Positions 1 to 64,000 of a stretch of 64,000 bases of DNA are shown here, piece after piece. Every line of letters starts with the position of its first letter. The first letter of the stretch is position 1. The translations under genes were made by a program, and so were the position numbers. Below the pieces are notes generated by a model, which was not told the DNA's origin, ran no database searches, and was given only the letters and a program-made list of their open reading frames with translations. Origin of the DNA: Candidatus Jettenia sp. AMX2. GTDB lineage: Bacteria > Planctomycetota > Brocadiia > Brocadiales > Brocadiaceae. The stretch spans positions 434,001-498,000 of the forward strand of contig CP129469.1 of the NCBI GenBank assembly GCA_030583665.1. The letters run 5' to 3'.

Positions 1-48
1 TTCAGGGGAGGTAAAGCTCCGGATGATCAGGATATTATAACCTTAACT

Positions 49-3000
49 ATGCAGTCAGTTTGCAAAAGGCTTGTTGTGAACAGATTGTACCGTGGGATGA
101 CCATCTTGTTTTCTACTGGCCTTATGCTTTTGCTATTGGGTACAATGCTTACAAGGATTTTGCTGGAGTTTTCGTTTGGCCTGTTTGTTTATTACCTTGT
201 GAGTCTGGCGGTGCTTTTTTTTGTTTTTTTACGGCTAGTCCTCTTCCCTCTATGTTCTTTGTCAAGCAGGGAAAAAATAGCATTATTCATTGAGCAGCAG
301 TATCCTTCCTTAAACAATTCCCTTATAAGTTCAATTCAGTTAACCAGGCATACATTACGCGGAAAGGCCGCTAAGTATTCCGGGCAAATGATTTCAAAAC
401 TGATACATAATACCGCAAGCCAGTTAAAAATTCTTGATATGGATCGCATTGTCGGAAAAGGCTTTCCTGTGCCAAGCGGTATAATCCTTATTGTTTCTCT
501 TGTTGTTTTTATTGCAATATATGCATTCAACCATTCATATTTTCACAGGAATATACCACTTTTGTTCAGCTATTTTGGTGCGGCTGGAGGTATTACCGAA
601 AAGGATTTTGCTATTTATTCAGGCCCGGTTCTTGGAGATATCACCCTTATGTATCAATATCCTCTCTATACAGGATTACAAAAAAGGGTTGTATATAATA
701 CCAGCGGGGATATCAGGGCAATAAAGGGTAGCGAGGTGCAAATAAGTGCATTGAGTGACCGTTCACTGCTATCAGCAGAAATAATCATTAACAATTCAGT
801 CAGGGTCCCCCTGATAGTTGAAAACAGTAAAACAATAAAGGGTACCTTATCTTTATTTGAGAGTGGGTCGTTTGTCTTTGAAACTACAGATCTTAGTGGT
901 AAGGTTTTCAGGGATCCGGCATTGCATACAATTCAGGTTGATCAGGATCAATTTCCTTCTGTTTCCATAAATTCTCCGGCAAAGGATCTTACTGTTACTG
1001 AAAAGGATACCATAGAGCTTCAGTATAATGCTAAGGACGATTTCGGTATAAGTGAAACGACCCTTGTATTCGAAAGGGAAAACGAAAGGAATGCCAGGAA
1101 AATTGCAAGTTTTGGCAAGAGGCAAACTGAGTACGTGGGAGCGTACCGGTGGTCTTTGAGTGAATTAGATCTTCGTTCTGAAGAAAAGATTGCATACTAT
1201 ATAGAAGTAAAAGACAACGATACTATATCGGGTCCCAAAACAGGCAGTTCTAAAATCTATTACTTGGAGGTCTACGGTTTCCGGAAAAAACATCAGGAAT
1301 TGATACACCTTCAGGAGATGCTTATGCGGGAAATGCTTCACCTGTTAGCTGACGAGTTGACTAGGCGGATGGATGATGAGAGATGTACTTCGAAGGACTA
1401 TTTGGCTTTGTCTCAGGAAGATATTCAAGTCCGTATTGAGAGGATCAATAATCTTTTTACGGATATTCTGGCAGGCATGCAGGAGGATACTATGGCAAAC
1501 TTCAGTGTTTATTATTCCCTGGAAAACATGAGAAATAAATTCCTCAGGATTACCGATAGAAAACAGAGGGCTGTTATGAGATCAATTTGGGATGCTTATG
1601 AAAGCGATATACCAGTGAGCGTATTGAACGAATTACAAAAGATTCAGGATGAAGAGATTGCCGGGGTTGAGGATATAATCCTTTTGCTTAATGAGATAAT
1701 AGAAAAGCAAAAAGTTGAGGATATTTTGGATACCGGAAAGAACCTTATTCAATCACAAAATACTATTGAGAAACTTCTTGATAAACTGCGTGAGGGTGGA
1801 GATGAAAAACTAAACGAGAAGGTATTGTCTGAGATCAGGCGTATTGAGGAAACTATTCAGCAGATGATGGAAAAACTTATGAAGATGGCGCAGGGAGAGC
1901 ATATGGATGAATTCTTGAATGCGGATGCGCTGAAAAAGATTGAGCAGAACGATATTATGGAAGAATTGAATGCAATGAAAGATGCTTTCAATAAAGGGGA
2001 TATAGATGCTACCCTACAGGCTGCGCAAAGACTGCTTTCCGCACTTCAGGATATGATGAATCAGATGAAATCTTCATCACAGAATTTTGCAGATGCTTCC
2101 TTTGGTGATATGCTCAGGGACATGGATCGGTTATCGGAAAAGATATCCGGTTTAGAGAATAAAGAAAGAGAAATCGCGGAAAACACGGATAAAATGAAGA
2201 GGGAGATGCAGGAACGGACATCGGAGACAATGGAGAATACACTGAAATCGTTCTTTGAGAAACAGGAAAAGAGGGTGGAAATGATCAAAAAGGATCTTGC
2301 CGGGAGCAAGGAAATTTTAGCTGAAAATACCTTGCTTCAGGAATATCTTCGTGTGAATCGCGATTTGAAGCGTATAACGGAAGAACGGGAAGCTATGGCC
2401 AGCCGGTTGAGTGAATTCTTTGGCAGTGAGGAAGATATTGGTCAGTTCCAAAGGGACTCTGAAAGGTTGTCGGAACTCTTTAGGGAGAATGCTGTTTTGA
2501 ACCGTGAAATCAATAAAGATCCGATGCAGAGGGATTTTCTTTCTCTTTACCGGGATCTTCCCCAGACAGAAGAAAAAATATCTCACCTTGAAGAAATGAT
2601 CAGGGGTTGGGAGGCAAAGGAGGCGCTGGATCTGGCAAAGGAAATGTTACAGAATCTTGGACAATTGCAGAACCGTATGCAGAATGTTTTAGAACGGAAA
2701 GATGATGCAGAGAAAAGGGTTATGCCGAAAAGGGACCTCGAGGTGGCGGAAAAGGTGATTGATGCAGCAAACCAGAATCAGCAGATTGTTCAGGATCTTG
2801 AATCTGTTATGCAATCTCTTGAAGAACAATTGCTTTCCAGTCTGACGGAAGAGGACCGCAGCACCTTGGAAAGCTATGCTGATGAGCAGCAGAAGTTACA
2901 GGAAGAAGCTGAAGAATTAGTGGACATGGCGGATACGCTATCACGTCAAAATCCTTTTATGGATGAGAATGCAGATAAGCAACTGGATATGGCTGCCCGG

Positions 3001-3351
3001 TCAATGGGAAAGGCGAAGGGGAAATTAGAGAAACATGATGCACAGGGAGCTGCTATTGATGAAAGGGATTCATTATACCACCTTGCTCAGGCAAGAAAAA
3101 ATATGGAGGTGTCGAAGGATCGCATTGAAAAAGGAATGATGGGGGGCGGTATTCCAATGCCGGGGTATGTCAGGGGTAAAAGGGAAGAGGGACTGTATGG
3201 TTTTTCTCCCGAAAAGGTCGAAATACCGTCGGAAGAAGCATACAAGGTGCCAAAAGAGTTCAGACAGGACATCCTGGATGCACTCAAAGAAGGGCTGCCT
3301 GAAAAATATAAAGAACTAAATAAAGATTATTATCAAAGACTGGTGGATTAG
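49..3351 (+). CDS. DUF4175-like large membrane-anchored coiled-coil protein (start uncertain)
   Basis: The product is about 1100 residues. Two or three hydrophobic segments occupy the N-terminus (about residues 17-65) and another lies near 143-165. An extracytoplasmic beta-rich region follows, and then a very long Glu/Lys/Gln-rich coiled-coil region (about 420-1010). This layout resembles DUF4175 proteins of planctomycetes, which usually sit in operons with MoxR-type ATPases and von Willebrand-A proteins; their function is not established. The reading frame stays open to the left edge of the window and no clear ribosome binding site precedes the ATG at 49, so the true start may lie upstream. 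The Met-rich glycine patch near the C-terminus (about 1030-1045) and the acidic helices are the only other landmarks. The family call rests on architecture, not alignment. Confidence 0.6.
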   Translation: MQSVCKRLVVNRLYRGMTILFSTGLMLLLLGTMLTRILLEFSFGLFVYYLVSLAVLFFVFLRLVLFPLCSLSSREKIALFIEQQYPSLNNSLISSIQLTRHTLRGKAAKYSGQMISKLIHNTASQLKILDMDRIVGKGFPVPSGIILIVSLVVFIAIYAFNHSYFHRNIPLLFSYFGAAGGITEKDFAIYSGPVLGDITLMYQYPLYTGLQKRVVYNTSGDIRAIKGSEVQISALSDRSLLSAEIIINNSVRVPLIVENSKTIKGTLSLFESGSFVFETTDLSGKVFRDPALHTIQVDQDQFPSVSINSPAKDLTVTEKDTIELQYNAKDDFGISETTLVFERENERNARKIASFGKRQTEYVGAYRWSLSELDLRSEEKIAYYIEVKDNDTISGPKTGSSKIYYLEVYGFRKKHQELIHLQEMLMREMLHLLADELTRRMDDERCTSKDYLALSQEDIQVRIERINNLFTDILAGMQEDTMANFSVYYSLENMRNKFLRITDRKQRAVMRSIWDAYESDIPVSVLNELQKIQDEEIAGVEDIILLLNEIIEKQKVEDILDTGKNLIQSQNTIEKLLDKLREGGDEKLNEKVLSEIRRIEETIQQMMEKLMKMAQGEHMDEFLNADALKKIEQNDIMEELNAMKDAFNKGDIDATLQAAQRLLSALQDMMNQMKSSSQNFADASFGDMLRDMDRLSEKISGLENKEREIAENTDKMKREMQERTSETMENTLKSFFEKQEKRVEMIKKDLAGSKEILAENTLLQEYLRVNRDLKRITEEREAMASRLSEFFGSEEDIGQFQRDSERLSELFRENAVLNREINKDPMQRDFLSLYRDLPQTEEKISHLEEMIRGWEAKEALDLAKEMLQNLGQLQNRMQNVLERKDDAEKRVMPKRDLEVAEKVIDAANQNQQIVQDLESVMQSLEEQLLSSLTEEDRSTLESYADEQQKLQEEAEELVDMADTLSRQNPFMDENADKQLDMAARSMGKAKGKLEKHDAQGAAIDERDSLYHLAQARKNMEVSKDRIEKGMMGGGIPMPGYVRGKREEGLYGFSPEKVEIPSEEAYKVPKEFRQDILDALKEGLPEKYKELNKDYYQRLVD

Positions 3352-3480
3352 TTTTTATTTTACAATACCTTATTACCGCTATGTGTGTTTTATTTTGTAT
3401 CCGGTTAATAGCTCTGTGTGTAGGGAAGGGATTTATTCTTCGCGTCTCTCTAACTCTGAATCTTTAAGGATGTTTTTCAA

Positions 3481-5070
3481 GTGAAAAAAAGATATATTGG
3501 AGTACTATTTGTTACTGCGTTTCTTACGTTGTTTGAGGGCAAGGTTGTTGCTCAGGAAGAAAAATCTTTAGATATTGTAACTGAATTAGTACAGGGTGAA
3601 GAATACCTGAGGGCATGGCGGATCGAAGAAGCATCAGGAGTTGCCAATAAATTGCTCTCAGCAGTACCGGAAAATCCGTATGTATGCTTTTTCGCTGGCG
3701 AGGTGTACTTTTATGAAGGTAATTATGAAGAATCTTTAGCATTTTTAAAAAAAGCGTTGAAAGATCCCCGTATTGCTTCCGGAGGCCGGGAGTTTTATGA
3801 CTTTGTAGATAAGGTTTATCAAACAACGGGTAAATTTAAGGAGGCTAAAACAGAGCATTTTATCTTCCGGTATAATGAGGAAAAGGACGCAATACTGGCC
3901 GATTATGCTTTAGATGCTCTTGAAAAGGCTTACACTGTTATTGGCAATGATCTTAATTATTTTCCGGAAAAGCTTGTCCTTGTCGAGGTATTTCCTGATG
4001 CTGAAAGCTTTTGTACTATTTCAACACTTACAAAAGAAGAAATAGAGACTTCCGGTACAGTAGCGATATGTTTGTTTAACCGTGTGATCATTACCAGCCC
4101 CCGACTTCAGTCCCGGGGATATCAATGGCTTGATACCCTTACTCATGAGTATGTGCATTATGTGATAATGAAAAAAACGTATAACCGTGTGCCCGTCTGG
4201 CTCCACGAGGGTATTGCCAAATATGAAGAGAAACGATGGATTGATCATGTACCTCCTGGACTTCCGGTCTCTTTGGAAAGTTTACTGGCTGAAGCAGTAG
4301 CAAAAGATTATTTTATTACGTTCGATCAAATGCATCCCTCCCTGGCAAAATTAGAGAAAAAAGAAGATACCGCCCTTGCCTTTGCCGAGGTATTTACCGT
4401 AATTGACTATTTATTGAAGCGTGGTGGATACCCTTTGCTTGCAATCATCCTGGAAGATATTAAAAACGGAAATACTACCGAGGGCGCGATACAGTTGGCT
4501 ACGGGAGTTCCTTTTGATGAATTTGCGAAGGACTGGTTACAGGATCTGAAACAAAAGAAACTCCGGAGGATTCATGGCATTCGAATACTGCCTACCAGGC
4601 TTAAGGAATCATCAGCACTGGTGGACGATGTGGAAAGCGTTGCCGAAATAGAGGTAAGAGATGCCAGAAAATATGCTATTATCGGAGATCTTCTGCGCCG
4701 TGAGGGATTACAAAGCGCAGCTGTCATAGAATACGAGAAGGCATTTGAGAAAGCCAACAATATTTCACCACAAATTCAGAATAAATTGGCTAAGGCCTAT
4801 ATCATGGATACGCAATATTCCAAAGCCGAAGATATTCTGAAAGTAGCCCTTGAGTATTATCCGGAATATACCACCACGTATATTTTGCTTGGAGAACTCT
4901 ATCAGCGGAAAGGAGAATACCAAGAAGCGATAGAAATTCTATCGAAGGCTAATGCAATTAATCCTTTTAATCCTTTGATTCATAAAAACCTTGTAACCCT
5001 CTATAGCAAGCTGAACAGAGATGAAGATGTTGCAATTGAACAAAAAAGGCTTATGTTGTTAGTAAAATGA
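3481..5070 (+). CDS. Exported TPR protein with HEXXH peptidase-MA-like domain
   Basis: The start is GTG, preceded by AAGGA about 13 bases upstream. Residues 1-24 form a Sec-type signal peptide ending near VVAQ. TPR-like helices (about 30-110) lead into a gluzincin-like region with HEYVH at 222-226 and a downstream WLHEGIAKYEE block in which E243 could be the third zinc ligand. More TPR repeats fill residues 395-525. The arrangement matches peptidase-MA-like/DUF1570-type proteins often found in planctomycetes. It is probably a periplasmic or surface metalloprotease, or an adaptor derived from one; substrates are unknown. It follows the DUF4175-like gene by 129 bases on the same strand, so co-transcription is possible. 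Confidence 0.65.
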   Translation: MKKRYIGVLFVTAFLTLFEGKVVAQEEKSLDIVTELVQGEEYLRAWRIEEASGVANKLLSAVPENPYVCFFAGEVYFYEGNYEESLAFLKKALKDPRIASGGREFYDFVDKVYQTTGKFKEAKTEHFIFRYNEEKDAILADYALDALEKAYTVIGNDLNYFPEKLVLVEVFPDAESFCTISTLTKEEIETSGTVAICLFNRVIITSPRLQSRGYQWLDTLTHEYVHYVIMKKTYNRVPVWLHEGIAKYEEKRWIDHVPPGLPVSLESLLAEAVAKDYFITFDQMHPSLAKLEKKEDTALAFAEVFTVIDYLLKRGGYPLLAIILEDIKNGNTTEGAIQLATGVPFDEFAKDWLQDLKQKKLRRIHGIRILPTRLKESSALVDDVESVAEIEVRDARKYAIIGDLLRREGLQSAAVIEYEKAFEKANNISPQIQNKLAKAYIMDTQYSKAEDILKVALEYYPEYTTTYILLGELYQRKGEYQEAIEILSKANAINPFNPLIHKNLVTLYSKLNRDEDVAIEQKRLMLLVK

Positions 5071-5117
5071 GAAGGACATTGGGCGATGAATAACATAACA
5101 CCTCCAACTACCAAAAC

Positions 5118-6371
5118 CTATGCAGTTTTTCTGTATTTCTGGGATATGAGCGGCACTTCACCACGAACAACATCTGGCGTAACCAGAAAAGAAGCATCTC
5201 TCTTTTTGTTTGAAGGCAAATGATACATGGCTTCGAGCATAAAGCTTTCAAATACCGATCTTAACGCCCTCGCACCTGTTTGTTTTTCAAAAGCCTTTTG
5301 GCTGACTTCCATGAGTGCTTCTTGAGAGAATTCTAATTTCGCCTCTTCCATTTCAAAGAATTTCTGATATTGTTTCACTAATGCATTCTTTGGTTCTGTC
5401 ATAACCTTTATAAGATCTTCTTGTGTAAGCGGCATTAAAGGAGCGATGATCGGTAACCGGCCTAAAAATTCAACGATCATCCCGTAGTTGATAATATCCT
5501 CAACCTCTATTTTATTCAGAAAACTGCCGAGGGATTCGTCTTCGTTCACATTCTTTTTGCCTCTGGCATCAAATCCAATATTTCTTGTTCCTGTCCTTCG
5601 TTTTATGATTTCTTCTATGCCTGTAAAGGTGCCGCCGCAAATGAAAAGGATATCCTTCGTGTCCATCTGGATGTATTGCTGTTCAGGGTGTTTTCTTCCA
5701 CCCTGCGGAGGTACATTTGCAATAGTTCCTTCCAGCATCTTCAGTAACGCTTGCTGAACTCCCTCACCAGAGACGTCCCTGGTGATAGATGGATTAGGGC
5801 TTTTTCTTGCGATTTTATCAATCTCATCAATGTAAATAATTCCCTGCTGCGCCCGTTGGAGATTGAAATCTGCATTCCTTAATAAAGCAAGTAATACATT
5901 TTCTACATCCTCGCCAACGTAACCGGCCTCAGTAAGCGTTGTCGCATCTGCAATTGCAAATGGGACATCCAGTATCTTTGCGAGGGTGCGTGCAAGGAGA
6001 GTCTTTCCTGAGCCTGTTGGTCCTATAAGCAATATATTACTTTTCTCTATTTCAATTCCATCTTCTTTTTGAGAGGTTGTAATTAAACGTTTATAGTGGT
6101 TATAAACTGCAACGGCAAGAGCTCTTTTTGCTTTTTCCTGGCCGATTATATATTCATCTAAAATTGCTTTAACTTCTGCAGGGGTAGGTATTGTGTTTAA
6201 AGGTTTAAAAGTAGCTTGCTTCTGATCTTTTTTAAGAAGCATATGGCAAGCCTCAACACATTCATTACAAATGAATATATTGGCACTTCCCTGAATTAAA
6301 CGACCGACTGCATCGTAACCCCTGCTGCAAAATGAGCAAATCATTTTATTGGCATTGGCTTTTTTAGCCAT
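5118..6371 (-). CDS. clpX: ATP-dependent Clp protease ATP-binding subunit ClpX
   Basis: ClpX is the AAA+ unfoldase that feeds substrates to ClpP. The protein has 417 residues, the usual family length. The N-terminal zinc-binding domain has cysteines at 12, 15, 35 and 38. Walker A (GPTGSGKT) lies at 117-124, the GYVG pore loop at 150-153, and Walker B with IDEIDK at about 181-186. The GGRKHPEQQ region corresponds to the RKH loop. The start ATG is preceded by GAGGT. No clpP is adjacent in this window. The gene is convergent with the TPR/peptidase gene, with only 47 bases between the stops. Confidence 0.95.
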
Positions 6372-6730
6372 ATATTTTTACCTCATTTGAGAACAAATAA
6401 ATACAGTAAATATCTGATAGAGCAAAATCCATGTTAACAGACGATAAAATAAGATGCAAACGTTTTTTCATAATCATTTTTTGCCTTTAAGATCAATATC
6501 AAATGTTTAGGAATTTCAAACTACCCAAGATTGAAATGCTTTACTCCGTTCAGCATAACAGCAAAGGCATTCTAATCGGAGCGAAGCATCTCATTCAAAA
6601 TGGCAATAAATTATTGTAAATAATTTTTATTGAAACCATGGTTTATTATATGTTACAATTCGAATCTTTAGTATTTTACCAATACTCGATACGCAATTAT
6701 CTGATTTGCAAAACTCTTGAGAGGATTTAT
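6372..6730. other. Divergent intergenic region, AT-rich
   Basis: This lies between clpX (leftward) and a small basic-protein gene (rightward). It must hold the promoters for both. It contains a short stretch resembling the dispersed AGGAATTTCAAACTA motif seen again near 41.74 kb. No RNA gene or further ORF was recognised. Confidence 0.4.
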
Positions 6731-6826
6731 ATGGCAAGTGGTTTTAACGGGAAAAAAAAACATAGATTAAACAGAAAAAAATATCTCCTGAAAAGACGCA
6801 GAAGAAAACACGCAAAAGTTTCTTAA
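6731..6826 (+). CDS. Very small, highly basic protein (31 residues)
   Basis: An ATG preceded by GAGG (about 9 bases upstream) opens a 31-codon frame. After the first six residues the product is almost entirely Lys, Arg and His. An upstream in-frame extension to 6638 lacks a better start. Composition and size resemble small ribosome-associated proteins (the bS22/AURKAIP1-COX24 type or bL34/bL36-like peptides), but no diagnostic signature can be assigned by eye. It stands alone between clpX and the sigma factor gene. It could instead be a nucleoid or RNA-binding peptide. The clear ribosome binding site and extreme bias favour a real gene. Confidence 0.6.
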   Translation: MASGFNGKKKHRLNRKKYLLKRRRRKHAKVS

Positions 6827-6973
6827 TTTCGTGTACATCGCAGCAAGATGATTTCGCGTTGCTTCAGGCTTAGAGTATTCAACCACAGGGTTATGAAGAA
6901 AAAATTATGCCTTGGAATATATGGATGTTTCTGCTGTAAGAAATTCTGTAGATTTGTAGCATAGAGAATGGAA

Positions 6974-7008
6974 CCTAGAAGCTTCATATAAAACATGAAG
7001 CCTCTAGG
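6974..7008 (-). terminator. Hairpin downstream of the sigma factor gene
   Basis: The arms CCTAGAAGCTTCAT and ATGAAGCCTCTAGG pair over 14 positions with one mismatch around a 7-base loop, just beyond the stop of the minus-strand sigma gene. A poly-U tract is weak on the minus strand, so factor-independent termination is plausible but not certain. Confidence 0.5.
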
Positions 7009-7020
7009 TATAGCTACTGA

Positions 7021-8508
7021 TTAATTCACCATTACCCCTTCAAGGAATCCTTCCAGTTTCCTGCTTCGCAATGGATGCTGAAGTTTACGGATAGCAATAG
7101 CTTCGATCTGGCGTATTCTTTCCCTTGTGATATTAAATCTTTTTCCTATTTCTTCTAGGGTGTGAGTATAGCCGTCGGCTATTCCGAAGCGTAATTTAAT
7201 TACCTCGCGTTCCCGATGAGTTAATGTTCCCAGTACCTTTTCCAACTGTTCTTTAAGCAAAGACTGGTGAGCCTGATATACCGGCGAATCCGTCTTTTTA
7301 TCCTGGATGAAGTCTTCGAACATTGCCTCTCCGTCATTACCGATAGGGTTTTCCAGTGATATAGGTCTTGATGCAACTCTGAATACCCGGTAAACCTCTG
7401 AAAGAGGGATATTTGCTTCTTTCGCAATGTTTTCTAACTGTGGTTTCCGGTCGATACTCCAATGAGTATTCTTCAATACCTGCGTGGTCTTGTTAATCAC
7501 CTCTGTCATATGAACAGGGATACGTACCGTTCTTGCTTTATCATCTATTGCCCGGATAATTGCCTGCTTGATCCACCATGTCGCATAGGTGCTGAATTTA
7601 AAACCCATACGGTAGTCATATTTGTCGATAGCCCTCATCAGGCCGGTATTCCCTTCCTGAATAAGATCGTGGAAAACAAGTCCACGTTTTCTGTATTTTT
7701 TAGCGATACTTACCACAAGTCTCAGATTGCCTTCTGTAAATCTTTTTCTTGCCGATGCATATTCCTGATAGATAGAGTTGATTGTTCGGATGGCTTTCTC
7801 AATTTCTGCAAACGGAAGTATTAACAAGGCTTTTATCCCCTTGCCATTACCAGAAAACTTTTTATACACTTCTTTCTTGTGATGGAGATTCTTCGGCCTG
7901 CCTTCACGTTGTATAAGTATAAGCTCAGATAAGACCTCCAGGAGTTGCTTCATAATAGGCAATATCGTTTCTGTACGGATGTGAATGGATTCAAGTTCTT
8001 TGATTGCCCTCCTTTTTCTTGATACCACATTCTTAAAAAGCCGGGCTTTACTCTGTTTGGGAACTGTGCCTTTTTCAATCTTTACATAATCTTTCTGATT
8101 GCTTTCAAGCATGTCCCTTATATTCCTGGTGACATGGTAAATCTGTTCAACCCTTTCGTTTTTGCTCTGGTCCTTTGTTACCGTTGAATCAACGAAATGG
8201 GCAAGATCCGATTCACTATCAATTTCCTCCAGCATTTGTATGTAATTTTCCAAAGCGTAGTCAAAAGTTAATACCCTTCTGTGGAGGAGCTTACTCGCGA
8301 TTTTTATCTTCTTCGCCAGATAGAATTCTTCTTCGCGGGACAATAAGGGCAGATGAGCCATCTCCTTTAAATAGAGACGGACGGGATCGTAATCCTTATA
8401 TTTGATCTTTTCTTTAAGAACTTCCCCATCAGTAAATTCTTCTTCTCCGATATAATTTTCCTGATTTATATCGGCCAGATAATCAATTTTATATTCAAAT
8501 TTGTCCAT
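7021..8508 (-). CDS. rpoD: RNA polymerase sigma-70 family factor (primary/RpoD-like)
   Basis: This is a sigma factor that directs RNA polymerase to promoters. It has 495 residues. Region 1.2 is near residues 40-68 ([20 protein letters not shown]). Region 2 contains [20 protein letters not shown] and the -10 recognition/melting motif [13 protein letters not shown]. Regions 3 and 4 follow, with a C-terminal helix-turn-helix ([19 protein letters not shown]). The long acidic region 1.1 of E. coli RpoD is not evident; the N-terminus before region 1.2 is only about 38 residues. An insertion of about 190 residues between regions 1.2 and 2 fits the non-conserved region of primary sigmas. An RpoS-like alternative sigma is possible but less likely. 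The start is preceded by AGGAAAG. Confidence 0.85.
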
Positions 8509-8572
8509 TTTGAAATCTTTCCTATCGTAGAATAAAGATTTTTAAAATTAAAAATTCTATAAATTATAACAA

Positions 8573-8968
8573 TTATTTAAAGAAATATGTTGCAAAAAAA
8601 GGATAAATTAAAAATATGTTGTAAAATGCCTCCAATAAGATATTTGAAATAACTATATATTGTGTTTTTTTATTGACAGGTTTTTCAGGAATTGTAATTA
8701 TTGCAGGTGAATATGGTCCCACTAACCATTTAACATATTTTTTTGATAAATTGTTGCATACAAAAAAATTAAGGAATGTGATTCGTGGTGATCGATGAAA
8801 TTTAAAGGGTGCGGGTCTCAGGTAGGTACTATTTGATGTTTCTTCCTTATAAAAGATTGGTATGAGTTGCCAATAAAATAATCTTCCAAAGGTCGTAGGT
8901 AAAGCTGAATATGAGGTTTTATAAAGAATATCTTTACCGGTAATGTAAGCAAGCATCTCAGAAGACAT
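8573..8968 (-). CDS. Hypothetical ORF of 131 residues, doubtful
   Basis: This is an open frame between the amidohydrolase gene and the sigma factor gene. It has no convincing ribosome binding site and an aromatic-rich composition. A hydrophobic stretch at the C-terminus (residues about 108-130) could be a membrane segment. No family is recognised. It may be a chance ORF in the 516-base gap between 8509 and 9024, which otherwise shows nothing but AT-rich sequence. Confidence 0.2.
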   Translation of the reverse strand: MSSEMLAYITGKDILYKTSYSALPTTFGRLFYWQLIPIFYKEETSNSTYLRPAPFKFHRSPRITFLNFFVCNNLSKKYVKWLVGPYSPAIITIPEKPVNKKTQYIVISNILLEAFYNIFLIYPFFATYFFK

Positions 8969-9024
8969 TTTTCTTTGAAAGGGAACGGTGAACGACAGTT
9001 TTTATGTGGTTTTTAAGGGAGGGG

Positions 9025-10605
9025 TTATAATTTTCGTATAATACGGCCATTCCTTGCACCCGTGTGTTTGCCTTTCTGTACGGTGATTTGCCCGTTTACC
9101 AACACATATTCGATACCTTCTGAATATTGGTGAGGGTTTGTGTAGGTACTTTTATCTTTGATTCTCGCCGGATCAAAAATAGTAATATCAGCAAAATATC
9201 CTTCTTTTATGAAACCTCTTCTGTCTAATCCAATCCTTAGGGCGGGCATGCCTGTCATTTTCTGAATAGCCTTTTCTTCAGGGAGGAGTTTTTTCTCCCT
9301 GCAAAATTTACCCAGAACACGCGAGAATGTTCCATAGCTGCGTGGATGCGGTTTTCCGTTGCTAAGTACTCCCTGGTTTGAACGTACTGAACTATCGGAA
9401 CCGATACATACAAAATCCCATCCTAAGATTTGTTCCAGATTCTCTTCGCACATGCTGAATAAAAAAATATCAGCCCGCGTATCCTCTTCTATCAGCAAAT
9501 CAAAGACGACACCAAGGTATGATTTGCCAAGGATTCTCGCAAGGTCAGAAATTGATTTACCTTCCATCCATTTATTTTTGTTGTAATAGACACCTGATAT
9601 AATGACAGTGTTCCAGAAAATTTCATCGTAGAGTTGGGATGCCTCTTTTTCTATTTTTCCCCTGATATGCTTATCCTTCAATCTTTCAATCTGTTTCTCT
9701 GTGCCTCCTTCATAAACCCATTGAGGCAGTATGACATTGAGGTCTGTAGCTGCTGCAGTGTAAGGATACCGGTCACAGGAAATATCTATTTCTTTATGAA
9801 TGGCACTATCAATTATCTTTTTTATGCTTTTAACTTTATGCCAATTCCGGCTTCCCGATGTCTTTAGGTGTGATATCTGCAATTTCACACCAGATTGCTT
9901 TGCTATTTCAATAGCCTCCGTGATTGACTCTTCAAGTGTATCTCCTTCATTTTTGATGTGGGTGGTATAAATGCCGTTATATTGTTTTATTATTGCGCAC
10001 ATCTCTAAGATTTCTTCTGATGTTGAATAACATCCCGGAGGGTAAATAAGACCACTGGACATGCCGAAGGCGCCAGCGTCCATTGCCTCTTTCAGGTCCT
10101 GAACCATCTGAAGTAGTTCATTCGGATGGGGTTTTCTGTGTTCGTACCCAATGGTACATGCCCTCATATTACCATGACCAACAAGAAATGCCCTGTTTAC
10201 AGAACTTTTGACCTTTTCTGCCATATCGTAAAATTCTGCCGCTGATTTCCAAGTGATTGGGATTCCGTATCTGGCTAATCCCTGTGCCCGCCTTTCTAAT
10301 ATTTTTCCCCGCAGAGGAAATGCTGACAAGCCGCAGTTGCCACATATCTCGGTAGTTACACCATCAAGGATTTTGCTATTGTCTCCATCACTGGCAAGCC
10401 ACAGAAAATCGCTATGGGAGTGAATGTCAATAAAGCCCGGCGCAACAATCATATCTTCTGCAAGGATAGTAGGGCAGGAATTGTTGGAGATCTGTTGATC
10501 CATGGAGATGATTTTCCCATCTTTTATGCCAATATCCACGAACTTTCTTGGCATCCCTGTTCCATCGATTACCGCTCCTTTTTTTATGATCAGGTCAAAA
10601 TTCAT
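9025..10605 (-). CDS. N-acyl-D-amino-acid deacylase (D-aminoacylase) family amidohydrolase
   Basis: Members of this family hydrolyse N-acyl-D-amino acids to D-amino acids and a fatty or acetic acid, using a metal-dependent amidohydrolase barrel. The length (526 residues) fits. The N-terminal beta-sandwich start (DLIIKKGAVIDGTG) is followed by the metal motif GFIDIHSHSDF near residues 57-67. Histidines occur in TTHIKNEGD and ISHLKTSG, and an ADITIFDP block closes the C-terminal sandwich. It could act on D-amino acids from peptidoglycan or on another N-acylated amide; the substrate is not readable from the sequence. It is co-directional with, and 70 bases from, the small lipoprotein gene. Confidence 0.85.
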   Translation of the reverse strand: MNFDLIIKKGAVIDGTGMPRKFVDIGIKDGKIISMDQQISNNSCPTILAEDMIVAPGFIDIHSHSDFLWLASDGDNSKILDGVTTEICGNCGLSAFPLRGKILERRAQGLARYGIPITWKSAAEFYDMAEKVKSSVNRAFLVGHGNMRACTIGYEHRKPHPNELLQMVQDLKEAMDAGAFGMSSGLIYPPGCYSTSEEILEMCAIIKQYNGIYTTHIKNEGDTLEESITEAIEIAKQSGVKLQISHLKTSGSRNWHKVKSIKKIIDSAIHKEIDISCDRYPYTAAATDLNVILPQWVYEGGTEKQIERLKDKHIRGKIEKEASQLYDEIFWNTVIISGVYYNKNKWMEGKSISDLARILGKSYLGVVFDLLIEEDTRADIFLFSMCEENLEQILGWDFVCIGSDSSVRSNQGVLSNGKPHPRSYGTFSRVLGKFCREKKLLPEEKAIQKMTGMPALRIGLDRRGFIKEGYFADITIFDPARIKDKSTYTNPHQYSEGIEYVLVNGQITVQKGKHTGARNGRIIRKL

Positions 10606-10675
10606 CAGTATTTTGATTTTGTTGGTAAAGACCGTATCTAGATTACAGGGTATTGGCTGTATGAGAAAGCTATGT

Positions 10676-10879
10676 TTACCATTCTGTCAAAGGGGAGGGA
10701 TCATCAATGCCCAGGAGTGTGTCAATGTCACTCTGGACGGCATTCAGGTCTTTTTTTACAGTATCAAGACGTTTTTTGTTCTGGTACTTACTGTTTGCAG
10801 AACAACCGGCAAGGCATACGAAAAGAATGGTGTTTAAAACTGAAATGAAGACTATTGAACGATATAAATTTTGTTTCAT
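10676..10879 (-). CDS. Small lipoprotein (about 67 residues)
   Basis: The chosen ATG (10879) has AAAGGG six bases upstream; a TTG at 10894 overlapping the rpoN stop is the alternative. A hydrophobic signal segment ends in a lipobox (VCLAGC), after which a charged, probably helical tail follows (KKRLDTVKKDLNAVQSDID). It should be lipidated and anchored to a membrane. It is translationally close to rpoN (stop at 10891) and probably co-transcribed. Its function is unknown. Confidence 0.7.
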   Translation of the reverse strand: MKQNLYRSIVFISVLNTILFVCLAGCSANSKYQNKKRLDTVKKDLNAVQSDIDTLLGIDDPSPLTEW

Positions 10880-10890
10880 GGACATCCCTT

Positions 10891-12339
10891 TCAATACACT
10901 TTCCGTTGTCTCGAAGAAGGTATTTTCATAATTCTCCGGTATTTTGTCACTGTTCTTCGGGCAATAGCTACGCCGGACGCGTGTAATTTTTCGGCAATTT
11001 CTTCATCACTCAGTGGATTGGATTTATCTTCCTTGGCGATAATCTCGGAGAGTTTTTGTCGTATAGCTTCCCATGATTCCATAGAACCATCCACATTTTG
11101 AAAGCCTCCGGTAAAGAAAAACTTTATTTCAAAGATGCCCTGTGGTGTTTGAATATATTTATGAGCAATAGCCCGGCTTACTGTTGAGACATGCACCCCA
11201 ACGACATCTGCAACATCCTGCATTTTGAGCGTGCGGAGTTTCTGAATTCCTTCATTCAGAAAATCTTCCTGGAGCTCTACAATCTTGCAGGCTACCTTAT
11301 ACAGTGTGCTGCGCCTCTGTTCTATTGCCTCGATGAGCCACTTTGCTGATTCAATTTTTTTTTGTATATATTGGAGTGTTGAATTGTCAGTACCGTTTTT
11401 ATTCAGGAATTTCTTATAGAAAGAACTGATATGTAAGTGAGGCAAGTTGGTGTTATCAATAAGAAATACTTCATATTTTCCGTCAAGGTATTCAACCTTT
11501 ATTTCCGGAACTACATAAGGAATGGTTTCATCACAAAAGACAGAACCAGGCTTGGGATTTAGTGTACGGATGAACTCAACCTGCTTCTTTATTGCCTCCA
11601 GGCTTTGTCCCGTTTTTTTTGATATAAGAGGATATTTCTTCATTTCGATATCCTCAAGATGGTTGAGAAGCAATTCTTTTGTGAATGAATAATTTGGATC
11701 ACGTTTATCTAATTGAAGTAACAAGCATTCTTGTAAGTTCCTTGCCCCAACTCCCGGAGGCTCCAATGACTGAACTATTTTCAGTGCTTCCTTGATCTCT
11801 TCAGGAGCAAGAGGCTTTTCGAGGGATTGCATTATTTCCTCCAGCGGACTTGCCAGATAGCCTGCTTTGTCTATGGAATAAATAATATTTTCACAGGCTT
11901 CCACCAAATGATCAGGAATATCAACTAACGATGCCTGCCCCATTAAATAGTCGTGGAGTGACATTGGTTTAGCCGCTGTATTTTCCAATGCTTCCTGTTT
12001 CTGGTCGCGTTCTTCTGAGAACTTGTTTCTCCTAACGATCGTTTGTGAATAATAATCACGCCAATCCTCAGCTATTTCACCCAATCTGTCAAACTCATCT
12101 TTTTTAACATCGTCTGTATTGTTGTCGGAAGAAAGCGTTATATCTTCTCCCTCTTTAAGCATTTCATCTTTTCTATCCTCAACCACCTCTTCCAGCACAG
12201 GGTTATCTACCAGTTCCTGCTGTACATGCTCGATTAGCGCTAATAAAGGTAACTGAAGGATCTCGATCGATTGTATGATCTGAGGAGATAACTTCATTTT
12301 TTGCTGAAGTTGTGGCAATAAAGACGATTGCATTTTCAT
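10891..12339 (-). CDS. rpoN: RNA polymerase sigma-54 factor RpoN
   Basis: Sigma-54 recognises -24/-12 promoters and needs enhancer-binding activators. It has 482 residues. The N-terminal activator-interacting region is Gln/Leu rich (SLLPQLQQKMKLSPQIIQSI), and an acidic linker follows. The core-binding domain contains LEPPGVGARNLQECLLLQL. A helix-turn-helix (MQDVADVVGVHVSTVSRAI) precedes the C-terminal RpoN box (ARRTVTKYR). AAAGGGTGATG precedes the ATG. It lies downstream of recR in the same direction with 30 bases between. Confidence 0.96.
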   Translation of the reverse strand: MKMQSSLLPQLQQKMKLSPQIIQSIEILQLPLLALIEHVQQELVDNPVLEEVVEDRKDEMLKEGEDITLSSDNNTDDVKKDEFDRLGEIAEDWRDYYSQTIVRRNKFSEERDQKQEALENTAAKPMSLHDYLMGQASLVDIPDHLVEACENIIYSIDKAGYLASPLEEIMQSLEKPLAPEEIKEALKIVQSLEPPGVGARNLQECLLLQLDKRDPNYSFTKELLLNHLEDIEMKKYPLISKKTGQSLEAIKKQVEFIRTLNPKPGSVFCDETIPYVVPEIKVEYLDGKYEVFLIDNTNLPHLHISSFYKKFLNKNGTDNSTLQYIQKKIESAKWLIEAIEQRRSTLYKVACKIVELQEDFLNEGIQKLRTLKMQDVADVVGVHVSTVSRAIAHKYIQTPQGIFEIKFFFTGGFQNVDGSMESWEAIRQKLSEIIAKEDKSNPLSDEEIAEKLHASGVAIARRTVTKYRRIMKIPSSRQRKVY

Positions 12340-12369
12340 GGAAACATCACCCTTTTATAAAACAGAAAA

Positions 12370-12978
12370 TTACAAAAATTTCATTTCATTCCTACCACTG
12401 ATAGCATCGGCAATAATTGCCGTATTTGCATATTCAAGATAACTCCCTGTCGGTAACCCGCGTGCCAGCCTTGTAATGCGGACTCCCAGAGGATATAACT
12501 GTTTGGATATATAGAGAGCAGTTGTATCACCTTCCAGGTTCAGGTTTGTTGCCAGAATGACTTCTTGTACCTGCTCTTTTTTCACTCGTTGTAAAAGGTT
12601 TTCGATTGTAAGAGATTCCGGAGTGATACCTTCTAAAGGGGAAATATGGCCCCGGAGTACATGATAAAGACCTTTGTATTTGCAGGTTTTTTCTATGGTT
12701 AAAAGGTCTGCAAGTTGTTCAACAACACATATTATAGAGGTATCTCTCTGCGTATCATTGCAAATATGACAAGGGTCATTTTCTGATACATTAAAACAGA
12801 TTGAACAATTTTTAATAAACTTTTTTACGTCACGTACGGCATAGGCAAGCTGCATAGCTTCTTCGACTGGCTGTTTAAGGATATAACACGCAAGGCGCTC
12901 TGCTGTTTTTTGTCCTATCCCCGGCATCTTCTCAAATTCATTGATAAGCTTAATCATTGATTGTGGATATGCATTCAA
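12370..12978 (-). CDS. recR: Recombination mediator protein RecR
   Basis: RecR acts with RecO/RecF to load RecA at gaps. The length (202 residues) is typical. The N-terminal helix-hairpin-helix (MPGIGQKTAERLA) is followed by a four-cysteine zinc finger (NCSICFNV...CHIC, about residues 56-72) and a Toprim domain (IICVVEQLADLL). It sits in the conserved dnaX-ybaB-recR order. The ATG at 12978 gives the canonical MxxYPxSM N-terminus. Confidence 0.96.
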   Translation of the reverse strand: MNAYPQSMIKLINEFEKMPGIGQKTAERLACYILKQPVEEAMQLAYAVRDVKKFIKNCSICFNVSENDPCHICNDTQRDTSIICVVEQLADLLTIEKTCKYKGLYHVLRGHISPLEGITPESLTIENLLQRVKKEQVQEVILATNLNLEGDTTALYISKQLYPLGVRITRLARGLPTGSYLEYANTAIIADAISGRNEMKFL

Positions 12979-13019
12979 AATAAAAAGGCCTCTTTTATAA
13001 TTTTCTGACTTGTGGGTAT

Positions 13020-13376
13020 TTACATTCCACCGCCTAGCATTCCTTGTAATCCGGGAATATTTAACCCGCCGGTAAGCTTCCCCATTTCGGATTGGTATAA
13101 TTCCTGTGATTTTTTCAGTGCTTGCGAAACAGCAGAGAGTATTAAGTCTTCAAGCATCTGGACATCTTTCGGGTCGACTACTTCCGGATCGATTTTGATT
13201 GAAAGAATTTCCTGTTTTCCATTCATATGTACTGTAACCATTCCACCGCCGGCACTTGCCTCAACAACCCTTTCCTTCAATTCACCTTGAATTTCTTCCA
13301 TCTGTTTCTGCATCTTTTGTGCTTGTTTTTGTGCCTGCTTCATCATTTCTGTGATATTGCCAAAACCCTTCATCAT
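13020..13376 (-). CDS. YbaB/EbfC family nucleoid-associated protein
   Basis: This is a small DNA-binding protein (119 residues) of the YbaB/EbfC family, encoded between dnaX and recR as in many bacteria. The start at 13376 was chosen because AAAGGAGG lies about 11 bases upstream; the open frame extends further 5' but into dnaX sequence. The helix [16 protein letters not shown] precedes the tweezer-like beta region with [17 protein letters not shown], a hallmark of the family. The C-terminus ends GGGM. Its ribosome binding site lies within the last codons of dnaX, suggesting translational coupling. Confidence 0.93.
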
Positions 13377-13383
13377 AATGATA

Positions 13384-15057
13384 TCAACCTCCTTTCTTCG
13401 TTTTAATGACATGACCGCCAAATAATTCAACGGTCTTTCGGATTGCTGGTTCTGTCTGTAAAGAATCGTCCGTCTTTTGGTGTGAAGGGTCATGATTTTC
13501 CAACATAGGTACTTTATTTTTTTCAGTACTTCCGGTTTTTGAAGCTGCGAGCCTTATTTTTATATCGTCGTGCATCACTTCCTTCGAACACTGTTCTATA
13601 AGCTTTTTTTCTTCAATTTGATTAAGTTTTTGTAAATGAAAGGAATAGTTATCAGGAAATTCAATAACTATCTCTCTATTCACGGATTCCACCATCCGGC
13701 CTTCCCGCAGGAGTGACCAGGTAGATTTCTTTTTACCCTGAACGGCAAGAAGGATTTTTCCCCAGGTATTTTCCATGTCTTGTGGTATTGCTTCATTCGT
13801 CCTCTCCTGTTGCATTGTATCATACCCTTGCGGCGCTGACTCTGATACTGCCTGTGGATATGTCACTGCTTGCGTAGATGCCGTTTTTTTCATATTTTCC
13901 TCAGGGCGAATATTTGATGCCGCAAGTTTGTTTTCGAGGGATTCGATCTTTTCTATTATATCATATAATGACCCGACAGATTCCATTCGGCTTAACTTAA
14001 TTACCGCCATTTCCAATAAAATACGATGTAAAAAAGAATCCGTTGTGCGTATTTTTGCATCGGACAGGATTTGAACCATGTACATTAAAGTGTCTTGAGA
14101 AAAAGATTTTCCATAGCGCTGTACAAGCGACGTATTGAATTCGATCCATTTTGTGTCTTGACCAGAGGAAGAAAATATCAGAAGTTCTCTGATGTACAGG
14201 AGTAATTGGTCTATAAACTCCCCGGTGGTCTTTCCTTCATTTAAAACATCATTTACAATCCTTAATGCGGCAGAGGCATCCCTTTGTACGAAGCTCTCAA
14301 ACATGCCAAATATCTTATCTTCGTCAATGCCTCCCAAAACATAATTTACGTCTTCGGGTGTTATTTTCTCGCTGCAGAAGGAGAGAAGCTGATCCAATAC
14401 CGACTGGGAATCCCTTAATCCTCCTCTTGCATACCTTGCTATCATGCGAAGGGCAGATGGTTCAATTTGTACACCTTCAGCATTGCATATATCCAAAAGT
14501 CTCTTTTCAATATCATGTAGAGAGATGTTTTTAAAGTCGAACCTCTGACAGCGTGATTGCACTGTTTCCGGAAGGCGGTTAACTGCGGTTGTTGCAAAGA
14601 TAAATTTAACATGCGAAGGAGGTTCCTCAAGGGTTTTGAGCAATGCATTGAATGCCTCACGGGTAAGCATATGCACTTCATCGATAATATAAATCTTATA
14701 ACGGGCCCGTGAAGGAGCATAATTTACGTTTTGTCGTATACTCCTTACTTCATCAATACCACGGTTGGATGCGCCGTCTATCTCCAGGACATCAATATCA
14801 TTTCCTTCGGAAATGCACCGGCAAATATCACAAACATTACAAGGTGTATCTGTAGGTCCCTGCTGGCAGTTCAAAGCCTTTGATAGTATTCGTGCTGTTG
14901 ATGTCTTGCCTACACCGCGCGGACCTGCTAACAAATAGGCATGGGCAACCCTGTTGGTGTGGATGGCATTCCTGATGGTTGTTACAATTGATTCCTGCCC
15001 TACGAGATCATCAAAAGTTTGAGGCCGGTACCTGCGGGCTAATACGATATAAGACAT
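13384..15057 (-). CDS. dnaX: DNA polymerase III subunits gamma/tau
   Basis: DnaX is the ATPase of the clamp loader. The 557-residue protein has Walker A ([13 protein letters not shown], about 44-56), four zinc-binding cysteines around [16 protein letters not shown], Walker B/DEVHML, and sensor residues in RCQRFDFK. The C-terminal part after about residue 370 is low in conservation and Gln/Ser rich, as expected for the tau region. It is the first protein gene after the SRP RNA in the transcriptional direction and overlaps the ybaB ribosome binding site. Confidence 0.95.
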
Positions 15058-15297
15058 TGGTTGATTACCGACGTACTACAATAGAAAATAGTGATTGTTC
15101 GTAATTTATCCATACTAAAATTTATTATACCCTGTTATTCAGCTTATATCAATACACTTTTCGTTGTGTTTTTACAGTAAGGAATTATGGAGGTTGCTTT
15201 CCTTCTCAAAGGCTTGCAGGGACGAAGATTCAAAATTATAAAAGGCCGTGCACTTTTTCTCGTTCCCATTTCCATAAGTTTGTCAATGCAGTAAGCT

Positions 15298-15398
15298 CGG
15301 GCCAGACTTACTCACGGCACATAAGGACAAATACTTATGGCTGCTTGCTTCCGCACCTGACCAGGTTTGTATTGTCTCCTATTGCATGAGATCCGGCC
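15298..15398 (-). ncRNA. ffs: Signal recognition particle RNA (small bacterial type)
   Basis: On the minus strand the apical-loop signature CCTGGTCAGGTGCGGAAGCA followed by AGCAGCC (about 15366-15340) is diagnostic of SRP RNA domain IV (GGAA tetraloop plus internal loop). The flanks pair over a long imperfect hairpin: GGCCGGATCTCA near 15397 pairs with TGAG...CTGGCC near 15303, and an inner ACAATAC pairs with GTATTTGT. That gives about 100 nt, the 4.5S type without an Alu domain. The ends are approximate. It lies between the tRNA-Ser pair and dnaX, as in several other bacteria. Confidence 0.88.
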
Positions 15399-15527
15399 TT
15401 CATCACCACTTACATTGGCAAAGTTTATGGTCATGGATCCTCAAAAAAGCGATCGATCCTGCTACAGCGGGTTGCAGGTTACAGGGAACCGCTAGCTCCC
15501 CATCTAGCACGGCCATTTTTACTAATT

Positions 15528-15620
15528 TGGCGGAGAGGGCGGGATTCGAACCCGCGATACCAATTTTGTCGGTATACGCGCTTTCCAAGCGCGCTCATTC
15601 GGCCACTCTGACACCTCTCC
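15528..15620 (-). tRNA. tRNA-Ser (anticodon GGA)
   Basis: The acceptor arms GGAGAGG and CCTCTCC pair over seven bases. The anticodon loop TTGGAAA gives GGA. There is a long variable arm typical of serine tRNA, a T-arm with GGTTCGAATCC, discriminator G, and an encoded CCA (15530-15528). Confidence 0.95.
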
Positions 15621-15638
15621 CGAAGAAAGGAATCAATT

Positions 15639-15728
15639 TGGCGGAGAGGGTGGGATTCGAACCCACGTCCCGCTTTAGCGGGAAACGGTTTTCGAGACCG
15701 TCCCGATCAACCACTCTGGCACCTCTCC
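15639..15728 (-). tRNA. tRNA-Ser (anticodon CGA)
   Basis: The acceptor GGAGAGG/CCTCTCC, anticodon loop CTCGAAA (CGA, reading UCG), a long variable arm with a CCCGCTAAAGCGGG stem, T-loop TTCGAATC and encoded CCA are all visible. Its 5' 22 bases overlap the 3' end of tadA. Confidence 0.95.
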
Positions 15729-16216
15729 GGATTGAATTCCTGTTTGGTACGGCAATGTTCCAGGAAAAACTTTTGTAATATGTATTTGCATTCGTCCGCA
15801 AGAACAGCGGGAAGAACGTTTAAACGATGGTTGAATCTTGGTTCCTGAACAAGATTTATTACGGATGTACATGCTCCTGCCTTTTTATCAGGGGTTCCAT
15901 ACACGAGAAGATCGACTCTTGATTGTACAAGGGCTCCTGCACACATAGCGCATGGTTCTAAGGTTACATACATGGTTGTTCCTGACAGCCGCCAGTTTTG
16001 CAAGTAGGCTGCAGCCTGGGTTATTGCTATCATCTCCGCATGGGCGGTGGGGTCATTTAAGGTTTCCCGCTGGTTATGAGCACGGGCTATAATGCGGCCT
16101 TTATACGTAATGACTGCCCCAACAGGAACCTCATACTGTTCCATAGCCTTTCTGGCCTCAATAATAGCCTGCCTCATAAAGTACTCGTGATTATTTACTG
16201 TAATACTGTTTTCCAT
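15707..16216 (-). CDS. tadA: tRNA-specific adenosine deaminase TadA
   Basis: TadA converts A34 to inosine in tRNA-Arg(ACG). The protein has 169 residues with the deaminase motifs HAE (PTAHAEMIAI) and PCxxC (LEPCAMCAGAL) and the catalytic Glu in HAE. The gene lies 50 bases from a tRNA-Arg with anticodon ACG, its known substrate. Its last seven codons and the TGA stop run into the tRNA-Ser(CGA) gene by 22 bases. The final residues therefore come from tRNA sequence, which suggests the ancestral stop was lost or that the overlap is tolerated. Confidence 0.94.
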   Translation of the reverse strand: MENSITVNNHEYFMRQAIIEARKAMEQYEVPVGAVITYKGRIIARAHNQRETLNDPTAHAEMIAITQAAAYLQNWRLSGTTMYVTLEPCAMCAGALVQSRVDLLVYGTPDKKAGACTSVINLVQEPRFNHRLNVLPAVLADECKYILQKFFLEHCRTKQEFNPERCQSG

Positions 16217-16266
16217 ACTGAACTTGTCACCGGATCGAAACTCTGGCTTTCCTGGTAAAACGTAAA

Positions 16267-16340
16267 CGCGCCCAGGAGGATTCGAACCTCCAACCTCCGG
16301 ATTCGTAGTCCGTGACTCTATCCAATTGAGCTATGGGCGC
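16267..16340 (-). tRNA. tRNA-Arg (anticodon ACG)
   Basis: The acceptor GCGCCCA/TGGGCGC, D-arm GCTC...GAGT, anticodon loop CTACGAA (ACG) and T-loop TTCGAATC are present. CCA is not encoded (the discriminator is followed by TTT). The first base pair of the anticodon stem appears mismatched (A27-G43). Confidence 0.93.
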
Positions 16341-16758
16341 AAAAAATGGTAAATTTATTCTGTGAGAACTATTTTTTCAAATGGTTTTGATTATACAGGC
16401 AAACAATATTTTTACAAGGGAAATCAAATAAGCAACCTTCCGGCATATGTGCTGGATTAAAAACATAAATTTATAGTTAAAAACAGATGAAGGAATACTT
16501 TGTCTCCAGCGAAACCAGATATTTCTTCGAAAAAAGTTTGTATCAAAGAGATATAAAATTAATGTATTACAATAAATGCGTTATTATTTAAAGAGGAAAA
16601 CGAACCGGTTATTCCTTTTTTGTTGTATTTTTCATCAATTAAAACGCTTACAATTGTTGCAATAATTATGCAGATGCACTACGAGGCTTCTTTGATATAT
16701 TCTTTATTCTATTCGGTACAAGGTTTTTCCTTGCTACAGTTTTTTTTCGTTGTGATTA
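16341..16758. other. Intergenic region without recognised gene
   Basis: About 420 bases of AT-rich sequence lie between tRNA-Arg and the first glycosyltransferase gene. It must contain the promoter for the minus-strand tRNA/tadA unit. No conserved ORF, hairpin with U-tract or repeat was recognised. Confidence 0.3.
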
Positions 16759-18735
16759 CTAAATGCTTTGGATATTCGGATCTAAAAGGAAGGCGACCTC
16801 GAACGATACATGAGCCAGAAGTTCTTTTTGCTGGTGTGCCAATGTTTTTCCGATTTCCTTATAAAGGTTGCCTAAATCACTCATACTATCGATTATGATA
16901 TTTCGTGGAAGATTGAGGTTTTTTAGCAATTTGTCGCAGCTCATAATGCAGGATTCCAGATCCTCTTCGGATAAATAAATCTTGCTCATGGCAAGATGCG
17001 CTTCTAATAAATATGTATCGAGCTGTATCGTTTTTAGAAAATATTCTTTTGCCCTGATATAATTCTGTTCATTTAAATAGAGAGATCCCAGTCTTATAAA
17101 CACGTCGGGATATTCGGGTTGGATCCCTAAGATGATGTGGTATATATCCTTTGCCTGAGCACTGTCACCTATGGCCTCACAGGCAACTGCAAGGCTAAAT
17201 AGTGATCCAATATGTTGAGGTTCTTTATTGAGAATGGATTTGAATGAACGAATGGCTTCTTCAAATTGACTGCATTTCATAAGAATTAATCCAATGTTAT
17301 ACTGTGCTGGCATTTCACCAGGGTGGTTTCTTACGATCTCTTTGAAATAGTGTAAAGCGTTATCCGATGCGCCGGATTTTGTATACATATCAGCCGTGTA
17401 ATATAAAATTTCTTTGTTGGATGGATAATCTTTAAGTCCCTCAATAAGAATTTTTTCTGCCAGGATAAAATTATCTTGTTCAATAAAATGATTGCTGACT
17501 ATGAGATAGGGTGCCCATTTTTCTTCCATATTGTTTACTGCATGTTTCATTGCCTTTAGACCGTCTTGCATCAGTCCTTGTTCGTAACAAATGATGGACA
17601 TGCGTAAATAAGCCAGTTTAGCATGCTGAAGGGTATTATAGGGTATGGACAGGGCCTTGCCTGGGTCCAATTTCAGGGATTTTAGGAGTGCCAAATATTT
17701 TTCTGTCGCCTCAATACATTTACGGTCTTTTTTTTGAAGAAAATATATGGAAGACAGCAGGCAGTAGGCATCAAGATAATCAGAATAATAGGTGAGTGAC
17801 TTTAAAGCATATTCCTCCGCCTTAAGCAGGTCTTTTTTACGATAGAACGCTACGCTTGCCGTGTAACAAGAAAGAAGCCTGATCTGTGAGTTGCTGGCCT
17901 GCTGTTCAAAGAGCCTGATTGCCTGCTGTGCCTCCCGGATACATTCATCATACATTTTTCTCTCAAGAAGTGAAACCGCTAAATAATGGTGCGGTACAGG
18001 GTTCATGGGGTTTTCTTCTATTTGTTTTCTCAAAAGCGTTGATGTGCGTATAAATTTTTTTTCCATTTGCTGATCATTCAGATTATATCCGTAGTGATAT
18101 AATCTGATATTTTCTTTTCTTGTTGGGCAGGAATATTTAAGGTCATTATGGACTATTCCTTCATAATGAATACCAAGATGGTTACGGAATAGTCTTTCTG
18201 AATTGGCAATAGAGAGATCTTTCCCATTGCTGGTTTCACTAAATACGGGAATGAGGATTACTCCTGCTTCTTCCGCAGTTTTCTGTCCTGCCGGATCTTT
18301 GATAACTTCTCTTAATTTGTGGGCGTCTTCCTTTTTGATTTCTTCATCGGCATCCATTATCAGGATCCAGTCGCATGTTGCATATTTTAGCGAATAATTC
18401 CTTGCCTTACTGAAACTACCTTCCCATGGATGATGAAACACCTTTGCCCCGTAACTTTCTGCGATTTCTACCGTCCTGTCCGTTGAACCGGTATCGACGA
18501 TTATTATTTCATCAACAAAGTTTACAACACTATCAAGACACTTTGGAAGATTGTTTTCTTCATCCTTTACAATCATGCAGAGTGAAAGGGTCGGACTTTT
18601 AGATTTCGGAATTTGGAATTCGGAATTCGGAAACCCATGAACCTGTTTTTTATAATCTGTGTGATCAGTGAAATCTGCGGTTTCGGATTTCTTCATTCCG
18701 CAATTTAATTGTGGAATTGTTTCTTTTGTATTCAT
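16759..18735 (-). CDS. SunS-like GT2 glycosyltransferase fused to TPR repeats (copy 1)
   Basis: The protein has 658 residues. A GT-A domain starts at about residue 51 with LSLCMIVKDEENNLPKCLDS, then VDTGSTDRTVEIAESYGAKV and the metal-binding DADEE near 104. About ten TPR-type repeats follow (residues 235-630). Such proteins transfer sugars to peptides, proteins or surface glycans from nucleotide sugars. The chosen ATG has GGAGTAGAAA directly upstream, the same as its paralogue. The 50 residues before the GT domain are low-complexity and are encoded by sequence resembling the dispersed intergenic repeats (TTCGGAATTCGGAATTCGG and a GATTTCACTGATCACAC type). The neighbouring paralogue shares over 90% nucleotide identity through the GT core but is diverged in the TPR part. 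Confidence 0.85.
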   Translation of the reverse strand: MNTKETIPQLNCGMKKSETADFTDHTDYKKQVHGFPNSEFQIPKSKSPTLSLCMIVKDEENNLPKCLDSVVNFVDEIIIVDTGSTDRTVEIAESYGAKVFHHPWEGSFSKARNYSLKYATCDWILIMDADEEIKKEDAHKLREVIKDPAGQKTAEEAGVILIPVFSETSNGKDLSIANSERLFRNHLGIHYEGIVHNDLKYSCPTRKENIRLYHYGYNLNDQQMEKKFIRTSTLLRKQIEENPMNPVPHHYLAVSLLERKMYDECIREAQQAIRLFEQQASNSQIRLLSCYTASVAFYRKKDLLKAEEYALKSLTYYSDYLDAYCLLSSIYFLQKKDRKCIEATEKYLALLKSLKLDPGKALSIPYNTLQHAKLAYLRMSIICYEQGLMQDGLKAMKHAVNNMEEKWAPYLIVSNHFIEQDNFILAEKILIEGLKDYPSNKEILYYTADMYTKSGASDNALHYFKEIVRNHPGEMPAQYNIGLILMKCSQFEEAIRSFKSILNKEPQHIGSLFSLAVACEAIGDSAQAKDIYHIILGIQPEYPDVFIRLGSLYLNEQNYIRAKEYFLKTIQLDTYLLEAHLAMSKIYLSEEDLESCIMSCDKLLKNLNLPRNIIIDSMSDLGNLYKEIGKTLAHQQKELLAHVSFEVAFLLDPNIQSI

Positions 18736-19079
18736 TTTCTACTCCAATCTGATTTTCAAAATTTTGAATGTGGAAGCTCAATGTCAGAAGCTAAAAACGT
18801 GAAATGCACCCTGACATATAAGGATGGATTAAGCGAAGCGAATCCTCCAACCTGTTACTATGCTTCCAGCTTTTATTTTCAGCTTTTAGTTTACACGTAG
18901 GGCAGGCACCGCCTGCCAATAAAATAAATTCCAATGTACTCGCCTGAATTATTGGCAGACAATCCCCTTCCCTGCTAAGCTTGAAGCTAAAGCGGGAGAA
19001 ACACATTCCATCCGGTTTTCAGCTTCTGGCTTTGAGCTTTGGGCTTCCCAGCTTTAATACCTGAAAACAAGCTACAATC
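18736..19079. repeat. Repeat-rich spacer between the two glycosyltransferases
   Basis: This holds AGCTT-rich degenerate repeats (GAAGCTCAA, CAGCTTTTATTTTCAGCTTTTA, AGCTTGAAGCTAAAGCGG) and a short perfect palindrome GGCAGGCACCGCCTGCC at 18901-18917 followed by CAATAAAATAAATTCC. Similar fragments recur in other spacers of the window. No gene is supported. Confidence 0.5.
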
Positions 19080-20864
19080 TTATATGTTTTGTAGTATCCG
19101 TTTTAGTTCTTTACATATCTTGGCAGCAATCTCTGCAGATTGAGTATCGTTTCTTTTTTTGAGCCTTTCGCTTATCGAATGAAAGAGATCTGCCAGATCA
19201 CTTAAGCTGTCAATGGTTATATTTCTTGGCATCTTCAGGATTTGCAGTAATTGGTCACAATCAGTAATTACCTCTTCAAGGTTTCTCTGGGTAACATTAA
19301 TTGCACAAATGAGTAATCTGATATCCAGTGTGTCTGGTTCTGTTTCTACCGCTTTTTTCCAGAAGAACAGGGCTTCTTTCAGATTATTTTTCCGGAGATT
19401 AATTTGCCCCAGTTTGAATAAAGTGGTTACCGAGTTCTCATTAATACCCAAAAGCTTTTTATATGCATCTTCAGCCCTGTCAATATGGTTGTTTTCCATA
19501 TAATAATTGCCGAGGAGCATAAGGCAATCTTTAAAATCAGTAGATTCTCTTATGGCCAGATCAATCTCAAGATTGCCTTTTGTATTGTGATTGTTGGACA
19601 AATAATAAAATCCACGCAGCAGGTGTATTTTCCACTTATGGCCGATGGTATGATAAAGTACACTATTTTTGAATCCGCCTCTTTGAGCATAAGGGTGGGA
19701 TTCTCGATTTGCCGGTGGTGGGCTTGTGATAAGGTTCAACAGGTTTAAATAATTCCAGGAGGCCTGTATAAATTTTTCGTACTCTCTTTGATTGTAGTAA
19801 ACAAAGGAAAGGATACAGTAGCTGTCCAGAAACTGGTTATCCAGTTCGATTGCTTTCAGGGCATACGTCTTTGCCTCATCCAGTTCCCCCATTTCATAAT
19901 ATGCGGCACTAATAACATAGAAAGAAACCAGAAAATTCTTTAGATTACTATTTTTCTCCCCTGCAAGGTTTAATGCTCTTTTGCTGTTTGCAATTGCCTC
20001 ATCGTACATCTTCCTGTCCATATATGCGATGCCTAGATATCTGTATGGTACGGGATTTCGGGGATCTTCTTTTACCTGTTTTTTCAGTAGTGTGCTGGTT
20101 CTCACAAACTTCTCTTCCATCTTGTCTTCGGACAAATTATAACCATGATGAATGATGCACAGTTGAGATTCAAAGCACTTATCACGGTATATTATCACAT
20201 TGTGAACAATTCCTTCGTAATGTACTCCATGAAAGTTTTTAAAGAGACGCACCATCTTTGCATAGCCCTCTTGAGTAGAATTCTTGTACTTGTTTTTTAT
20301 AACAAAAGAAATGGAGAAATTATCATGCTCCTTTATTACTTTTTTGAGTTTAGGAGCATCGGATTGTTGTAATTCCTCATCGGCATCCATAATCAGAATC
20401 CAGTCGCATGTTGCATACTTTAGCGAATAATTTCTTGCCTTACTGAAACTGCCTTCCCAGGGATGATGAAACACCTTTGCCCCGTAACTTTCTGCAATTT
20501 CCACTGTTCTGTCCGTTGAACCGGTATCGACGATTATTATTTCGTCAACAACGTTTACAATACTATCAAGACACTTGGGGAGATTATGTTCTTCGTCCTT
20601 CACAATCATACAGAGTGAAATAGTGGGACACTTGAATTTCGGATTTTTAATTTCGGATTTCGGAAGCCCTTGAATCTGTTTTCCATAATCTGTGTAATCT
20701 GTGAAATCTGTGGTTTCAGATTTTTTTAATTTCGGATTTTGAAATTCGGAATTCGGATTTTTGGTTTTGGATTGTGAAGTTGATTCAATTTCTGGCTTTT
20801 TCGCTTCGCAATCCGCAATGCGCAATCCGCAATTGTATTGTGGAATTGTTTCCTTTGTATCCAT
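19080..20864 (-). CDS. SunS-like GT2 glycosyltransferase fused to TPR repeats (copy 2)
   Basis: This is a paralogue of the preceding gene: GT2 core (SLCMIVKDEEHNLPKCLDS, VDTGSTDRTVEIAESYGAKV, DADEEL) followed by TPR helices. The ATG at 20864 was preferred over the open-frame start at 20969 because GGAGCAGGTA precedes it and because the product then begins with the same TKETIPQ as copy 1. The first 80 residues before the GT core are again low-complexity and repeat-derived (runs such as NPNSEFQNPK and DFTDYTDYGKQ). A region of the TPR part (about 19675-19730) carries a Pro-rich insertion absent from copy 1. The role is probably glycan assembly with the downstream sugar-nucleotide and radical SAM genes; the target is unknown. 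Confidence 0.83.
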   Translation of the reverse strand: MDTKETIPQYNCGLRIADCEAKKPEIESTSQSKTKNPNSEFQNPKLKKSETTDFTDYTDYGKQIQGLPKSEIKNPKFKCPTISLCMIVKDEEHNLPKCLDSIVNVVDEIIIVDTGSTDRTVEIAESYGAKVFHHPWEGSFSKARNYSLKYATCDWILIMDADEELQQSDAPKLKKVIKEHDNFSISFVIKNKYKNSTQEGYAKMVRLFKNFHGVHYEGIVHNVIIYRDKCFESQLCIIHHGYNLSEDKMEEKFVRTSTLLKKQVKEDPRNPVPYRYLGIAYMDRKMYDEAIANSKRALNLAGEKNSNLKNFLVSFYVISAAYYEMGELDEAKTYALKAIELDNQFLDSYCILSFVYYNQREYEKFIQASWNYLNLLNLITSPPPANRESHPYAQRGGFKNSVLYHTIGHKWKIHLLRGFYYLSNNHNTKGNLEIDLAIRESTDFKDCLMLLGNYYMENNHIDRAEDAYKKLLGINENSVTTLFKLGQINLRKNNLKEALFFWKKAVETEPDTLDIRLLICAINVTQRNLEEVITDCDQLLQILKMPRNITIDSLSDLADLFHSISERLKKRNDTQSAEIAAKICKELKRILQNI

Positions 20865-21328
20865 TACCTGCTCCGTTTTCATTTTTAATATTGTATTTTG
20901 AATCCTGAACCTTCTTTGTGTCCTTTGCGCCTTTGCGGTAGATTGTTCCGGCCTTAAACCTCGAACCAATTGAGGTGTCTGCTAAACATATGCCAAAGTA
21001 AATTTTGGTCTGTAATTTGCGCGAATGCGTATTGTGTCATTGGTTAGTGGAAGAAAAACTTTCGTGTAAAATTGGTGGAATTTGGATTTTCTACCTTGAT
21101 TTCACCATGGTAAAGAGGTCCTGAAACAAACGTAGAATAACGTGTGGAGCGCCCTTATTATGTTAAATATCGGGAAGCAGCAAATGACTACAATCCGAAA
21201 TACAAAATTCGCAATCCGAAATTGTACAGCAGTGCTGGAGAAATCGAACGTAGGTGAAAACCTGTTCATAGGTGTAATAATTCAACATCTATGAAGAATA
21301 ATTCAACACATTTAAAAAGGAAAAAAAT
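20865..21328. repeat. Repeat-bearing divergent spacer
   Basis: This separates the minus-strand glycosyltransferases from the plus-strand TPR gene. It contains CTTTGTGTCCTTTGCGCCTTTGCGG-type and CAATCCGAAATACAAAATTCGCAATCCGAAATTG-type dispersed repeats (about 20900-20945 and 21191-21224), the latter related to the in-frame repeats of the glycosyltransferases. Promoters in both directions are expected here but none is unambiguous. Confidence 0.45.
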
Positions 21329-21748
21329 ATGGATAGTAAATTAAAAGAAGGTGAAGCGTTTTTTGCTGACGGAAATGTTGAAGAGGCAGAAAAATATTTT
21401 TTGTCTGTAATAGAAAATGACCATTGCAACAAGGAGGCCTATAATAATCTTGGGGTTATCGCTTTTCAAAAAGGGAATAAGGTCGATGCGATCGGCTATT
21501 TTACCAGATCTCTTGAAATAGACCCTTTTTATAAAGATGCTATTATAAATTATACCGATTTGCTGAAGGCCTTAAACCATTTCCATATAGCAATTCCTTT
21601 CTTAAAAAAAATAGCAGAAATCCATCCGGAGGACGAAGAAATTCTTCAGCTCTTAAGAGACTTGCCGGATGATTTCGGTAAGGGTGTTGTTCCTGTAAGT
21701 ACTAATAAAGACGAAAGTGCCCCTCTCAATTTTAAGAATATGATTTGA
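21329..21748 (+). CDS. Small TPR-repeat protein
   Basis: This is a 139-residue protein with three TPR-like repeats (AEKYFLSVIENDHCNKEAYN, AIGYFTRSLEIDPFYKDAI, and AIPFLKKIAEIHPEDEEI). It has no signal peptide. AAAAAGGAAA precedes the ATG. Its stop is 2 bases before the next ATG, so it is almost certainly co-translated with the nucleotidyltransferase. It is probably a scaffold for the glycan or peptide-modification enzymes nearby, in keeping with TPR domains on the adjacent glycosyltransferases. Confidence 0.7.
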   Translation: MDSKLKEGEAFFADGNVEEAEKYFLSVIENDHCNKEAYNNLGVIAFQKGNKVDAIGYFTRSLEIDPFYKDAIINYTDLLKALNHFHIAIPFLKKIAEIHPEDEEILQLLRDLPDDFGKGVVPVSTNKDESAPLNFKNMI

Positions 21749-21750
21749 CG

Positions 21751-22131
21751 ATGGACAAAAGCAACTGCGATATTAAGCAAGCGGTAATTTTAGCGGGAGG
21801 GAGGGGGATGAGATTGCGGCCGTTAACAGATCATCTTCCCAAACCACTGGCTCCTGTCAACGGTACTCCATTTCTGGGTTATTTAATTCATTCTATTTTT
21901 GAATCAGGAATAAAACATATCGTATTACTGCTTGGATACAAAAGTGAGAAAATTATTGATTACTGCAATCAATTTTCAGATAGCGAAATAAAAATAGAAT
22001 ATTCAGTCGGTAAAGTTGAGGAGGCAACCGGCAGAAGAGTAATTGATGCATATAACCTGTTGGACAAGAATTTTCTGCTTTTATATGCAGATAACTATTG
22101 GCCGATAGAACGAGATAAGATGGTTCGTATG
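21751..22131 (+). pseudogene. Sugar-phosphate nucleotidyltransferase, N-terminal fragment cut by an IS
   Basis: The signature AVILAGGRGMRLRPLTDHLP and KPLAPVNGTPFLGYLI mark the nucleotide-binding half of an NTP-transferase (HddC/RmlA/GlmU-like family) that makes nucleotide-activated sugars. The family is usually 230 residues or more; here only about 127 codons remain before the reading frame enters the ISNCY-like element at 22132. The C-terminal half is not found on the far side of the element, so sequence was deleted. The ATG at 21751 was chosen over an upstream TTG. It is probably non-functional. Confidence 0.8.
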
Positions 22132-23128
22132 TAGTGTCTGAACGAAAACGAACTTTTTATAAAAACGCGGGGGGCGGCTTTTTGCAATTTTTCGCACTGC
22201 TTCCGTGCCTTCTCCTGAAGCACGTTTCCCAGCTTGCGCAAGTTTGTAGCTAACACGCCCAATGCACAATATCTTTTAAAGGCCTTCAACCCTTTGTCCG
22301 GACACCTATCCAAGCCGTGATGCTCCAAACGATTGATATCCGATTCTACCGCCGAGTGCTTGTGCCTGAGCTTCTTAAACGTCTTACCCGATTCCTCTTC
22401 CTGCTCCGCCTTGTTCTTCTTGCCCTTCTTGGGCATGATTACCACTGGACTATACAAACCCAGCAACTCTTTGTTCTCTTTCTTATAAAAACCCTTATCA
22501 AAACTTATGCTCTTTATTGCGCCTTTTCCGTGGTGGCTCAACAACCTATCTGCCAAAGGGATTGACAATGATACATCCGCCTGTCCCTCCACAACCAAAT
22601 GGTCTACGATGAAACCCCACTGATCGCTTTTCACCAGAATATTATGGCCAAACTCCACCCTTTTGTTTGACTTGCCTTTGTACAGCCACTCCGTATGCGA
22701 CTCAAACAACGAATGAATCTTTTCTTCCGCCGGTATTGTCTCTTCCCGGATCACCCTTCTCTCCACAAGGTCTATCTGTTTATTCAACATCCCGTGAAAA
22801 TACTCCATGGCCTCTATTTTTTTTGCATGCACCTCTCCCCAGTTCGTCGTTAGCACCCGTTCGTAGATGGCTAACAGGATTGCTTCTATCTTTCCACTCA
22901 AACTCCACAATAATTCCAGGTAATTCCTCGCGTGTTCTTTCTTTATTGCTTCCTTATTTTTACCCCCGCCACCTGACGTCTTTCCGCTGATCCTCATCAG
23001 CTTTTTCAACTCCCTCCTCCAGTATTTCCTCTTGCGCCATCCCTTCCCCTCCAGAAGCCCTTCCTCTATAGCATCCTCTATCATGTCCAGACTCTTACGT
23101 CCCGCATCCCACAACAAATTCATATCTG

Positions 23129-23155
23129 CCTGCCTGAGCAATGCTCGCAGTCAGG
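23129..23155. repeat. 27-bp palindromic micro-insertion (CCTG...CAGG)
   Basis: This is an imperfect hairpin with CCTG/CAGG ends and an inner GAGC-AAT-GCTC stem. Its exact removal restores an uninterrupted transposase reading (HFPT-D-MNLLW) and eliminates an in-frame TGA. It is interpreted as a small inserted palindrome. Confidence 0.55.
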
Positions 23156-23457
23156 TCGGAAAGTGTACATTTGTCTCTAACACATACGTATCCACCTTAA
23201 TACACAGTCCTTCGCCTTTTTTTTAACCAATCGAGCCCACATGTTATCACCACTTCATTTATCTGCCTGATGGTCTCCTCATCCGACAAACCTATATTGT
23301 CCTTGATGCTCTGCATCGAAAACACCTTGGCCTTGCCAAATGTCGTCTCTACCCCCAGTATCTGCCTGATACGTTTGTGATGGTTGGCAAAATCCTCCAA
23401 CCTGTCATAATCCGCATCCAACCCCAATCTTACTAACGCCAAGACTATGATATGCCA

Positions 23458-23477
23458 CCTGTCTGCCAACAAGCAGG
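23458..23477. repeat. 20-bp palindromic micro-insertion (CCTG...CAGG)
   Basis: The sequence CCTGTCTGCCAACAAGCAGG forms an imperfect hairpin with CCTG/CAGG ends. Its exact removal joins GMDL directly to WHIIVLALVRLG, the expected family sequence, and restores the frame. It is the second such insertion in the same gene. Confidence 0.55.
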
Positions 23478-23876
23478 CAAGTCCATCCCGTTTCGACCCG
23501 TCTTTTTCTTCCCCTTCATTACCTTCGTCTCTACTATCCGGAATACCTCCTCGTTCAACTCCGGAGTAACAGAGATATGTTGCAATGCCCTCAGTATCGG
23601 TGGTAGCTCATCCCGGCTCTTTCATGGCAGTTTTACTTCCGAAATGGATATGGCTCCAAATTTCTGTTGCTGCTCAAATCATTTTCTCATGTTCTCGCGA
23701 ATGTCCTTTGGCTTTTTGGTTTATGAATCGAATATTTGGACTCTTTTACACAGGAATCCCTTTGTTTTCGCACTATTCTACCTTTTTACCAGTAACTATT
23801 CAATGCCTTTCATTAACTATTTTCTCCGGCTATGCCCTATTCTACAAGGCTTTGGCGTGTATCCGTCCAAACACTA

Positions 23877-24497
23877 CTTATTTCTGTTGAAGGCATGTCG
23901 GCTGAAAAATATAGTGATATTGCTGGAGTAAGTATTGATTTTGAACAATTCCTGGCAACGATAAGGCATTTTTATAAAAATAAAGGCGAATGTAAAGTAT
24001 TTATTAAAATTGCTCATACTGGATTGGATTTCCGGGGGGAAGAAGGGTTTCATAGTACATTTGATGATATCTGTAATATTGCTTATGTGAAATACTTAAC
24101 CAGCATTTTTGAAGGTGTTGATTATTTACAGGTTATCAAAGACAGATCGGCTAATCAGCTTGGAGAACGCCTGGGGAAAAAAGTGGATGTTTATTATTTG
24201 CCATTTTACAATTTAAATATCAATGCATTAGGTAAGGTATCTCCCTGTGTTTTTGATTATAAGAACAATATAGTGGTTGGAGATATAGCGAAAGAATCGC
24301 TTGTTGATATATGGAATGGGAAAAAAATGAATGATTTTAGACGGATGCATTTAAAAAAAGAGCGATACAAACATGCGGACTGTAGCAATTGTGAATGGTT
24401 ATCTATATGTGCATGTGGAATATATGAAAATGTTATAGATGATGCTGCTGAAAAACTAATCAAGTTTTCGAATAAAGAGGTGAGATTAATTGCCTGA
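23877..24497 (+). pseudogene. Radical SAM/SPASM protein, N-terminally deleted fragment
   Basis: The sequence becomes homologous to the next gene exactly at the IS boundary (LISVEGMSAEKY against LISVEALNAETY). About 140 N-terminal residues, including the CxxxCxxC iron-sulfur motif, are missing. The remaining part has a SPASM-type C-terminal cysteine cluster (SPCVFDY, then CSNCEWLSICACGIYEN, about 24240-24420) that would bind auxiliary Fe-S clusters. A frame starting at 23832 is an artefact that begins inside the IS. Without the radical SAM core it cannot be active. It probably derives from a tandem pair. Confidence 0.8.
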
Positions 24498-25143
24498 AAA
24501 CCGCAGAGATTTGATAAAACGCTCAGCACTGGCAGATATGCTACCTCTAAAAACTCCTTTTACCATCAATATAGGTCCATCTTCTGCATGTAATTTCAAG
24601 TGCAATTTTTGTTGCCATTCTATAAATAAGGAGATGTTGAAAAATTCAGGATTTGTCCCCAGGACAATGGATTTTGAGTTGTTTAAAATGGTTGTAAATC
24701 AAATTAAATCTTTTCCGGATAAAACAAAAATGCTGGGATTGTTTTTAATCGGTGAACCACTGTTGAATGTAAAACTTCCGGAGATGGTTGCATATGCAAA
24801 AAAAGCTGGAGTTGCTGAGAGGATTTTTTTTACAACCAATGGGTCTCTCTTAACCAAACAACTGGGAGAATCTCTGATAAGCGCAGGGCTCGATGAAATT
24901 CTGATTTCTGTTGAAGCTTTAAATGCTGAAACATATAAGAACGTTGCTGGTGTAGATATTAACTATCAAAGCTTTTTGAATAATATTCAGCACTTATATA
25001 AAAACAAAAAAAACTGTAAAATCTTCATTAAAATCATATATTCATCAAATAAGAATGACGAGATCGAACAATTTCATCGTGTGTTTGATAAGATGTCTGA
25101 CTTAGTAGGTAAATTCATAAATACGATGACGTATAAATATTGA
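24490..25143 (+). CDS. Radical SAM protein, C-terminally truncated by IS630
   Basis: A TTG start overlapping the previous stop by 8 bases is supported by GAGGTGAG nine bases upstream. The radical SAM core has CNFKCNFCC (Cys at about 37, 41 and 44), the GEPLLN motif and TTNGSLL. The protein should bind a 4Fe-4S cluster and S-adenosylmethionine. The SPASM region present in the preceding paralogue is lost: genuine sequence stops at 25123 where the IS630 begins, and the last residues are read from the IS. It was probably a peptide- or carbohydrate-modifying enzyme of the same pathway; current activity is doubtful. Confidence 0.75.
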   Translation: MPENRRDLIKRSALADMLPLKTPFTINIGPSSACNFKCNFCCHSINKEMLKNSGFVPRTMDFELFKMVVNQIKSFPDKTKMLGLFLIGEPLLNVKLPEMVAYAKKAGVAERIFFTTNGSLLTKQLGESLISAGLDEILISVEALNAETYKNVAGVDINYQSFLNNIQHLYKNKKNCKIFIKIIYSSNKNDEIEQFHRVFDKMSDLVGKFINTMTYKY

Positions 25144-26369
25144 CATTATAAGGTTGTTTTATCATAATCATACTCCTGGAAGGAGGTGGTTATGCCACGA
25201 AATAGCCCTTTCAACATAGTTCTTAACGAGAATGAAAGAAAGTATCTCGAAGGAATATCAAAATAATATACGTCGCCATATAGAGATATTATTCGTGCTA
25301 AGATTATTCTCATGGCAGCACAAGGTCTATCTAACGATATTATTGCCTCACGATTGGATACCCCACGGCAAACGTTAGCAAATGGCGAAAACGATTTTTC
25401 AAGCAACGCCTGCAAGGCTTGCTGGAACAACCTCGTAAGGGGCGTCCTGTTTCTTTTCCCCCCTCAGGTCGTCGTGGAGGTAAAAGCGTTAGCATGTGAA
25501 CTTCCTTATAAGCATGGACTCCCTTTATCCCGGTTTAGTATTGATGAACTTCGTCAAGAGGTCATCGCCAGAGGCATTGTCGCTCAAATCAGCGGAACAA
25601 CGCTGTGGCGGCGGCTTGATTCGGATGCCATTCGCCCATGGCAATATCGAAGTTGGATATACCCTCGTGATCCTAACTTTTTGGAAAAAGCCTCCCGTGT
25701 TCTGGATCTCTATGAAGGCCGCTGGGATGGGAAGCCTCTCGGACCACTCATTATGTTTTGTCAGCCGATGAGAAGACCAGTATCCAGGCCCGAATTCGTA
25801 AACTTCCTACTACATCGGGACCGCGGCCTCAGGATCCCATGAAAGTCGAACATGAGTATAAACGTGGAGGCGCTCTGAACTATATGGCAGCTTGGGATGT
25901 TCACCAGGCAAAGATATTCGGCTGCATAGAAACCCGAGGTGGCATTGAGTCCTTTGGCCACCTCGTAGCACATGTAATGAATCAAGAGCCCTATCGCTCC
26001 GCTTCCGGAGTTTTTTGGATTGTAGATAATGGCTCATCCCATCGTGGACAACCTGCCATAATGAGACTTCAGGAAAGGTGGCCAAATGCCATGATGATCC
26101 ATCTCCCAGTTCATGCAAGCTGGTTAAACCAAATTGAAATCTATTTCTCTGTGGTTCAGCGCAAGGTCTTTACACCCAACGATTTTGCGTCCTTAGCGGA
26201 AGTCGAGGATCGTTTGTTGAAATTCCAAAATCACTATGAAGAGATTGCTAAACCCTTCGAATGGAAATTTACACGTAAAAATCTCATAAATCTCATGGAT
26301 AAACTTTCTGATCAATGTGTGCTAAAGGAAAATGCTGCTTGACATTTAACAGGTTATAATACGTCACCG
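25124..26369 (+). mobile_element. IS630-family element with TA target duplication
   Basis: The ends CGATGACGTAT and CGGTGACGTAT (reversed) are inverted repeats, and the element is flanked by TA at 25122-25123 and 26370-26371, the IS630/Tc1 target rule. It is 1246 bp long. Excising it joins AAATTCATAAA-TA-ATTACG, so the insertion site can be read directly. Confidence 0.85.
25192..26341 (+). pseudogene. IS630-family transposase, multiply disrupted
   Basis: An ATG at 25192 follows GGAGG. The reading is broken by a TAA after about 24 codons (25264), by frame changes in the winged-helix region (about 25370-25480), and by another near 25745. Recognisable blocks include FSIDELRQEVIARGIV, LSADEKTSIQARIRK, the DDE-type WIVDNGSSHRGQPA and HASWLNQIEIYFSVVQRKV. 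The intact 3' part is 25758-26342. It is not a functional gene. Confidence 0.85.
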
Positions 26370-26441
26370 TAATTACGAACAAGAGCACTTAGTGTGATTT
26401 TGTTTTGAAGTTCTCATTAGATCAAATATGAAGAGTAAAAA

Positions 26442-26843
26442 TTAGTTTCTGGTTTGTTTCAGGATATATTGTTCAGATTTTTCTAAAGCACTAACCTTTT
26501 GCATAGTATTATTTAATTGAGTTACTACATCTTTTCTTATTTTTTCTATATCAATCTTCACATTTGAAAGTACTTCTTTTAGATAAGGATCAGTATTTAT
26601 ATTATGGGAGTACATTGCTATTCCAAGCCATGAGAACAACGGATCAAATCTTTTGAGATAATCATTAAATCTATTTTCTAGTTCAGTCATATATTCTGTA
26701 ATTCTTCCCACTTTTTCATACTTGAGATTATCTCCTAATTCAGTATATTCTTTGCAAAATTGATCTGCTTTATGAGAATATTGAATTAATAAATCTGCCT
26801 TTATACGTACTTCGCTTAATTTAATAGTATAGGAATTTTCATT
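26442..26843 (-). CDS. Hypothetical helical protein, 5' end truncated by repeat/IS
   Basis: The frame is open from 26843 down to the stop at 26442, about 134 codons, but has no ATG. A GTG at 26711 would give 89 residues. The product is charged and probably helical (YTELGDNLKYEKVGRITEYM; a KIRKDVV...LEKSEQYIL coiled-coil-like end). Its first codons are encoded by the 95-base repeat at 26827-26921, so the original 5' end was probably replaced when the IS91-like element arrived. No family is recognised. Confidence 0.4.
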   Translation of the reverse strand, partial: NENSYTIKLSEVRIKADLLIQYSHKADQFCKEYTELGDNLKYEKVGRITEYMTELENRFNDYLKRFDPLFSWLGIAMYSHNINTDPYLKEVLSNVKIDIEKIRKDVVTQLNNTMQKVSALEKSEQYILKQTRN

Positions 26844-26921
26844 TTAATGAAGCGGGTTTGCGGGGAGGTGTAGTTATAAGGTTGGTGATGGTAATATGAT
26901 ACGATAGTGTTTGTCCCAGTT
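26827..26921 (+). repeat. 95-bp repeat, copy A (left end of the IS91-like element)
   Basis: This copy is about 93% identical, in direct orientation, to 31663-31757. It runs from GTATAGGAATTTTC to GTTTGTCCCAGTT and is followed 24 bases later by the IS91-like transposase start. It probably contains one terminus of that element, fused to a more widely dispersed motif. Confidence 0.7.
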
Positions 26922-26945
26922 AAAGAGTAGAAGTATAATAGGTAT

Positions 26946-27336
26946 ATGAAGGCAAAAGAGGTGAAGGGGTGGAATGTATTCAAGCAGATATTTGCAGACC
27001 ATTGGGAAGGGTTTAAGAGGAAGTATCCAAGGTATAATCAGAGGCGATATGAAGAGCAGGTGAAGAAGATGTTGAGTTGTGGCAACCCGGGAGAGATGGG
27101 ATATATAGGATATTTGTGTATGAGTTGTGGTCGGGGTAGTAGGGTAGTATCGATGAGTTGCAAGAGTACAATGTGTTTGAGATGTGGGAAGGTGTATGTG
27201 GATGAGTGGGTAGGTCAGGTAAGCAAGATATTGCATGATGGAGTGATATATAGACATATCGTATTGACGGTACCGGAGAAATTAAGGAAGACGTTTTATG
27301 ATCATGGTGAGGAGTTATTGGGGAGATTTATAATGG
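26946..27336 (+). pseudogene. IS91-like transposase, N-terminal segment
   Basis: The ATG at 26946 begins a zinc-binding N-terminal domain with CMSCGRGSR and STMCLRCGK (four cysteines in two CxxC pairs), followed by HIVLTVPEKLRK, typical of IS91/IS801 transposases. Genuine sequence ends at the ATGG duplicated around the IS3 insertion; the next codons of the open frame (to 27383) come from IS3. Confidence 0.8.
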
Positions 27337-27413
27337 ACTGGGTTTTTCGGACCAGTAATCAAGAGTCATTTTTGGTAAAATAAATGACGAAAGGAGGTCC
27401 GAAAGAAATAAGG

Positions 27414-27752
27414 ATGAGAAAGAGTTTTAATTCAGCGTTTATGGCAAAAGTTGCCCTGGAGGCAATAAAAGGTGAAAAGACGATAGCAGAGTTGTCGTCA
27501 GAATATGAAGTTCACAGGACACAGATAACAAATTGGCGGAAACGAGCATTAGAAGGACTGGTGGAGATATTTCAGGGGAAGGGGGTGAAATTACGAGAAG
27601 AGAAGGAGAAGATGATAGATGAGCTTTACCGGCAGATAGGCCAGTTGAAGGTGGAGAACGAATGGCTTAAAAAAAATCTGCACAGTTTGAGCGTTGATGA
27701 GAAGAGGCGGTTAATAGAAGGAGATCATAAGGGATTAAGCATACGAAAGTAG
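27414..27752 (+). CDS. IS3-family OrfA (helix-turn-helix)
   Basis: The start is ATG 27414 (MRKSFNSAF), with AAAGGAGG upstream at 27390-27397; an in-frame ATG at 27384 precedes that site. The HTH region is KVALEAIKGEKTIAELSSEY and EVHRTQITNWRKRAL, and a leucine-zipper-like QIGQLKVENEWLKK follows. The frame continues into OrfB sequence (GLSIRK-CELLGLHRSN) and is stopped only by a TAG at 27750, where relatives have Gln. An A8 tract near 27670 is at the usual slippage position for programmed frameshifting in this family. Confidence 0.8.
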   Translation: MRKSFNSAFMAKVALEAIKGEKTIAELSSEYEVHRTQITNWRKRALEGLVEIFQGKGVKLREEKEKMIDELYRQIGQLKVENEWLKKNLHSLSVDEKRRLIEGDHKGLSIRK

Positions 27753-27827
27753 TGTGAACTTTTAGGTCTGCATAGATCGAACATATATTATGAGCCAGTA
27801 GGGGTATCAGATGAGACAATAGAGGTC

Positions 27828-28523
27828 ATGCACCGAATAGATGGAATGTTTACTGAATGTCCATTCTATGGGAGTCGCAGGATAAGAGAGGCATTGAGAC
27901 GGGAGGGCATTTGTATAAGTAGGGAAAGAGTGCAATCCCTCATGAGACAGATGGGATTGCGAGCGATATATCCGAGAGGGAATTTCAGTAAGAAACATCC
28001 CGATCACAAAATATATCCCTACTTACTGAGTGATGTGAAGATCCAGTATCCCAATCAGGTATGGGCGAGCGATATTACATACATTCGGCTGAGGCAAGGG
28101 TTTTTATACCTTGCAGCGATAATCGATTGGTTTAGCCGTTATGTGTTATCATGGCGTTTGAGTAATAGTTTGGACGTTTATTTTTGTAGAGAGGCATTGG
28201 AGGATGCCTTGGGGAAAGGATGTCCAGAGATATTTAACAGTGATCAGGGTTCCCAGTTTACCAGTAAAGATTTTACCGGGATTCTCTTGGATAAAGGGAT
28301 AGCGATCAGTATGGATGGTCGGGGCAGAGTATTTGATAATATTTTTACGGAAAGGCTTTGGAGGAGTGTGAAATATGAGGAGGTATATATAAAAGATTAT
28401 CAGGTATGCAAAGATGCCCGAGAGGGGTTGGAGAAGTATTTTTCATTTTATAATAATCGGAGGTACCATCAATCGCTTGGATATAGAACACCCTCTGAGG
28501 TTCATTATGGGATTTTGTCGTAA
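27828..28523 (+). CDS. IS3-family OrfB (DDE integrase domain)
   Basis: The rve-type integrase is recognised from VWASDITYIRLRQGFLYLAA (first Asp), FNSDQGSQFTSKDF (second Asp), and SMDGRGRVFDN...ERLWRSVKYEEVY (catalytic Glu). HTH_21-like sequence (FTECPFYGSRRIREALRREG) precedes it. It is in the same frame as OrfA, separated by the TAG at 27750-27752, so an amber readthrough or reversion would create a full-length fusion transposase. Confidence 0.85.
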   Translation: MHRIDGMFTECPFYGSRRIREALRREGICISRERVQSLMRQMGLRAIYPRGNFSKKHPDHKIYPYLLSDVKIQYPNQVWASDITYIRLRQGFLYLAAIIDWFSRYVLSWRLSNSLDVYFCREALEDALGKGCPEIFNSDQGSQFTSKDFTGILLDKGIAISMDGRGRVFDNIFTERLWRSVKYEEVYIKDYQVCKDAREGLEKYFSFYNNRRYHQSLGYRTPSEVHYGILS

Positions 28524-28696
28524 GAATGAGTAAAGGGAGGAAAAGTGGTGGAGTTTTCGCGGAGGCCCAGAAGGGTAACTCCAGTCACCCTACAGGTTCC
28601 TTCCGTTATCCTTCTGGGCCTGGTAATTCATTCATTAATGCATCTAAAAATTAGTAATAAATGGTCTTGACAAACCCATCCACTTTAATTTAATTC

Positions 28697-28973
28697 ATGG
28701 TAAGTGGAGTAAGGTGTATGGATGATTTTTTTAGCAGAGTCAGTAGAAAGGAGATAGAGGGGGGGTACATAGTAGTATTACAGACGCATGGAAGAAATGG
28801 GCAGTATAATCCGCATCTTCATATCATAGCAACGAGCGGTGGAATAGATAAAAATACAGGGAAGTGTGAACATTTGGAATATTTGCCGTATCCGATGTTA
28901 CATAAGAAGTGGCAGTGGTATTTACTGGAGATGATAAGAGAGGAAATGGATACGGAAGAGATAGAGAGGCTAG
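28697..28973 (+). pseudogene. IS91-like transposase, middle segment
   Basis: This encodes GGYIVVLQTHGRNGQYNPHL and HIIATSGG, the conserved metal-binding HLH region of Y2 transposases. It ends at CTAG, the duplicated target of the IS1380 element (28970-28973). Confidence 0.8.
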
Positions 28974-30857
28974 TCCTTATCCAAGCGTGATTTTTTTACC
29001 GAGAGAGGTGAAGTTGGTTGAAATGCCCGAATTTACTGGTTAAAATGGGATTTGCAAAAAAACCAACAACCAGAAAAAGGGGCATTTCAGATGAGCAAAA
29101 AATCAGAACAGAAGTATAACAAAATACTCAGCAGAAGGAAACAAAAAATCGAAAGGCGACTGGGGCGGAAGCAGTGGGAAGAGCAAGACCGACCGATGTT
29201 CAGAGCGAGGAACATTCATTACGAGATAGCAGAAAGGAACCAGGCAATAAACTGTGGAGGGATAGGAGCAATCCATCAGATGGTGCTAAAATGCGGGTTA
29301 GTAAAAGAGATTGACGAGAAACTTGAATTGTTGAAGATGCACATGCCCTACCATGAATCAGATCATGTATTGAACATAGCGTATAATGTTCTTTCAGGGA
29401 ATATACGATTAGAGGATATAGAGCTGAATCGTCAGGATGAGGGGTATCTGAACGCAGTGGGAGCGCAGAGGATACCAGACCCGACGACAGCCGGAGATTT
29501 TACCCGGCGGTTCAGGAGAGAAGATATTCTAAAGCTGATGGAGTGCATCAATACAGGTCGGCTTCGTGTATGGAAAGAAGCGAGAAAGGAGATCCTTGAA
29601 GAAGCGCTGGTTGATATAGACGGTACGATAGCGAAGACATATGGTGGATGTAAAGAGGGGATGGACATATCGTACAAAGGGATATGGGGATATGCACCGT
29701 TAATCATATCGTTGTGGAATACGAAAGAGGTGTTGTATCTGGTAAATAGACCTGGTAACAAGCCGAGCCATGATGGGTGTGTGGAGTGGGTAGACCGTGC
29801 GATAGGATTGGTGAAGCCGTATGCCAGGCGGATATGTGTGAGAGGAGACACGGACTTTTCGCTGACGGAGAATTTTGATCGGTGGTCACGGGAGGTAGAC
29901 TTTGTTTTTGGGATGGATGCACATAAGGTTCTGGTAAGACATGCAGAGGAGTTACCGGGGAAAGCATGGAGGGTGTTAAGCCGTAAACCGAAATATAGGG
30001 TAAAGACCAAGGAGAGAAGCAAGCCGGAAAAGGTAAAAGAGCGGATCGTGAAGGAACGAGAATATAAGGATATTCGTTTGGCGAGTGAGCATGTGTCGGA
30101 GTTTGAGTATCGGCCAATGAAGTGTAAACAGAGCTATCGGGTAATTGTGCTGATGAAAAACCTGAGTGTAGAAAAGGGCGAGAAGGTGTTGCTTGATGAT
30201 ATACGATACTTTTTTTACATTACTACCCGGCGGGATATGACGGCAGAGGAATTGGTGGAGTTGGCAAACGGGCGCTGTGATCAGGAGAATGTGGTAGAGC
30301 AGTTGAAGAACGGTGTAAATGCGATGAAGATGCCGGTAAGGGATTTGGAGAGCAACTGGGCGTATATGGTCATGGCAGCGCTGGCGTGGAATTTAAAGTC
30401 ATGGTTTGGGTTGTTGATGCCCAACGCGGTGAGGGGAATGCAGGTACAGAAGATGGAATTTCGACGGTTTCTGAATACCCTGATTTTACTTCCCTGTCAA
30501 ATCCTGAAAACGGGGAGGAAGATCGTATACCGAATCCTTAGATATAATGACTGGCTGAAGGATTTCTTTGCCACGTGGGAGCGGATCCGTAGGCTGAAGA
30601 TGTGCATGAGAGAATAACAGATATAGGTGATAAAAGATGCAGGAAATGAAGCGGGAACGGGAGCGGTACCTTATCACTTTGCGATCATCCCCGATTTTAT
30701 TTTCCGATAAGGGTATTTTTCTTGTGAGTGGAGTCTTGATGCCGATTAAAATGAAAAAAAGTATCGAGAGTAGAAAAAATAATACAAATAATAGTACCCA
30801 TTACCGATTAAAACAGTGATAAGAGGCGAGGTTTATAAAACCTCGCTTGTTTTAGGT
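28974..30857 (+). mobile_element. IS1380-family element with CTAG target duplication
   Basis: The related ends TCCTTATCCAAGCGTGATTT and ACCTAAAACAAGCGAGGTTT (reversed) bound a 1884 bp element. CTAG is duplicated at 28970-28973 and 30858-30861. Removing the element restores EERL-VDSCYRSYPKGFVAN in the IS91 transposase. About 240 bases after the transposase are non-coding and end in a GCGAGGTTT-ATA-AAACCTCGC hairpin. Confidence 0.88.
29091..30617 (+). CDS. IS1380-family transposase (intact)
   Basis: The protein has about 508 residues from ATG 29091; the open frame extends to a TTG at 29052 without benefit. A DDE-type core is visible: LVDIDGTIAKTYGG, ICVRGDTDFSLTENFDR and ELVELANGRCDQENVVEQL (catalytic Glu region), typical of IS1380. 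No stop or frameshift interrupts it, so this is the only transposase in the cluster that appears functional and probably the latest arrival. Confidence 0.9.
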   Translation: MSKKSEQKYNKILSRRKQKIERRLGRKQWEEQDRPMFRARNIHYEIAERNQAINCGGIGAIHQMVLKCGLVKEIDEKLELLKMHMPYHESDHVLNIAYNVLSGNIRLEDIELNRQDEGYLNAVGAQRIPDPTTAGDFTRRFRREDILKLMECINTGRLRVWKEARKEILEEALVDIDGTIAKTYGGCKEGMDISYKGIWGYAPLIISLWNTKEVLYLVNRPGNKPSHDGCVEWVDRAIGLVKPYARRICVRGDTDFSLTENFDRWSREVDFVFGMDAHKVLVRHAEELPGKAWRVLSRKPKYRVKTKERSKPEKVKERIVKEREYKDIRLASEHVSEFEYRPMKCKQSYRVIVLMKNLSVEKGEKVLLDDIRYFFYITTRRDMTAEELVELANGRCDQENVVEQLKNGVNAMKMPVRDLESNWAYMVMAALAWNLKSWFGLLMPNAVRGMQVQKMEFRRFLNTLILLPCQILKTGRKIVYRILRYNDWLKDFFATWERIRRLKMCMRE

Positions 30858-30861
30858 CTAG

Positions 30862-31502
30862 TAGATAGTTGTTATAGGAGCTATCCGAAAGGATTTGTAG
30901 CGAATGTACAAAAGGGAGAAGTACCGGGTCGATATGAGAGTTTAGCGAGATATTTGGCGAAATACGTGGTGAGTCCGCCGATATCGCTAAAGAGAATAGA
31001 TGAATATGATGGAGAGAGAGTAAGGTATCATTATCGTTCGCATAAGACAGAGCGGGTAGAGCAAGAAGAAGTGGATGTGTATACGTTTATAGGGAGGATG
31101 ATCCAGCATATACTTCCCAAAGGGTTTAAGAGGATAAGATATTATGGAGTGCAGGCGACAAGGACATTTGAAAAGGTTAAGGGAGTTATTCAAAAAGCCT
31201 TGTCCAAGGTCAGCAGAGTAGTGAAGGGTGCGATAAAGATAATAGAGGAGAAGAGGTACAGAGGTAGATACAAGGATGGCACTGGTAAAGACCCATTTAT
31301 CTGTGAGCATTGTGGTCAAGAGATGGAAGTTTGTACAATATGGCATCCTCGGTATGGAGTGATTTATGACGAGTTGGATGAGATAAGAAGGGGTAAGTAT
31401 GAGCAAAAGGCGAAAGAAGCCATTGGAGAGGGAGGTAATAGGAGAGCCGTTCGGTCCTCCACCGAAGGAGTACAAATATCGTTGTTCAGTATGTGGAACT
31501 GA
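30862..31502 (+). pseudogene. IS91-like transposase, C-terminal segment
   Basis: This continues the IS91 reading after the IS1380 element: RYESLARYLAKYVVSPPISL, then VQATRTFEKVK and a C-terminal CEHCGQEMEVCTIWHP zinc-binding element. An ORF beginning at 30816 includes IS1380 end sequence and is not a natural start. Confidence 0.8.
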
Positions 31503-31635
31503 GCTTTTGGTTAATGAAGCAATCATTGATGCAGGGATAGGGATGGCCAAATTCAATAAGGAGTATTACGAAGGATATATGCCAAAAGTAGGATGTCCAG
31601 GGTGTAATAACTATACCATGGAGTGTGTTGAATAA
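31399..31635 (+). CDS. Small zinc-ribbon ORF overlapping the IS91-like transposase 3' end
   Basis: This is a 78-residue ORF in another frame, overlapping the transposase by 104 bases. Two cysteine pairs, CSVCG and CPGCN, about 40 residues apart, suggest a zinc ribbon. The basic N-terminus (SKRRKKPLER) could bind nucleic acid. GGGGTAAGT lies just upstream of the ATG. It could be an accessory or passenger gene of the element; no relative is recognised. Confidence 0.5.
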   Translation: MSKRRKKPLEREVIGEPFGPPPKEYKYRCSVCGTELLVNEAIIDAGIGMAKFNKEYYEGYMPKVGCPGCNNYTMECVE

Positions 31636-31662
31636 AAGTCCGCCGAAGGCGTTAAGTTCATC

Positions 31663-31757
31663 GTATAGGAATTTTCATTTTATGTAAGCGGTTTTGCGGG
31701 GAGGTGTTGTTATAAGGCTGGTGATGGTAATATGATACGATAGTGTTTGTCCCAGTT
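31663..31757 (+). repeat. 95-bp repeat, copy B
   Basis: This is a direct repeat of 26827-26921 with about six differences, but it is followed by unrelated sequence instead of a transposase. It marks either a second, truncated copy of the IS91-like end or the far boundary of the element. Confidence 0.7.
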
Positions 31758-31766
31758 CATGATCAG

Positions 31767-31799
31767 AACACTGTCAGGGTTGAGATTCCTGACAGTGTT
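31767..31799. repeat. Perfect 12-bp palindrome with 9-base loop
   Basis: The arms AACACTGTCAGG and CCTGACAGTGTT are perfectly complementary. It lies directly after copy B of the 95-base repeat and downstream of the minus-strand membrane gene. It could be a terminator (weak U-tracts on both sides), an IS-end hairpin or a dispersed palindrome. Confidence 0.6.
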
Positions 31800-31824
31800 A
31801 ATTTCCATTCGACCCTACGTGTGG

Positions 31825-32725
31825 CTACAAACAAAGTCGCCGAAGGCTTAATTTAACAGTTAACCATTCACCAATTTCTTGACCCAAATATTCTTCCTGT
31901 AAACGTGCTTTGATATCGTTCTCATTAATATTATGAATAATAATGTCTCTTTCTAATTGTTCTAATATGGATAATTTTGTTTTAGTGCTCTGTGTACGTA
32001 GCAAAGTAACAAAACCAAATGAAATTAAAGTAAAGTTAAAGGCAAGTGTTACTATTTCTACTCTTATATTTGGTGTTTTGATATAGTTAATAAGGAAATA
32101 TATATTAACAATTGGAATCTCAAAAATAATCATAATTGTAAATACCCATAATAATAAGTTTAATGCATTCCAAGAAAAGGATAAATTTCTTTGTGGGTAA
32201 TGTTAAAGGGAAAGGATATCCTTTTGATTTTTGGTAAATACCTAAAGAAATTCCTGTAATGAGAAAGAGAATGCTTGTTACTATAAAAAACCATTTGTTT
32301 AAAGCTAATTGATAAATATGATAATTAGATAAAATTACATTAGGGTAAGATATAAAATGTATGGTATAGATTGGGAGCAAAAGAATTAGAAAGAGCGTTA
32401 TTAAAATATCTATTAAGCCTTTAAAATCCAAAGTAAATGAATTCTTATGAATTCTATAATCAAAAGCTGTTATTGGAGAACTTGAAGAATATGTAAAAAT
32501 TAAAATACTGAAAAGTATAAGAATATGAATATGTGAGTAACAAATAAAAAAGGCATTTAATGAATTACTGTCATTTTTTATAATATTCAATAGTGGTATT
32601 GAATTCCAAGTAAGATAGATTATTCCAACTATTAGTGCCCAAACAGTAAAACCATCGTTTTTGTTACGATTGCTTACTCTATTATGCAACGTACGAACAT
32701 ATTCGAGATATTTATCGTTGTTCAT
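31825..32725 (-). pseudogene. Multi-spanning membrane protein split by a probable frameshift
   Basis: Two overlapping frames, 32120-32725 (201 residues) and 31825-32133 (102 residues), appear to be one protein. The first has an N-terminal cytoplasmic helix (NNDKYLEYVRTLHNRVSNRN) and about five hydrophobic segments. The second continues with two more and then a charged tail (SILEQLERDIIIHNINENDI). Read in the frame of the second ORF, the sequence before its ATG is also a good membrane helix (NALNLLLWVFTIMIIF), so a one-base shift near 32195-32215 is the simplest explanation. Alternatively they are two genes with a 14-base overlap. It is very AT-rich and its family is unknown. Its 3' end lies in a dispersed-repeat copy (GCCGAAGGCTTAATTTAA). 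Confidence 0.5.
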
Positions 32726-33508
32726 TAAGGAATATCTCCTAAAAATAATATTTTTAAGAAGTGTTTAATTTAAAGTATATTATTTCCATCTTCAAAAGTT
32801 ACTTTGTCGATAATTGGATTATTTTCTATTTCTTTAAGGTCATAGTTCTGTAAAGACAAAATGTCACTTTTTGCAGTCTTAAGAGGTGTCTTATTTTCTG
32901 GAAAATCTCACTATACTATATGGTATTTTGTTTTGAGACCACTATAGCATATTCAAATTTATTTTATATTATTTCATAGTTTATGATAGATTTGGCAAAG
33001 GCGGGAATGCGACAATGCTCTATGCATTCTCTGAATAAAACGAGAAAAACGACATGAGTACAAAAAAGATTACGCGGGATAAAGATAGATGAAAGAACGC
33101 GAGAATAAAGCTCATGTGGAGCGATATGTTAATAGAACGAGGGGTTTACACCAATACAAAGCTCGGCAGGAGCACTATTGGCTAACCACCGCAAAGGTCA
33201 CAAAGAAGTTTAAGGATGATGGATTGATGGAATGGTGGAATAATGGAGTAATGGCGCGATGGAATAATGGAATACTAACCCATTAATCCGTCAATCCAAT
33301 TATCCAGCAATTTTCAGCTTCAAACTTAGATGTTTCAGGAATTGCTCATTGATGACAAGCGGGACGCTTGTCCTACCATGGAAATGTATTCACCGGGGGG
33401 GATGTACCATGGTAGGTCAACCGTCCCCGGTTGACAATAATGATTTTACCTTTTTTACCATATATGGTAGTCACAAAAAACAACCTGAATAGTTACGAAA
33501 AACTTGTC
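32726..33508. repeat. Long spacer with degenerate repeats
   Basis: No gene is supported. It contains a tandem array of TGGAATAATGG-like units (33221-33281, e.g. GATGGAATAATGGAATAC), a CTTGTCCTACCATGG / CCATGGTAGGTCAACC inverted pair (33370-33420), and fragments like those in other spacers. It looks like accumulated repeat debris at the edge of the IS block. Confidence 0.45.
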
Positions 33509-34015
33509 ATGAATATATTATCACGTAAATTTTTGAATCTTATTATCTTACTAACGATCACTGGTACTCTTTTTCTTTCTGGCTGTAAAGATAATAAGGA
33601 AAGAACAGAACACCTTGATATGACATATTATTTTTCAGCAGAAAGAGAATTCATTCAATTTATTGAACTTTACGTACCGGAGATCGAACGGATACTTAAG
33701 GAATACGGGATGTATCATGAAGATTTTGATATTCTTGAAAACGAAGTTATACAATGGCATATTTACAAACAGCCTGAAAAAGGGAATGGCCGGGATCGGA
33801 TATTAGCGACGGTGACGATACATGGCGAAAAAAAAATGTACGGTATGCAGCTTCCCGAATATATGTATTTCGTCTTTGTATATAAAAACGGACAGTGGTA
33901 TAGAGCCCCGGAAAATGAGGTCTCGCTCCCTATAGTATCACGTAAATTCCCTTTAATAGACATAACGTCCCGTATCTATAAAGACCTGCAGGATATCTTT
34001 CCAACGGATGGATGA
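33509..34015 (+). CDS. Hypothetical lipoprotein (168 residues)
   Basis: The ATG at 33509 was preferred over an ORF start at 33431 because it gives a compact signal peptide ending in a lipobox (TLFLSGC, Cys at residue 26). The mature part is acidic to neutral with aromatic-rich strands (MYFVFVYKNGQWYRAP). It should be a lipid-anchored periplasmic or outer-membrane protein. The family is unknown, and no operon partner is nearby. Confidence 0.6.
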   Translation: MNILSRKFLNLIILLTITGTLFLSGCKDNKERTEHLDMTYYFSAEREFIQFIELYVPEIERILKEYGMYHEDFDILENEVIQWHIYKQPEKGNGRDRILATVTIHGEKKMYGMQLPEYMYFVFVYKNGQWYRAPENEVSLPIVSRKFPLIDITSRIYKDLQDIFPTDG

Positions 34016-34314
34016 TTGCATCTTCCCAAAATTATTTTAGCATTTTTAGCAAAGATACTATTTTTCAAGGACAAGTATTCCGGTTTGTTATTAGTCATTA
34101 TGGTAATTTGTTACATGCAGGGCCCCCCCCGTTGAGGTGGACGAGAATTCATTTTTTGCGATTTCTTAAGTCACAAACCCTTGTAAATCAATAGAGTAAA
34201 TTTTACGAATCTGTGTTTTCGGATGGCCTGTTCAGGTTGGTTTTCCAGCAGAAATGCAAGGTTAAAGCCTTACCGTGCCTTTTTCAATCCCGAAGGGATG
34301 GCATGATTAGAATA
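34016..34314. other. Spacer without recognised feature
   Basis: About 300 bases lie between convergent genes. A C9 homopolymer (about 34122-34131) stands out; nothing else is recognised. Confidence 0.3.
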
Positions 34315-35472
34315 TTAATTAGTTTCTGCTGGAACTGGGGTTTTTTTACTAACGGTAGACCCGTCTCCCAATTGACCTGTTCTGTTTAATCCCCATGTCC
34401 ATACTGTACCATTTGACCTTATAGCAATGTTGTGCTGTCCTCCGCTGGCAATAGCGGTAATGTCATCAATTGCACTTACCTGGACAGGGAAGGCTTTACT
34501 TATGGTAGTGCCGTCCCCTAATTGACCATTTTCGTTATTTCCCCATGTCAAAACCTTGCCATCCGATGTGAGAACAATGCTGTGGTCACCTCCGCCGTCA
34601 ACTGCTATGACATCTTTAAGGTTGTTTACAGAGGATGGGGTACTTCTGTTATCCACCGACTTATCTCCTAACTGACCGAATTGATTAAATCCCCATACCC
34701 AAACTGTACCATCATTCTTCAGGACTATGCTGTGATCGCCTCCGCAATGTATACTGCTGATATCTTTAAGCCCGCTTACCTGAACAGGGATATTCCTGTT
34801 TGTTACAGATCCATCCCCCAATTGCCCATTCTGGTTAAGTCCCCATGCCCAGATTGTACCATCTGCCTTTTGGGCAAGGTTATGGTATCCTCCTGCTGAA
34901 ATAGCAATAACATCACTTAGCCTTCTGACTTGTACGGGGGTGTTTTTATCAGTATTGGTTCCGTCACCCAGTTGACCATGGACATTCCGTCCCCAGCTCC
35001 AGACTGTTCCGTCTGATTTCAAGGCGAGACTGTGCAGTCCTTTCGCTGAAATTGCGACAATATCTCCGAGGTTATTTACCTGAACGGGCTTATTCCTGCT
35101 TATGGTTGTACTATCTCCAAGTTGTCCTGTCCAGTTGCTTCCCCATGCCCATACCGTACCGTCTGACTTTAAGGTAACGCTGTGCCACGCACCTCCACTA
35201 ATTGCGATTACACTGCTCAGACCTTTTACTTGTACGGGTGTGTTTCTGTTCGTATTTGTTCCGTCTCCAACCTGGCCATGCATATTTTGTCCCCAGGCCA
35301 AAACCGTACCATCAGGTTTCAGGACGAGGCTGTGAAACCCTCCGCCTGAGACCTGTAAGAGTATCGATGCGGAAGCAGACATGCTGAAAAACAAGGGTAA
35401 AAAACATAAAATTGCAATCCGGGATAAAACAAATAATTTGTTGTACAAATGGTTTAAAAATGTTGTCTTCAT
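34315..35472 (-). CDS. Exported RCC1-repeat beta-propeller protein
   Basis: The 385-residue protein has an N-terminal signal segment (LFVLSRIAILCFLPLFFSMS) and then seven near-identical RCC1-type repeats of about 49-51 residues. Each contains GG-HS-VLK-DGTV-AWG-N--GQLGDGT, so a complete seven-bladed propeller is expected. It is probably periplasmic or surface exposed. RCC1 repeats are protein-binding scaffolds, and the partner here is unknown. The high repeat similarity suggests recent internal duplication or concerted evolution. It stands alone, convergent with the lipoprotein gene. Confidence 0.85.
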   Translation of the reverse strand: MKTTFLNHLYNKLFVLSRIAILCFLPLFFSMSASASILLQVSGGGFHSLVLKPDGTVLAWGQNMHGQVGDGTNTNRNTPVQVKGLSSVIAISGGAWHSVTLKSDGTVWAWGSNWTGQLGDSTTISRNKPVQVNNLGDIVAISAKGLHSLALKSDGTVWSWGRNVHGQLGDGTNTDKNTPVQVRRLSDVIAISAGGYHNLAQKADGTIWAWGLNQNGQLGDGSVTNRNIPVQVSGLKDISSIHCGGDHSIVLKNDGTVWVWGFNQFGQLGDKSVDNRSTPSSVNNLKDVIAVDGGGDHSIVLTSDGKVLTWGNNENGQLGDGTTISKAFPVQVSAIDDITAIASGGQHNIAIRSNGTVWTWGLNRTGQLGDGSTVSKKTPVPAETN

Positions 35473-35722
35473 AGTCTGCTCAAGCCTCTTTCCTGTTTCT
35501 TTAAATTAATTATATAATTTCTACCCCCTATTTTGGGGATGAATGATATTGTTTTTTATCTGGCATATACATCTGGCAAAAGGTATGGAATTATAATATT
35601 ATAATAGTAAAATACATAAAAGGGAATGAGTATATGGCAAAGATTTTCACTTGTTAAAAATGTCAAAATAATTAATTGAGAAGTTATTAAAGGTATAATT
35701 TTAAAAATGTAAGTAATTCAAT

Positions 35723-38389
35723 ATGAAGATAACAAAGGATGGTATTCTCTTCATAAAAGATGAAAGTTTTGATCCAAAACGGATTGACGACCCCCATATT
35801 CTTGAGGCATATATTCCGGAAGCTCATTATCTGAGGATGTCGGGTGAAGGGCTTCAACTGGTAAACAGGAATGAGTTAAGACATGCTGTTGGAGTCGTTG
35901 CCGCAAGGTCTTTGCGGTATATGGGTACAAATGATCAGGGTTTTAATATCTTTCGTTTGCGTAGTATGGCTATATGGTGGCTCAGGCATATCTATAATAG
36001 CTTTAACTGGTGGAAGGCATACGTAGTGAATGCGGAAGGAGAACGGGCAGACATGCCCATGCTCTATATCGGAGAAGAATTTGGCACTTCTACAGGGCAT
36101 ACGGAAAACGAGGTTGACATCGTGCTCAGCGCATTTGAAAATGCCAGGTGTTTGGTCAGTCAGAAATATGAAGGAGGGGTAATTTTTGCTGTTGGCTACA
36201 GCGAAAGAGGAGGGTTGTTCAATTCTCCCGATATGTATGGGGTGAAGACAATTGTTGGAAATAGATATAAAGGTGCCGGTGTCAGCGTGGTTTATGGAAT
36301 TACAAAGAATTTACATCTCATGGCGGGGCACATACTGAAAAAGAAAAACAAGGAAATCTCAGGGCAAAATATCCGTAATGAAATTAAGCAAATGAAAGTC
36401 GTTGTTCTGGACAGGCCGAGGCATAATAAGCTCATTAAAAGACTTAGAGAGTATGGTGCTCAGTTAATTCTTGTCAATGATGATGATCTTACCCCTACCC
36501 TTGCAGTCACACAAGGTGAAATTGATTTGATTATAGGGGTAGGTGGAATTCCTGAGGCAATTTTAAGTGCTATTATCGTTGAAGAATTAGGTGGTGAAAT
36601 GACCCTGAGGATTTTGCCTTCGGATGTGGCACGTGATGAGAAATTATTGGGAAAAATCAGTAACTGGAATTACTTCAGGAAAAACGAGGTTGATATTTTA
36701 AAGAATTTTAAGATCGTAAGGCCAGGAACAGAAAAAGGAAATGAGATACCATGGGATTCAATCTTGTCTTCAAAAGATTTGGCCAGGGGGGAGGATAAGG
36801 TTTTTACCGCGAGTATTATTAAAAAAAACTCATGGATAAGATTCCCGGATGGAAGAGTAGTTCCCGGGGTTGAGATGGAACTGGAAACAGGAACAATTAC
36901 CGTATATGTGGTTCGTATTGAAGGTAAAAACATGGAGATTGTGCCGGTTCTTTACAAAACAGCAATCAATAAATATCCGGTGCAAAACAATTATAAATAT
37001 TCCTCAGTGGCGTGTAACAGACTAACAGGGGATATTCTCTTCGAGATGGAAGAGGCATATGCAGAATTCGGTATGTTCCAAAAAGCAAAGGAATGTATAC
37101 GGGCGGTTAAGACAAGTGAATGCATGAATGATGATTTAATCCAAAAATGTAATTTTCTGTACGAATATGTAGAAGGACTGGATGATCTTGCGAATAAACC
37201 TGCTCATGACGAAAAAGCCATAATAAGCCATTTTGAAAAAGTGTGCCGCTTGGGCAGGGAAGACGAGGTAGGGATCAGATCCGCACGGATGATAAAAAAA
37301 TTTTATGAATATCTTGGAGATAAATATTGCCATAATCATCACGATAACAAAGCTATTAGCTGTTATAAAGAGGCCCTGAAATACAGTACACATGAATTAA
37401 AACTCTACCGGAAGGTTGATTCCATCTATATGAAAGATATGCTTGAGGAATATTTTCATCTGATCGACAGAATATATGAGGAACATGGATATAGAGAACC
37501 CGATAACTGGGAACAACATAAGCTTGGAATTGCATTAGATATTTTTAATGGTAATGAGGGGTATTTAAAATCGCTTTGCAGAGAACCATGGCTTATATTT
37601 TTCAGAAGAACAGTGTTGCATGGGGAAAAACCTTCTTATAAATTAGCAATCCTTACCAAATTGCTTTGGTTGCAGGAAAGATTAAGCCGGGCAAATGATG
37701 AAGAACTTTCTTTGTTTCTGATTAAAGAGTTTGGAATAAGAAAGGATGAGATAGATAGTATACTTAATTACAGAAAGGAGAAGAAACTTTTTCGCTCGGT
37801 GATAGAACTTTATTGCGTACCTGGATTGAGTCTGGAATGTCTGACAAAGTTACTCCTTCCGCAGGTAAAGGTAGAAAGCCAGAATGAATTGGAAGATGCT
37901 CATATTCCATTAAGCATCAGTTTTGTCGAAGCAATGGAACGAAGATATGAGAATATGATGGATGAACTCAAAGAAGGATTTATGAAAGAGGCACAGGAAC
38001 ATTCCTATGCCCTGGCGGAAGCATATCATTATGTTGGGCTTGCACTCTATCATATTGGTGATGATGAAGGTGCAAAAGAATATTATAAAAAAGCACTGGT
38101 AAGGTTCGGTGAAATAATAGAGAAATTCGAAGGAATAACACTGGTTAATGCTCAATATCGTATCGGGAATTTATATGAGGAATTAGCCCTGCTCTACGAG
38201 AGGGAACAGGAGGATTTTTACAACAGGGCAATCGATGCGTATACGTGCATTGTAGATGAGCATCGGTCAAAGGTATTATTTGGTTCTATACGGGAATTAA
38301 TTTCCGTCAGAATAAAACAGGCAAGGGAGAGGATTGAACATCTTAAAAAAGAACTGAATTCCGTTATGATAAAGGCAAACCCAGGGTAA
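35723..38389 (+). CDS. GlpX-like (class II fructose-bisphosphatase) domain fused to TPR region, probable pseudoenzyme
   Basis: Residues about 45-410 align by eye with class II fructose-1,6-bisphosphatase: MPMLYIGEEF at 111-120, an NEVDIVLSAFENA block at 129-141, AERG-like SERGGLFNSPDMY, VVVLDRPRHNKLIKRLREYG at 226-245, and IGVGGIPEAILSA. The family DPxEGT metal/phosphate motif (D85, E88, T90 in E. coli GlpX) reads S136, E139, A141, and the upstream GDxxAAD motif is also altered. Catalysis is therefore doubtful. The remaining ~470 residues are helical and TPR-like (AYAEFGMFQKAKECIRAVK; AYHYVGLALYHIGDDEGAKE). The role is perhaps sugar-phosphate sensing or scaffolding. There is no signal peptide. 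It is monocistronic as far as can be seen. Confidence 0.7.
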   Translation: MKITKDGILFIKDESFDPKRIDDPHILEAYIPEAHYLRMSGEGLQLVNRNELRHAVGVVAARSLRYMGTNDQGFNIFRLRSMAIWWLRHIYNSFNWWKAYVVNAEGERADMPMLYIGEEFGTSTGHTENEVDIVLSAFENARCLVSQKYEGGVIFAVGYSERGGLFNSPDMYGVKTIVGNRYKGAGVSVVYGITKNLHLMAGHILKKKNKEISGQNIRNEIKQMKVVVLDRPRHNKLIKRLREYGAQLILVNDDDLTPTLAVTQGEIDLIIGVGGIPEAILSAIIVEELGGEMTLRILPSDVARDEKLLGKISNWNYFRKNEVDILKNFKIVRPGTEKGNEIPWDSILSSKDLARGEDKVFTASIIKKNSWIRFPDGRVVPGVEMELETGTITVYVVRIEGKNMEIVPVLYKTAINKYPVQNNYKYSSVACNRLTGDILFEMEEAYAEFGMFQKAKECIRAVKTSECMNDDLIQKCNFLYEYVEGLDDLANKPAHDEKAIISHFEKVCRLGREDEVGIRSARMIKKFYEYLGDKYCHNHHDNKAISCYKEALKYSTHELKLYRKVDSIYMKDMLEEYFHLIDRIYEEHGYREPDNWEQHKLGIALDIFNGNEGYLKSLCREPWLIFFRRTVLHGEKPSYKLAILTKLLWLQERLSRANDEELSLFLIKEFGIRKDEIDSILNYRKEKKLFRSVIELYCVPGLSLECLTKLLLPQVKVESQNELEDAHIPLSISFVEAMERRYENMMDELKEGFMKEAQEHSYALAEAYHYVGLALYHIGDDEGAKEYYKKALVRFGEIIEKFEGITLVNAQYRIGNLYEELALLYEREQEDFYNRAIDAYTCIVDEHRSKVLFGSIRELISVRIKQARERIEHLKKELNSVMIKANPG

Positions 38390-38835
38390 TCAGGAGAAGT
38401 AGAGCCTGATCTTTAAGTCAGTGAAAACTTGAAAGGCATCCTTATTACAAAGATAATAGATGTCATTATACGTATCTTTTTAGCTCCCCTGTTAATGCCG
38501 GATTTTCATAATGAAAATCTATTGATAGGCGCTCATTGGTATAATAATTTCCTATCTCATTCGTTCAAAATTCAGCATTTAAGTTAGCGCAGCAGCCAAA
38601 CCAGCAAACGGAAAAGATTTGCTCCGCCTGTGGATTTTACAGACCTCAGGAATGATTAAATAGTTAATGTCGTTAAATTTATAGCTTGAAATTTTTATTA
38701 TAAATGCTAAACTCTCGGTGATTTGGTATGAGAAGCATACGGCAAATTTATATATAACTTATTTGTCGGGTGGACAAAAAAATCCTTTATGAATGAGGAT
38801 CGTTAACATTTACCTTTAATGGGAGGATGTACGCA
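38390..38835. other. Spacer upstream of parA
   Basis: About 445 bases are AT-rich with no supported ORF. GGGAGG at 38821-38826 is the parA ribosome binding site. A promoter is expected here but is not identified with confidence. Confidence 0.3.
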
Positions 38836-39639
38836 ATGAGAAGTATTGCATTACTCAACCAGAAAGGAGGAGTAGGAAAAACCACTACGACCGCAAATTT
38901 GAGCGCCTGTCTGACCATGCTTGGGAAAAAAGTGCTGGCTGTAGATATGGACCCGCAGGCCAATTTAAGTGTGCATCTCGGCGTTGATATTTACAATCTG
39001 AAATATTCTGTATATAACCTTATGAAAGGTGAATGCAAGCCAAACGAGGTAATTTTAAGCACCCATATTAAAGGACTCGATATTATACCTTCCGACATAG
39101 ATCTCTCAGGAGCAGAAATTGAACTTGTTGGTGTAGTGGGACGGGAAACGGTACTGAAAGAATATCTGGAAGATGTGCTTGATTGTTATGATTATGTGCT
39201 TTTCGATTGTCCTCCATCCCTCGGATTATTAACACTTAATGTATTAACCCTTGTACATGAGATATTTATTCCCGTACAAACTGAATTTTTTGCATTACGG
39301 GGAGTAAGTAAATTATTGGATACTTTTGAAGTCGTACGAAAAAGGTTGAATAATAACTTGCAAATTACCGGTATTATTCTCTGCATGTATATCAGTCGTA
39401 CCCGACTCAGTAAGGAAGTTGTTGAAAAAGTTAAAGAATATTTCGAAACCAGGGTATTTCATACAATTATTAGAAAAAATGTAAAACTCTCGGAGTCTCC
39501 CAGCCATGGTAAACCAATCATATCTTACGCACCTGATTCTTATGGCTCTGAGGATTATATGTCACTTGCCAGGGAGGTAATACAGCAGGAAGCAGACCCT
39601 TATTTATTCGAAGATATAAGTTGTACTTCCCAATTATAA
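38836..39639 (+). CDS. ParA/Soj-family ATPase
   Basis: Deviant Walker A (QKGGVGKTTTTANL) lies at the N-terminus, the second Asp motif is VDMDPQANLSVHLG, and Walker B is DYVLFDCPPSLGLLTLN. These proteins form nucleotide-dependent dimers that position DNA or cellular cargo. ATG 38836 was preferred to 38827 because GGGAGG ends only a base or so before the latter. No parB is adjacent. The next gene encodes a tail-anchored protein, which suggests a role in positioning or polarity other than plain chromosome partition. Confidence 0.88.
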   Translation: MRSIALLNQKGGVGKTTTTANLSACLTMLGKKVLAVDMDPQANLSVHLGVDIYNLKYSVYNLMKGECKPNEVILSTHIKGLDIIPSDIDLSGAEIELVGVVGRETVLKEYLEDVLDCYDYVLFDCPPSLGLLTLNVLTLVHEIFIPVQTEFFALRGVSKLLDTFEVVRKRLNNNLQITGIILCMYISRTRLSKEVVEKVKEYFETRVFHTIIRKNVKLSESPSHGKPIISYAPDSYGSEDYMSLAREVIQQEADPYLFEDISCTSQL

Positions 39640-39857
39640 AACACGCGCTGTTTTGGCAAGGTTTTCGTCTTCAATTGTAGGGGATGTTCACGTTGTCTCA
39701 ATGTTCCCTGTATGGTATGGCTTTGGATTGACTGGCAAGGAATTCCGGATTTACTGCTCCTTCTTTTTTTCTCATGAAGCGGGCAGACTTTATCCCTCCG
39801 CCGATGGAAGTGAAGGGAGGGTTGAAAAAATTTTTATAAGGCAGATCGGGAGGAAAA

Positions 39858-40457
39858 ATGGGGAAAGATAGTGCGCTCGGTAGTGATCCGTTAAGTTGGA
39901 TGAAAATAGCAAGTGAAAACAAGAAAACAGCCTCATCAAAAGGTGAGGAAAGCGTACAGGTAAATAATGAGAAGCCTGATCTTCGGTTAAATCTTCAGGA
40001 AAGGAGTAAAAGTCAGGCATCTGTTTTTGTCGTAAATAATAAAGATACACGGAGTACTACAGGGGTACAGCAGCCTGCAGGTAAACCTGACGGTATGCAT
40101 GCAAATATTGCGAGTGCATCCTTACCTAAGGTTGCTATCGGCAGATTATACGAAAAGCCTTCTGCGAAAGAGGGGGAATCGGTATCAAATTCCCAAAATG
40201 TATCTCAGGAGAAACAATATCATGTCAGACCGCCATTTTACGGAATGAGGACTCTACAGCCAACGCAAGAGATGGGGCGAAAGATAACACAAGGTTCTTC
40301 TTTGTTCTCATCTGGTTTTTCTACCTATATCATTGTTGCTTATACAGCACTCATGCTTATTCTGGGGTATCTTGTTTATAATGATTTTTCAAAACGCACC
40401 GGCAGGATTGAGGCAAGGTTGTCTGTTATTGAAAAAGCCTTACAATCGAGGAAGTGA
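39858..40457 (+). CDS. Tail-anchored protein downstream of parA
   Basis: GGGAGGAAAA precedes the ATG. Of the 199 residues, the first 145 are polar and probably disordered, starting with a short motif ALGSDPLSWMK. A single membrane helix (IIVAYTALMLILGYLVYN, about 160-177) precedes a short coiled-coil tail (RIEARLSVIEKALQ). The N-terminal DPLSWxK peptide followed by disorder resembles proteins found next to orphan ParA genes in other bacteria, and may be a docking peptide for the ATPase; this is inference. It is probably co-transcribed with parA (218-base gap). Confidence 0.6.
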   Translation: MGKDSALGSDPLSWMKIASENKKTASSKGEESVQVNNEKPDLRLNLQERSKSQASVFVVNNKDTRSTTGVQQPAGKPDGMHANIASASLPKVAIGRLYEKPSAKEGESVSNSQNVSQEKQYHVRPPFYGMRTLQPTQEMGRKITQGSSLFSSGFSTYIIVAYTALMLILGYLVYNDFSKRTGRIEARLSVIEKALQSRK

Positions 40458-40585
40458 CATTTTGAATTTCGGATCACGGATTTTGGATTACAGAATGAAA
40501 AATCACGCTCCCCTATCCGCAATCCAAAATGAAAAAGAGGGGCTGCCAGAGAATATGAAGTTCTGAAAGTTCGGTGATAAGTGGC

Positions 40586-40615
40586 AGACCGTTAACCTGA
40601 CACCAGGTCTTTTTA
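40586..40615. terminator. Possible bidirectional terminator between convergent genes
   Basis: AGACC and GGTCT arms enclose a 15-base loop and are followed by TTTTTATTT on the plus strand. It overlaps the birA stop region. The stem is short, so the call is weak. Confidence 0.35.
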
Positions 40616-41416
40616 TTTAATGGTAGCATGCTCCCCCCTGAATATTCTTATCTCGTCGTTTTCCATTTTCATCATTAAACCTCCGTTGTTTGAGATGTTA
40701 ATCACTTTGCCTGTATACTCATTATCATTATCTATGATTGTTAATTTCTTACCAATAGTGATGCACAGCTCTTTCCATCGCCCGGTAATATAACGATAAT
40801 GCTCATCTTTTAAAATGAAATACCATTTGTCAAGATCCTGTAGCAATGCTGCAGCAAAAGTATTGCGGTTTATGAGTTCTTTCTTTTCTATGGCCAATGA
40901 TGTCGGCGGCAGGCGTGTTTGCCTGGGTAATTCCTGCTCATCAGCGTTAATATTCAGTCCTATGCCAATTAAAAATACGGATTGTTTTTTCGTTCCTTTT
41001 TCCAGCTCTACCAATACACCTCCTACTTTTTTCCCGTTTATAAGAATATCGTTGGGCCATTTAATGGTCGCAGGGAGTTTTAAGGTTTCCCGGATTGTTT
41101 CGGTAATTGAGACGGCCACCGTACCGGTTAATAAACACAAATGATCTGGTTGTATCGTATGCGTGAGTAAAATGGTCAGCAGTAATCCCTTATATTTCTG
41201 ACAAGACCAGGAATGTCCGGAACGTCCTCTTCCATGAGTTTGTTCTTCTGTAAAAATTACCATACCGTTTTTAAAACCGGTTTTGGAAAGTTTTTTCGCT
41301 ATATCCATAGTAGAGGTTGACTGTTCGTAAATGACTATTGTACTTCCTATTACTTTTGTTTTTAAATGCTTAACGATTTCTTTGGGGATTAAATATTCTG
41401 GCATATGGGTAAACAA
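40613..41416 (-). CDS. birA: Biotin--[acetyl-CoA-carboxylase] ligase
   Basis: The enzyme activates biotin with ATP and attaches it to carrier lysines. The motifs GRGRSGHSW (adenylate-binding loop) and KWPNDILINGKKVGGVLVE (catalytic core) are clear, and a small SH3-like C-terminal domain follows. An N-terminal DNA-binding winged helix is absent, so it is the monofunctional type. A TTG at 41416 has GGAGAAG at a suitable distance; ATG at 41404 is the alternative start. Confidence 0.92.
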   Translation of the reverse strand: MFTHMPEYLIPKEIVKHLKTKVIGSTIVIYEQSTSTMDIAKKLSKTGFKNGMVIFTEEQTHGRGRSGHSWSCQKYKGLLLTILLTHTIQPDHLCLLTGTVAVSITETIRETLKLPATIKWPNDILINGKKVGGVLVELEKGTKKQSVFLIGIGLNINADEQELPRQTRLPPTSLAIEKKELINRNTFAAALLQDLDKWYFILKDEHYRYITGRWKELCITIGKKLTIIDNDNEYTGKVINISNNGGLMMKMENDEIRIFRGEHATIK

Positions 41417-43842
<2,426 letters not shown>

Positions 43843-44032
43843 TTCAGGATTTCTCAATGCTTTTTCAGATACAGCTCGTATATAATTAACATTTCAGCCA
43901 GGATTAAGTGGTTGTTGAGGAATGTTTTGCACTCATTTTGTATTTTAATCCCTGATTGTTGAACTGAGATCGCATTAATGGGAACATTTTATGGTTTCTT
44001 TATTAATTATAAGAAGGAGGTAAGGACAAATT

Positions 44033-44323
44033 ATGGCAAACATCAGACCATTGGATGACAGGGTTGTTATTGAACCCATAGAAGCAGAGGAAAAAACAGT
44101 AGGTGGAATTGTATTACCTGATACTGCAAAAGAAAAGCCCATGCAAGGGGAAGTTATTGCTGTTGGTGAAGGAAGAATGCTGGAAAATGGAAAAAGGGCT
44201 GAGCTTCTGGTCAAAAAAGGCGATAAGGTACTTTACGGAAAATATGCAGGAACCGAGGTTTCTCTGAACGGGAAAACGTATCTTGTAATGAGGGAAAGTG
44301 ACATTTTGGCCAAAATTGATTGA
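44033..44323 (+). CDS. groES: Co-chaperonin GroES
   Basis: The protein has 96 residues: [19 protein letters not shown] at the N-terminus, then the mobile loop [22 protein letters not shown], and the C-terminal [12 protein letters not shown] strand. AAGGAGG precedes the ATG. It lies 190 bases after groEL copy 1 and 47 bases before copy 2, so one GroES probably serves two GroELs. Confidence 0.97.
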
Positions 44324-44370
44324 TTTGAATTTAAAGGTTAGAGAGATAAAAATTTTCTGGAGGTTTAAAA

Positions 44371-45990
44371 ATGGCAGCAAAACAGCTAATTTATGATGAA
44401 GATGCCAGAAGGTTGCTCCAAAAAGGGATTAAACAGCTAGCAGATACTGTCCGGGTAACCATGGGTCCTACCGGCAGAAACGTAATTCTGGAAAAGGGAT
44501 TTGGTGCACCTGCTATTACAAAAGATGGCGTTACCGTAGCCAAGGAAGTTGAATTGAAAAATCCTTTTGAAAATATGGGAGCAAAAATGGTTTGTGAGGT
44601 CGCATCAAAAACAAGCGATGTTGCCGGTGACGGGACTACCACAGCGACCATCTTTGCAGAGGCAATTTTTAATGAGGGACTAAAAAACATCGCAGCAGGT
44701 GCAAATCCTATGGCTGTCAAAAGGGGAATTGACAAGGCTGTAGAGACAGTAGTTGCTGAACTTAAGAAATTAAGTAAACCGGTCAAAGGGAGAAGCGAGA
44801 TTGCACAGGTAGGGACGATTTCTGCCAACAATGACACCTCAATCGGAAATCTGCTGGCTGATGCTATGGAGAAAGTTGGAAAGGATGGCGTAATTACTGT
44901 AGAAGAGGCAAAAGGGATTGAGACTACCTTGACGGTTGTGGAAGGTATGCAATTCGATAAGGGATATCTTTCTCCATACTTCATTTCTGATGCGCAGAAT
45001 ATGCAAGTTGTCCTGGAAGATGCTTATATACTACTGTATGAAAAGAAGATTTCAACCATCAAAGACCTTGTGCCTTTACTGGAGAAGGTTGCCAGCAGTG
45101 GTAAGCCATTACTTATTATTTCTGAAGATATAGAGGGTGAGGCACTGGCAACACTGGTAGTGAATAAGCTCCGCGGCGTATTGAGTTGCGCAGCGGTAAA
45201 AGCACCAGGTTTTGGTGACCGTCGTAAAGCAATGCTCGAGGATATTGCTGTATTAACTGGCGGACGTGCTATTACTGAGGATTTGGGAATAAAGCTGGAA
45301 CATATAAAGATTGAAGATCTTGGCCGTGCAAAACGAATTACCATTGACAAGGATAATACTACCATTATTGAAGGTGCAGGGGCTAAATCAGGTATACAGG
45401 CCAGGATTAATCAAATCAAAAATCAAATAGAGCAAACTACTTCTAATTATGACAAGGAAAAACTTCAGGAGCGGCTGGCGAAACTGGCAGGTGGTGTAGC
45501 TGTCATTCATGTGGGCGCTGCAACTGAAACAGAGATGAATGAAAAAAAGGCGCGTGTGGAAGATGCGCTCCACGCAACCCGGGCTGCTGTTGAAGAAGGA
45601 ATTGTGCCGGGCGGCGGTGTTGCTTTTATCAGATCAATACCTGCGCTTGCCGATGTGTGCAAGAAACTCGAAGATGATGAGAAGGTCGGTGCAAATATTA
45701 TTTTAAGATCACTTGAGGCACCATTACGTCAAATTGCTTTTAACACAGGTGTTGATGGCTCAGTAATTGTTGAGGAAGTGAAAGAACTGGCAAGCAATAT
45801 GGGATACGATGCCAATACAGGAAAATATGTTGATATGTTTGAGGCTGGAATCATAGACCCTGCGAAGGTATCACGTGTAGCATTGCAAAATGCGGCAAGC
45901 GTTGCCAGTTTACTGTTAACAACTGAAACCCTGGTTACAGAACTGAAAGAAGAAGAAGAGGAAAAGGTTGTAGAGGGTACTGTTATTTAA
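44371..45990 (+). CDS. groEL: Chaperonin GroEL (copy 2, acidic tail)
   Basis: The chaperonin has 539 residues and the same nucleotide motifs ([20 protein letters not shown]). The C-terminus is short and acidic ([15 protein letters not shown]) without GGM repeats. It begins 47 bases after groES with TGGAGG upstream. Divergent tails among paralogues usually indicate substrate specialisation. Confidence 0.96.
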
Positions 45991-46354
45991 CAACAAATGC
46001 CGGATAGAAGTTTTACTGTTGAAAGAGTAAAAAGGCTGCGAAAGTGGCCTTTTTGCTTTATCATAGTTTACCGCAAAGGCGCAAAAGTCCAAAGAAAAGC
46101 CTGATCTGATAAAAGAGGGGCTTGTTCCATTTGTACATTCCAATAGTGTGAAAGACTCACTGCAAATTTTGAAAGGCAGGATGAGGTTTGACCAGCAATC
46201 TTTACATTATTTGCTTACTCTGCAGTGAGCTTTTCCTTTGCAGTTCTAAAACGCTCTTGATTTTATACTGTTTTATGTACTATAATCTTGATGTCACAAT
46301 GTCCTTATTTGACAGTATCTCTTTCTAAAATAACTACTTATTAATAAAATATAC
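45991..46354. other. Spacer between groEL copy 2 and dnaJ
   Basis: Apart from the terminator at 46029-46054, a TACCGCAAAGGCGCAAAAG dispersed-repeat-like fragment (about 46070) and a CTGCAAATTTTG region, no gene or CIRCE-like operator was recognised. A promoter for dnaJ is expected near 46260-46330. Confidence 0.35.
46029..46054 (+). terminator. Rho-independent terminator of the groE cluster
   Basis: AAAAAGGC and GCCTTTTT form a perfect 8-bp stem with a 10-base loop and a 3' T run, 39 bases after the groEL copy 2 stop. Confidence 0.75.
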
Positions 46355-47476
46355 ATGCAGGAAGATTATTATCAGGTATTAGGTGTCGACAAAAGCGCAA
46401 CGGCAGAAGATATTAAAAAAGCATATCGTAAGATGGCCTTAAAATATCACCCTGACAGAAACCCAAATAATAAAGAAGCTGAAAACATATTCAAGAAGGC
46501 CGCCGAAGCCTATGATGTTCTGAGTGATTCCGAAAAGAGAAAGCGATATGACCTTTACGGAATTGAAGGTCTGAAGGGTACAGAAACACGGGGATACAAC
46601 ACCTTTGAAGATATTTTTGACGCCTTTGGCGATATATTTGGCGGGGGAAGTATTTTTGAAGACTTCTTTGGAGGCGGGAAGGGCCGCGGGAGAGCCTACC
46701 GGCGAGGGGCAAGCCTGAAGTGTGATATTGAGATTGACTTTAAGGAGGTTGCTACAGGGGTAGAAAAAAAGATTGAACTTACGAAAAAAGAAGCATGTGA
46801 TACATGCCGCGGTACCGGTGCACGTGAAGGGACCTCCCCGGTAATTTGTCCGTATTGCAGGGGTAAAGGAGAGGTGCAGCAATCGCAGGGTTTCTTTACT
46901 TTACGCACTACCTGTCCGAAATGCCGCGGAAATGGTAAAATTATAGAATCACCTTGCAAAAAATGTGGTGGTTCCGGCCGCTATCCAAAAAAATCAGTCA
47001 TCTCGATACAAATTCCGGCAGGTGTTGAAGACGGAACACGGCTAAGATTATCGGGTCAGGGTGAACCGGGTGATAACGGAGCTCCTCCGGGGGACTTGTA
47101 TTGTGACATACACGTCAAAGCGCATCCCATTTTTAAAAGACAGGGTGATGATGTAATCTGTGAAGTGCCGATTACTTTTGCACAGGCAGCCCTGGGTTGT
47201 ACTATTGAAGTCCCCACGCTTACCGGTAATATTATCCAGGTAAAAATACCGAAGGGGACACAGAATAATGAGATTATTCCTATTCGCGGAGAGGGATTTC
47301 CTAATGTGCATGGCTATGGGAAAGGCAACCTTTTGGTACAAGTAAGTGTTGAAGTGCCTGTGAAAATGACTGCCAGACAGGAAGATTTGCTGCGGGAGTT
47401 TGCTGAGATTGAAAAGAAAAACGTTTCTCCCCGGCAAAAGAAATTTTTTGAGAAAATGGGAAATTCTTTCAAATAA
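46355..47476 (+). CDS. dnaJ: Chaperone protein DnaJ
   Basis: The co-chaperone has 373 residues: J-domain with YHPDR (HPD at about 33-35), a Gly/Phe-rich linker ([18 protein letters not shown]), four zinc motifs ([32 protein letters not shown]) and a C-terminal substrate-binding domain. No dnaK or grpE is adjacent. Confidence 0.97.
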
Positions 47477-47540
47477 ATACGATATAAATAATATTTTAAT
47501 ACAAAAATTAACAGAAAATAGATTTATGTAAGGAGGGTGT

Positions 47541-47798
47541 ATGCCAACGTACGACTATAAATGCAGTGAATGTGATTATACTTTTGAACTATTTCAGCAT
47601 ATAACGGAAAAACCTGTAGAGAAATGTCCTGTTTGCGGCGTACTCAGAGTTGAAAGAATGATCGGTGCCGGAAGCGGAATCATCTTCAGGGGTTCCGGTT
47701 TTTATCAGACAGATTACAGAAGCAATGAATATAAATCAAAGGCAAAGAAGGATTCCGAGTCTGTGAAATCTGAAGCAAAAACATCAGAAAAAAAATAA
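47541..47798 (+). CDS. FmdB-type small zinc-ribbon protein
   Basis: The 85-residue protein begins MPTYDYKCSECDYTFELFQ and has a second CPVCG pair about 25 residues on, the FmdB/CxxC_CxxC_SSSS zinc ribbon. The C-terminus is a Lys/Glu/Ser-rich tail. AAGGAGGG precedes the ATG. The function of the family is uncertain (regulatory or ribosome-linked proposals). It lies between dnaJ and yacG. Confidence 0.9.
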   Translation: MPTYDYKCSECDYTFELFQHITEKPVEKCPVCGVLRVERMIGAGSGIIFRGSGFYQTDYRSNEYKSKAKKDSESVKSEAKTSEKK

Positions 47799-47804
47799 AA
47801 ATAC

Positions 47805-48005
47805 ATGGCCAGAATTAAATGTCCTAACTGTAGAAAAGAGCTTTTCTACCACAATATAAAAGACATACCAGATTTTCCTTTTTGTACGAAGCGATGTAAA
47901 CAAATTGACCTTGGAGCGTGGTTAGACGAAAAATATCGTATTGAGGAACCGATAAGTCAGGAAGCGTTGAGCCGAATTGATGAAGGAGAAAAGGAGGATG
48001 ACTGA
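47805..48005 (+). CDS. yacG: YacG-like zinc-binding protein (DNA gyrase inhibitor family)
   Basis: The 66-residue protein has CPNCRK near the N-terminus and FCTKRCKQIDLGAWL, the YacG signature with four cysteines. Homologues bind GyrB and block DNA binding. It starts 6 bases after the FmdB-like gene, and its stop overlaps the next start, so the three are likely co-transcribed. Confidence 0.88.
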   Translation: MARIKCPNCRKELFYHNIKDIPDFPFCTKRCKQIDLGAWLDEKYRIEEPISQEALSRIDEGEKEDD

Positions 48006-49170
48006 AGAAAAAATACAAAGGCATGATTGGCGGGATATTTTTTGTGCCTTTAAGATGGCATTTGATCCTAAAAGGATGTTCCTCGGTTATGCTGCCATTT
48101 TAGCAAGTTTAATTTGGTGCATCGCTGCAACGGCGGTTTTCTCGTCATTAAAGCTATTCAATGTCACACCCTCTGTCTTTATAAACCTTGTTTTGTCACC
48201 AGCGAAAGAAGGACTTCCGGTTATTTTCAGGAATATAGTATCAGCTGCTGTACCTTTTAATATTGGTGAATTTTTTGCTTTTACGGTGATTGCCTTTGGT
48301 CTTCTTGCTATCTGGTCTTTTGCAGGCGGCGCTATTACAAGGATCGCTTCGCTGGATTATGCCATAGACCAAAGTGTACGGTTAATAGATGTTTTGAAAT
48401 TTTCAAGGAAAAAATTTTGGTCTTATTTCTGGTCTCCGCTGGTACCCGTAATTGGCGTCTTGTTTTTTGCCCTGTGTAATGTAGCCGTTGGATTTATTGG
48501 GAGAGTGCCTGTTTTTGGTGAAATTCTGATTGCTCTCAGTTTTCCACTGATACTTATTTCAGGTTTCTCACTTGCCTTTATTGGTATAGTTGGTGTATTG
48601 GGCCTGTGTTTCATGTTACCTACCATTAGTGCAGAAGGATCCGACGCCTTTGATGCCATGGGCCGTGCCTATAGTTATGTCCTTTCCCGCCCGAAAAAAT
48701 TTATTTTGTATTCCAGTATCAATATACTTTACGGAATCGCATGTTTAATGCTTGTCGCATTTGTTGCATGGCTCATGATTCGCCTGTCCTTTTATACATT
48801 AGGTCTGGGCATGGGGCAGAAATTTGCCATGGCTGAATCCCACATTTTACAAAGATGCAGCATTGCTTGCCTCGGATTTTGCAGTATGCATTCTTACGAA
48901 GGAACTATGCCGGCAAGTTCATTAAACTGGTCTTTGCAGTTTTTGAGTTATGTATTGATTGCATATATATTTTCCATAAAACTGGCAGTATGGACATTTG
49001 TGGCTACCTATCTGTTTTCTGCAAAAACGATTATTTATTTTCTTCTCAGACAGGAAGTAGACAGTACCGTTGTAAACGACGTTTATCTTGAAGAGGAAGA
49101 AAAACCTTTGCAAACAAAAGGTGAGAATAGCAAAGAAAATCAATCTTCTGAAGCAGGATCAAAACCATAG
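47998..49170 (+). CDS. Integral membrane protein of unknown function
   Basis: The 390-residue protein has about six hydrophobic segments (for example ILASLIWCIAATAVF, FTVIAFGLLAIWSFAGGA, VIGVLFFALCNVAVGFIG, ILYSSINILYGIACLMLVAF) and an acidic, Gln/Lys-rich C-terminal tail. ATG 47998 was chosen: GGAGG directly abuts it, which is unusually close, and ATG 47980 inside yacG is the alternative. The start overlaps the yacG stop. No family is identified; the layout resembles large uncharacterised planctomycete membrane proteins. Confidence 0.7.
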   Translation: MTEEKIQRHDWRDIFCAFKMAFDPKRMFLGYAAILASLIWCIAATAVFSSLKLFNVTPSVFINLVLSPAKEGLPVIFRNIVSAAVPFNIGEFFAFTVIAFGLLAIWSFAGGAITRIASLDYAIDQSVRLIDVLKFSRKKFWSYFWSPLVPVIGVLFFALCNVAVGFIGRVPVFGEILIALSFPLILISGFSLAFIGIVGVLGLCFMLPTISAEGSDAFDAMGRAYSYVLSRPKKFILYSSINILYGIACLMLVAFVAWLMIRLSFYTLGLGMGQKFAMAESHILQRCSIACLGFCSMHSYEGTMPASSLNWSLQFLSYVLIAYIFSIKLAVWTFVATYLFSAKTIIYFLLRQEVDSTVVNDVYLEEEEKPLQTKGENSKENQSSEAGSKP

Positions 49171-49226
49171 ACAGGTCAGGAAGCTTAACCTTTCATTCCG
49201 GAGTCGAAAACTCTTTTTTTCATAAA

Positions 49227-50558
49227 ATGATTTTACCCGTTGTTGTTATTGTCGGCAGGCCGAATGTAGGAAAATCTTCCTTGCTTAACTGTCTTGCAAA
49301 ACGAAGAATTTCTATTGTTGAACCCACCAGCGGCGTCACGAGAGACCGTGTTTCCACTGAGATCAGGCACAAAGATTACCCGTTTGAACTGGTAGATACA
49401 GGTGGAATGGGGGTGGAAGATGCCGATGGGCTTACGAAAGATATTGAGATTCAGATAGGGATTGCCCTTCACAGTGCAGATGTAATTCTGTTTGTAGTAG
49501 ACTCCCGTGACGGTGTAACATTTTTGGATCTCATGGTTGCTGAAAGATTACGGCGTTTGAACAAAAAAACGATCCTTGTCGCCAATAAGGTGGATACCCC
49601 AAAGTTAGAATATCTCATAGCAGAGTTAAATAAACTGGGTTTTGGTGAACCGGTTCCTATATCTGCCCTTGAAGGTTATGGAAGAACTGAATTGCTTGAT
49701 AAGATCGTTTCCTTCTTACCGGTGCCTTCTCAGGAACCTGTTATTGCCGAACCGGCAATAAAACTTGCTGTCGTAGGCAAACGGAATGCAGGAAAATCCA
49801 CACTCATTAATACCCTGGCAAGGGAGGATCGCGTTATCGTGAGTGAGGTGCCGGGTACAACACGTGACGCTGTTGATGTACAATTTGAGCTAGACGGCAA
49901 AAAGTTTCTGGCTATTGACACAGCAGGCGTAAGGAAGAAACGGCAAGTCAGGGATTCAATAGAATTTTACAGTATGGCGCGTGCAGAACGTTCAATTCGC
50001 AGGGCAGATGTGGTATTGTTCCTGATTGATGCAATGATAAAAATATCAGAGGTCGATAAAAAACTGGTTGATTATATTAAATCCGAATATAAACCATGTA
50101 TTATTGTAGTTAATAAATGGGATTTAGTGTATGGTATAGAAACGGGGAGATTTAATACTTATATTTCTCAGATTTTGCCGGGAATATCCTTTGCCCCTAT
50201 CGCCTTTATCAGTGCCAAAAATAATGAGCATGTTATCGATATGATAAAACTGGCTGAGGAACTTTATAAACAAGCCCATACCCGTATTGCAACTTCCGAA
50301 CTGAACCAGGCGATAGAAGAGGCGCTTACCCTTCATCGTCCAACCCGCAGGAAATACAAAACGCCTAAGATTTATTATGCAACACAGGTGGATGTAGCCC
50401 CCCCTACGTTTGTACTCTTTGTGAATGATTCAAAACTTTTTGATAAGGATTACGAACGCTATCTCTCAAATCAATTACGGAGGAAACTCCCGTTTCCGGA
50501 AATTCCTCTTAAATTTCATTTCAGGACCAGAACAAAAACCACGCCCATTCATGGATAA
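49227..50558 (+). CDS. der: GTPase Der (EngA)
   Basis: This is a ribosome-assembly GTPase with tandem G domains: first P-loop GRPNVGKSS, DTGGMG and NKVD; second P-loop GKRNAGKST, DTAGVRKK and NKWD. A C-terminal KH-like domain ends with RTRTKTTPIHG. The 443-residue length is normal. Its 3' end overlaps convergent panC by 10 bases. Confidence 0.97.
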   Translation: MILPVVVIVGRPNVGKSSLLNCLAKRRISIVEPTSGVTRDRVSTEIRHKDYPFELVDTGGMGVEDADGLTKDIEIQIGIALHSADVILFVVDSRDGVTFLDLMVAERLRRLNKKTILVANKVDTPKLEYLIAELNKLGFGEPVPISALEGYGRTELLDKIVSFLPVPSQEPVIAEPAIKLAVVGKRNAGKSTLINTLAREDRVIVSEVPGTTRDAVDVQFELDGKKFLAIDTAGVRKKRQVRDSIEFYSMARAERSIRRADVVLFLIDAMIKISEVDKKLVDYIKSEYKPCIIVVNKWDLVYGIETGRFNTYISQILPGISFAPIAFISAKNNEHVIDMIKLAEELYKQAHTRIATSELNQAIEEALTLHRPTRRKYKTPKIYYATQVDVAPPTFVLFVNDSKLFDKDYERYLSNQLRRKLPFPEIPLKFHFRTRTKTTPIHG

Positions 50559-51397
50559 TTAAAAATCGCATTATCAATAAGACGTGTTTTCCCTACCTTA
50601 ACCGCAATGGCAATAACGTCACCATTTCTGACAGTTGTTACAGATTCAAGGGTTTCAGGGTCGATTATTGAAATGTAATCAATGGTAACCAGGTTGTGGT
50701 TGTTTATACTATTCTCAATTTCCCGTATGATTATTTTTGTGTCTGTAATACCTGAATGCACCATAGATTGGGCCTTTAACAGAGATTTATATAAGCAGAG
50801 CGCCTCTTTCTTTTCTGTTTCAGTAAGATAAACATTTCGCGAACTTAATGCTAATCCTTTTTCATCCCTTACGGTAGGGAGTATTTTAACCGCAATGTCT
50901 AAATTTAAATCCTGAATCATTTTTTTGATAATCACCGTTTGCTGAAAATCCTTTTGTCCAAAATAGGCAAGATCTGGTTTTATAAGGTGAAGGAGTTTTA
51001 ATACAACAACAGCCACGCTTCTGAAATGTCCAGGACGCGACCTGCCACAGAGTTTATCTTCAAGCTGGCTAAGAATAATCAGGGTGCTGAATCCCTCCGG
51101 GTACATTTCTGTTATGTCCGGAGAAAATATATAATCGGCCCCTTCTTTTGAAAGCAGTTCGCAATCCCTTTCAAACGTTCTTGGATACTGTTTAAAATCT
51201 TCGTTTTTTCCAAACTGGAAAGGATTGACAAAAATGCTTACAATTACCGTATCATTTTCTTTTTTGGCATTCCGTACCAGGCTCATGTGTCCTTCATGCA
51301 AAGCACCCATGGTGGGAACAAAGCCAATTGTTAATTGATCGCCCTTTATTGTTTTAATCCTTTGTTTGATATCTTTTATTGATGTTATTATCTGCAA
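50549..51397 (-). CDS. panC: Pantothenate synthetase
   Basis: PanC ligates pantoate and beta-alanine with ATP. It has 282 residues. The motifs PTMGALHEGHMSLV (HIGH-like), FVNPFQFGKNEDF, FGQKDFQQ and LALSSRNVYL are present. It is preceded in the transcription direction by pyrBI after about 108 bases. Confidence 0.96.
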   Translation of the reverse strand: MQIITSIKDIKQRIKTIKGDQLTIGFVPTMGALHEGHMSLVRNAKKENDTVIVSIFVNPFQFGKNEDFKQYPRTFERDCELLSKEGADYIFSPDITEMYPEGFSTLIILSQLEDKLCGRSRPGHFRSVAVVVLKLLHLIKPDLAYFGQKDFQQTVIIKKMIQDLNLDIAVKILPTVRDEKGLALSSRNVYLTETEKKEALCLYKSLLKAQSMVHSGITDTKIIIREIENSINNHNLVTIDYISIIDPETLESVTTVRNGDVIAIAVKVGKTRLIDNAIFNYP

Positions 51398-51505
51398 GTT
51401 TTCGTACCTTGTGTCAACCGGAACGATTGGCCTATTTCACTCATTCATGGTAATTAATTTTCCGGAAGAGATAAGTTCAGGGTGTGTCCCTTGGACCAAT
51501 AAAAG

Positions 51506-51955
51506 CTAAATTAACACAATATCTTTTGTACCCATGATGCGTTCGCAATAGTGACATTCCAGTTTTATAGGGTTTTTATTAATAACAATTAATTTGGAAA
51601 TTATATTATTATAGTTACTGACACAATTCGGGTTAAAACATTTTACGATACCTTCGATGATATCAGGAACTGCGACTTTAAATTTTTTAACAACCTCATA
51701 ATCTTTAATAATATTGACACTTGCATTCGGAGCAATAAGGGAAATTTTGTTTACTTCTTTCTGATCAATAATCTTTCCCCCGATTTTGATGATTCCTTTT
51801 TTACCAAGGAGTTTACTGCTGAGATTGATACCGACAAGTACCATTTGTTCCTCGTTCTGGATATTGAGTATATCGGCAACTTTCAATGTACTCTTACTAT
51901 CTATATGGTCAATTACCGAACCATCTTTTATAGCAGAAACATCCAGTTGTTTCAT
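51506..51955 (-). CDS. pyrI: Aspartate carbamoyltransferase regulatory subunit
   Basis: The 149-residue protein has an N-terminal nucleotide-binding allosteric domain (GSVIDHIDSKSTLKVADILN) and a C-terminal zinc domain with CFNPNC and CHYC (four cysteines). Its start overlaps the pyrB stop by 4 bases (ATGA type), giving translational coupling for the two ATCase chains. Confidence 0.95.
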   Translation of the reverse strand: MKQLDVSAIKDGSVIDHIDSKSTLKVADILNIQNEEQMVLVGINLSSKLLGKKGIIKIGGKIIDQKEVNKISLIAPNASVNIIKDYEVVKKFKVAVPDIIEGIVKCFNPNCVSNYNNIISKLIVINKNPIKLECHYCERIMGTKDIVLI

Positions 51956-52881
51956 TCAATTGCTCCCAAAACAGCAGATAATATGGCCTTTCTGACAGGT
52001 ATACCGTTGCGTGCTTGTTGAAAGTAGACCGCAAAATCTGTCGAATCCAGGCTTTCATCCATTTCATCTACCCGTGGTAGCGGATGAAGGATCTTCAGGT
52101 CACCTTTAATTCCCATTTCTTCCAGCATCGCCCTGTTCAGCCGGTATATGCCGCGAACTTTTTCAAATTCAACAGGGTCGGCAAACCGTTCCTTTTGTAT
52201 TCTTGTACAATAAATAACATCCAATTTTTTGCTGATTCCAAACAACGATTCATTCTCGTGGCATTTTACCTTTCGGCTCCTGAGTTCTTCAATGCAATCC
52301 CCGGGCATTCGCAAGCTGGGTGGCGAGATAAAAAACATTTCTGCGCCAAAATAGGCTAAAGCGTAAGACAGAGAATGTACCGTTCTTCCATATTTAAGAT
52401 CGCCCAGAAAACCAATGGTAAGTCCTTCCATCGTTCCTTTTGTCTTTTGGATCGTATAGAGATCAAGAAACGTCTGCGTGGGGTGTTGATTTGCTCCGTC
52501 TCCGGCATTAATCACAGGTACGTCAGCGATATCCGCTGCCAACCGTGCAGAACCTTCAAGATAATGCCTGAGAACAATGATATCGCAGTATCCTTTTATA
52601 ATTTTTATGGAGTCGCTTAGTGATTCCCCTTTAGCTGTAGAAGTAATACCTGAATCTGCAAATCCAATAACAATACCACCCAGTTTTTGCATAGCTGATT
52701 CAAAACTAAGCCGCGTCCTTGTTGAGGGTTCGAAAAATAAGGAAGCAAGTACCTTTCCTTTCAGGATATCGTTATAATCTACCTGTTCCATTTGGTTTGC
52801 TAAATCGAGGATGTATAATAGCTCTTCCTTGTTGAAATGGCGGATAGAAATGATGTCTCTGTGTTTAAAACTTCGCACCAT
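51952..52881 (-). CDS. pyrB: Aspartate carbamoyltransferase catalytic subunit
   Basis: This is the first committed step of pyrimidine synthesis. The 309-residue protein has the carbamoyl-phosphate motif FFEPSTRTRLSFE, HPTQTFLDLYTI, and HPLPRVDEMD near the C-terminus. It forms an operon with pyrI, indicating an allosterically controlled class B-type ATCase. Confidence 0.96.
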   Translation of the reverse strand: MVRSFKHRDIISIRHFNKEELLYILDLANQMEQVDYNDILKGKVLASLFFEPSTRTRLSFESAMQKLGGIVIGFADSGITSTAKGESLSDSIKIIKGYCDIIVLRHYLEGSARLAADIADVPVINAGDGANQHPTQTFLDLYTIQKTKGTMEGLTIGFLGDLKYGRTVHSLSYALAYFGAEMFFISPPSLRMPGDCIEELRSRKVKCHENESLFGISKKLDVIYCTRIQKERFADPVEFEKVRGIYRLNRAMLEEMGIKGDLKILHPLPRVDEMDESLDSTDFAVYFQQARNGIPVRKAILSAVLGAIE

Positions 52882-53116
52882 GCATGTACAAGTAATGGGA
52901 TGTTTTGTATTAAGGATTACTTATTGAAATAGTAACGAAATAATCTTATCAGTTCCTTTTCTCTATTACAACTAAATTTAAGATAATAAAATCAGGAATA
53001 TTTTGTTTGCAAATTTTATTGAAATACAGAATTTCTTCAGTTATAGTAAATTTCCTTTTGTTAGTAAGTACCTTAATACATCCTTCTTGATATCAGGCTA
53101 TAGGAAATAAACAGTT

Positions 53117-54412
53117 ATGAGAACATGCAACGTTGGCATCGTGGGTATGGGTACGGTTGGTACCGGGGTTGTGAAGATTCTTTTGGAAAAGCATTCACCT
53201 TTTGTGGAAAAAATCGATTGCATACCGGTATTAAAGGGTATTGCCGACCGGAATCAGGAGGTAAAAAACAGGATAAATTTGCCGGCGGATGTCCTCTTTA
53301 CGACAGAAGCGGAAACACTTTTAAAGAATCCCGATATCCAGGTTATTGCAGAGCTTATTGGAGGAATACATCCCGCAAAAGAGATTATTCTGGCTGCCCT
53401 TGAAAAGGGCAAGGATGTTGTGACGGCAAACAAGATGCTTTTGGCTCTTCATGGATCAGAACTTTTCAGGAAAGCAAGAGAGTGTGGTAAAAGCATTTCA
53501 TTTGAGGCGAGTGTTGGAGGCGGTATTCCTGTCATTGCGGCACTGCGTGATGGTTTTATCGCAAACAGGATTGAGTCGATTTCCGGCATAGTCAACGGCA
53601 CCACCAATTATATTTTAACAAAAATGACCAAAGAGAATATGAATTACAGCGATGCACTTGCTGAAGCGCAAAAGATGGGTTATGCTGAAAAAGATCCTTC
53701 CATGGATGTGGACGGTATCGATTCATCGCACAAGCTTGCCATTTTGGCAAAAATCGGCTTTGGTGTGGATTTTGATTACAAACATATTTATTGTGAAGGT
53801 ATTAGCACCGTAGATTTGTCTGACATCTGGTATGCGCATGAATTGGGATATACATTAAAACTCCTGGCAATTGGAAAAAGGTCAGAAAGTGCCCTGGAAC
53901 TGCGTGTGCATCCGGCGCTTTTACCACACGATCATCCGCTTTCTACCGTGAATGGTGTTTTCAACGCAATTTGTATTAACGGGAATGCTGTTGGGGAAAC
54001 CATGCTCTACGGTAAAGGAGCTGGTGAGATGCCCACCGCCAGCGCTGTGGTTGCAGACCTTGTGGATGTTGGTCTTGGAAGGGCCGGTATTACCTTTCAC
54101 GCCATGAAGGCATTTTCCGGGACATGTGATTACATTACAATATCAGACATCCAGCAGATCAAAACACGTTATTATTTACGTTTTACTGTTATGGATAAAC
54201 CCGGCGTGCTTGCAAAGATAGCAGGCATTTTAGGAAATTATGCTATTAGCATTGCCTCTGTGATACAGCATGAAAGCAAGAGAAATGGCATAGTTCCTCT
54301 CATTATGATGACGCATGTTGCCGAGGAGGGTGATTTACAGAAGGCGCTTGCAGAGATCAGGCAATTGGATGTAATAAAGGGATCAACGAGATTCCTCCGT
54401 GTTGAGGAATAG
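53117..54412 (+). CDS. hom: Homoserine dehydrogenase
   Basis: The 431-residue enzyme reduces aspartate semialdehyde to homoserine. Rossmann motif GIVGMGTVGTGVVKIL, catalytic region SFEASVGGGIPVI, GIVNGTTNYIL and KDPSMDVDGIDSSHKLAIL are diagnostic. A C-terminal ACT domain (about 350-425) suggests feedback control by threonine. The downstream phosphoglycerate-mutase homologue may supply the next step. Confidence 0.96.
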   Translation: MRTCNVGIVGMGTVGTGVVKILLEKHSPFVEKIDCIPVLKGIADRNQEVKNRINLPADVLFTTEAETLLKNPDIQVIAELIGGIHPAKEIILAALEKGKDVVTANKMLLALHGSELFRKARECGKSISFEASVGGGIPVIAALRDGFIANRIESISGIVNGTTNYILTKMTKENMNYSDALAEAQKMGYAEKDPSMDVDGIDSSHKLAILAKIGFGVDFDYKHIYCEGISTVDLSDIWYAHELGYTLKLLAIGKRSESALELRVHPALLPHDHPLSTVNGVFNAICINGNAVGETMLYGKGAGEMPTASAVVADLVDVGLGRAGITFHAMKAFSGTCDYITISDIQQIKTRYYLRFTVMDKPGVLAKIAGILGNYAISIASVIQHESKRNGIVPLIMMTHVAEEGDLQKALAEIRQLDVIKGSTRFLRVEE

Positions 54413-54768
54413 TGGGTTCCGGGTATTAAAGCTGGAAGCCCGAATGGGACATAATAAATCCTGAAAAAATGTCATTGCGGGGAGCGAAGCGACGAAGCAA
54501 TCTCATGGTTATGGGGTAGGGATTGCTTTAGGCTTCTCCTTCACAATAACAAGCACATGGTCATTGCGAGCGTAAGCGAAGCAATCTCTAATGACCGGCG
54601 GGATAGTTTTTTTGTCAATTGAAGATATGTTCGGTTTGATATTTTGAGTACTATAGCTTTCAGCTTCGGGCTTAAATCTATGGTTTTGGTTTTTGCGTCT
54701 TTACGGTGGGCTGAAATGTTGCTTATTTTGGATTAGGGATTTACAACCCGGTCGGGTCAGGAGTTATC
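54413..54768. repeat. Spacer with left arm of a long inverted repeat
   Basis: The stretch 54447-54654 matches 57383-57638 in inverted orientation. The repeats consist of CATTGCGGGGAGCGAAGCG / GAAGCAATCTC-type units. No gene is supported. Confidence 0.6.
54447..54654 (+). repeat. Inverted repeat, left arm (208 bp)
   Basis: It is closely similar to the reverse complement of 57383-57638; the right arm has about 50 extra internal bases. It contains GCGAAGCGACGAAGCAATCT and TAATGACCGGCGGGATAG blocks. Shorter relatives lie at about 55974-56012 and 62583-62664. Confidence 0.8.
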
Positions 54769-55956
54769 GTGAAATATTGCATCATTATTCCAGATGGTAT
54801 GGCTGATTATCCCATAGAAAAACTCAGCGGCAGGACGCCAGTTGAGACGGCGCGAACCCCTTACCTTGATTTTCTTGCACAAAACGGTCAGCTTGGAGTT
54901 GTTCGTACTATTCCGTCCGGTTTTTCACCGGGTAGTGATGTGGCAAACCTCACCTTGCTGGGGTACGATCCCGGTAAGTACTATTCAGGGCGCGCACCTC
55001 TGGAAGCTGCAAGTATTGGTATACCGCTAAACGATACTGATCTGGTATTTCGTTGTAATTTGATTACTGCCTACGAGGATACCCTGGAGGATTTTTGTGC
55101 CGGCCATATCAAAACTGACGAGGCTGCCATTCTCATCTCATTATTAAAAGAAAAATTAGGAAACGATATTATTCAGTTTTATTCTGGCAAAGGTTACCGG
55201 CACATCATGGTATACAAAGGAACACAGCATATGGACGTCAGATGTTTTCCGCCACATGATATTATGGGTCAGTCAATCCAAAAACATTTTCCGAAAGGGA
55301 AGGGGGCTGAAATCCTGATCGATCTCATGGAAAATTCCCGCATGCTTTTGTCCAGCCATGAAATAAACAAGGTAAGAATAGATTTAGGAGAAAACCCGGC
55401 AAACATGATCTGGCTATGGGGACAGGGATACCGTCCCAATATGCCTACTTTCAAGGAACGTTTTAATCTCAGTGGTGCTGTTATTACCGCCGTGGATTTG
55501 ATCAAAGGTATTGCATTTTATCTTGGCTGGGATAGTATTGATGTTCCGGGCTCGACAGGATATTATGATACCAATTACAGCGGTAAGGGGCTGTCTGCCA
55601 TTCAGGCACTTGAAAAATATGATATTGTTCTTGTACATATTGAATCACCTGATGAGGCGGGACACGAGGGGAATGTTCACGAGAAGGTTACGGCTATTGA
55701 GCAGATTGACAGTAAGATAATAGGCCCTGTTCTTGAGTCAAGGGAGAAATTTCACGGTCTGCGGATTATGGTGCTTCCGGATCATTACACACCCATTGTG
55801 AAACGTACTCATACCTCTGAAGCTGTTCCTTTTGTAATATATGGGAGCGGTATAGGAAAGGGAATAGGGCTGCCATATACCGAGGCAAATGCAAATGCCT
55901 CCGGTTTATATATAAAGAAGGGGCATCAACTTATAGAACACCTTATAGGTAATTGA
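54769..55956 (+). CDS. apgM: Archaeal-type cofactor-independent phosphoglycerate mutase homologue, possible homoserine kinase analogue
   Basis: The 395-residue alkaline-phosphatase-superfamily protein begins CIIIPDGMADYP (metal Asp). GSDVANLTLLGYDP (nucleophile Ser), FRCNLIT, VHIESPDEAGHEG and LPDHYTP carry the other metal ligands. Relatives found next to threonine-biosynthesis genes in bacteria have been proposed as functional analogues of homoserine kinase. Its position after hom and the absence of thrB/thrC nearby fit that. A conventional phosphoglycerate mutase role cannot be excluded. Confidence 0.85.
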   Translation: MKYCIIIPDGMADYPIEKLSGRTPVETARTPYLDFLAQNGQLGVVRTIPSGFSPGSDVANLTLLGYDPGKYYSGRAPLEAASIGIPLNDTDLVFRCNLITAYEDTLEDFCAGHIKTDEAAILISLLKEKLGNDIIQFYSGKGYRHIMVYKGTQHMDVRCFPPHDIMGQSIQKHFPKGKGAEILIDLMENSRMLLSSHEINKVRIDLGENPANMIWLWGQGYRPNMPTFKERFNLSGAVITAVDLIKGIAFYLGWDSIDVPGSTGYYDTNYSGKGLSAIQALEKYDIVLVHIESPDEAGHEGNVHEKVTAIEQIDSKIIGPVLESREKFHGLRIMVLPDHYTPIVKRTHTSEAVPFVIYGSGIGKGIGLPYTEANANASGLYIKKGHQLIEHLIGN

Positions 55957-56017
55957 GGGGTAACAGCACAAGGTCATTGCGGTGAGTAAAGCGAAGAAGC
56001 GATCCCCTTCGGTGGGT

Positions 56018-57340
56018 TCAGGTTTTAATTGATGTGCGGGATGCACCCTGAACTTGTCTTTCCTGATGATTGTCTGACCCGCCCTGTTCTTCTACTGCAT
56101 CAAGATACCATTTTTTTGTTCCCTTGTCATAGGAAATATGACAAAGGATGTTATTGTTGATCATGATGCTGTAATGCTTTTTCCATGCGTCTTGTATCGT
56201 CTGATCCACCCATTCATTCACGACTTTTTTCACAAAAAAAATCCTTCCCCGCAATTTAAAGCTATAGGGCACTACATAATTAATTGTCAGATCGTTTACT
56301 GGCACCCATACGGCTGATTTTATCAGATGGACAAGGGTAAATATGGAAGAAAAACACCAAAGTACGATACAAGCAACAGAAAAACAGAGCGATGCAATAA
56401 AAAGATATTGTTCTTGAAATAAAGCGTTTATTTGTATCGTGCTCTTAGCATAAAGCCCCAACGCAAACACAACCTCCCAATAACCTACAGTAAATGTTAG
56501 TCCGTCAGTGCTGCAGGCCTGTTTTCTCATGGATAATACGAACAGAAGCGGCAGCCACCATAAACCAATTGACCAAAAAAACAATGAAAAACCCTTTAAA
56601 AAAGGGAGGAAGTCTGTAAATGGTCCTCCTGCCGCATGGACATGATGATAGAGTGCAGTACCGGTTAGAGCCGTCAATGCAGCTGCCCCGATATTCATCC
56701 AGTAAGGTGATATTGCAGTAGTGCTGCTAAAAGGATAAAAAACCATCCGCAGGATAATAAAGACAACAAAGACAAGATACAAACTTGCCCCGACAGACCA
56801 CTGGGCAAATGAAAATAGCTGAATGCCTGCTGCGTTTTGTACCGCATGTTCTGCTACGGTTACACCAAGAAACGCCGTGAATTGTGTGCCTGCAATAGCA
56901 AAGAACCAGCCACCGTGGAGTATATCTTCGATCTTTCTGTCCTCGGATTCCTGGTATAAAAAGAGAATGCTAAATGAGGAGAGTGAAAAGATCAGCCAGA
57001 AACTCACAGCGACATACCAGCATATATATGCCGCTGTGTAGAGATGAAATATTTTGGATAAGTAGACCCCGGCAAGGCTGATTGCCCCAACAATGCTAAA
57101 ACTATAGAGGTTTTTTTCAGGATTGAAGTGTTCATGTAAGGAGTCTTTATAGAAGAGTATTACCTGGGTTATCCTGAAGACAAGCACGGAAAAGAATATG
57201 GCTAAACCTGCGATAAAAAAATATGGCACGACAACCTCGAATCCGTGCAGCCGTGAGATAGCTGCAATCAGGATCGTGGCCATTGCCGCGCTAAACCAGC
57301 GGGTATCGAATGAATATGTTGCAATCTTGAAGATGTTCAT
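56018..57340 (-). CDS. SLAC1/TDT-family-like membrane protein with C-terminal soluble domain
   Basis: The 440-residue protein has about ten hydrophobic helices. The N-terminus (FDTRWFSAAMATILIAAISR) resembles tellurite-resistance/dicarboxylate (TDT/SLAC1) channels and transporters. Residues about 355-425 form a small soluble domain (VPYSFKLRGRIFFVKKVVNE, IMINNNILCHISYD) not part of the channel. Possible cargo is anions, dicarboxylates or sulfite; this is inference from fold. It is located inside the inverted repeat pair and convergent with apgM. Confidence 0.6.
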   Translation of the reverse strand: MNIFKIATYSFDTRWFSAAMATILIAAISRLHGFEVVVPYFFIAGLAIFFSVLVFRITQVILFYKDSLHEHFNPEKNLYSFSIVGAISLAGVYLSKIFHLYTAAYICWYVAVSFWLIFSLSSFSILFLYQESEDRKIEDILHGGWFFAIAGTQFTAFLGVTVAEHAVQNAAGIQLFSFAQWSVGASLYLVFVVFIILRMVFYPFSSTTAISPYWMNIGAAALTALTGTALYHHVHAAGGPFTDFLPFLKGFSLFFWSIGLWWLPLLFVLSMRKQACSTDGLTFTVGYWEVVFALGLYAKSTIQINALFQEQYLFIASLCFSVACIVLWCFSSIFTLVHLIKSAVWVPVNDLTINYVVPYSFKLRGRIFFVKKVVNEWVDQTIQDAWKKHYSIMINNNILCHISYDKGTKKWYLDAVEEQGGSDNHQERQVQGASRTSIKT

Positions 57341-57994
57341 GTTGAGTTAAAAAGAGTTAATGTTTATTACCGGGGAAAACATATAGTATTCAAAGTGTCA
57401 AACCGAACATATTTTCAATCGACGGGAAAACTATCCCGCCGGTCATTAGAGATTGCTTCGCTTATGCTCGCAATGACTGTGTGCTTGTCATTGCGATGGT
57501 CTTTTCCGAAGCAATCCCCTCCTGCCGCGACCGTCATTGCGAAGGCGAAGCCTGAAGCAATCCCTACCCCATAACCATGAGATTGCTTCGTCGCTTCGCT
57601 CCCCGCAATGACATTTTTTTTCAGGATGAATTATGTCCTATATACCTGTATACAAACCAAAGAAACAAGTTTAACCATATTCTGTTCGGTCTCATTTGTT
57701 AGATACTATAAGGTTGCTTTTTTTCTTCATCACTATAGGATGCCGCATTATAACATCTTCCGATGCATCCTGGCCAGGAATTTCAACAGATTATGTAATA
57801 CAAACAGGGGCTGATATTATGACAACAGGGACAGGTATCCTGCCGGAAAGTGTGTTTATGGCAGGCCAACTGTCCCCGGCCGACTCAATGATTTTACCTT
57901 TTCACGCTTCTACTGCTCTTAACGAAGCCGGGAAATACAAGGGATAAACCCCTTTTTGCCCTGCATGGTTCTTCCCGGCCTGTTTGGTTAGGTT
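57341..57994. repeat. Spacer with right arm of the inverted repeat; a doubtful small ORF
   Basis: The inverted-repeat arm occupies 57383-57638. From 57696 to 57947 a plus-strand frame (83 codons, TTG start, hydrophobic LLFFFITIGC segment) could encode a tiny exported protein, but the ribosome binding site is weak and no family is seen. Confidence 0.4.
57383..57638 (-). repeat. Inverted repeat, right arm (256 bp)
   Basis: It is the reverse complement match of 54447-54654, with an extra unit containing GGATTGCTTCGGAAAAGACC near its middle that also occurs at 62633-62652. Confidence 0.8.
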
Positions 57995-59194
57995 TCAGGC
58001 AGTACCCATTGCTCTTTTTGGTGAAGCCTTCAGGGTCTTTTCTTCCATAAACGAGAGGCTCATGAGACATACAAGGGCTACGAAAATGAATCCCAGATAA
58101 TAGGTGTCGGTGTAGTCCTTAATGGTCCCCATAATTATTGGAAGGAAGAAGCCCCCGAGTCCGCCTGCTGTTCCTACCAAACCACCTATTGCTCCGGCAT
58201 CTTTTGGAAAGTATTCCGGTACAAGTTTATATATAACACCACTGCCTGCACCGAGGCAAATCCCCATCATGTAGAATGCAGCGAGTGCAACTGCTAACGA
58301 AATATTCAGTATAAGAAACACATTTATACAGAGTATAACAACGGTAAGGGCTATCAATATCCTCCTTCCGTCGAACTTGTCTCCCAGATAACCTCCCAGA
58401 ATACGGCTGAAAGAGGTAATAAATACAAATATAGCTGCAAATGAGCCTGCTTTTACATGACTGATATTGTAGAAATCATTAATGTAAGATGGCAACCACT
58501 CCGCAAAGCATACAAATAGTCCGAAAGTTACAAAATAAAAAAGACAGAAAATCCATGCCAGCCCTGCGGATTTATATATTTTTATTTTTTTCCGTAGGCT
58601 GGGTTTCTCAGCGTTAGCGGGTTTCGGTGCATCAGAAGTAAAAAACCAATAGATAACAGCCATTATAAGTAGAGGTATGGCATAAATGATAAATACCTTA
58701 TTCCAGCCAAAAGCTTCCGCAATAAGGGGCACACCAAAGGCAGCCAGGGCAATGCCGGCATTCCCTGCAGTATAAACACCTAGTGCAAACCCTTGTTTTT
58801 CTTTTGGATACCATTCTGACACATGGGCAATTCCGACAGAGAACGAGGCACCTACTAAACCGAAAATGAAACCGCATGCCAGAAAGGAACCGTAACTATT
58901 TGCAAAACTTGTAAAAATTAGCGAAACAAACCCAAAGAGCAGTACAAGCGTATAAACAAGCCTGCCGCCGTACATGTCTGTGAGAATACCAAGGGGGGTT
59001 TTAGCGACAGAACCCACTAACACCGGAATTGCAATGAGCAATCCTATTGATGTGGAAGATAGATTAAACTCTGTTCTCAAATACATTGCTAAAGGGGCAT
59101 ACAGTGACCAACCTGCAAAACACAAGGCAAATGCCACTGTTGAGAGAATTAATACCCGTATATTCCCTCCCGGTTTTTGTACATTTTCACTCAT
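57995..59194 (-). CDS. narK: Nitrate/nitrite porter (NarK-like, MFS)
   Basis: The 399-residue, 12-helix major-facilitator protein resembles the nitrate/nitrite porter family: PLAMYLRTEFNLSSTSIGLL early, the PLGILTDMYGGR loop 2-3 motif, ASFSVGIAHVSEWYPKEKQG and FALGVYTAGNAGIALAAFG (nitrate-signature-like), with a second GGLVGTAGGLGGFFLP. In an anammox-type organism it could exchange nitrate and nitrite across a membrane. It lies downstream of the PAS protein gene in the same direction, with a 55-base gap to it. Confidence 0.85.
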   Translation of the reverse strand: MSENVQKPGGNIRVLILSTVAFALCFAGWSLYAPLAMYLRTEFNLSSTSIGLLIAIPVLVGSVAKTPLGILTDMYGGRLVYTLVLLFGFVSLIFTSFANSYGSFLACGFIFGLVGASFSVGIAHVSEWYPKEKQGFALGVYTAGNAGIALAAFGVPLIAEAFGWNKVFIIYAIPLLIMAVIYWFFTSDAPKPANAEKPSLRKKIKIYKSAGLAWIFCLFYFVTFGLFVCFAEWLPSYINDFYNISHVKAGSFAAIFVFITSFSRILGGYLGDKFDGRRILIALTVVILCINVFLILNISLAVALAAFYMMGICLGAGSGVIYKLVPEYFPKDAGAIGGLVGTAGGLGGFFLPIIMGTIKDYTDTYYLGFIFVALVCLMSLSFMEEKTLKASPKRAMGTA

Positions 59195-59249
59195 AAAACC
59201 TCCTGAATAACTAAAAATAAAAGCTTAGAGATAAGAGAAACAATTTATA

Positions 59250-59645
59250 TTATAAATGTAACGTTGTTTGAACAGGCTCGAATTCATTTCTTACTTTTAA
59301 AGGGCATTTATAAAGACCTTCTGTAATGAGCGAGCTGTTCTGTTTCACAAAAAACAGCTTTTCGCTTTTCGTCTTCATAAGCGTATAAAACCCGTTTACC
59401 TGTCCTTCCCTGAACAGCATTGATAACGTTTTCTCATGGTCATAAGGATGTGCATACAATTCGTTCATTTTCTTACCGATTATATCATCCGGTGATGTAT
59501 ATCCGAAAAGCCTGGCACCTGCGCTGTTGATGTGGGTAATCACCCCGTCATAAGACGGTTCATATTCATACCATCCTTTTGCATCCTGCACATCCGGAAA
59601 TAATTTTGCCTTATCAGTCTTTGACACTATCTTATTATTGTTCAT
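59250..59645 (-). CDS. Single-domain PAS protein
   Basis: The 131-residue protein consists of one PAS domain: GVITHINSAGARLFGYTSPD, IIGKKMNELYAHPYDHEKTL and TLMKTKSEKLFFVKQNSSLI. Start 59645 was chosen because AAGGAGG sits 7 bases upstream; an ATG two codons earlier is too close. It has no output domain, so it presumably modulates a partner, plausibly the adjacent sensor or response regulator. Confidence 0.8.
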   Translation of the reverse strand: MNNNKIVSKTDKAKLFPDVQDAKGWYEYEPSYDGVITHINSAGARLFGYTSPDDIIGKKMNELYAHPYDHEKTLSMLFREGQVNGFYTLMKTKSEKLFFVKQNSSLITEGLYKCPLKVRNEFEPVQTTLHL

Positions 59646-59670
59646 AGACATACCTCCTTATATTAGCCTG

Positions 59671-61098
59671 TTACGGCTTTAATTCCCATGTTGCAACGGT
59701 TTTTTCTAATGACTGTTTTACCGTGTTTTTTACCAGTTCTTTGTCTTCGGTTTCTTTTTGTTTGTTCTTTATGGTATTTTCAGATTTTAAAACCGAATAT
59801 TGTTCCTTGAATTTATAGATATTACTCTTGATAAAATCCTCATCCCGCTTTGTCATGATTGATCCAAACACGTTTAAAGGGTTGTGTATTTTGTATTTCT
59901 GTTCCCGCAGATATCCGTGTTCCCTTTTAAGCTCATATCCATCCATAATAGCAATGATAAATCCAACCGTGAATACGAGTGCTAAACCCAGCAAGGTTTT
60001 TTGGGGAAGGGGCAAGTCCTTAAGTGCACTCCCGGAACTTAACTTTCTGGACGTTAATGCGGCAACGGCAAATGCCGGGATAATCATTACCAGCATAAGC
60101 GATTTTACCAGTGAATTAATATTGTTTACTGTACCAAAAGCCTCGTCAGCGTCTATTTCAACAATGAGTCCTGCATTCAAATCTTTCAACCAGGTCCATG
60201 CCCCCACGACCTTTATTCCATCGTAGTCAGAATATCCTTCAAGGTTGTAACCGTCTGTCCTGTTTGTAATACATTTTTCTACCGATGTTGTGAGGGTTTT
60301 CGTGTCAGGTACTACAACTTTATGACAGGTTCTGCAGGAATAACTGTTATTTTTAATATGGCCGGAAAACCTCGATTGTGTAATCATAATGCCATCTTTA
60401 TTTACGAGATAGGTTTCTCCTGTTTTCCCGATTCCAACGCTTCTCATACCGTCATTGAGCATAGATGCATCCATCCATAAAAGAACAGCCCCTGCAACAT
60501 CGTGTTTTTTCCCTTTGACGGGATAAGACATAAACAGGGAAGGATATTCATTTTCTATACTATCTTCTGTGCCTGCTTTATTACTAAGAGAGTAATGGAT
60601 TACATTAGAAAAATAAGGTTTACCATCGTGTAATGTTTCCTGAATAGCATGAAAAGATTTTTCCTTCGGAATATTCAGTCCGAGCCAGGAATTTTCATTT
60701 TCTGTTGTAGCTCTGATTACACCCGCCGAATCACAAACGAATATTCCTTTATATCCGTAATCAGCCTTTATACATTCCAATTGCGTTTTTAATCTGAGGT
60801 ATTCATGTTCATCTTTGCCGCTGAGAAGGCTTACGAAATCATCGCCGTTATGAATAAATAATGCACTGTGGATTGTGTCTGCAATAGATCGCGCATGTGA
60901 TTTTCGTTCGTCCCAGAGTAAGGTAATGAGGTCTTTTTGCCTGTTAAGTACAGCCTCCAGATTTTGTTTAATCCCTTCTTTTAGCTCTGCATTTGCCTTT
61001 GGAAAGGCAATCATTCTAAAAAGAGTAAGGGGGAAAAGTCCCAGAAAAATAAAGCTAAAAATAATAACAACTATTCGTTCTTTCAGTATTTTAATCAT
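59671..61098 (-). CDS. Cache-domain membrane sensor with CXXCH heme-binding motif
   Basis: The 475-residue protein has a membrane helix at about 8-30, then a large extracytoplasmic double-Cache-like domain (residues 40-325) with YKGIFVCDSAGVIRATTENE and TGETYLVNKDGIMITQSRF. CRTCH at 255-259 is a c-type heme attachment motif inside the domain. Further helices lie at about 331-350 and 367-385, and a charged C-terminal coiled coil ends the protein. There is no kinase, HAMP or cyclase domain. Its start overlaps the response-regulator stop by 8 bases. It probably senses redox or NO/nitrite through heme and signals through the neighbouring PAS/receiver proteins (inference). Confidence 0.75.
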   Translation of the reverse strand: MIKILKERIVVIIFSFIFLGLFPLTLFRMIAFPKANAELKEGIKQNLEAVLNRQKDLITLLWDERKSHARSIADTIHSALFIHNGDDFVSLLSGKDEHEYLRLKTQLECIKADYGYKGIFVCDSAGVIRATTENENSWLGLNIPKEKSFHAIQETLHDGKPYFSNVIHYSLSNKAGTEDSIENEYPSLFMSYPVKGKKHDVAGAVLLWMDASMLNDGMRSVGIGKTGETYLVNKDGIMITQSRFSGHIKNNSYSCRTCHKVVVPDTKTLTTSVEKCITNRTDGYNLEGYSDYDGIKVVGAWTWLKDLNAGLIVEIDADEAFGTVNNINSLVKSLMLVMIIPAFAVAALTSRKLSSGSALKDLPLPQKTLLGLALVFTVGFIIAIMDGYELKREHGYLREQKYKIHNPLNVFGSIMTKRDEDFIKSNIYKFKEQYSVLKSENTIKNKQKETEDKELVKNTVKQSLEKTVATWELKP

Positions 61099-61516
61099 AT
61101 TCCACCTCTTCTGTTTTTAAGGTAAATTTCCCAAGGCACTCATTATTTTGTCCCGATTTGGTAAATTCGTTGATACAAGCTTCGATTTCATTGGTACTAA
61201 AAGGTTTTGTAATCACTTTTTTTGCACCCTTCCGGATGGCCTCTTTCACGACATCTGTGTCGGTATAGGCAGTAATCACTACGATATAAAAATTTAATCT
61301 CATCTCCTGCATATGGTCTAGGAATTCGATGCCATCCATTCCGGGCATCTTTACGTCTAACAGGATAATTGCATAACGCTGCCTTTGAATTTCTTCCAAG
61401 GCAGCTAACCCACTATTTACGGCCTTTGTCTCAAAACCCATATCCGCCAGCGAATTTGCCAATACCTTCCTGTAGCCTTCCTCATCATCAACTATCAGTA
61501 TCCTTTTTTTGAGCAT
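61091..61516 (-). CDS. Stand-alone response regulator receiver protein
   Basis: The 141-residue CheY-like receiver has RILIVDDEEGYRKVL (acidic pocket), ILLDVKMPGMDGIEFLDHM (phosphoacceptor Asp near 54), VVITAYTD and a Lys in KKVITKPF. It has no DNA-binding output domain. It is first in a probable four-gene unit: receiver, Cache sensor, PAS, narK. Confidence 0.9.
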   Translation of the reverse strand: MLKKRILIVDDEEGYRKVLANSLADMGFETKAVNSGLAALEEIQRQRYAIILLDVKMPGMDGIEFLDHMQEMRLNFYIVVITAYTDTDVVKEAIRKGAKKVITKPFSTNEIEACINEFTKSGQNNECLGKFTLKTEEVEYD

Positions 61517-62033
61517 CTTCCTCTTTTTTCCTCATAAAAAACCATTTTACACAGGTAGATAGCGCAACCAGTGTACCTGTAAAAAAAATAAACACATATA
61601 TTGTTATAAGACGTTGTTATATAGATATTTAAAAAATGCAAAATATTTATTACAGTATTTTTAAATAATTTAACTGTAAACAATTTGTTTCATCTGATGT
61701 TTCAGTATAATCATTATAAATTGCTGCAATATGGATAGTTAGGTAATGATGTCAAAAATATAATAAGTGTAAACAATTTGGTTGCAGTATAAATACGTAC
61801 AGAACCTTTTTGTGTGAGCGAATTTGATATTTGTAGCGATAATATTTGATGTAAGAGAGAAGATGTAAAAAAACATGGTTCAATGTGAGGGGTATTGTGG
61901 TATGGCAACGATTGATCAGGATAAAGATTTTTAATTGCTAAAGACCTTTACACATCTTTTATAGCTTTGATTTTTCTTATTTCATGATAAAATACTGAAA
62001 AATTTTACAAAATGGAGGTTTTTCACGGATTCA
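61517..62033. other. Divergent regulatory spacer with direct repeat
   Basis: About 517 AT-rich bases separate the receiver gene from the VOC gene. A 13-base direct repeat TGTAAACAATTTG occurs at 61675-61687 and 61768-61780 and could be a regulator-binding pair. No ORF is supported. Confidence 0.4.
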
Positions 62034-62036
62034 GTG

Positions 62037-62495
62037 ATGATTCATGCAATTGACCATATCAATTTAGTGGTTTCTGATCTGGAGCGGTCAGTCCGTTTTT
62101 ATACGGAATTGCTCGGATTTAAAGAGATTCGAAGGGCGCATCTTGAAGGGGAATGGATTGAATCCATCGTAGGTCTTAAGGATATTCATGCAGATGTCGT
62201 CTACGTGGTTACACCGGGCGGTGAACCCCGGCTGGAATTGCTCTGCTACAAAACGCCCAAAGGCAATGCAGTTCCGGTAAATTCCTTTGCGAATACTATC
62301 GGATTACGGCATATTGCCCTGCGGGTGAAGGATATCCATGCCACGGTAAACCGGTTAAAAAAAGCAGGAGTACCTTTCATCAGTGGCCCTGTTCCTGTTC
62401 CGCCAAGCACAATAACACACGATGCAGGGCACAAAATACTCTGTTATTTTCATGACCCTGACGGGGTATTATTAGAGTTAGCAGAATACCGTTAA
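62037..62495 (+). CDS. VOC (glyoxalase/bleomycin-resistance) superfamily protein
   Basis: The 152-residue protein has two beta-alpha-beta-beta-beta modules: IDHINLVVSDLERSVRFYTE and LRHIALRVKDIHATVNRLK, ending in YFHDPDGVLLELAEY. His and Glu residues at the module starts and ends are the usual metal ligands. It could be a lactoylglutathione lyase-like, epimerase or dioxygenase-type enzyme; the substrate is unclear. ATG 62037 and GTG 62034 are both possible starts; GGAGG is 18-20 bases upstream. Confidence 0.8.
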   Translation: MIHAIDHINLVVSDLERSVRFYTELLGFKEIRRAHLEGEWIESIVGLKDIHADVVYVVTPGGEPRLELLCYKTPKGNAVPVNSFANTIGLRHIALRVKDIHATVNRLKKAGVPFISGPVPVPPSTITHDAGHKILCYFHDPDGVLLELAEYR

Positions 62496-62826
62496 CTTTG
62501 CTATCCTGTGTGCCATGTCTCACAAAGAGGTTATGTCTTCGGTTTGTGAGTAGATCTACAAAACATTAGGAATTTTTAAAGGCGTTATTGCGAGGAACGA
62601 AGTAACGAAGCAATCTCATGCTGGTGAGGGAGGGATTGCTTCGGAAAAGACCCTCGCAATGACCAGACAGGGAGTCACAGGGAGATGTTCGGTCTCATCC
62701 CTGGAATACGGTAATTTCTCTTGATCGTTTGGTTGTTGCACTCAAAGAACTTGTTATCATTCCTGCTCTTGCTGTTCAAAATTACTATTTTTGCTAAAAG
62801 TGTTAAAATAATTTTGCGAAGATATT
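62496..62826. repeat. Spacer with dispersed GAAGCAATC-type repeat
   Basis: The stretch 62583-62664 is a short relative of the 54.4/57.4 kb inverted repeats (GTAACGAAGCAATCTCATG, GGATTGCTTCGGAAAAGACC, CTCGCAATGACC), with internal inverted symmetry between TTGCGAG and CTCGCAA ends. No gene is supported. Confidence 0.55.
62583..62664. repeat. Dispersed palindromic repeat copy
   Basis: The ends GTTATTGCGAG and CTCGCAATGAC are inverted, with GAAGCAATC and GATTGCTTC inside, giving an 80-base foldable unit of the same family as the long inverted-repeat arms. Confidence 0.65.
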
Positions 62827-63531
62827 ATGACAGTCTTTAAATCATTATTTGGAGTAGAACCATCGGAGATTCAGAAGACGTGTGTCATTGTCCCTTTTCT
62901 TTCTCAAGGTCTTTTGAATCAACTGGGCATTGAATCACTGAAAAAAGGGAAACTTTATTCAACAGCAAATACTGATACGTTTACTTTTATAAAAGCCGGT
63001 ATCGGCACATTACTTGCCGGCGATGCGACCTTATACCTTGAACAGACAAACTGTCAGGAGATCATCTTTCTCGGTGCCTGTGGTCTTGTACAGGAAACAG
63101 ATGCTTTAACTACCGGCAGCCTTGTTTGCCCGGAGGAATGTTTATCTTTCGAAAGTTTTACGGATGTTCTTTTGAGGCAAACGGATAAAATAACCGTCCA
63201 TTACCCCGATCCGGATTTGCTTCAGTCTTTTTTGAGCAGCAACCCGGATATCATAATCCACCGGGTTAAAGGAATGAGTATGGGGTCATTAAAGTGCGAA
63301 GAATTTTACAAAGGATATTTTATTGAAAAAGGCATTGAGGTAATCGATATGGAATGTTCCGCCTTTTTCAGTGCTGCACATTACATCCAAAAAAGGGCAA
63401 TAGCCATTTTGTATGTGACGGATATCATTGGTAAAAAACATTTTTTTGAGCCGTTAGAACCACAAGACAAATTACCCATTAACAATGCAATTCAAGATGC
63501 CTGCAAAGTAATACGCTCATTTTGTAAATAG
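62827..63531 (+). CDS. Nucleoside phosphorylase / MTA-SAH nucleosidase-like protein
   Basis: The 234-residue protein has a phosphorylase-superfamily fold: AGIGTLLAGDATLYLEQ (phosphate-loop-like), IFLGACGLVQ, then VIDMECSAFFSAA (ribose-binding Glu) and a late Asp in VTDIIG. It could act on uridine, purine nucleosides or methylthioadenosine; the specificity residues are not conclusive. There is no operon partner. Confidence 0.75.
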   Translation: MTVFKSLFGVEPSEIQKTCVIVPFLSQGLLNQLGIESLKKGKLYSTANTDTFTFIKAGIGTLLAGDATLYLEQTNCQEIIFLGACGLVQETDALTTGSLVCPEECLSFESFTDVLLRQTDKITVHYPDPDLLQSFLSSNPDIIIHRVKGMSMGSLKCEEFYKGYFIEKGIEVIDMECSAFFSAAHYIQKRAIAILYVTDIIGKKHFFEPLEPQDKLPINNAIQDACKVIRSFCK

Positions 63532-64000
63532 CGAGTTATTGATTCTTCAAAATAATTCTCAAAAATATTCAACATCTCTTTTTGATTCATACTTTTATGT
63601 TTATCTGTCAACTGAGAACACACTTGCCTCTTACTATTTTTCAAAGCAGTTCTATTATCATAAATCAACCGTGCTACACCCTGGATTTCCAGGTATAATG
63701 CGAGCTGATCCCTGCCCGGGCTTTTTATAGAACAACGGTCGTCCCATCCCAACCAGTCCCATCTGCATACCAGATTTAATTTCTTTCTAATAAATTTATT
63801 CACTATTGCCTGAAACCATATGCGATGATATTTTCCGTCAAAAACTATATATGCTGGTTCACCCCAGTGGCCTTCACATGACGACCATGTTGATATCCCA
63901 ATGGAAGAAATAGCTTTCACAAGACGGGCTATAAAAGGTTCTAAATCATATACGCGTATTCTGGGAAGACGCTCACATTCCCTAAATTGATTGAACTTGC
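63492..64000 (-). CDS. Hypothetical protein, 5' part beyond the right edge
   Basis: The frame stays open on the minus strand from the stop at 63492 past the window end. A GTG at 63920 gives 142 residues, but upstream sequence in frame (RECERLPRIRVYDLEPFIAR) reads as coding. Aromatic and Cys-rich strands (STWSSCEGHWGEPAYIVF) and NENYFEES-like helices follow. Its 3' end overlaps the convergent phosphorylase-like gene by 40 bases. No family is recognised. Confidence 0.5.
   Translation of the reverse strand, partial: KFNQFRECERLPRIRVYDLEPFIARLVKAISSIGISTWSSCEGHWGEPAYIVFDGKYHRIWFQAIVNKFIRKKLNLVCRWDWLGWDDRCSIKSPGRDQLALYLEIQGVARLIYDNRTALKNSKRQVCSQLTDKHKSMNQKEMLNIFENYFEESITRYLQNERITLQAS

Follow-up and report, generated by a model that had tools for sequence, protein, structure and literature searches.

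What are two very small palindromes doing inside one transposase gene? In the window, by which we mean the whole 64-kb stretch of DNA analyzed here, the initial annotation had read two hairpins as independent insertions of one mobile or templated miniature palindrome family. Both palindromes were found, at 23458-23477 and 23129-23155, and the features concerned are the following:

23458..23477, + strand: 20-nt element CCTGTCTGCCAACAAGCAGG, composed as CCTGTCTG-CCAA-CAaGCAGG
23129..23155, - strand: 27-nt element CCTGACTGCGAGCATTGCTCAGGCAGG, composed as CCTGaCTG-CGAGCATTGCT-CAGGCAGG, an A-type variant
22095..23700 (5' limit approximate), - strand: host gene, a degenerate ISNCY-type transposase with matches to NF033593

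The host gene is indeed an interrupted ISNCY-like transposase, as had been claimed: NCBIfam NF033593 matched both of its fragments (1.3e-78 and 3.1e-16), and it is 63-65% identical to open frames of 522-526 aa in genomes G008, G010, and G016. It carries additional frameshifts besides the two insertions, and the 27-mer brings an in-frame TGA into it. For the empty-site test, the flanks of each hairpin were joined by script and compared with ISNCY copies from related genomes. The joined flanks aligned uninterrupted with 10 such copies at the 20-mer site (11 matches in another comparison) and with 11 copies at the 27-mer site, at 75-89% identity for both positions. The sole irregularity at the junctions was a 1-bp gap in one ISNCY copy at the 20-mer site. 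These results confirm that both hairpins are exact insertions, made at GCCA^CAAG for the 20-mer and at CCGA^CAGA on the - strand for the 27-mer. Removing them restores family-like sequence, as the initial annotation had proposed, and the intact IS copies, rather than carrying the same bases, are empty at these positions. No target-site duplication was seen at either insertion when the joined flanks were set against the ISNCY copies, and at 20 and 27 nt both elements are, as first described, far smaller than a MITE.

The 27-mer recurs with one mismatch at two further places in the window's genome (G000:C1:897001 and 2729955), which are copies of one IS1634-type transposase unrelated to ISNCY. 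There the hairpin is an exact 27-bp in-frame insertion of nine codons (LTASIAQAG) between VGDR and GMIK; 12 homologous IS1634-type copies lack exactly these 9 aa, and every alignment made agrees. Many IS1634-type homologues in related genomes are intact, with frames of 556-568 aa. One palindrome has thus inserted into two IS families that are unrelated to each other, both within a single genome.

What defines the family to which these hairpins belong? Its ends are fixed over 8 nt each (CCTGTCTG…CAGGCAGG), and the inner hairpin between them is variable and covarying; in the window, the 20-mer and the 27-mer each carry one mismatch to the fixed ends. Lengths run from 19 to 35 nt, with main forms of 20, 27, and 30 nt. 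The consensus 27-mer from related genomes is CCTGTCTGCGTGCNNCGCACAGGCAGG, and a 20-mer class with the center CCGA (CCTGTCTGCCGACAGGCAGG) is common among relatives. The window's genome has the 30-mer CGTGCGGTGACGCA and an A-type 30-mer, CCTGACTGCGAGCGGACTCGCTCAGGCAGG; 33- to 38-mers occur too. A 28-nt subfamily with a different inner sequence, CCTGTCTGnCGCGGCGAAGnCAGGCAGG, was seen in genome G570, from the phylum of Cecembia. The window hairpins are copies of one very small non-coding mobile element family.

Loose CCTG and CAGG ends alone are not diagnostic, because they are common by chance in the window (about 10 loose CCTG..CAGG hairpins within 64 kb) and show no excess in a 464-kb genome sample, in which CCTG ranks 45th of 256 tetranucleotides. 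The diagnostic features are the 8-nt ends, family membership, and empty sites. The genome-wide hairpin search suggested by the initial annotation had two outcomes: loose CCTG..CAGG hairpins gave no excess in the sample, but the relaxed pattern CCTGNCTG-N3..20-CAGGCAGG gave 45 matches in the window's genome, a few of which are one self-complementary place counted on both strands (counts for this genome rest on a genome pattern search and sampled stretches). Two other palindromes of the window that had been considered related proved to be something else. The one at 31767-31799 is not ended by CCTG and CAGG and is part of a repeat of about 200 bp (31654-31857) that lies downstream of an IS91-like (Y2_Tnp) gene and is 92-94% identical to six or more other places in the genome sample. 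The one at 18901-18917 (GGCAGGCACCGCCTGCC) has GGCAGG..CCTGCC arms in the opposite orientation and is a different type of hairpin; GGCAGGCACTGCCTGCC hairpins resembling it were seen at two further sampled places. We also observed a CRISPR-like array of about 99 GTCGCAATCCCTTCTAAATCAGGTCTTCTTTCATAC repeats elsewhere in the window's genome (L049, 4998-12929).

The covariation seen when distinct 30-mers and 27-mers are compared is consistent with a hairpin that has a bulge and a 4-nt CCTG/CAGG tag. In the best-supported fold, CCTGT pairs with ACAGG, a 2-nt bulge leads into the inner stem GCGN/NCGC, and the 3' CAGG is free. Double compensatory changes were present in 12, 12, and 13 sequences at pairs 5:22, 10:19, and 11:18 of the 30-mers and in 7, 4, and 10 sequences at pairs 5:19, 9:17, and 10:16 of the 27-mers; these cells count sequences, not events, and some 30-mers were entered by hand from genome-scan tables. 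A fully symmetric fold was rejected, with 0, 0, and 0 double changes at 5:26, 10:21, and 11:20 of the 30-mers and no covariation beyond one cell at inner pairs 9-11. The opposite strand reads the CCTG tetranucleotide directly 5' of the bulged hairpin, and when that strand of the 27-mer is folded as DNA, the bulged hairpin is recovered. The window's 20-mer folded as DNA no better than its shuffles.

How widely does the family occur? Across 392 Planctomycetota genomes, CCTGTCTG-N3..14-CAGGCAGG gave 368 matches versus 14 for the reversed control (both totals are sums over a table of matches), with the element missing from most close relatives. The corresponding counts were 63 versus 1 in 148 genomes of the phylum of Cecembia and 955 versus 0 in 48 host genomes (148 Mb) chosen as carriers; the highest load was up to 87 copies in 1.9 Mb (G063). 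An exact-pattern scan was run on 84,980 species, and viral contigs were searched as well. Among the matches listed, hosts belong to more than 15 named phyla and include one archaeon and phage contigs: Brocadiales and other Planctomycetota, Lentisphaeria, Kiritimatiellae, Verrucomicrobia, Latescibacterota, Nitrospinota, Nitrospirota, Methylomirabilota, Tectomicrobia, Anaerolineales, Deferribacteres, Desulfobacterales, Spirochaeta, Elusimicrobia, Omnitrophota, Stahlbacteria, Acetothermia, Neomarinimicrobiota, Parcubacteria, Actinomycetes, Gammaproteobacteria, Cecembia lonarensis, and a Methanosarcinales archaeon. The pattern is carried by 16 stretches of viral contigs; one 30-mer compared by BLAST with INPHARED phages and PLSDB plasmids gave no convincing match.

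Most hosts are metagenome-assembled genomes, as would be expected if the repeats were artefacts of assembly, adaptors, or binning, and single matches in metagenome bins, the archaeal one included, may be binning errors; many-copy hosts are not. However, copies are also present in single-contig genomes (G000, with its 45 relaxed-pattern matches, and G010, with 7) and in the isolate Cecembia lonarensis (Bacteroidota; 8 matches), flanks differ between copies, and the inner sequences covary. An artefact is hardly credible on these grounds. The family has inserted cleanly at hundreds of sites, in bacteria of many unrelated groups as well as in phages and an archaeon, and the single mobile family first proposed from two hairpins is borne out by the empty sites, the matches in its own genome, and the many phyla.

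The insertion sites follow a rule. After near-duplicates were removed, R^Y was found at 95 of 131 target sites, where 23% was expected (P = 1.6e-32). With nested sites also removed (n = 120), position +1 was C in 88 (P = 3e-28), +2 was A in 52, and +4 was G in 58 (P = 2e-9). The element thus inserts between R and CANG (R^CANG), in both orientations and without target duplication. Copies nested in other copies obey the same rule, for example at TGCA^CGCAGACAGG, with the element's own consensus as the empty site. Contiguous empty counterparts were found for 37 distinct loci, several of which are copies of one host repeat, and the only deviations from exact junctions at the checked loci were a few alignment gaps of 1 bp. 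Empty and filled pairs include HsdS (L296 versus L292), phage genes (L105 versus L103), and two sites in a TATACT..AGTATA MITE of Ca. Scalindua RBC_AMX3 (G037). The window itself holds an empty site for a copy in a relative:

31040..31200 (approximate), no strand assigned: empty site in the IS91-like gene, filled in relative G009 (L059)

The joined flanks of that copy match the window near 31.1 kb over 158 bp at 84%, and the gene (30816-31502) has a Y2_Tnp match of 2.4e-21.

Hitchhiking in larger repeats accounts for part of the copy number: most 30-mers of the window's genome sit in a TTCCTCCCC..GGGGGAGG repeat, and most 27-mers of the Scalindua genome sit in its MITE. At loci L277-L286 of the window's genome, 30-mers lie within another hairpin-like repeat, TTCCTCCCC[..]CTCGATGGGGGAGG, and some of these repeats hold a second copy of 33-35 nt inserted at GGGG^GAGG. 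In Anaerolineales SuakinDeep (G429), a 27-mer and a 24-mer stand head-to-tail with no spacer in several places (e.g., C42:15641-15691).

Could the copies have arisen with no dedicated enzyme at all, through template switching or repair and passive spread in IS, MITE, and phage DNA? Released hairpin oligonucleotides, for example, might be captured at nicks or breaks by CAGG/CANG microhomology. Consistent with such a route, the CANG target is similar to the element's own CAGG repeat, no single enzyme family was found in all hosts, many copies in the window's genome and in the Scalindua genome ride larger repeats, and some copies lie at palindrome centers (7 of 131 independent sites versus 0.8 expected). 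Microhomology repair would, however, yield ragged ends and truncated copies, whereas both junctions are exact at the checked loci, the 1-bp gaps aside, and identical ends and length classes recur across phyla. We therefore regard this route, oligonucleotide capture included, as rather unlikely. Insertion at palindrome centers was rejected as a general rule since, although enriched, it covers only those seven of the 131 sites.

Many copies lie within genes. Thirty of 160 copies lie in open frames that are 150 aa or longer and extend at least 50 aa to either side of the copy, some of which may be chance frames in GC-rich DNA. Genes supported by Pfam around the insertion encode HsdR (L169, within HSDR_N, and L167), an HsdR-like C terminus (L234), Eco57I-type enzymes (L275 and L198), HsdS (L296), ribonucleotide reductase (L319), phage terminase and capsid frames (L105), and an SNF2 helicase (L231); in-gene copies are frequently translated as LSAC-x-AQAG. 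In-frame insertions of the family are present in restriction-modification and housekeeping genes that are open. Because the scan targeted 27-mers, the excess of lengths divisible by three cannot serve as unbiased evidence for frame selection. We observed that restriction-modification genes make up 6 of the 11 Pfam-checked gene frames with in-frame insertions (L169, L167, L234, L275, L198, and L296).

The extreme sequence conservation across great phylogenetic distance might instead mark a selected functional site, such as a methylation, recombination, Chi-like, or regulatory hairpin site, and not a mobile element. Against such a role stand the precise presence and absence at homologous sites, the copies inside genes for transposases, phage proteins, and restriction enzymes, the nesting of copies in one another, and the lack of the element in most close relatives; we consider it very improbable.

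What, then, moves these hairpins? Our main reading, to which we give a probability of roughly 60%, is a very small non-coding mobile element that would be moved in trans by an HUH-type enzyme and spread on horizontally moving DNA. The element would be a non-autonomous single-stranded DNA (ssDNA) hairpin acted on by an HUH-type nuclease/strand-transferase, in the manner of IS200/IS605 ends and REP sequences. The CCTGCCTG strand would present CCTG directly 5' of the bulged hairpin foot, and insertion would take place directly 3' of a CNTG-like tetranucleotide serving as guide and cleavage site. Because 27- and 30-nt copies contain no stop codon in most frames and are tolerated inside genes, the element probably crosses phyla by riding horizontally moving DNA (IS elements, restriction systems, and phages); a copy inside a MITE or IS would also be multiplied passively. 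The bulged hairpin with a tetranucleotide on its 5' side, insertion on the 3' side of a short tetranucleotide, and the lack of duplication (PMC8266576, PMC6006769) point to a trans-acting HUH enzyme as the likeliest single mover by our analysis, at somewhat less than an even chance.

Several results weigh against the HUH step. Y1_Tnp was not found in 5 of the 48 hosts, among them Latescibacterota 277c_44 (69 copies), Nitrospiraceae UBA665 (32 copies), and Spirochaeta LUC14 (18 copies), although drafts may miss genes. The number of Y1 genes did not correlate with copy number across hosts (Spearman 0.20, P = 0.17), and the tag is not GT[AG]G. None of the approximately 54 Y1 loci read has a flanking pair of elements; one has an element, inserted inside the gene. 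At L252 (G063), a family copy near the 3' end of a Y1 transposase gene is part of a larger palindromic repeat. No shared partner gene emerged among ORFs at 96 loci, which had phage genes alone in common, and the positions of the copies in the window's genome relative to GC skew revealed no evident replication-strand bias. It is less likely than not that a mobile DNA of 20-30 nt, lacking an autonomous partner, crosses phyla and domains and inserts into genes precisely and often without harm by a mechanism that involves no Y1 transposase and no reverse transcriptase.

Alternatively, a small structured transcript could be copied into DNA by reverse transcription, with the copy then entering the genome at a break or by reverse integration, a route that Elhai et al. 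2008 reportedly suggested for the small dispersed repeats (SDRs) of cyanobacteria. Structure kept by compensatory change, the absent target duplication, the self-nested copies, and a size equal to that of cyanobacterial SDRs would all suit an RNA intermediate. The conserved structure is, however, equally compatible with ssDNA, and RVT_1 was undetected in three of six hosts tested, and two of these three have 69 and 85 copies (draft genomes); we think this route unlikely. An Rfam search with one copy-bearing locus returned just a sub-threshold chance match.

How does the family compare with known small repeats? In openly accessible papers, an exact-sequence and topic search returned no account of the element, which may have been described elsewhere. 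It would rank among the smallest mobile elements known. Its in-frame insertions of 9-10 residues in working genes are a source of protein change, the element is a marker of DNA exchange between phyla, and the fixed ends, the R^CANG rule, and the many empty and filled pairs make the movement of tiny repeats directly testable.

MITEs (70-300 bp, with terminal inverted repeats of known ISs and target duplication) do not accommodate the family, given its size and the lack of duplication at empty sites. Rickettsia palindromic elements (RPEs) are about 100-150 bp long and specific to Rickettsia and its relatives. Like the present family, with its insertions in HsdR, HsdS, Eco57I, ribonucleotide reductase, terminase, and capsid frames, RPEs are palindromic and lie in frame in protein-coding genes (PMC3733652). 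Membership among them fails on size and taxon, since the copies here are 27-30 nt (9-10 codons) and occur in many phyla. IS200/IS605 elements insert 3' to a short tetranucleotide, with no duplication of the target. The family shares these traits with their subterminal hairpins, in which an ssDNA hairpin has a 5' guide tetranucleotide (PMC6006769), but it is a single hairpin with no transposase gene between two ends. A non-autonomous IS200/IS605 derivative would have a related Y1 transposase with matching ends in its genome; Y1 genes were present in 43 of the 48 hosts, and no shared ends were found.

REP sequences are imperfect hairpins of 20-40 nt with a bulge and a tetranucleotide beside the hairpin foot and lie sometimes inside palindromes (PMC3733652; REP and IS200/IS605 architecture, PMC8266576 and PMC6006769). 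The family resembles REPs and REPINs in its imperfect bulged hairpin, its size in the 20-40 nt range, the tetranucleotide at its hairpin foot, and its occasional position inside palindromes. Unlike REPs, whose tag is GT[AG]G, it has CCTG in all consensus forms, has no flanking RAYT (TnpA-REP), is not mainly extragenic, and is one sequence family over many phyla. REP membership was rejected for two reasons, the lack of the GTAG tag and the lack of RAYT linkage, the latter judged from the approximately 54 Y1 loci and the five (draft) hosts without Y1.

The nearest kind is the cyanobacterial SDRs. Elhai et al. 2008 (Genome Res 18:1484) are said to have described them in Nostoc and its relatives, at 21-27 nt, as confined to a group of cyanobacteria. 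Like them, the family is small, forms a hairpin with compensatory changes, is non-coding, lies inside minitransposons and its own copies, and is inferred to have moved recently. By the same description, it is unlike SDRs (Elhai et al. 2008, cited in PMC3733652 and PMC3116915) in probably having other ends, in occurring in many phyla, phages, and an archaeon, and in being often in frame in genes. Here a single sequence family is common to bacteria of many phyla, to phages, and to an archaeon, which sets it apart from REP and SDR repeats; this cross-phylum range, together with its behavior inside genes, distinguishes the element from known small repeats.
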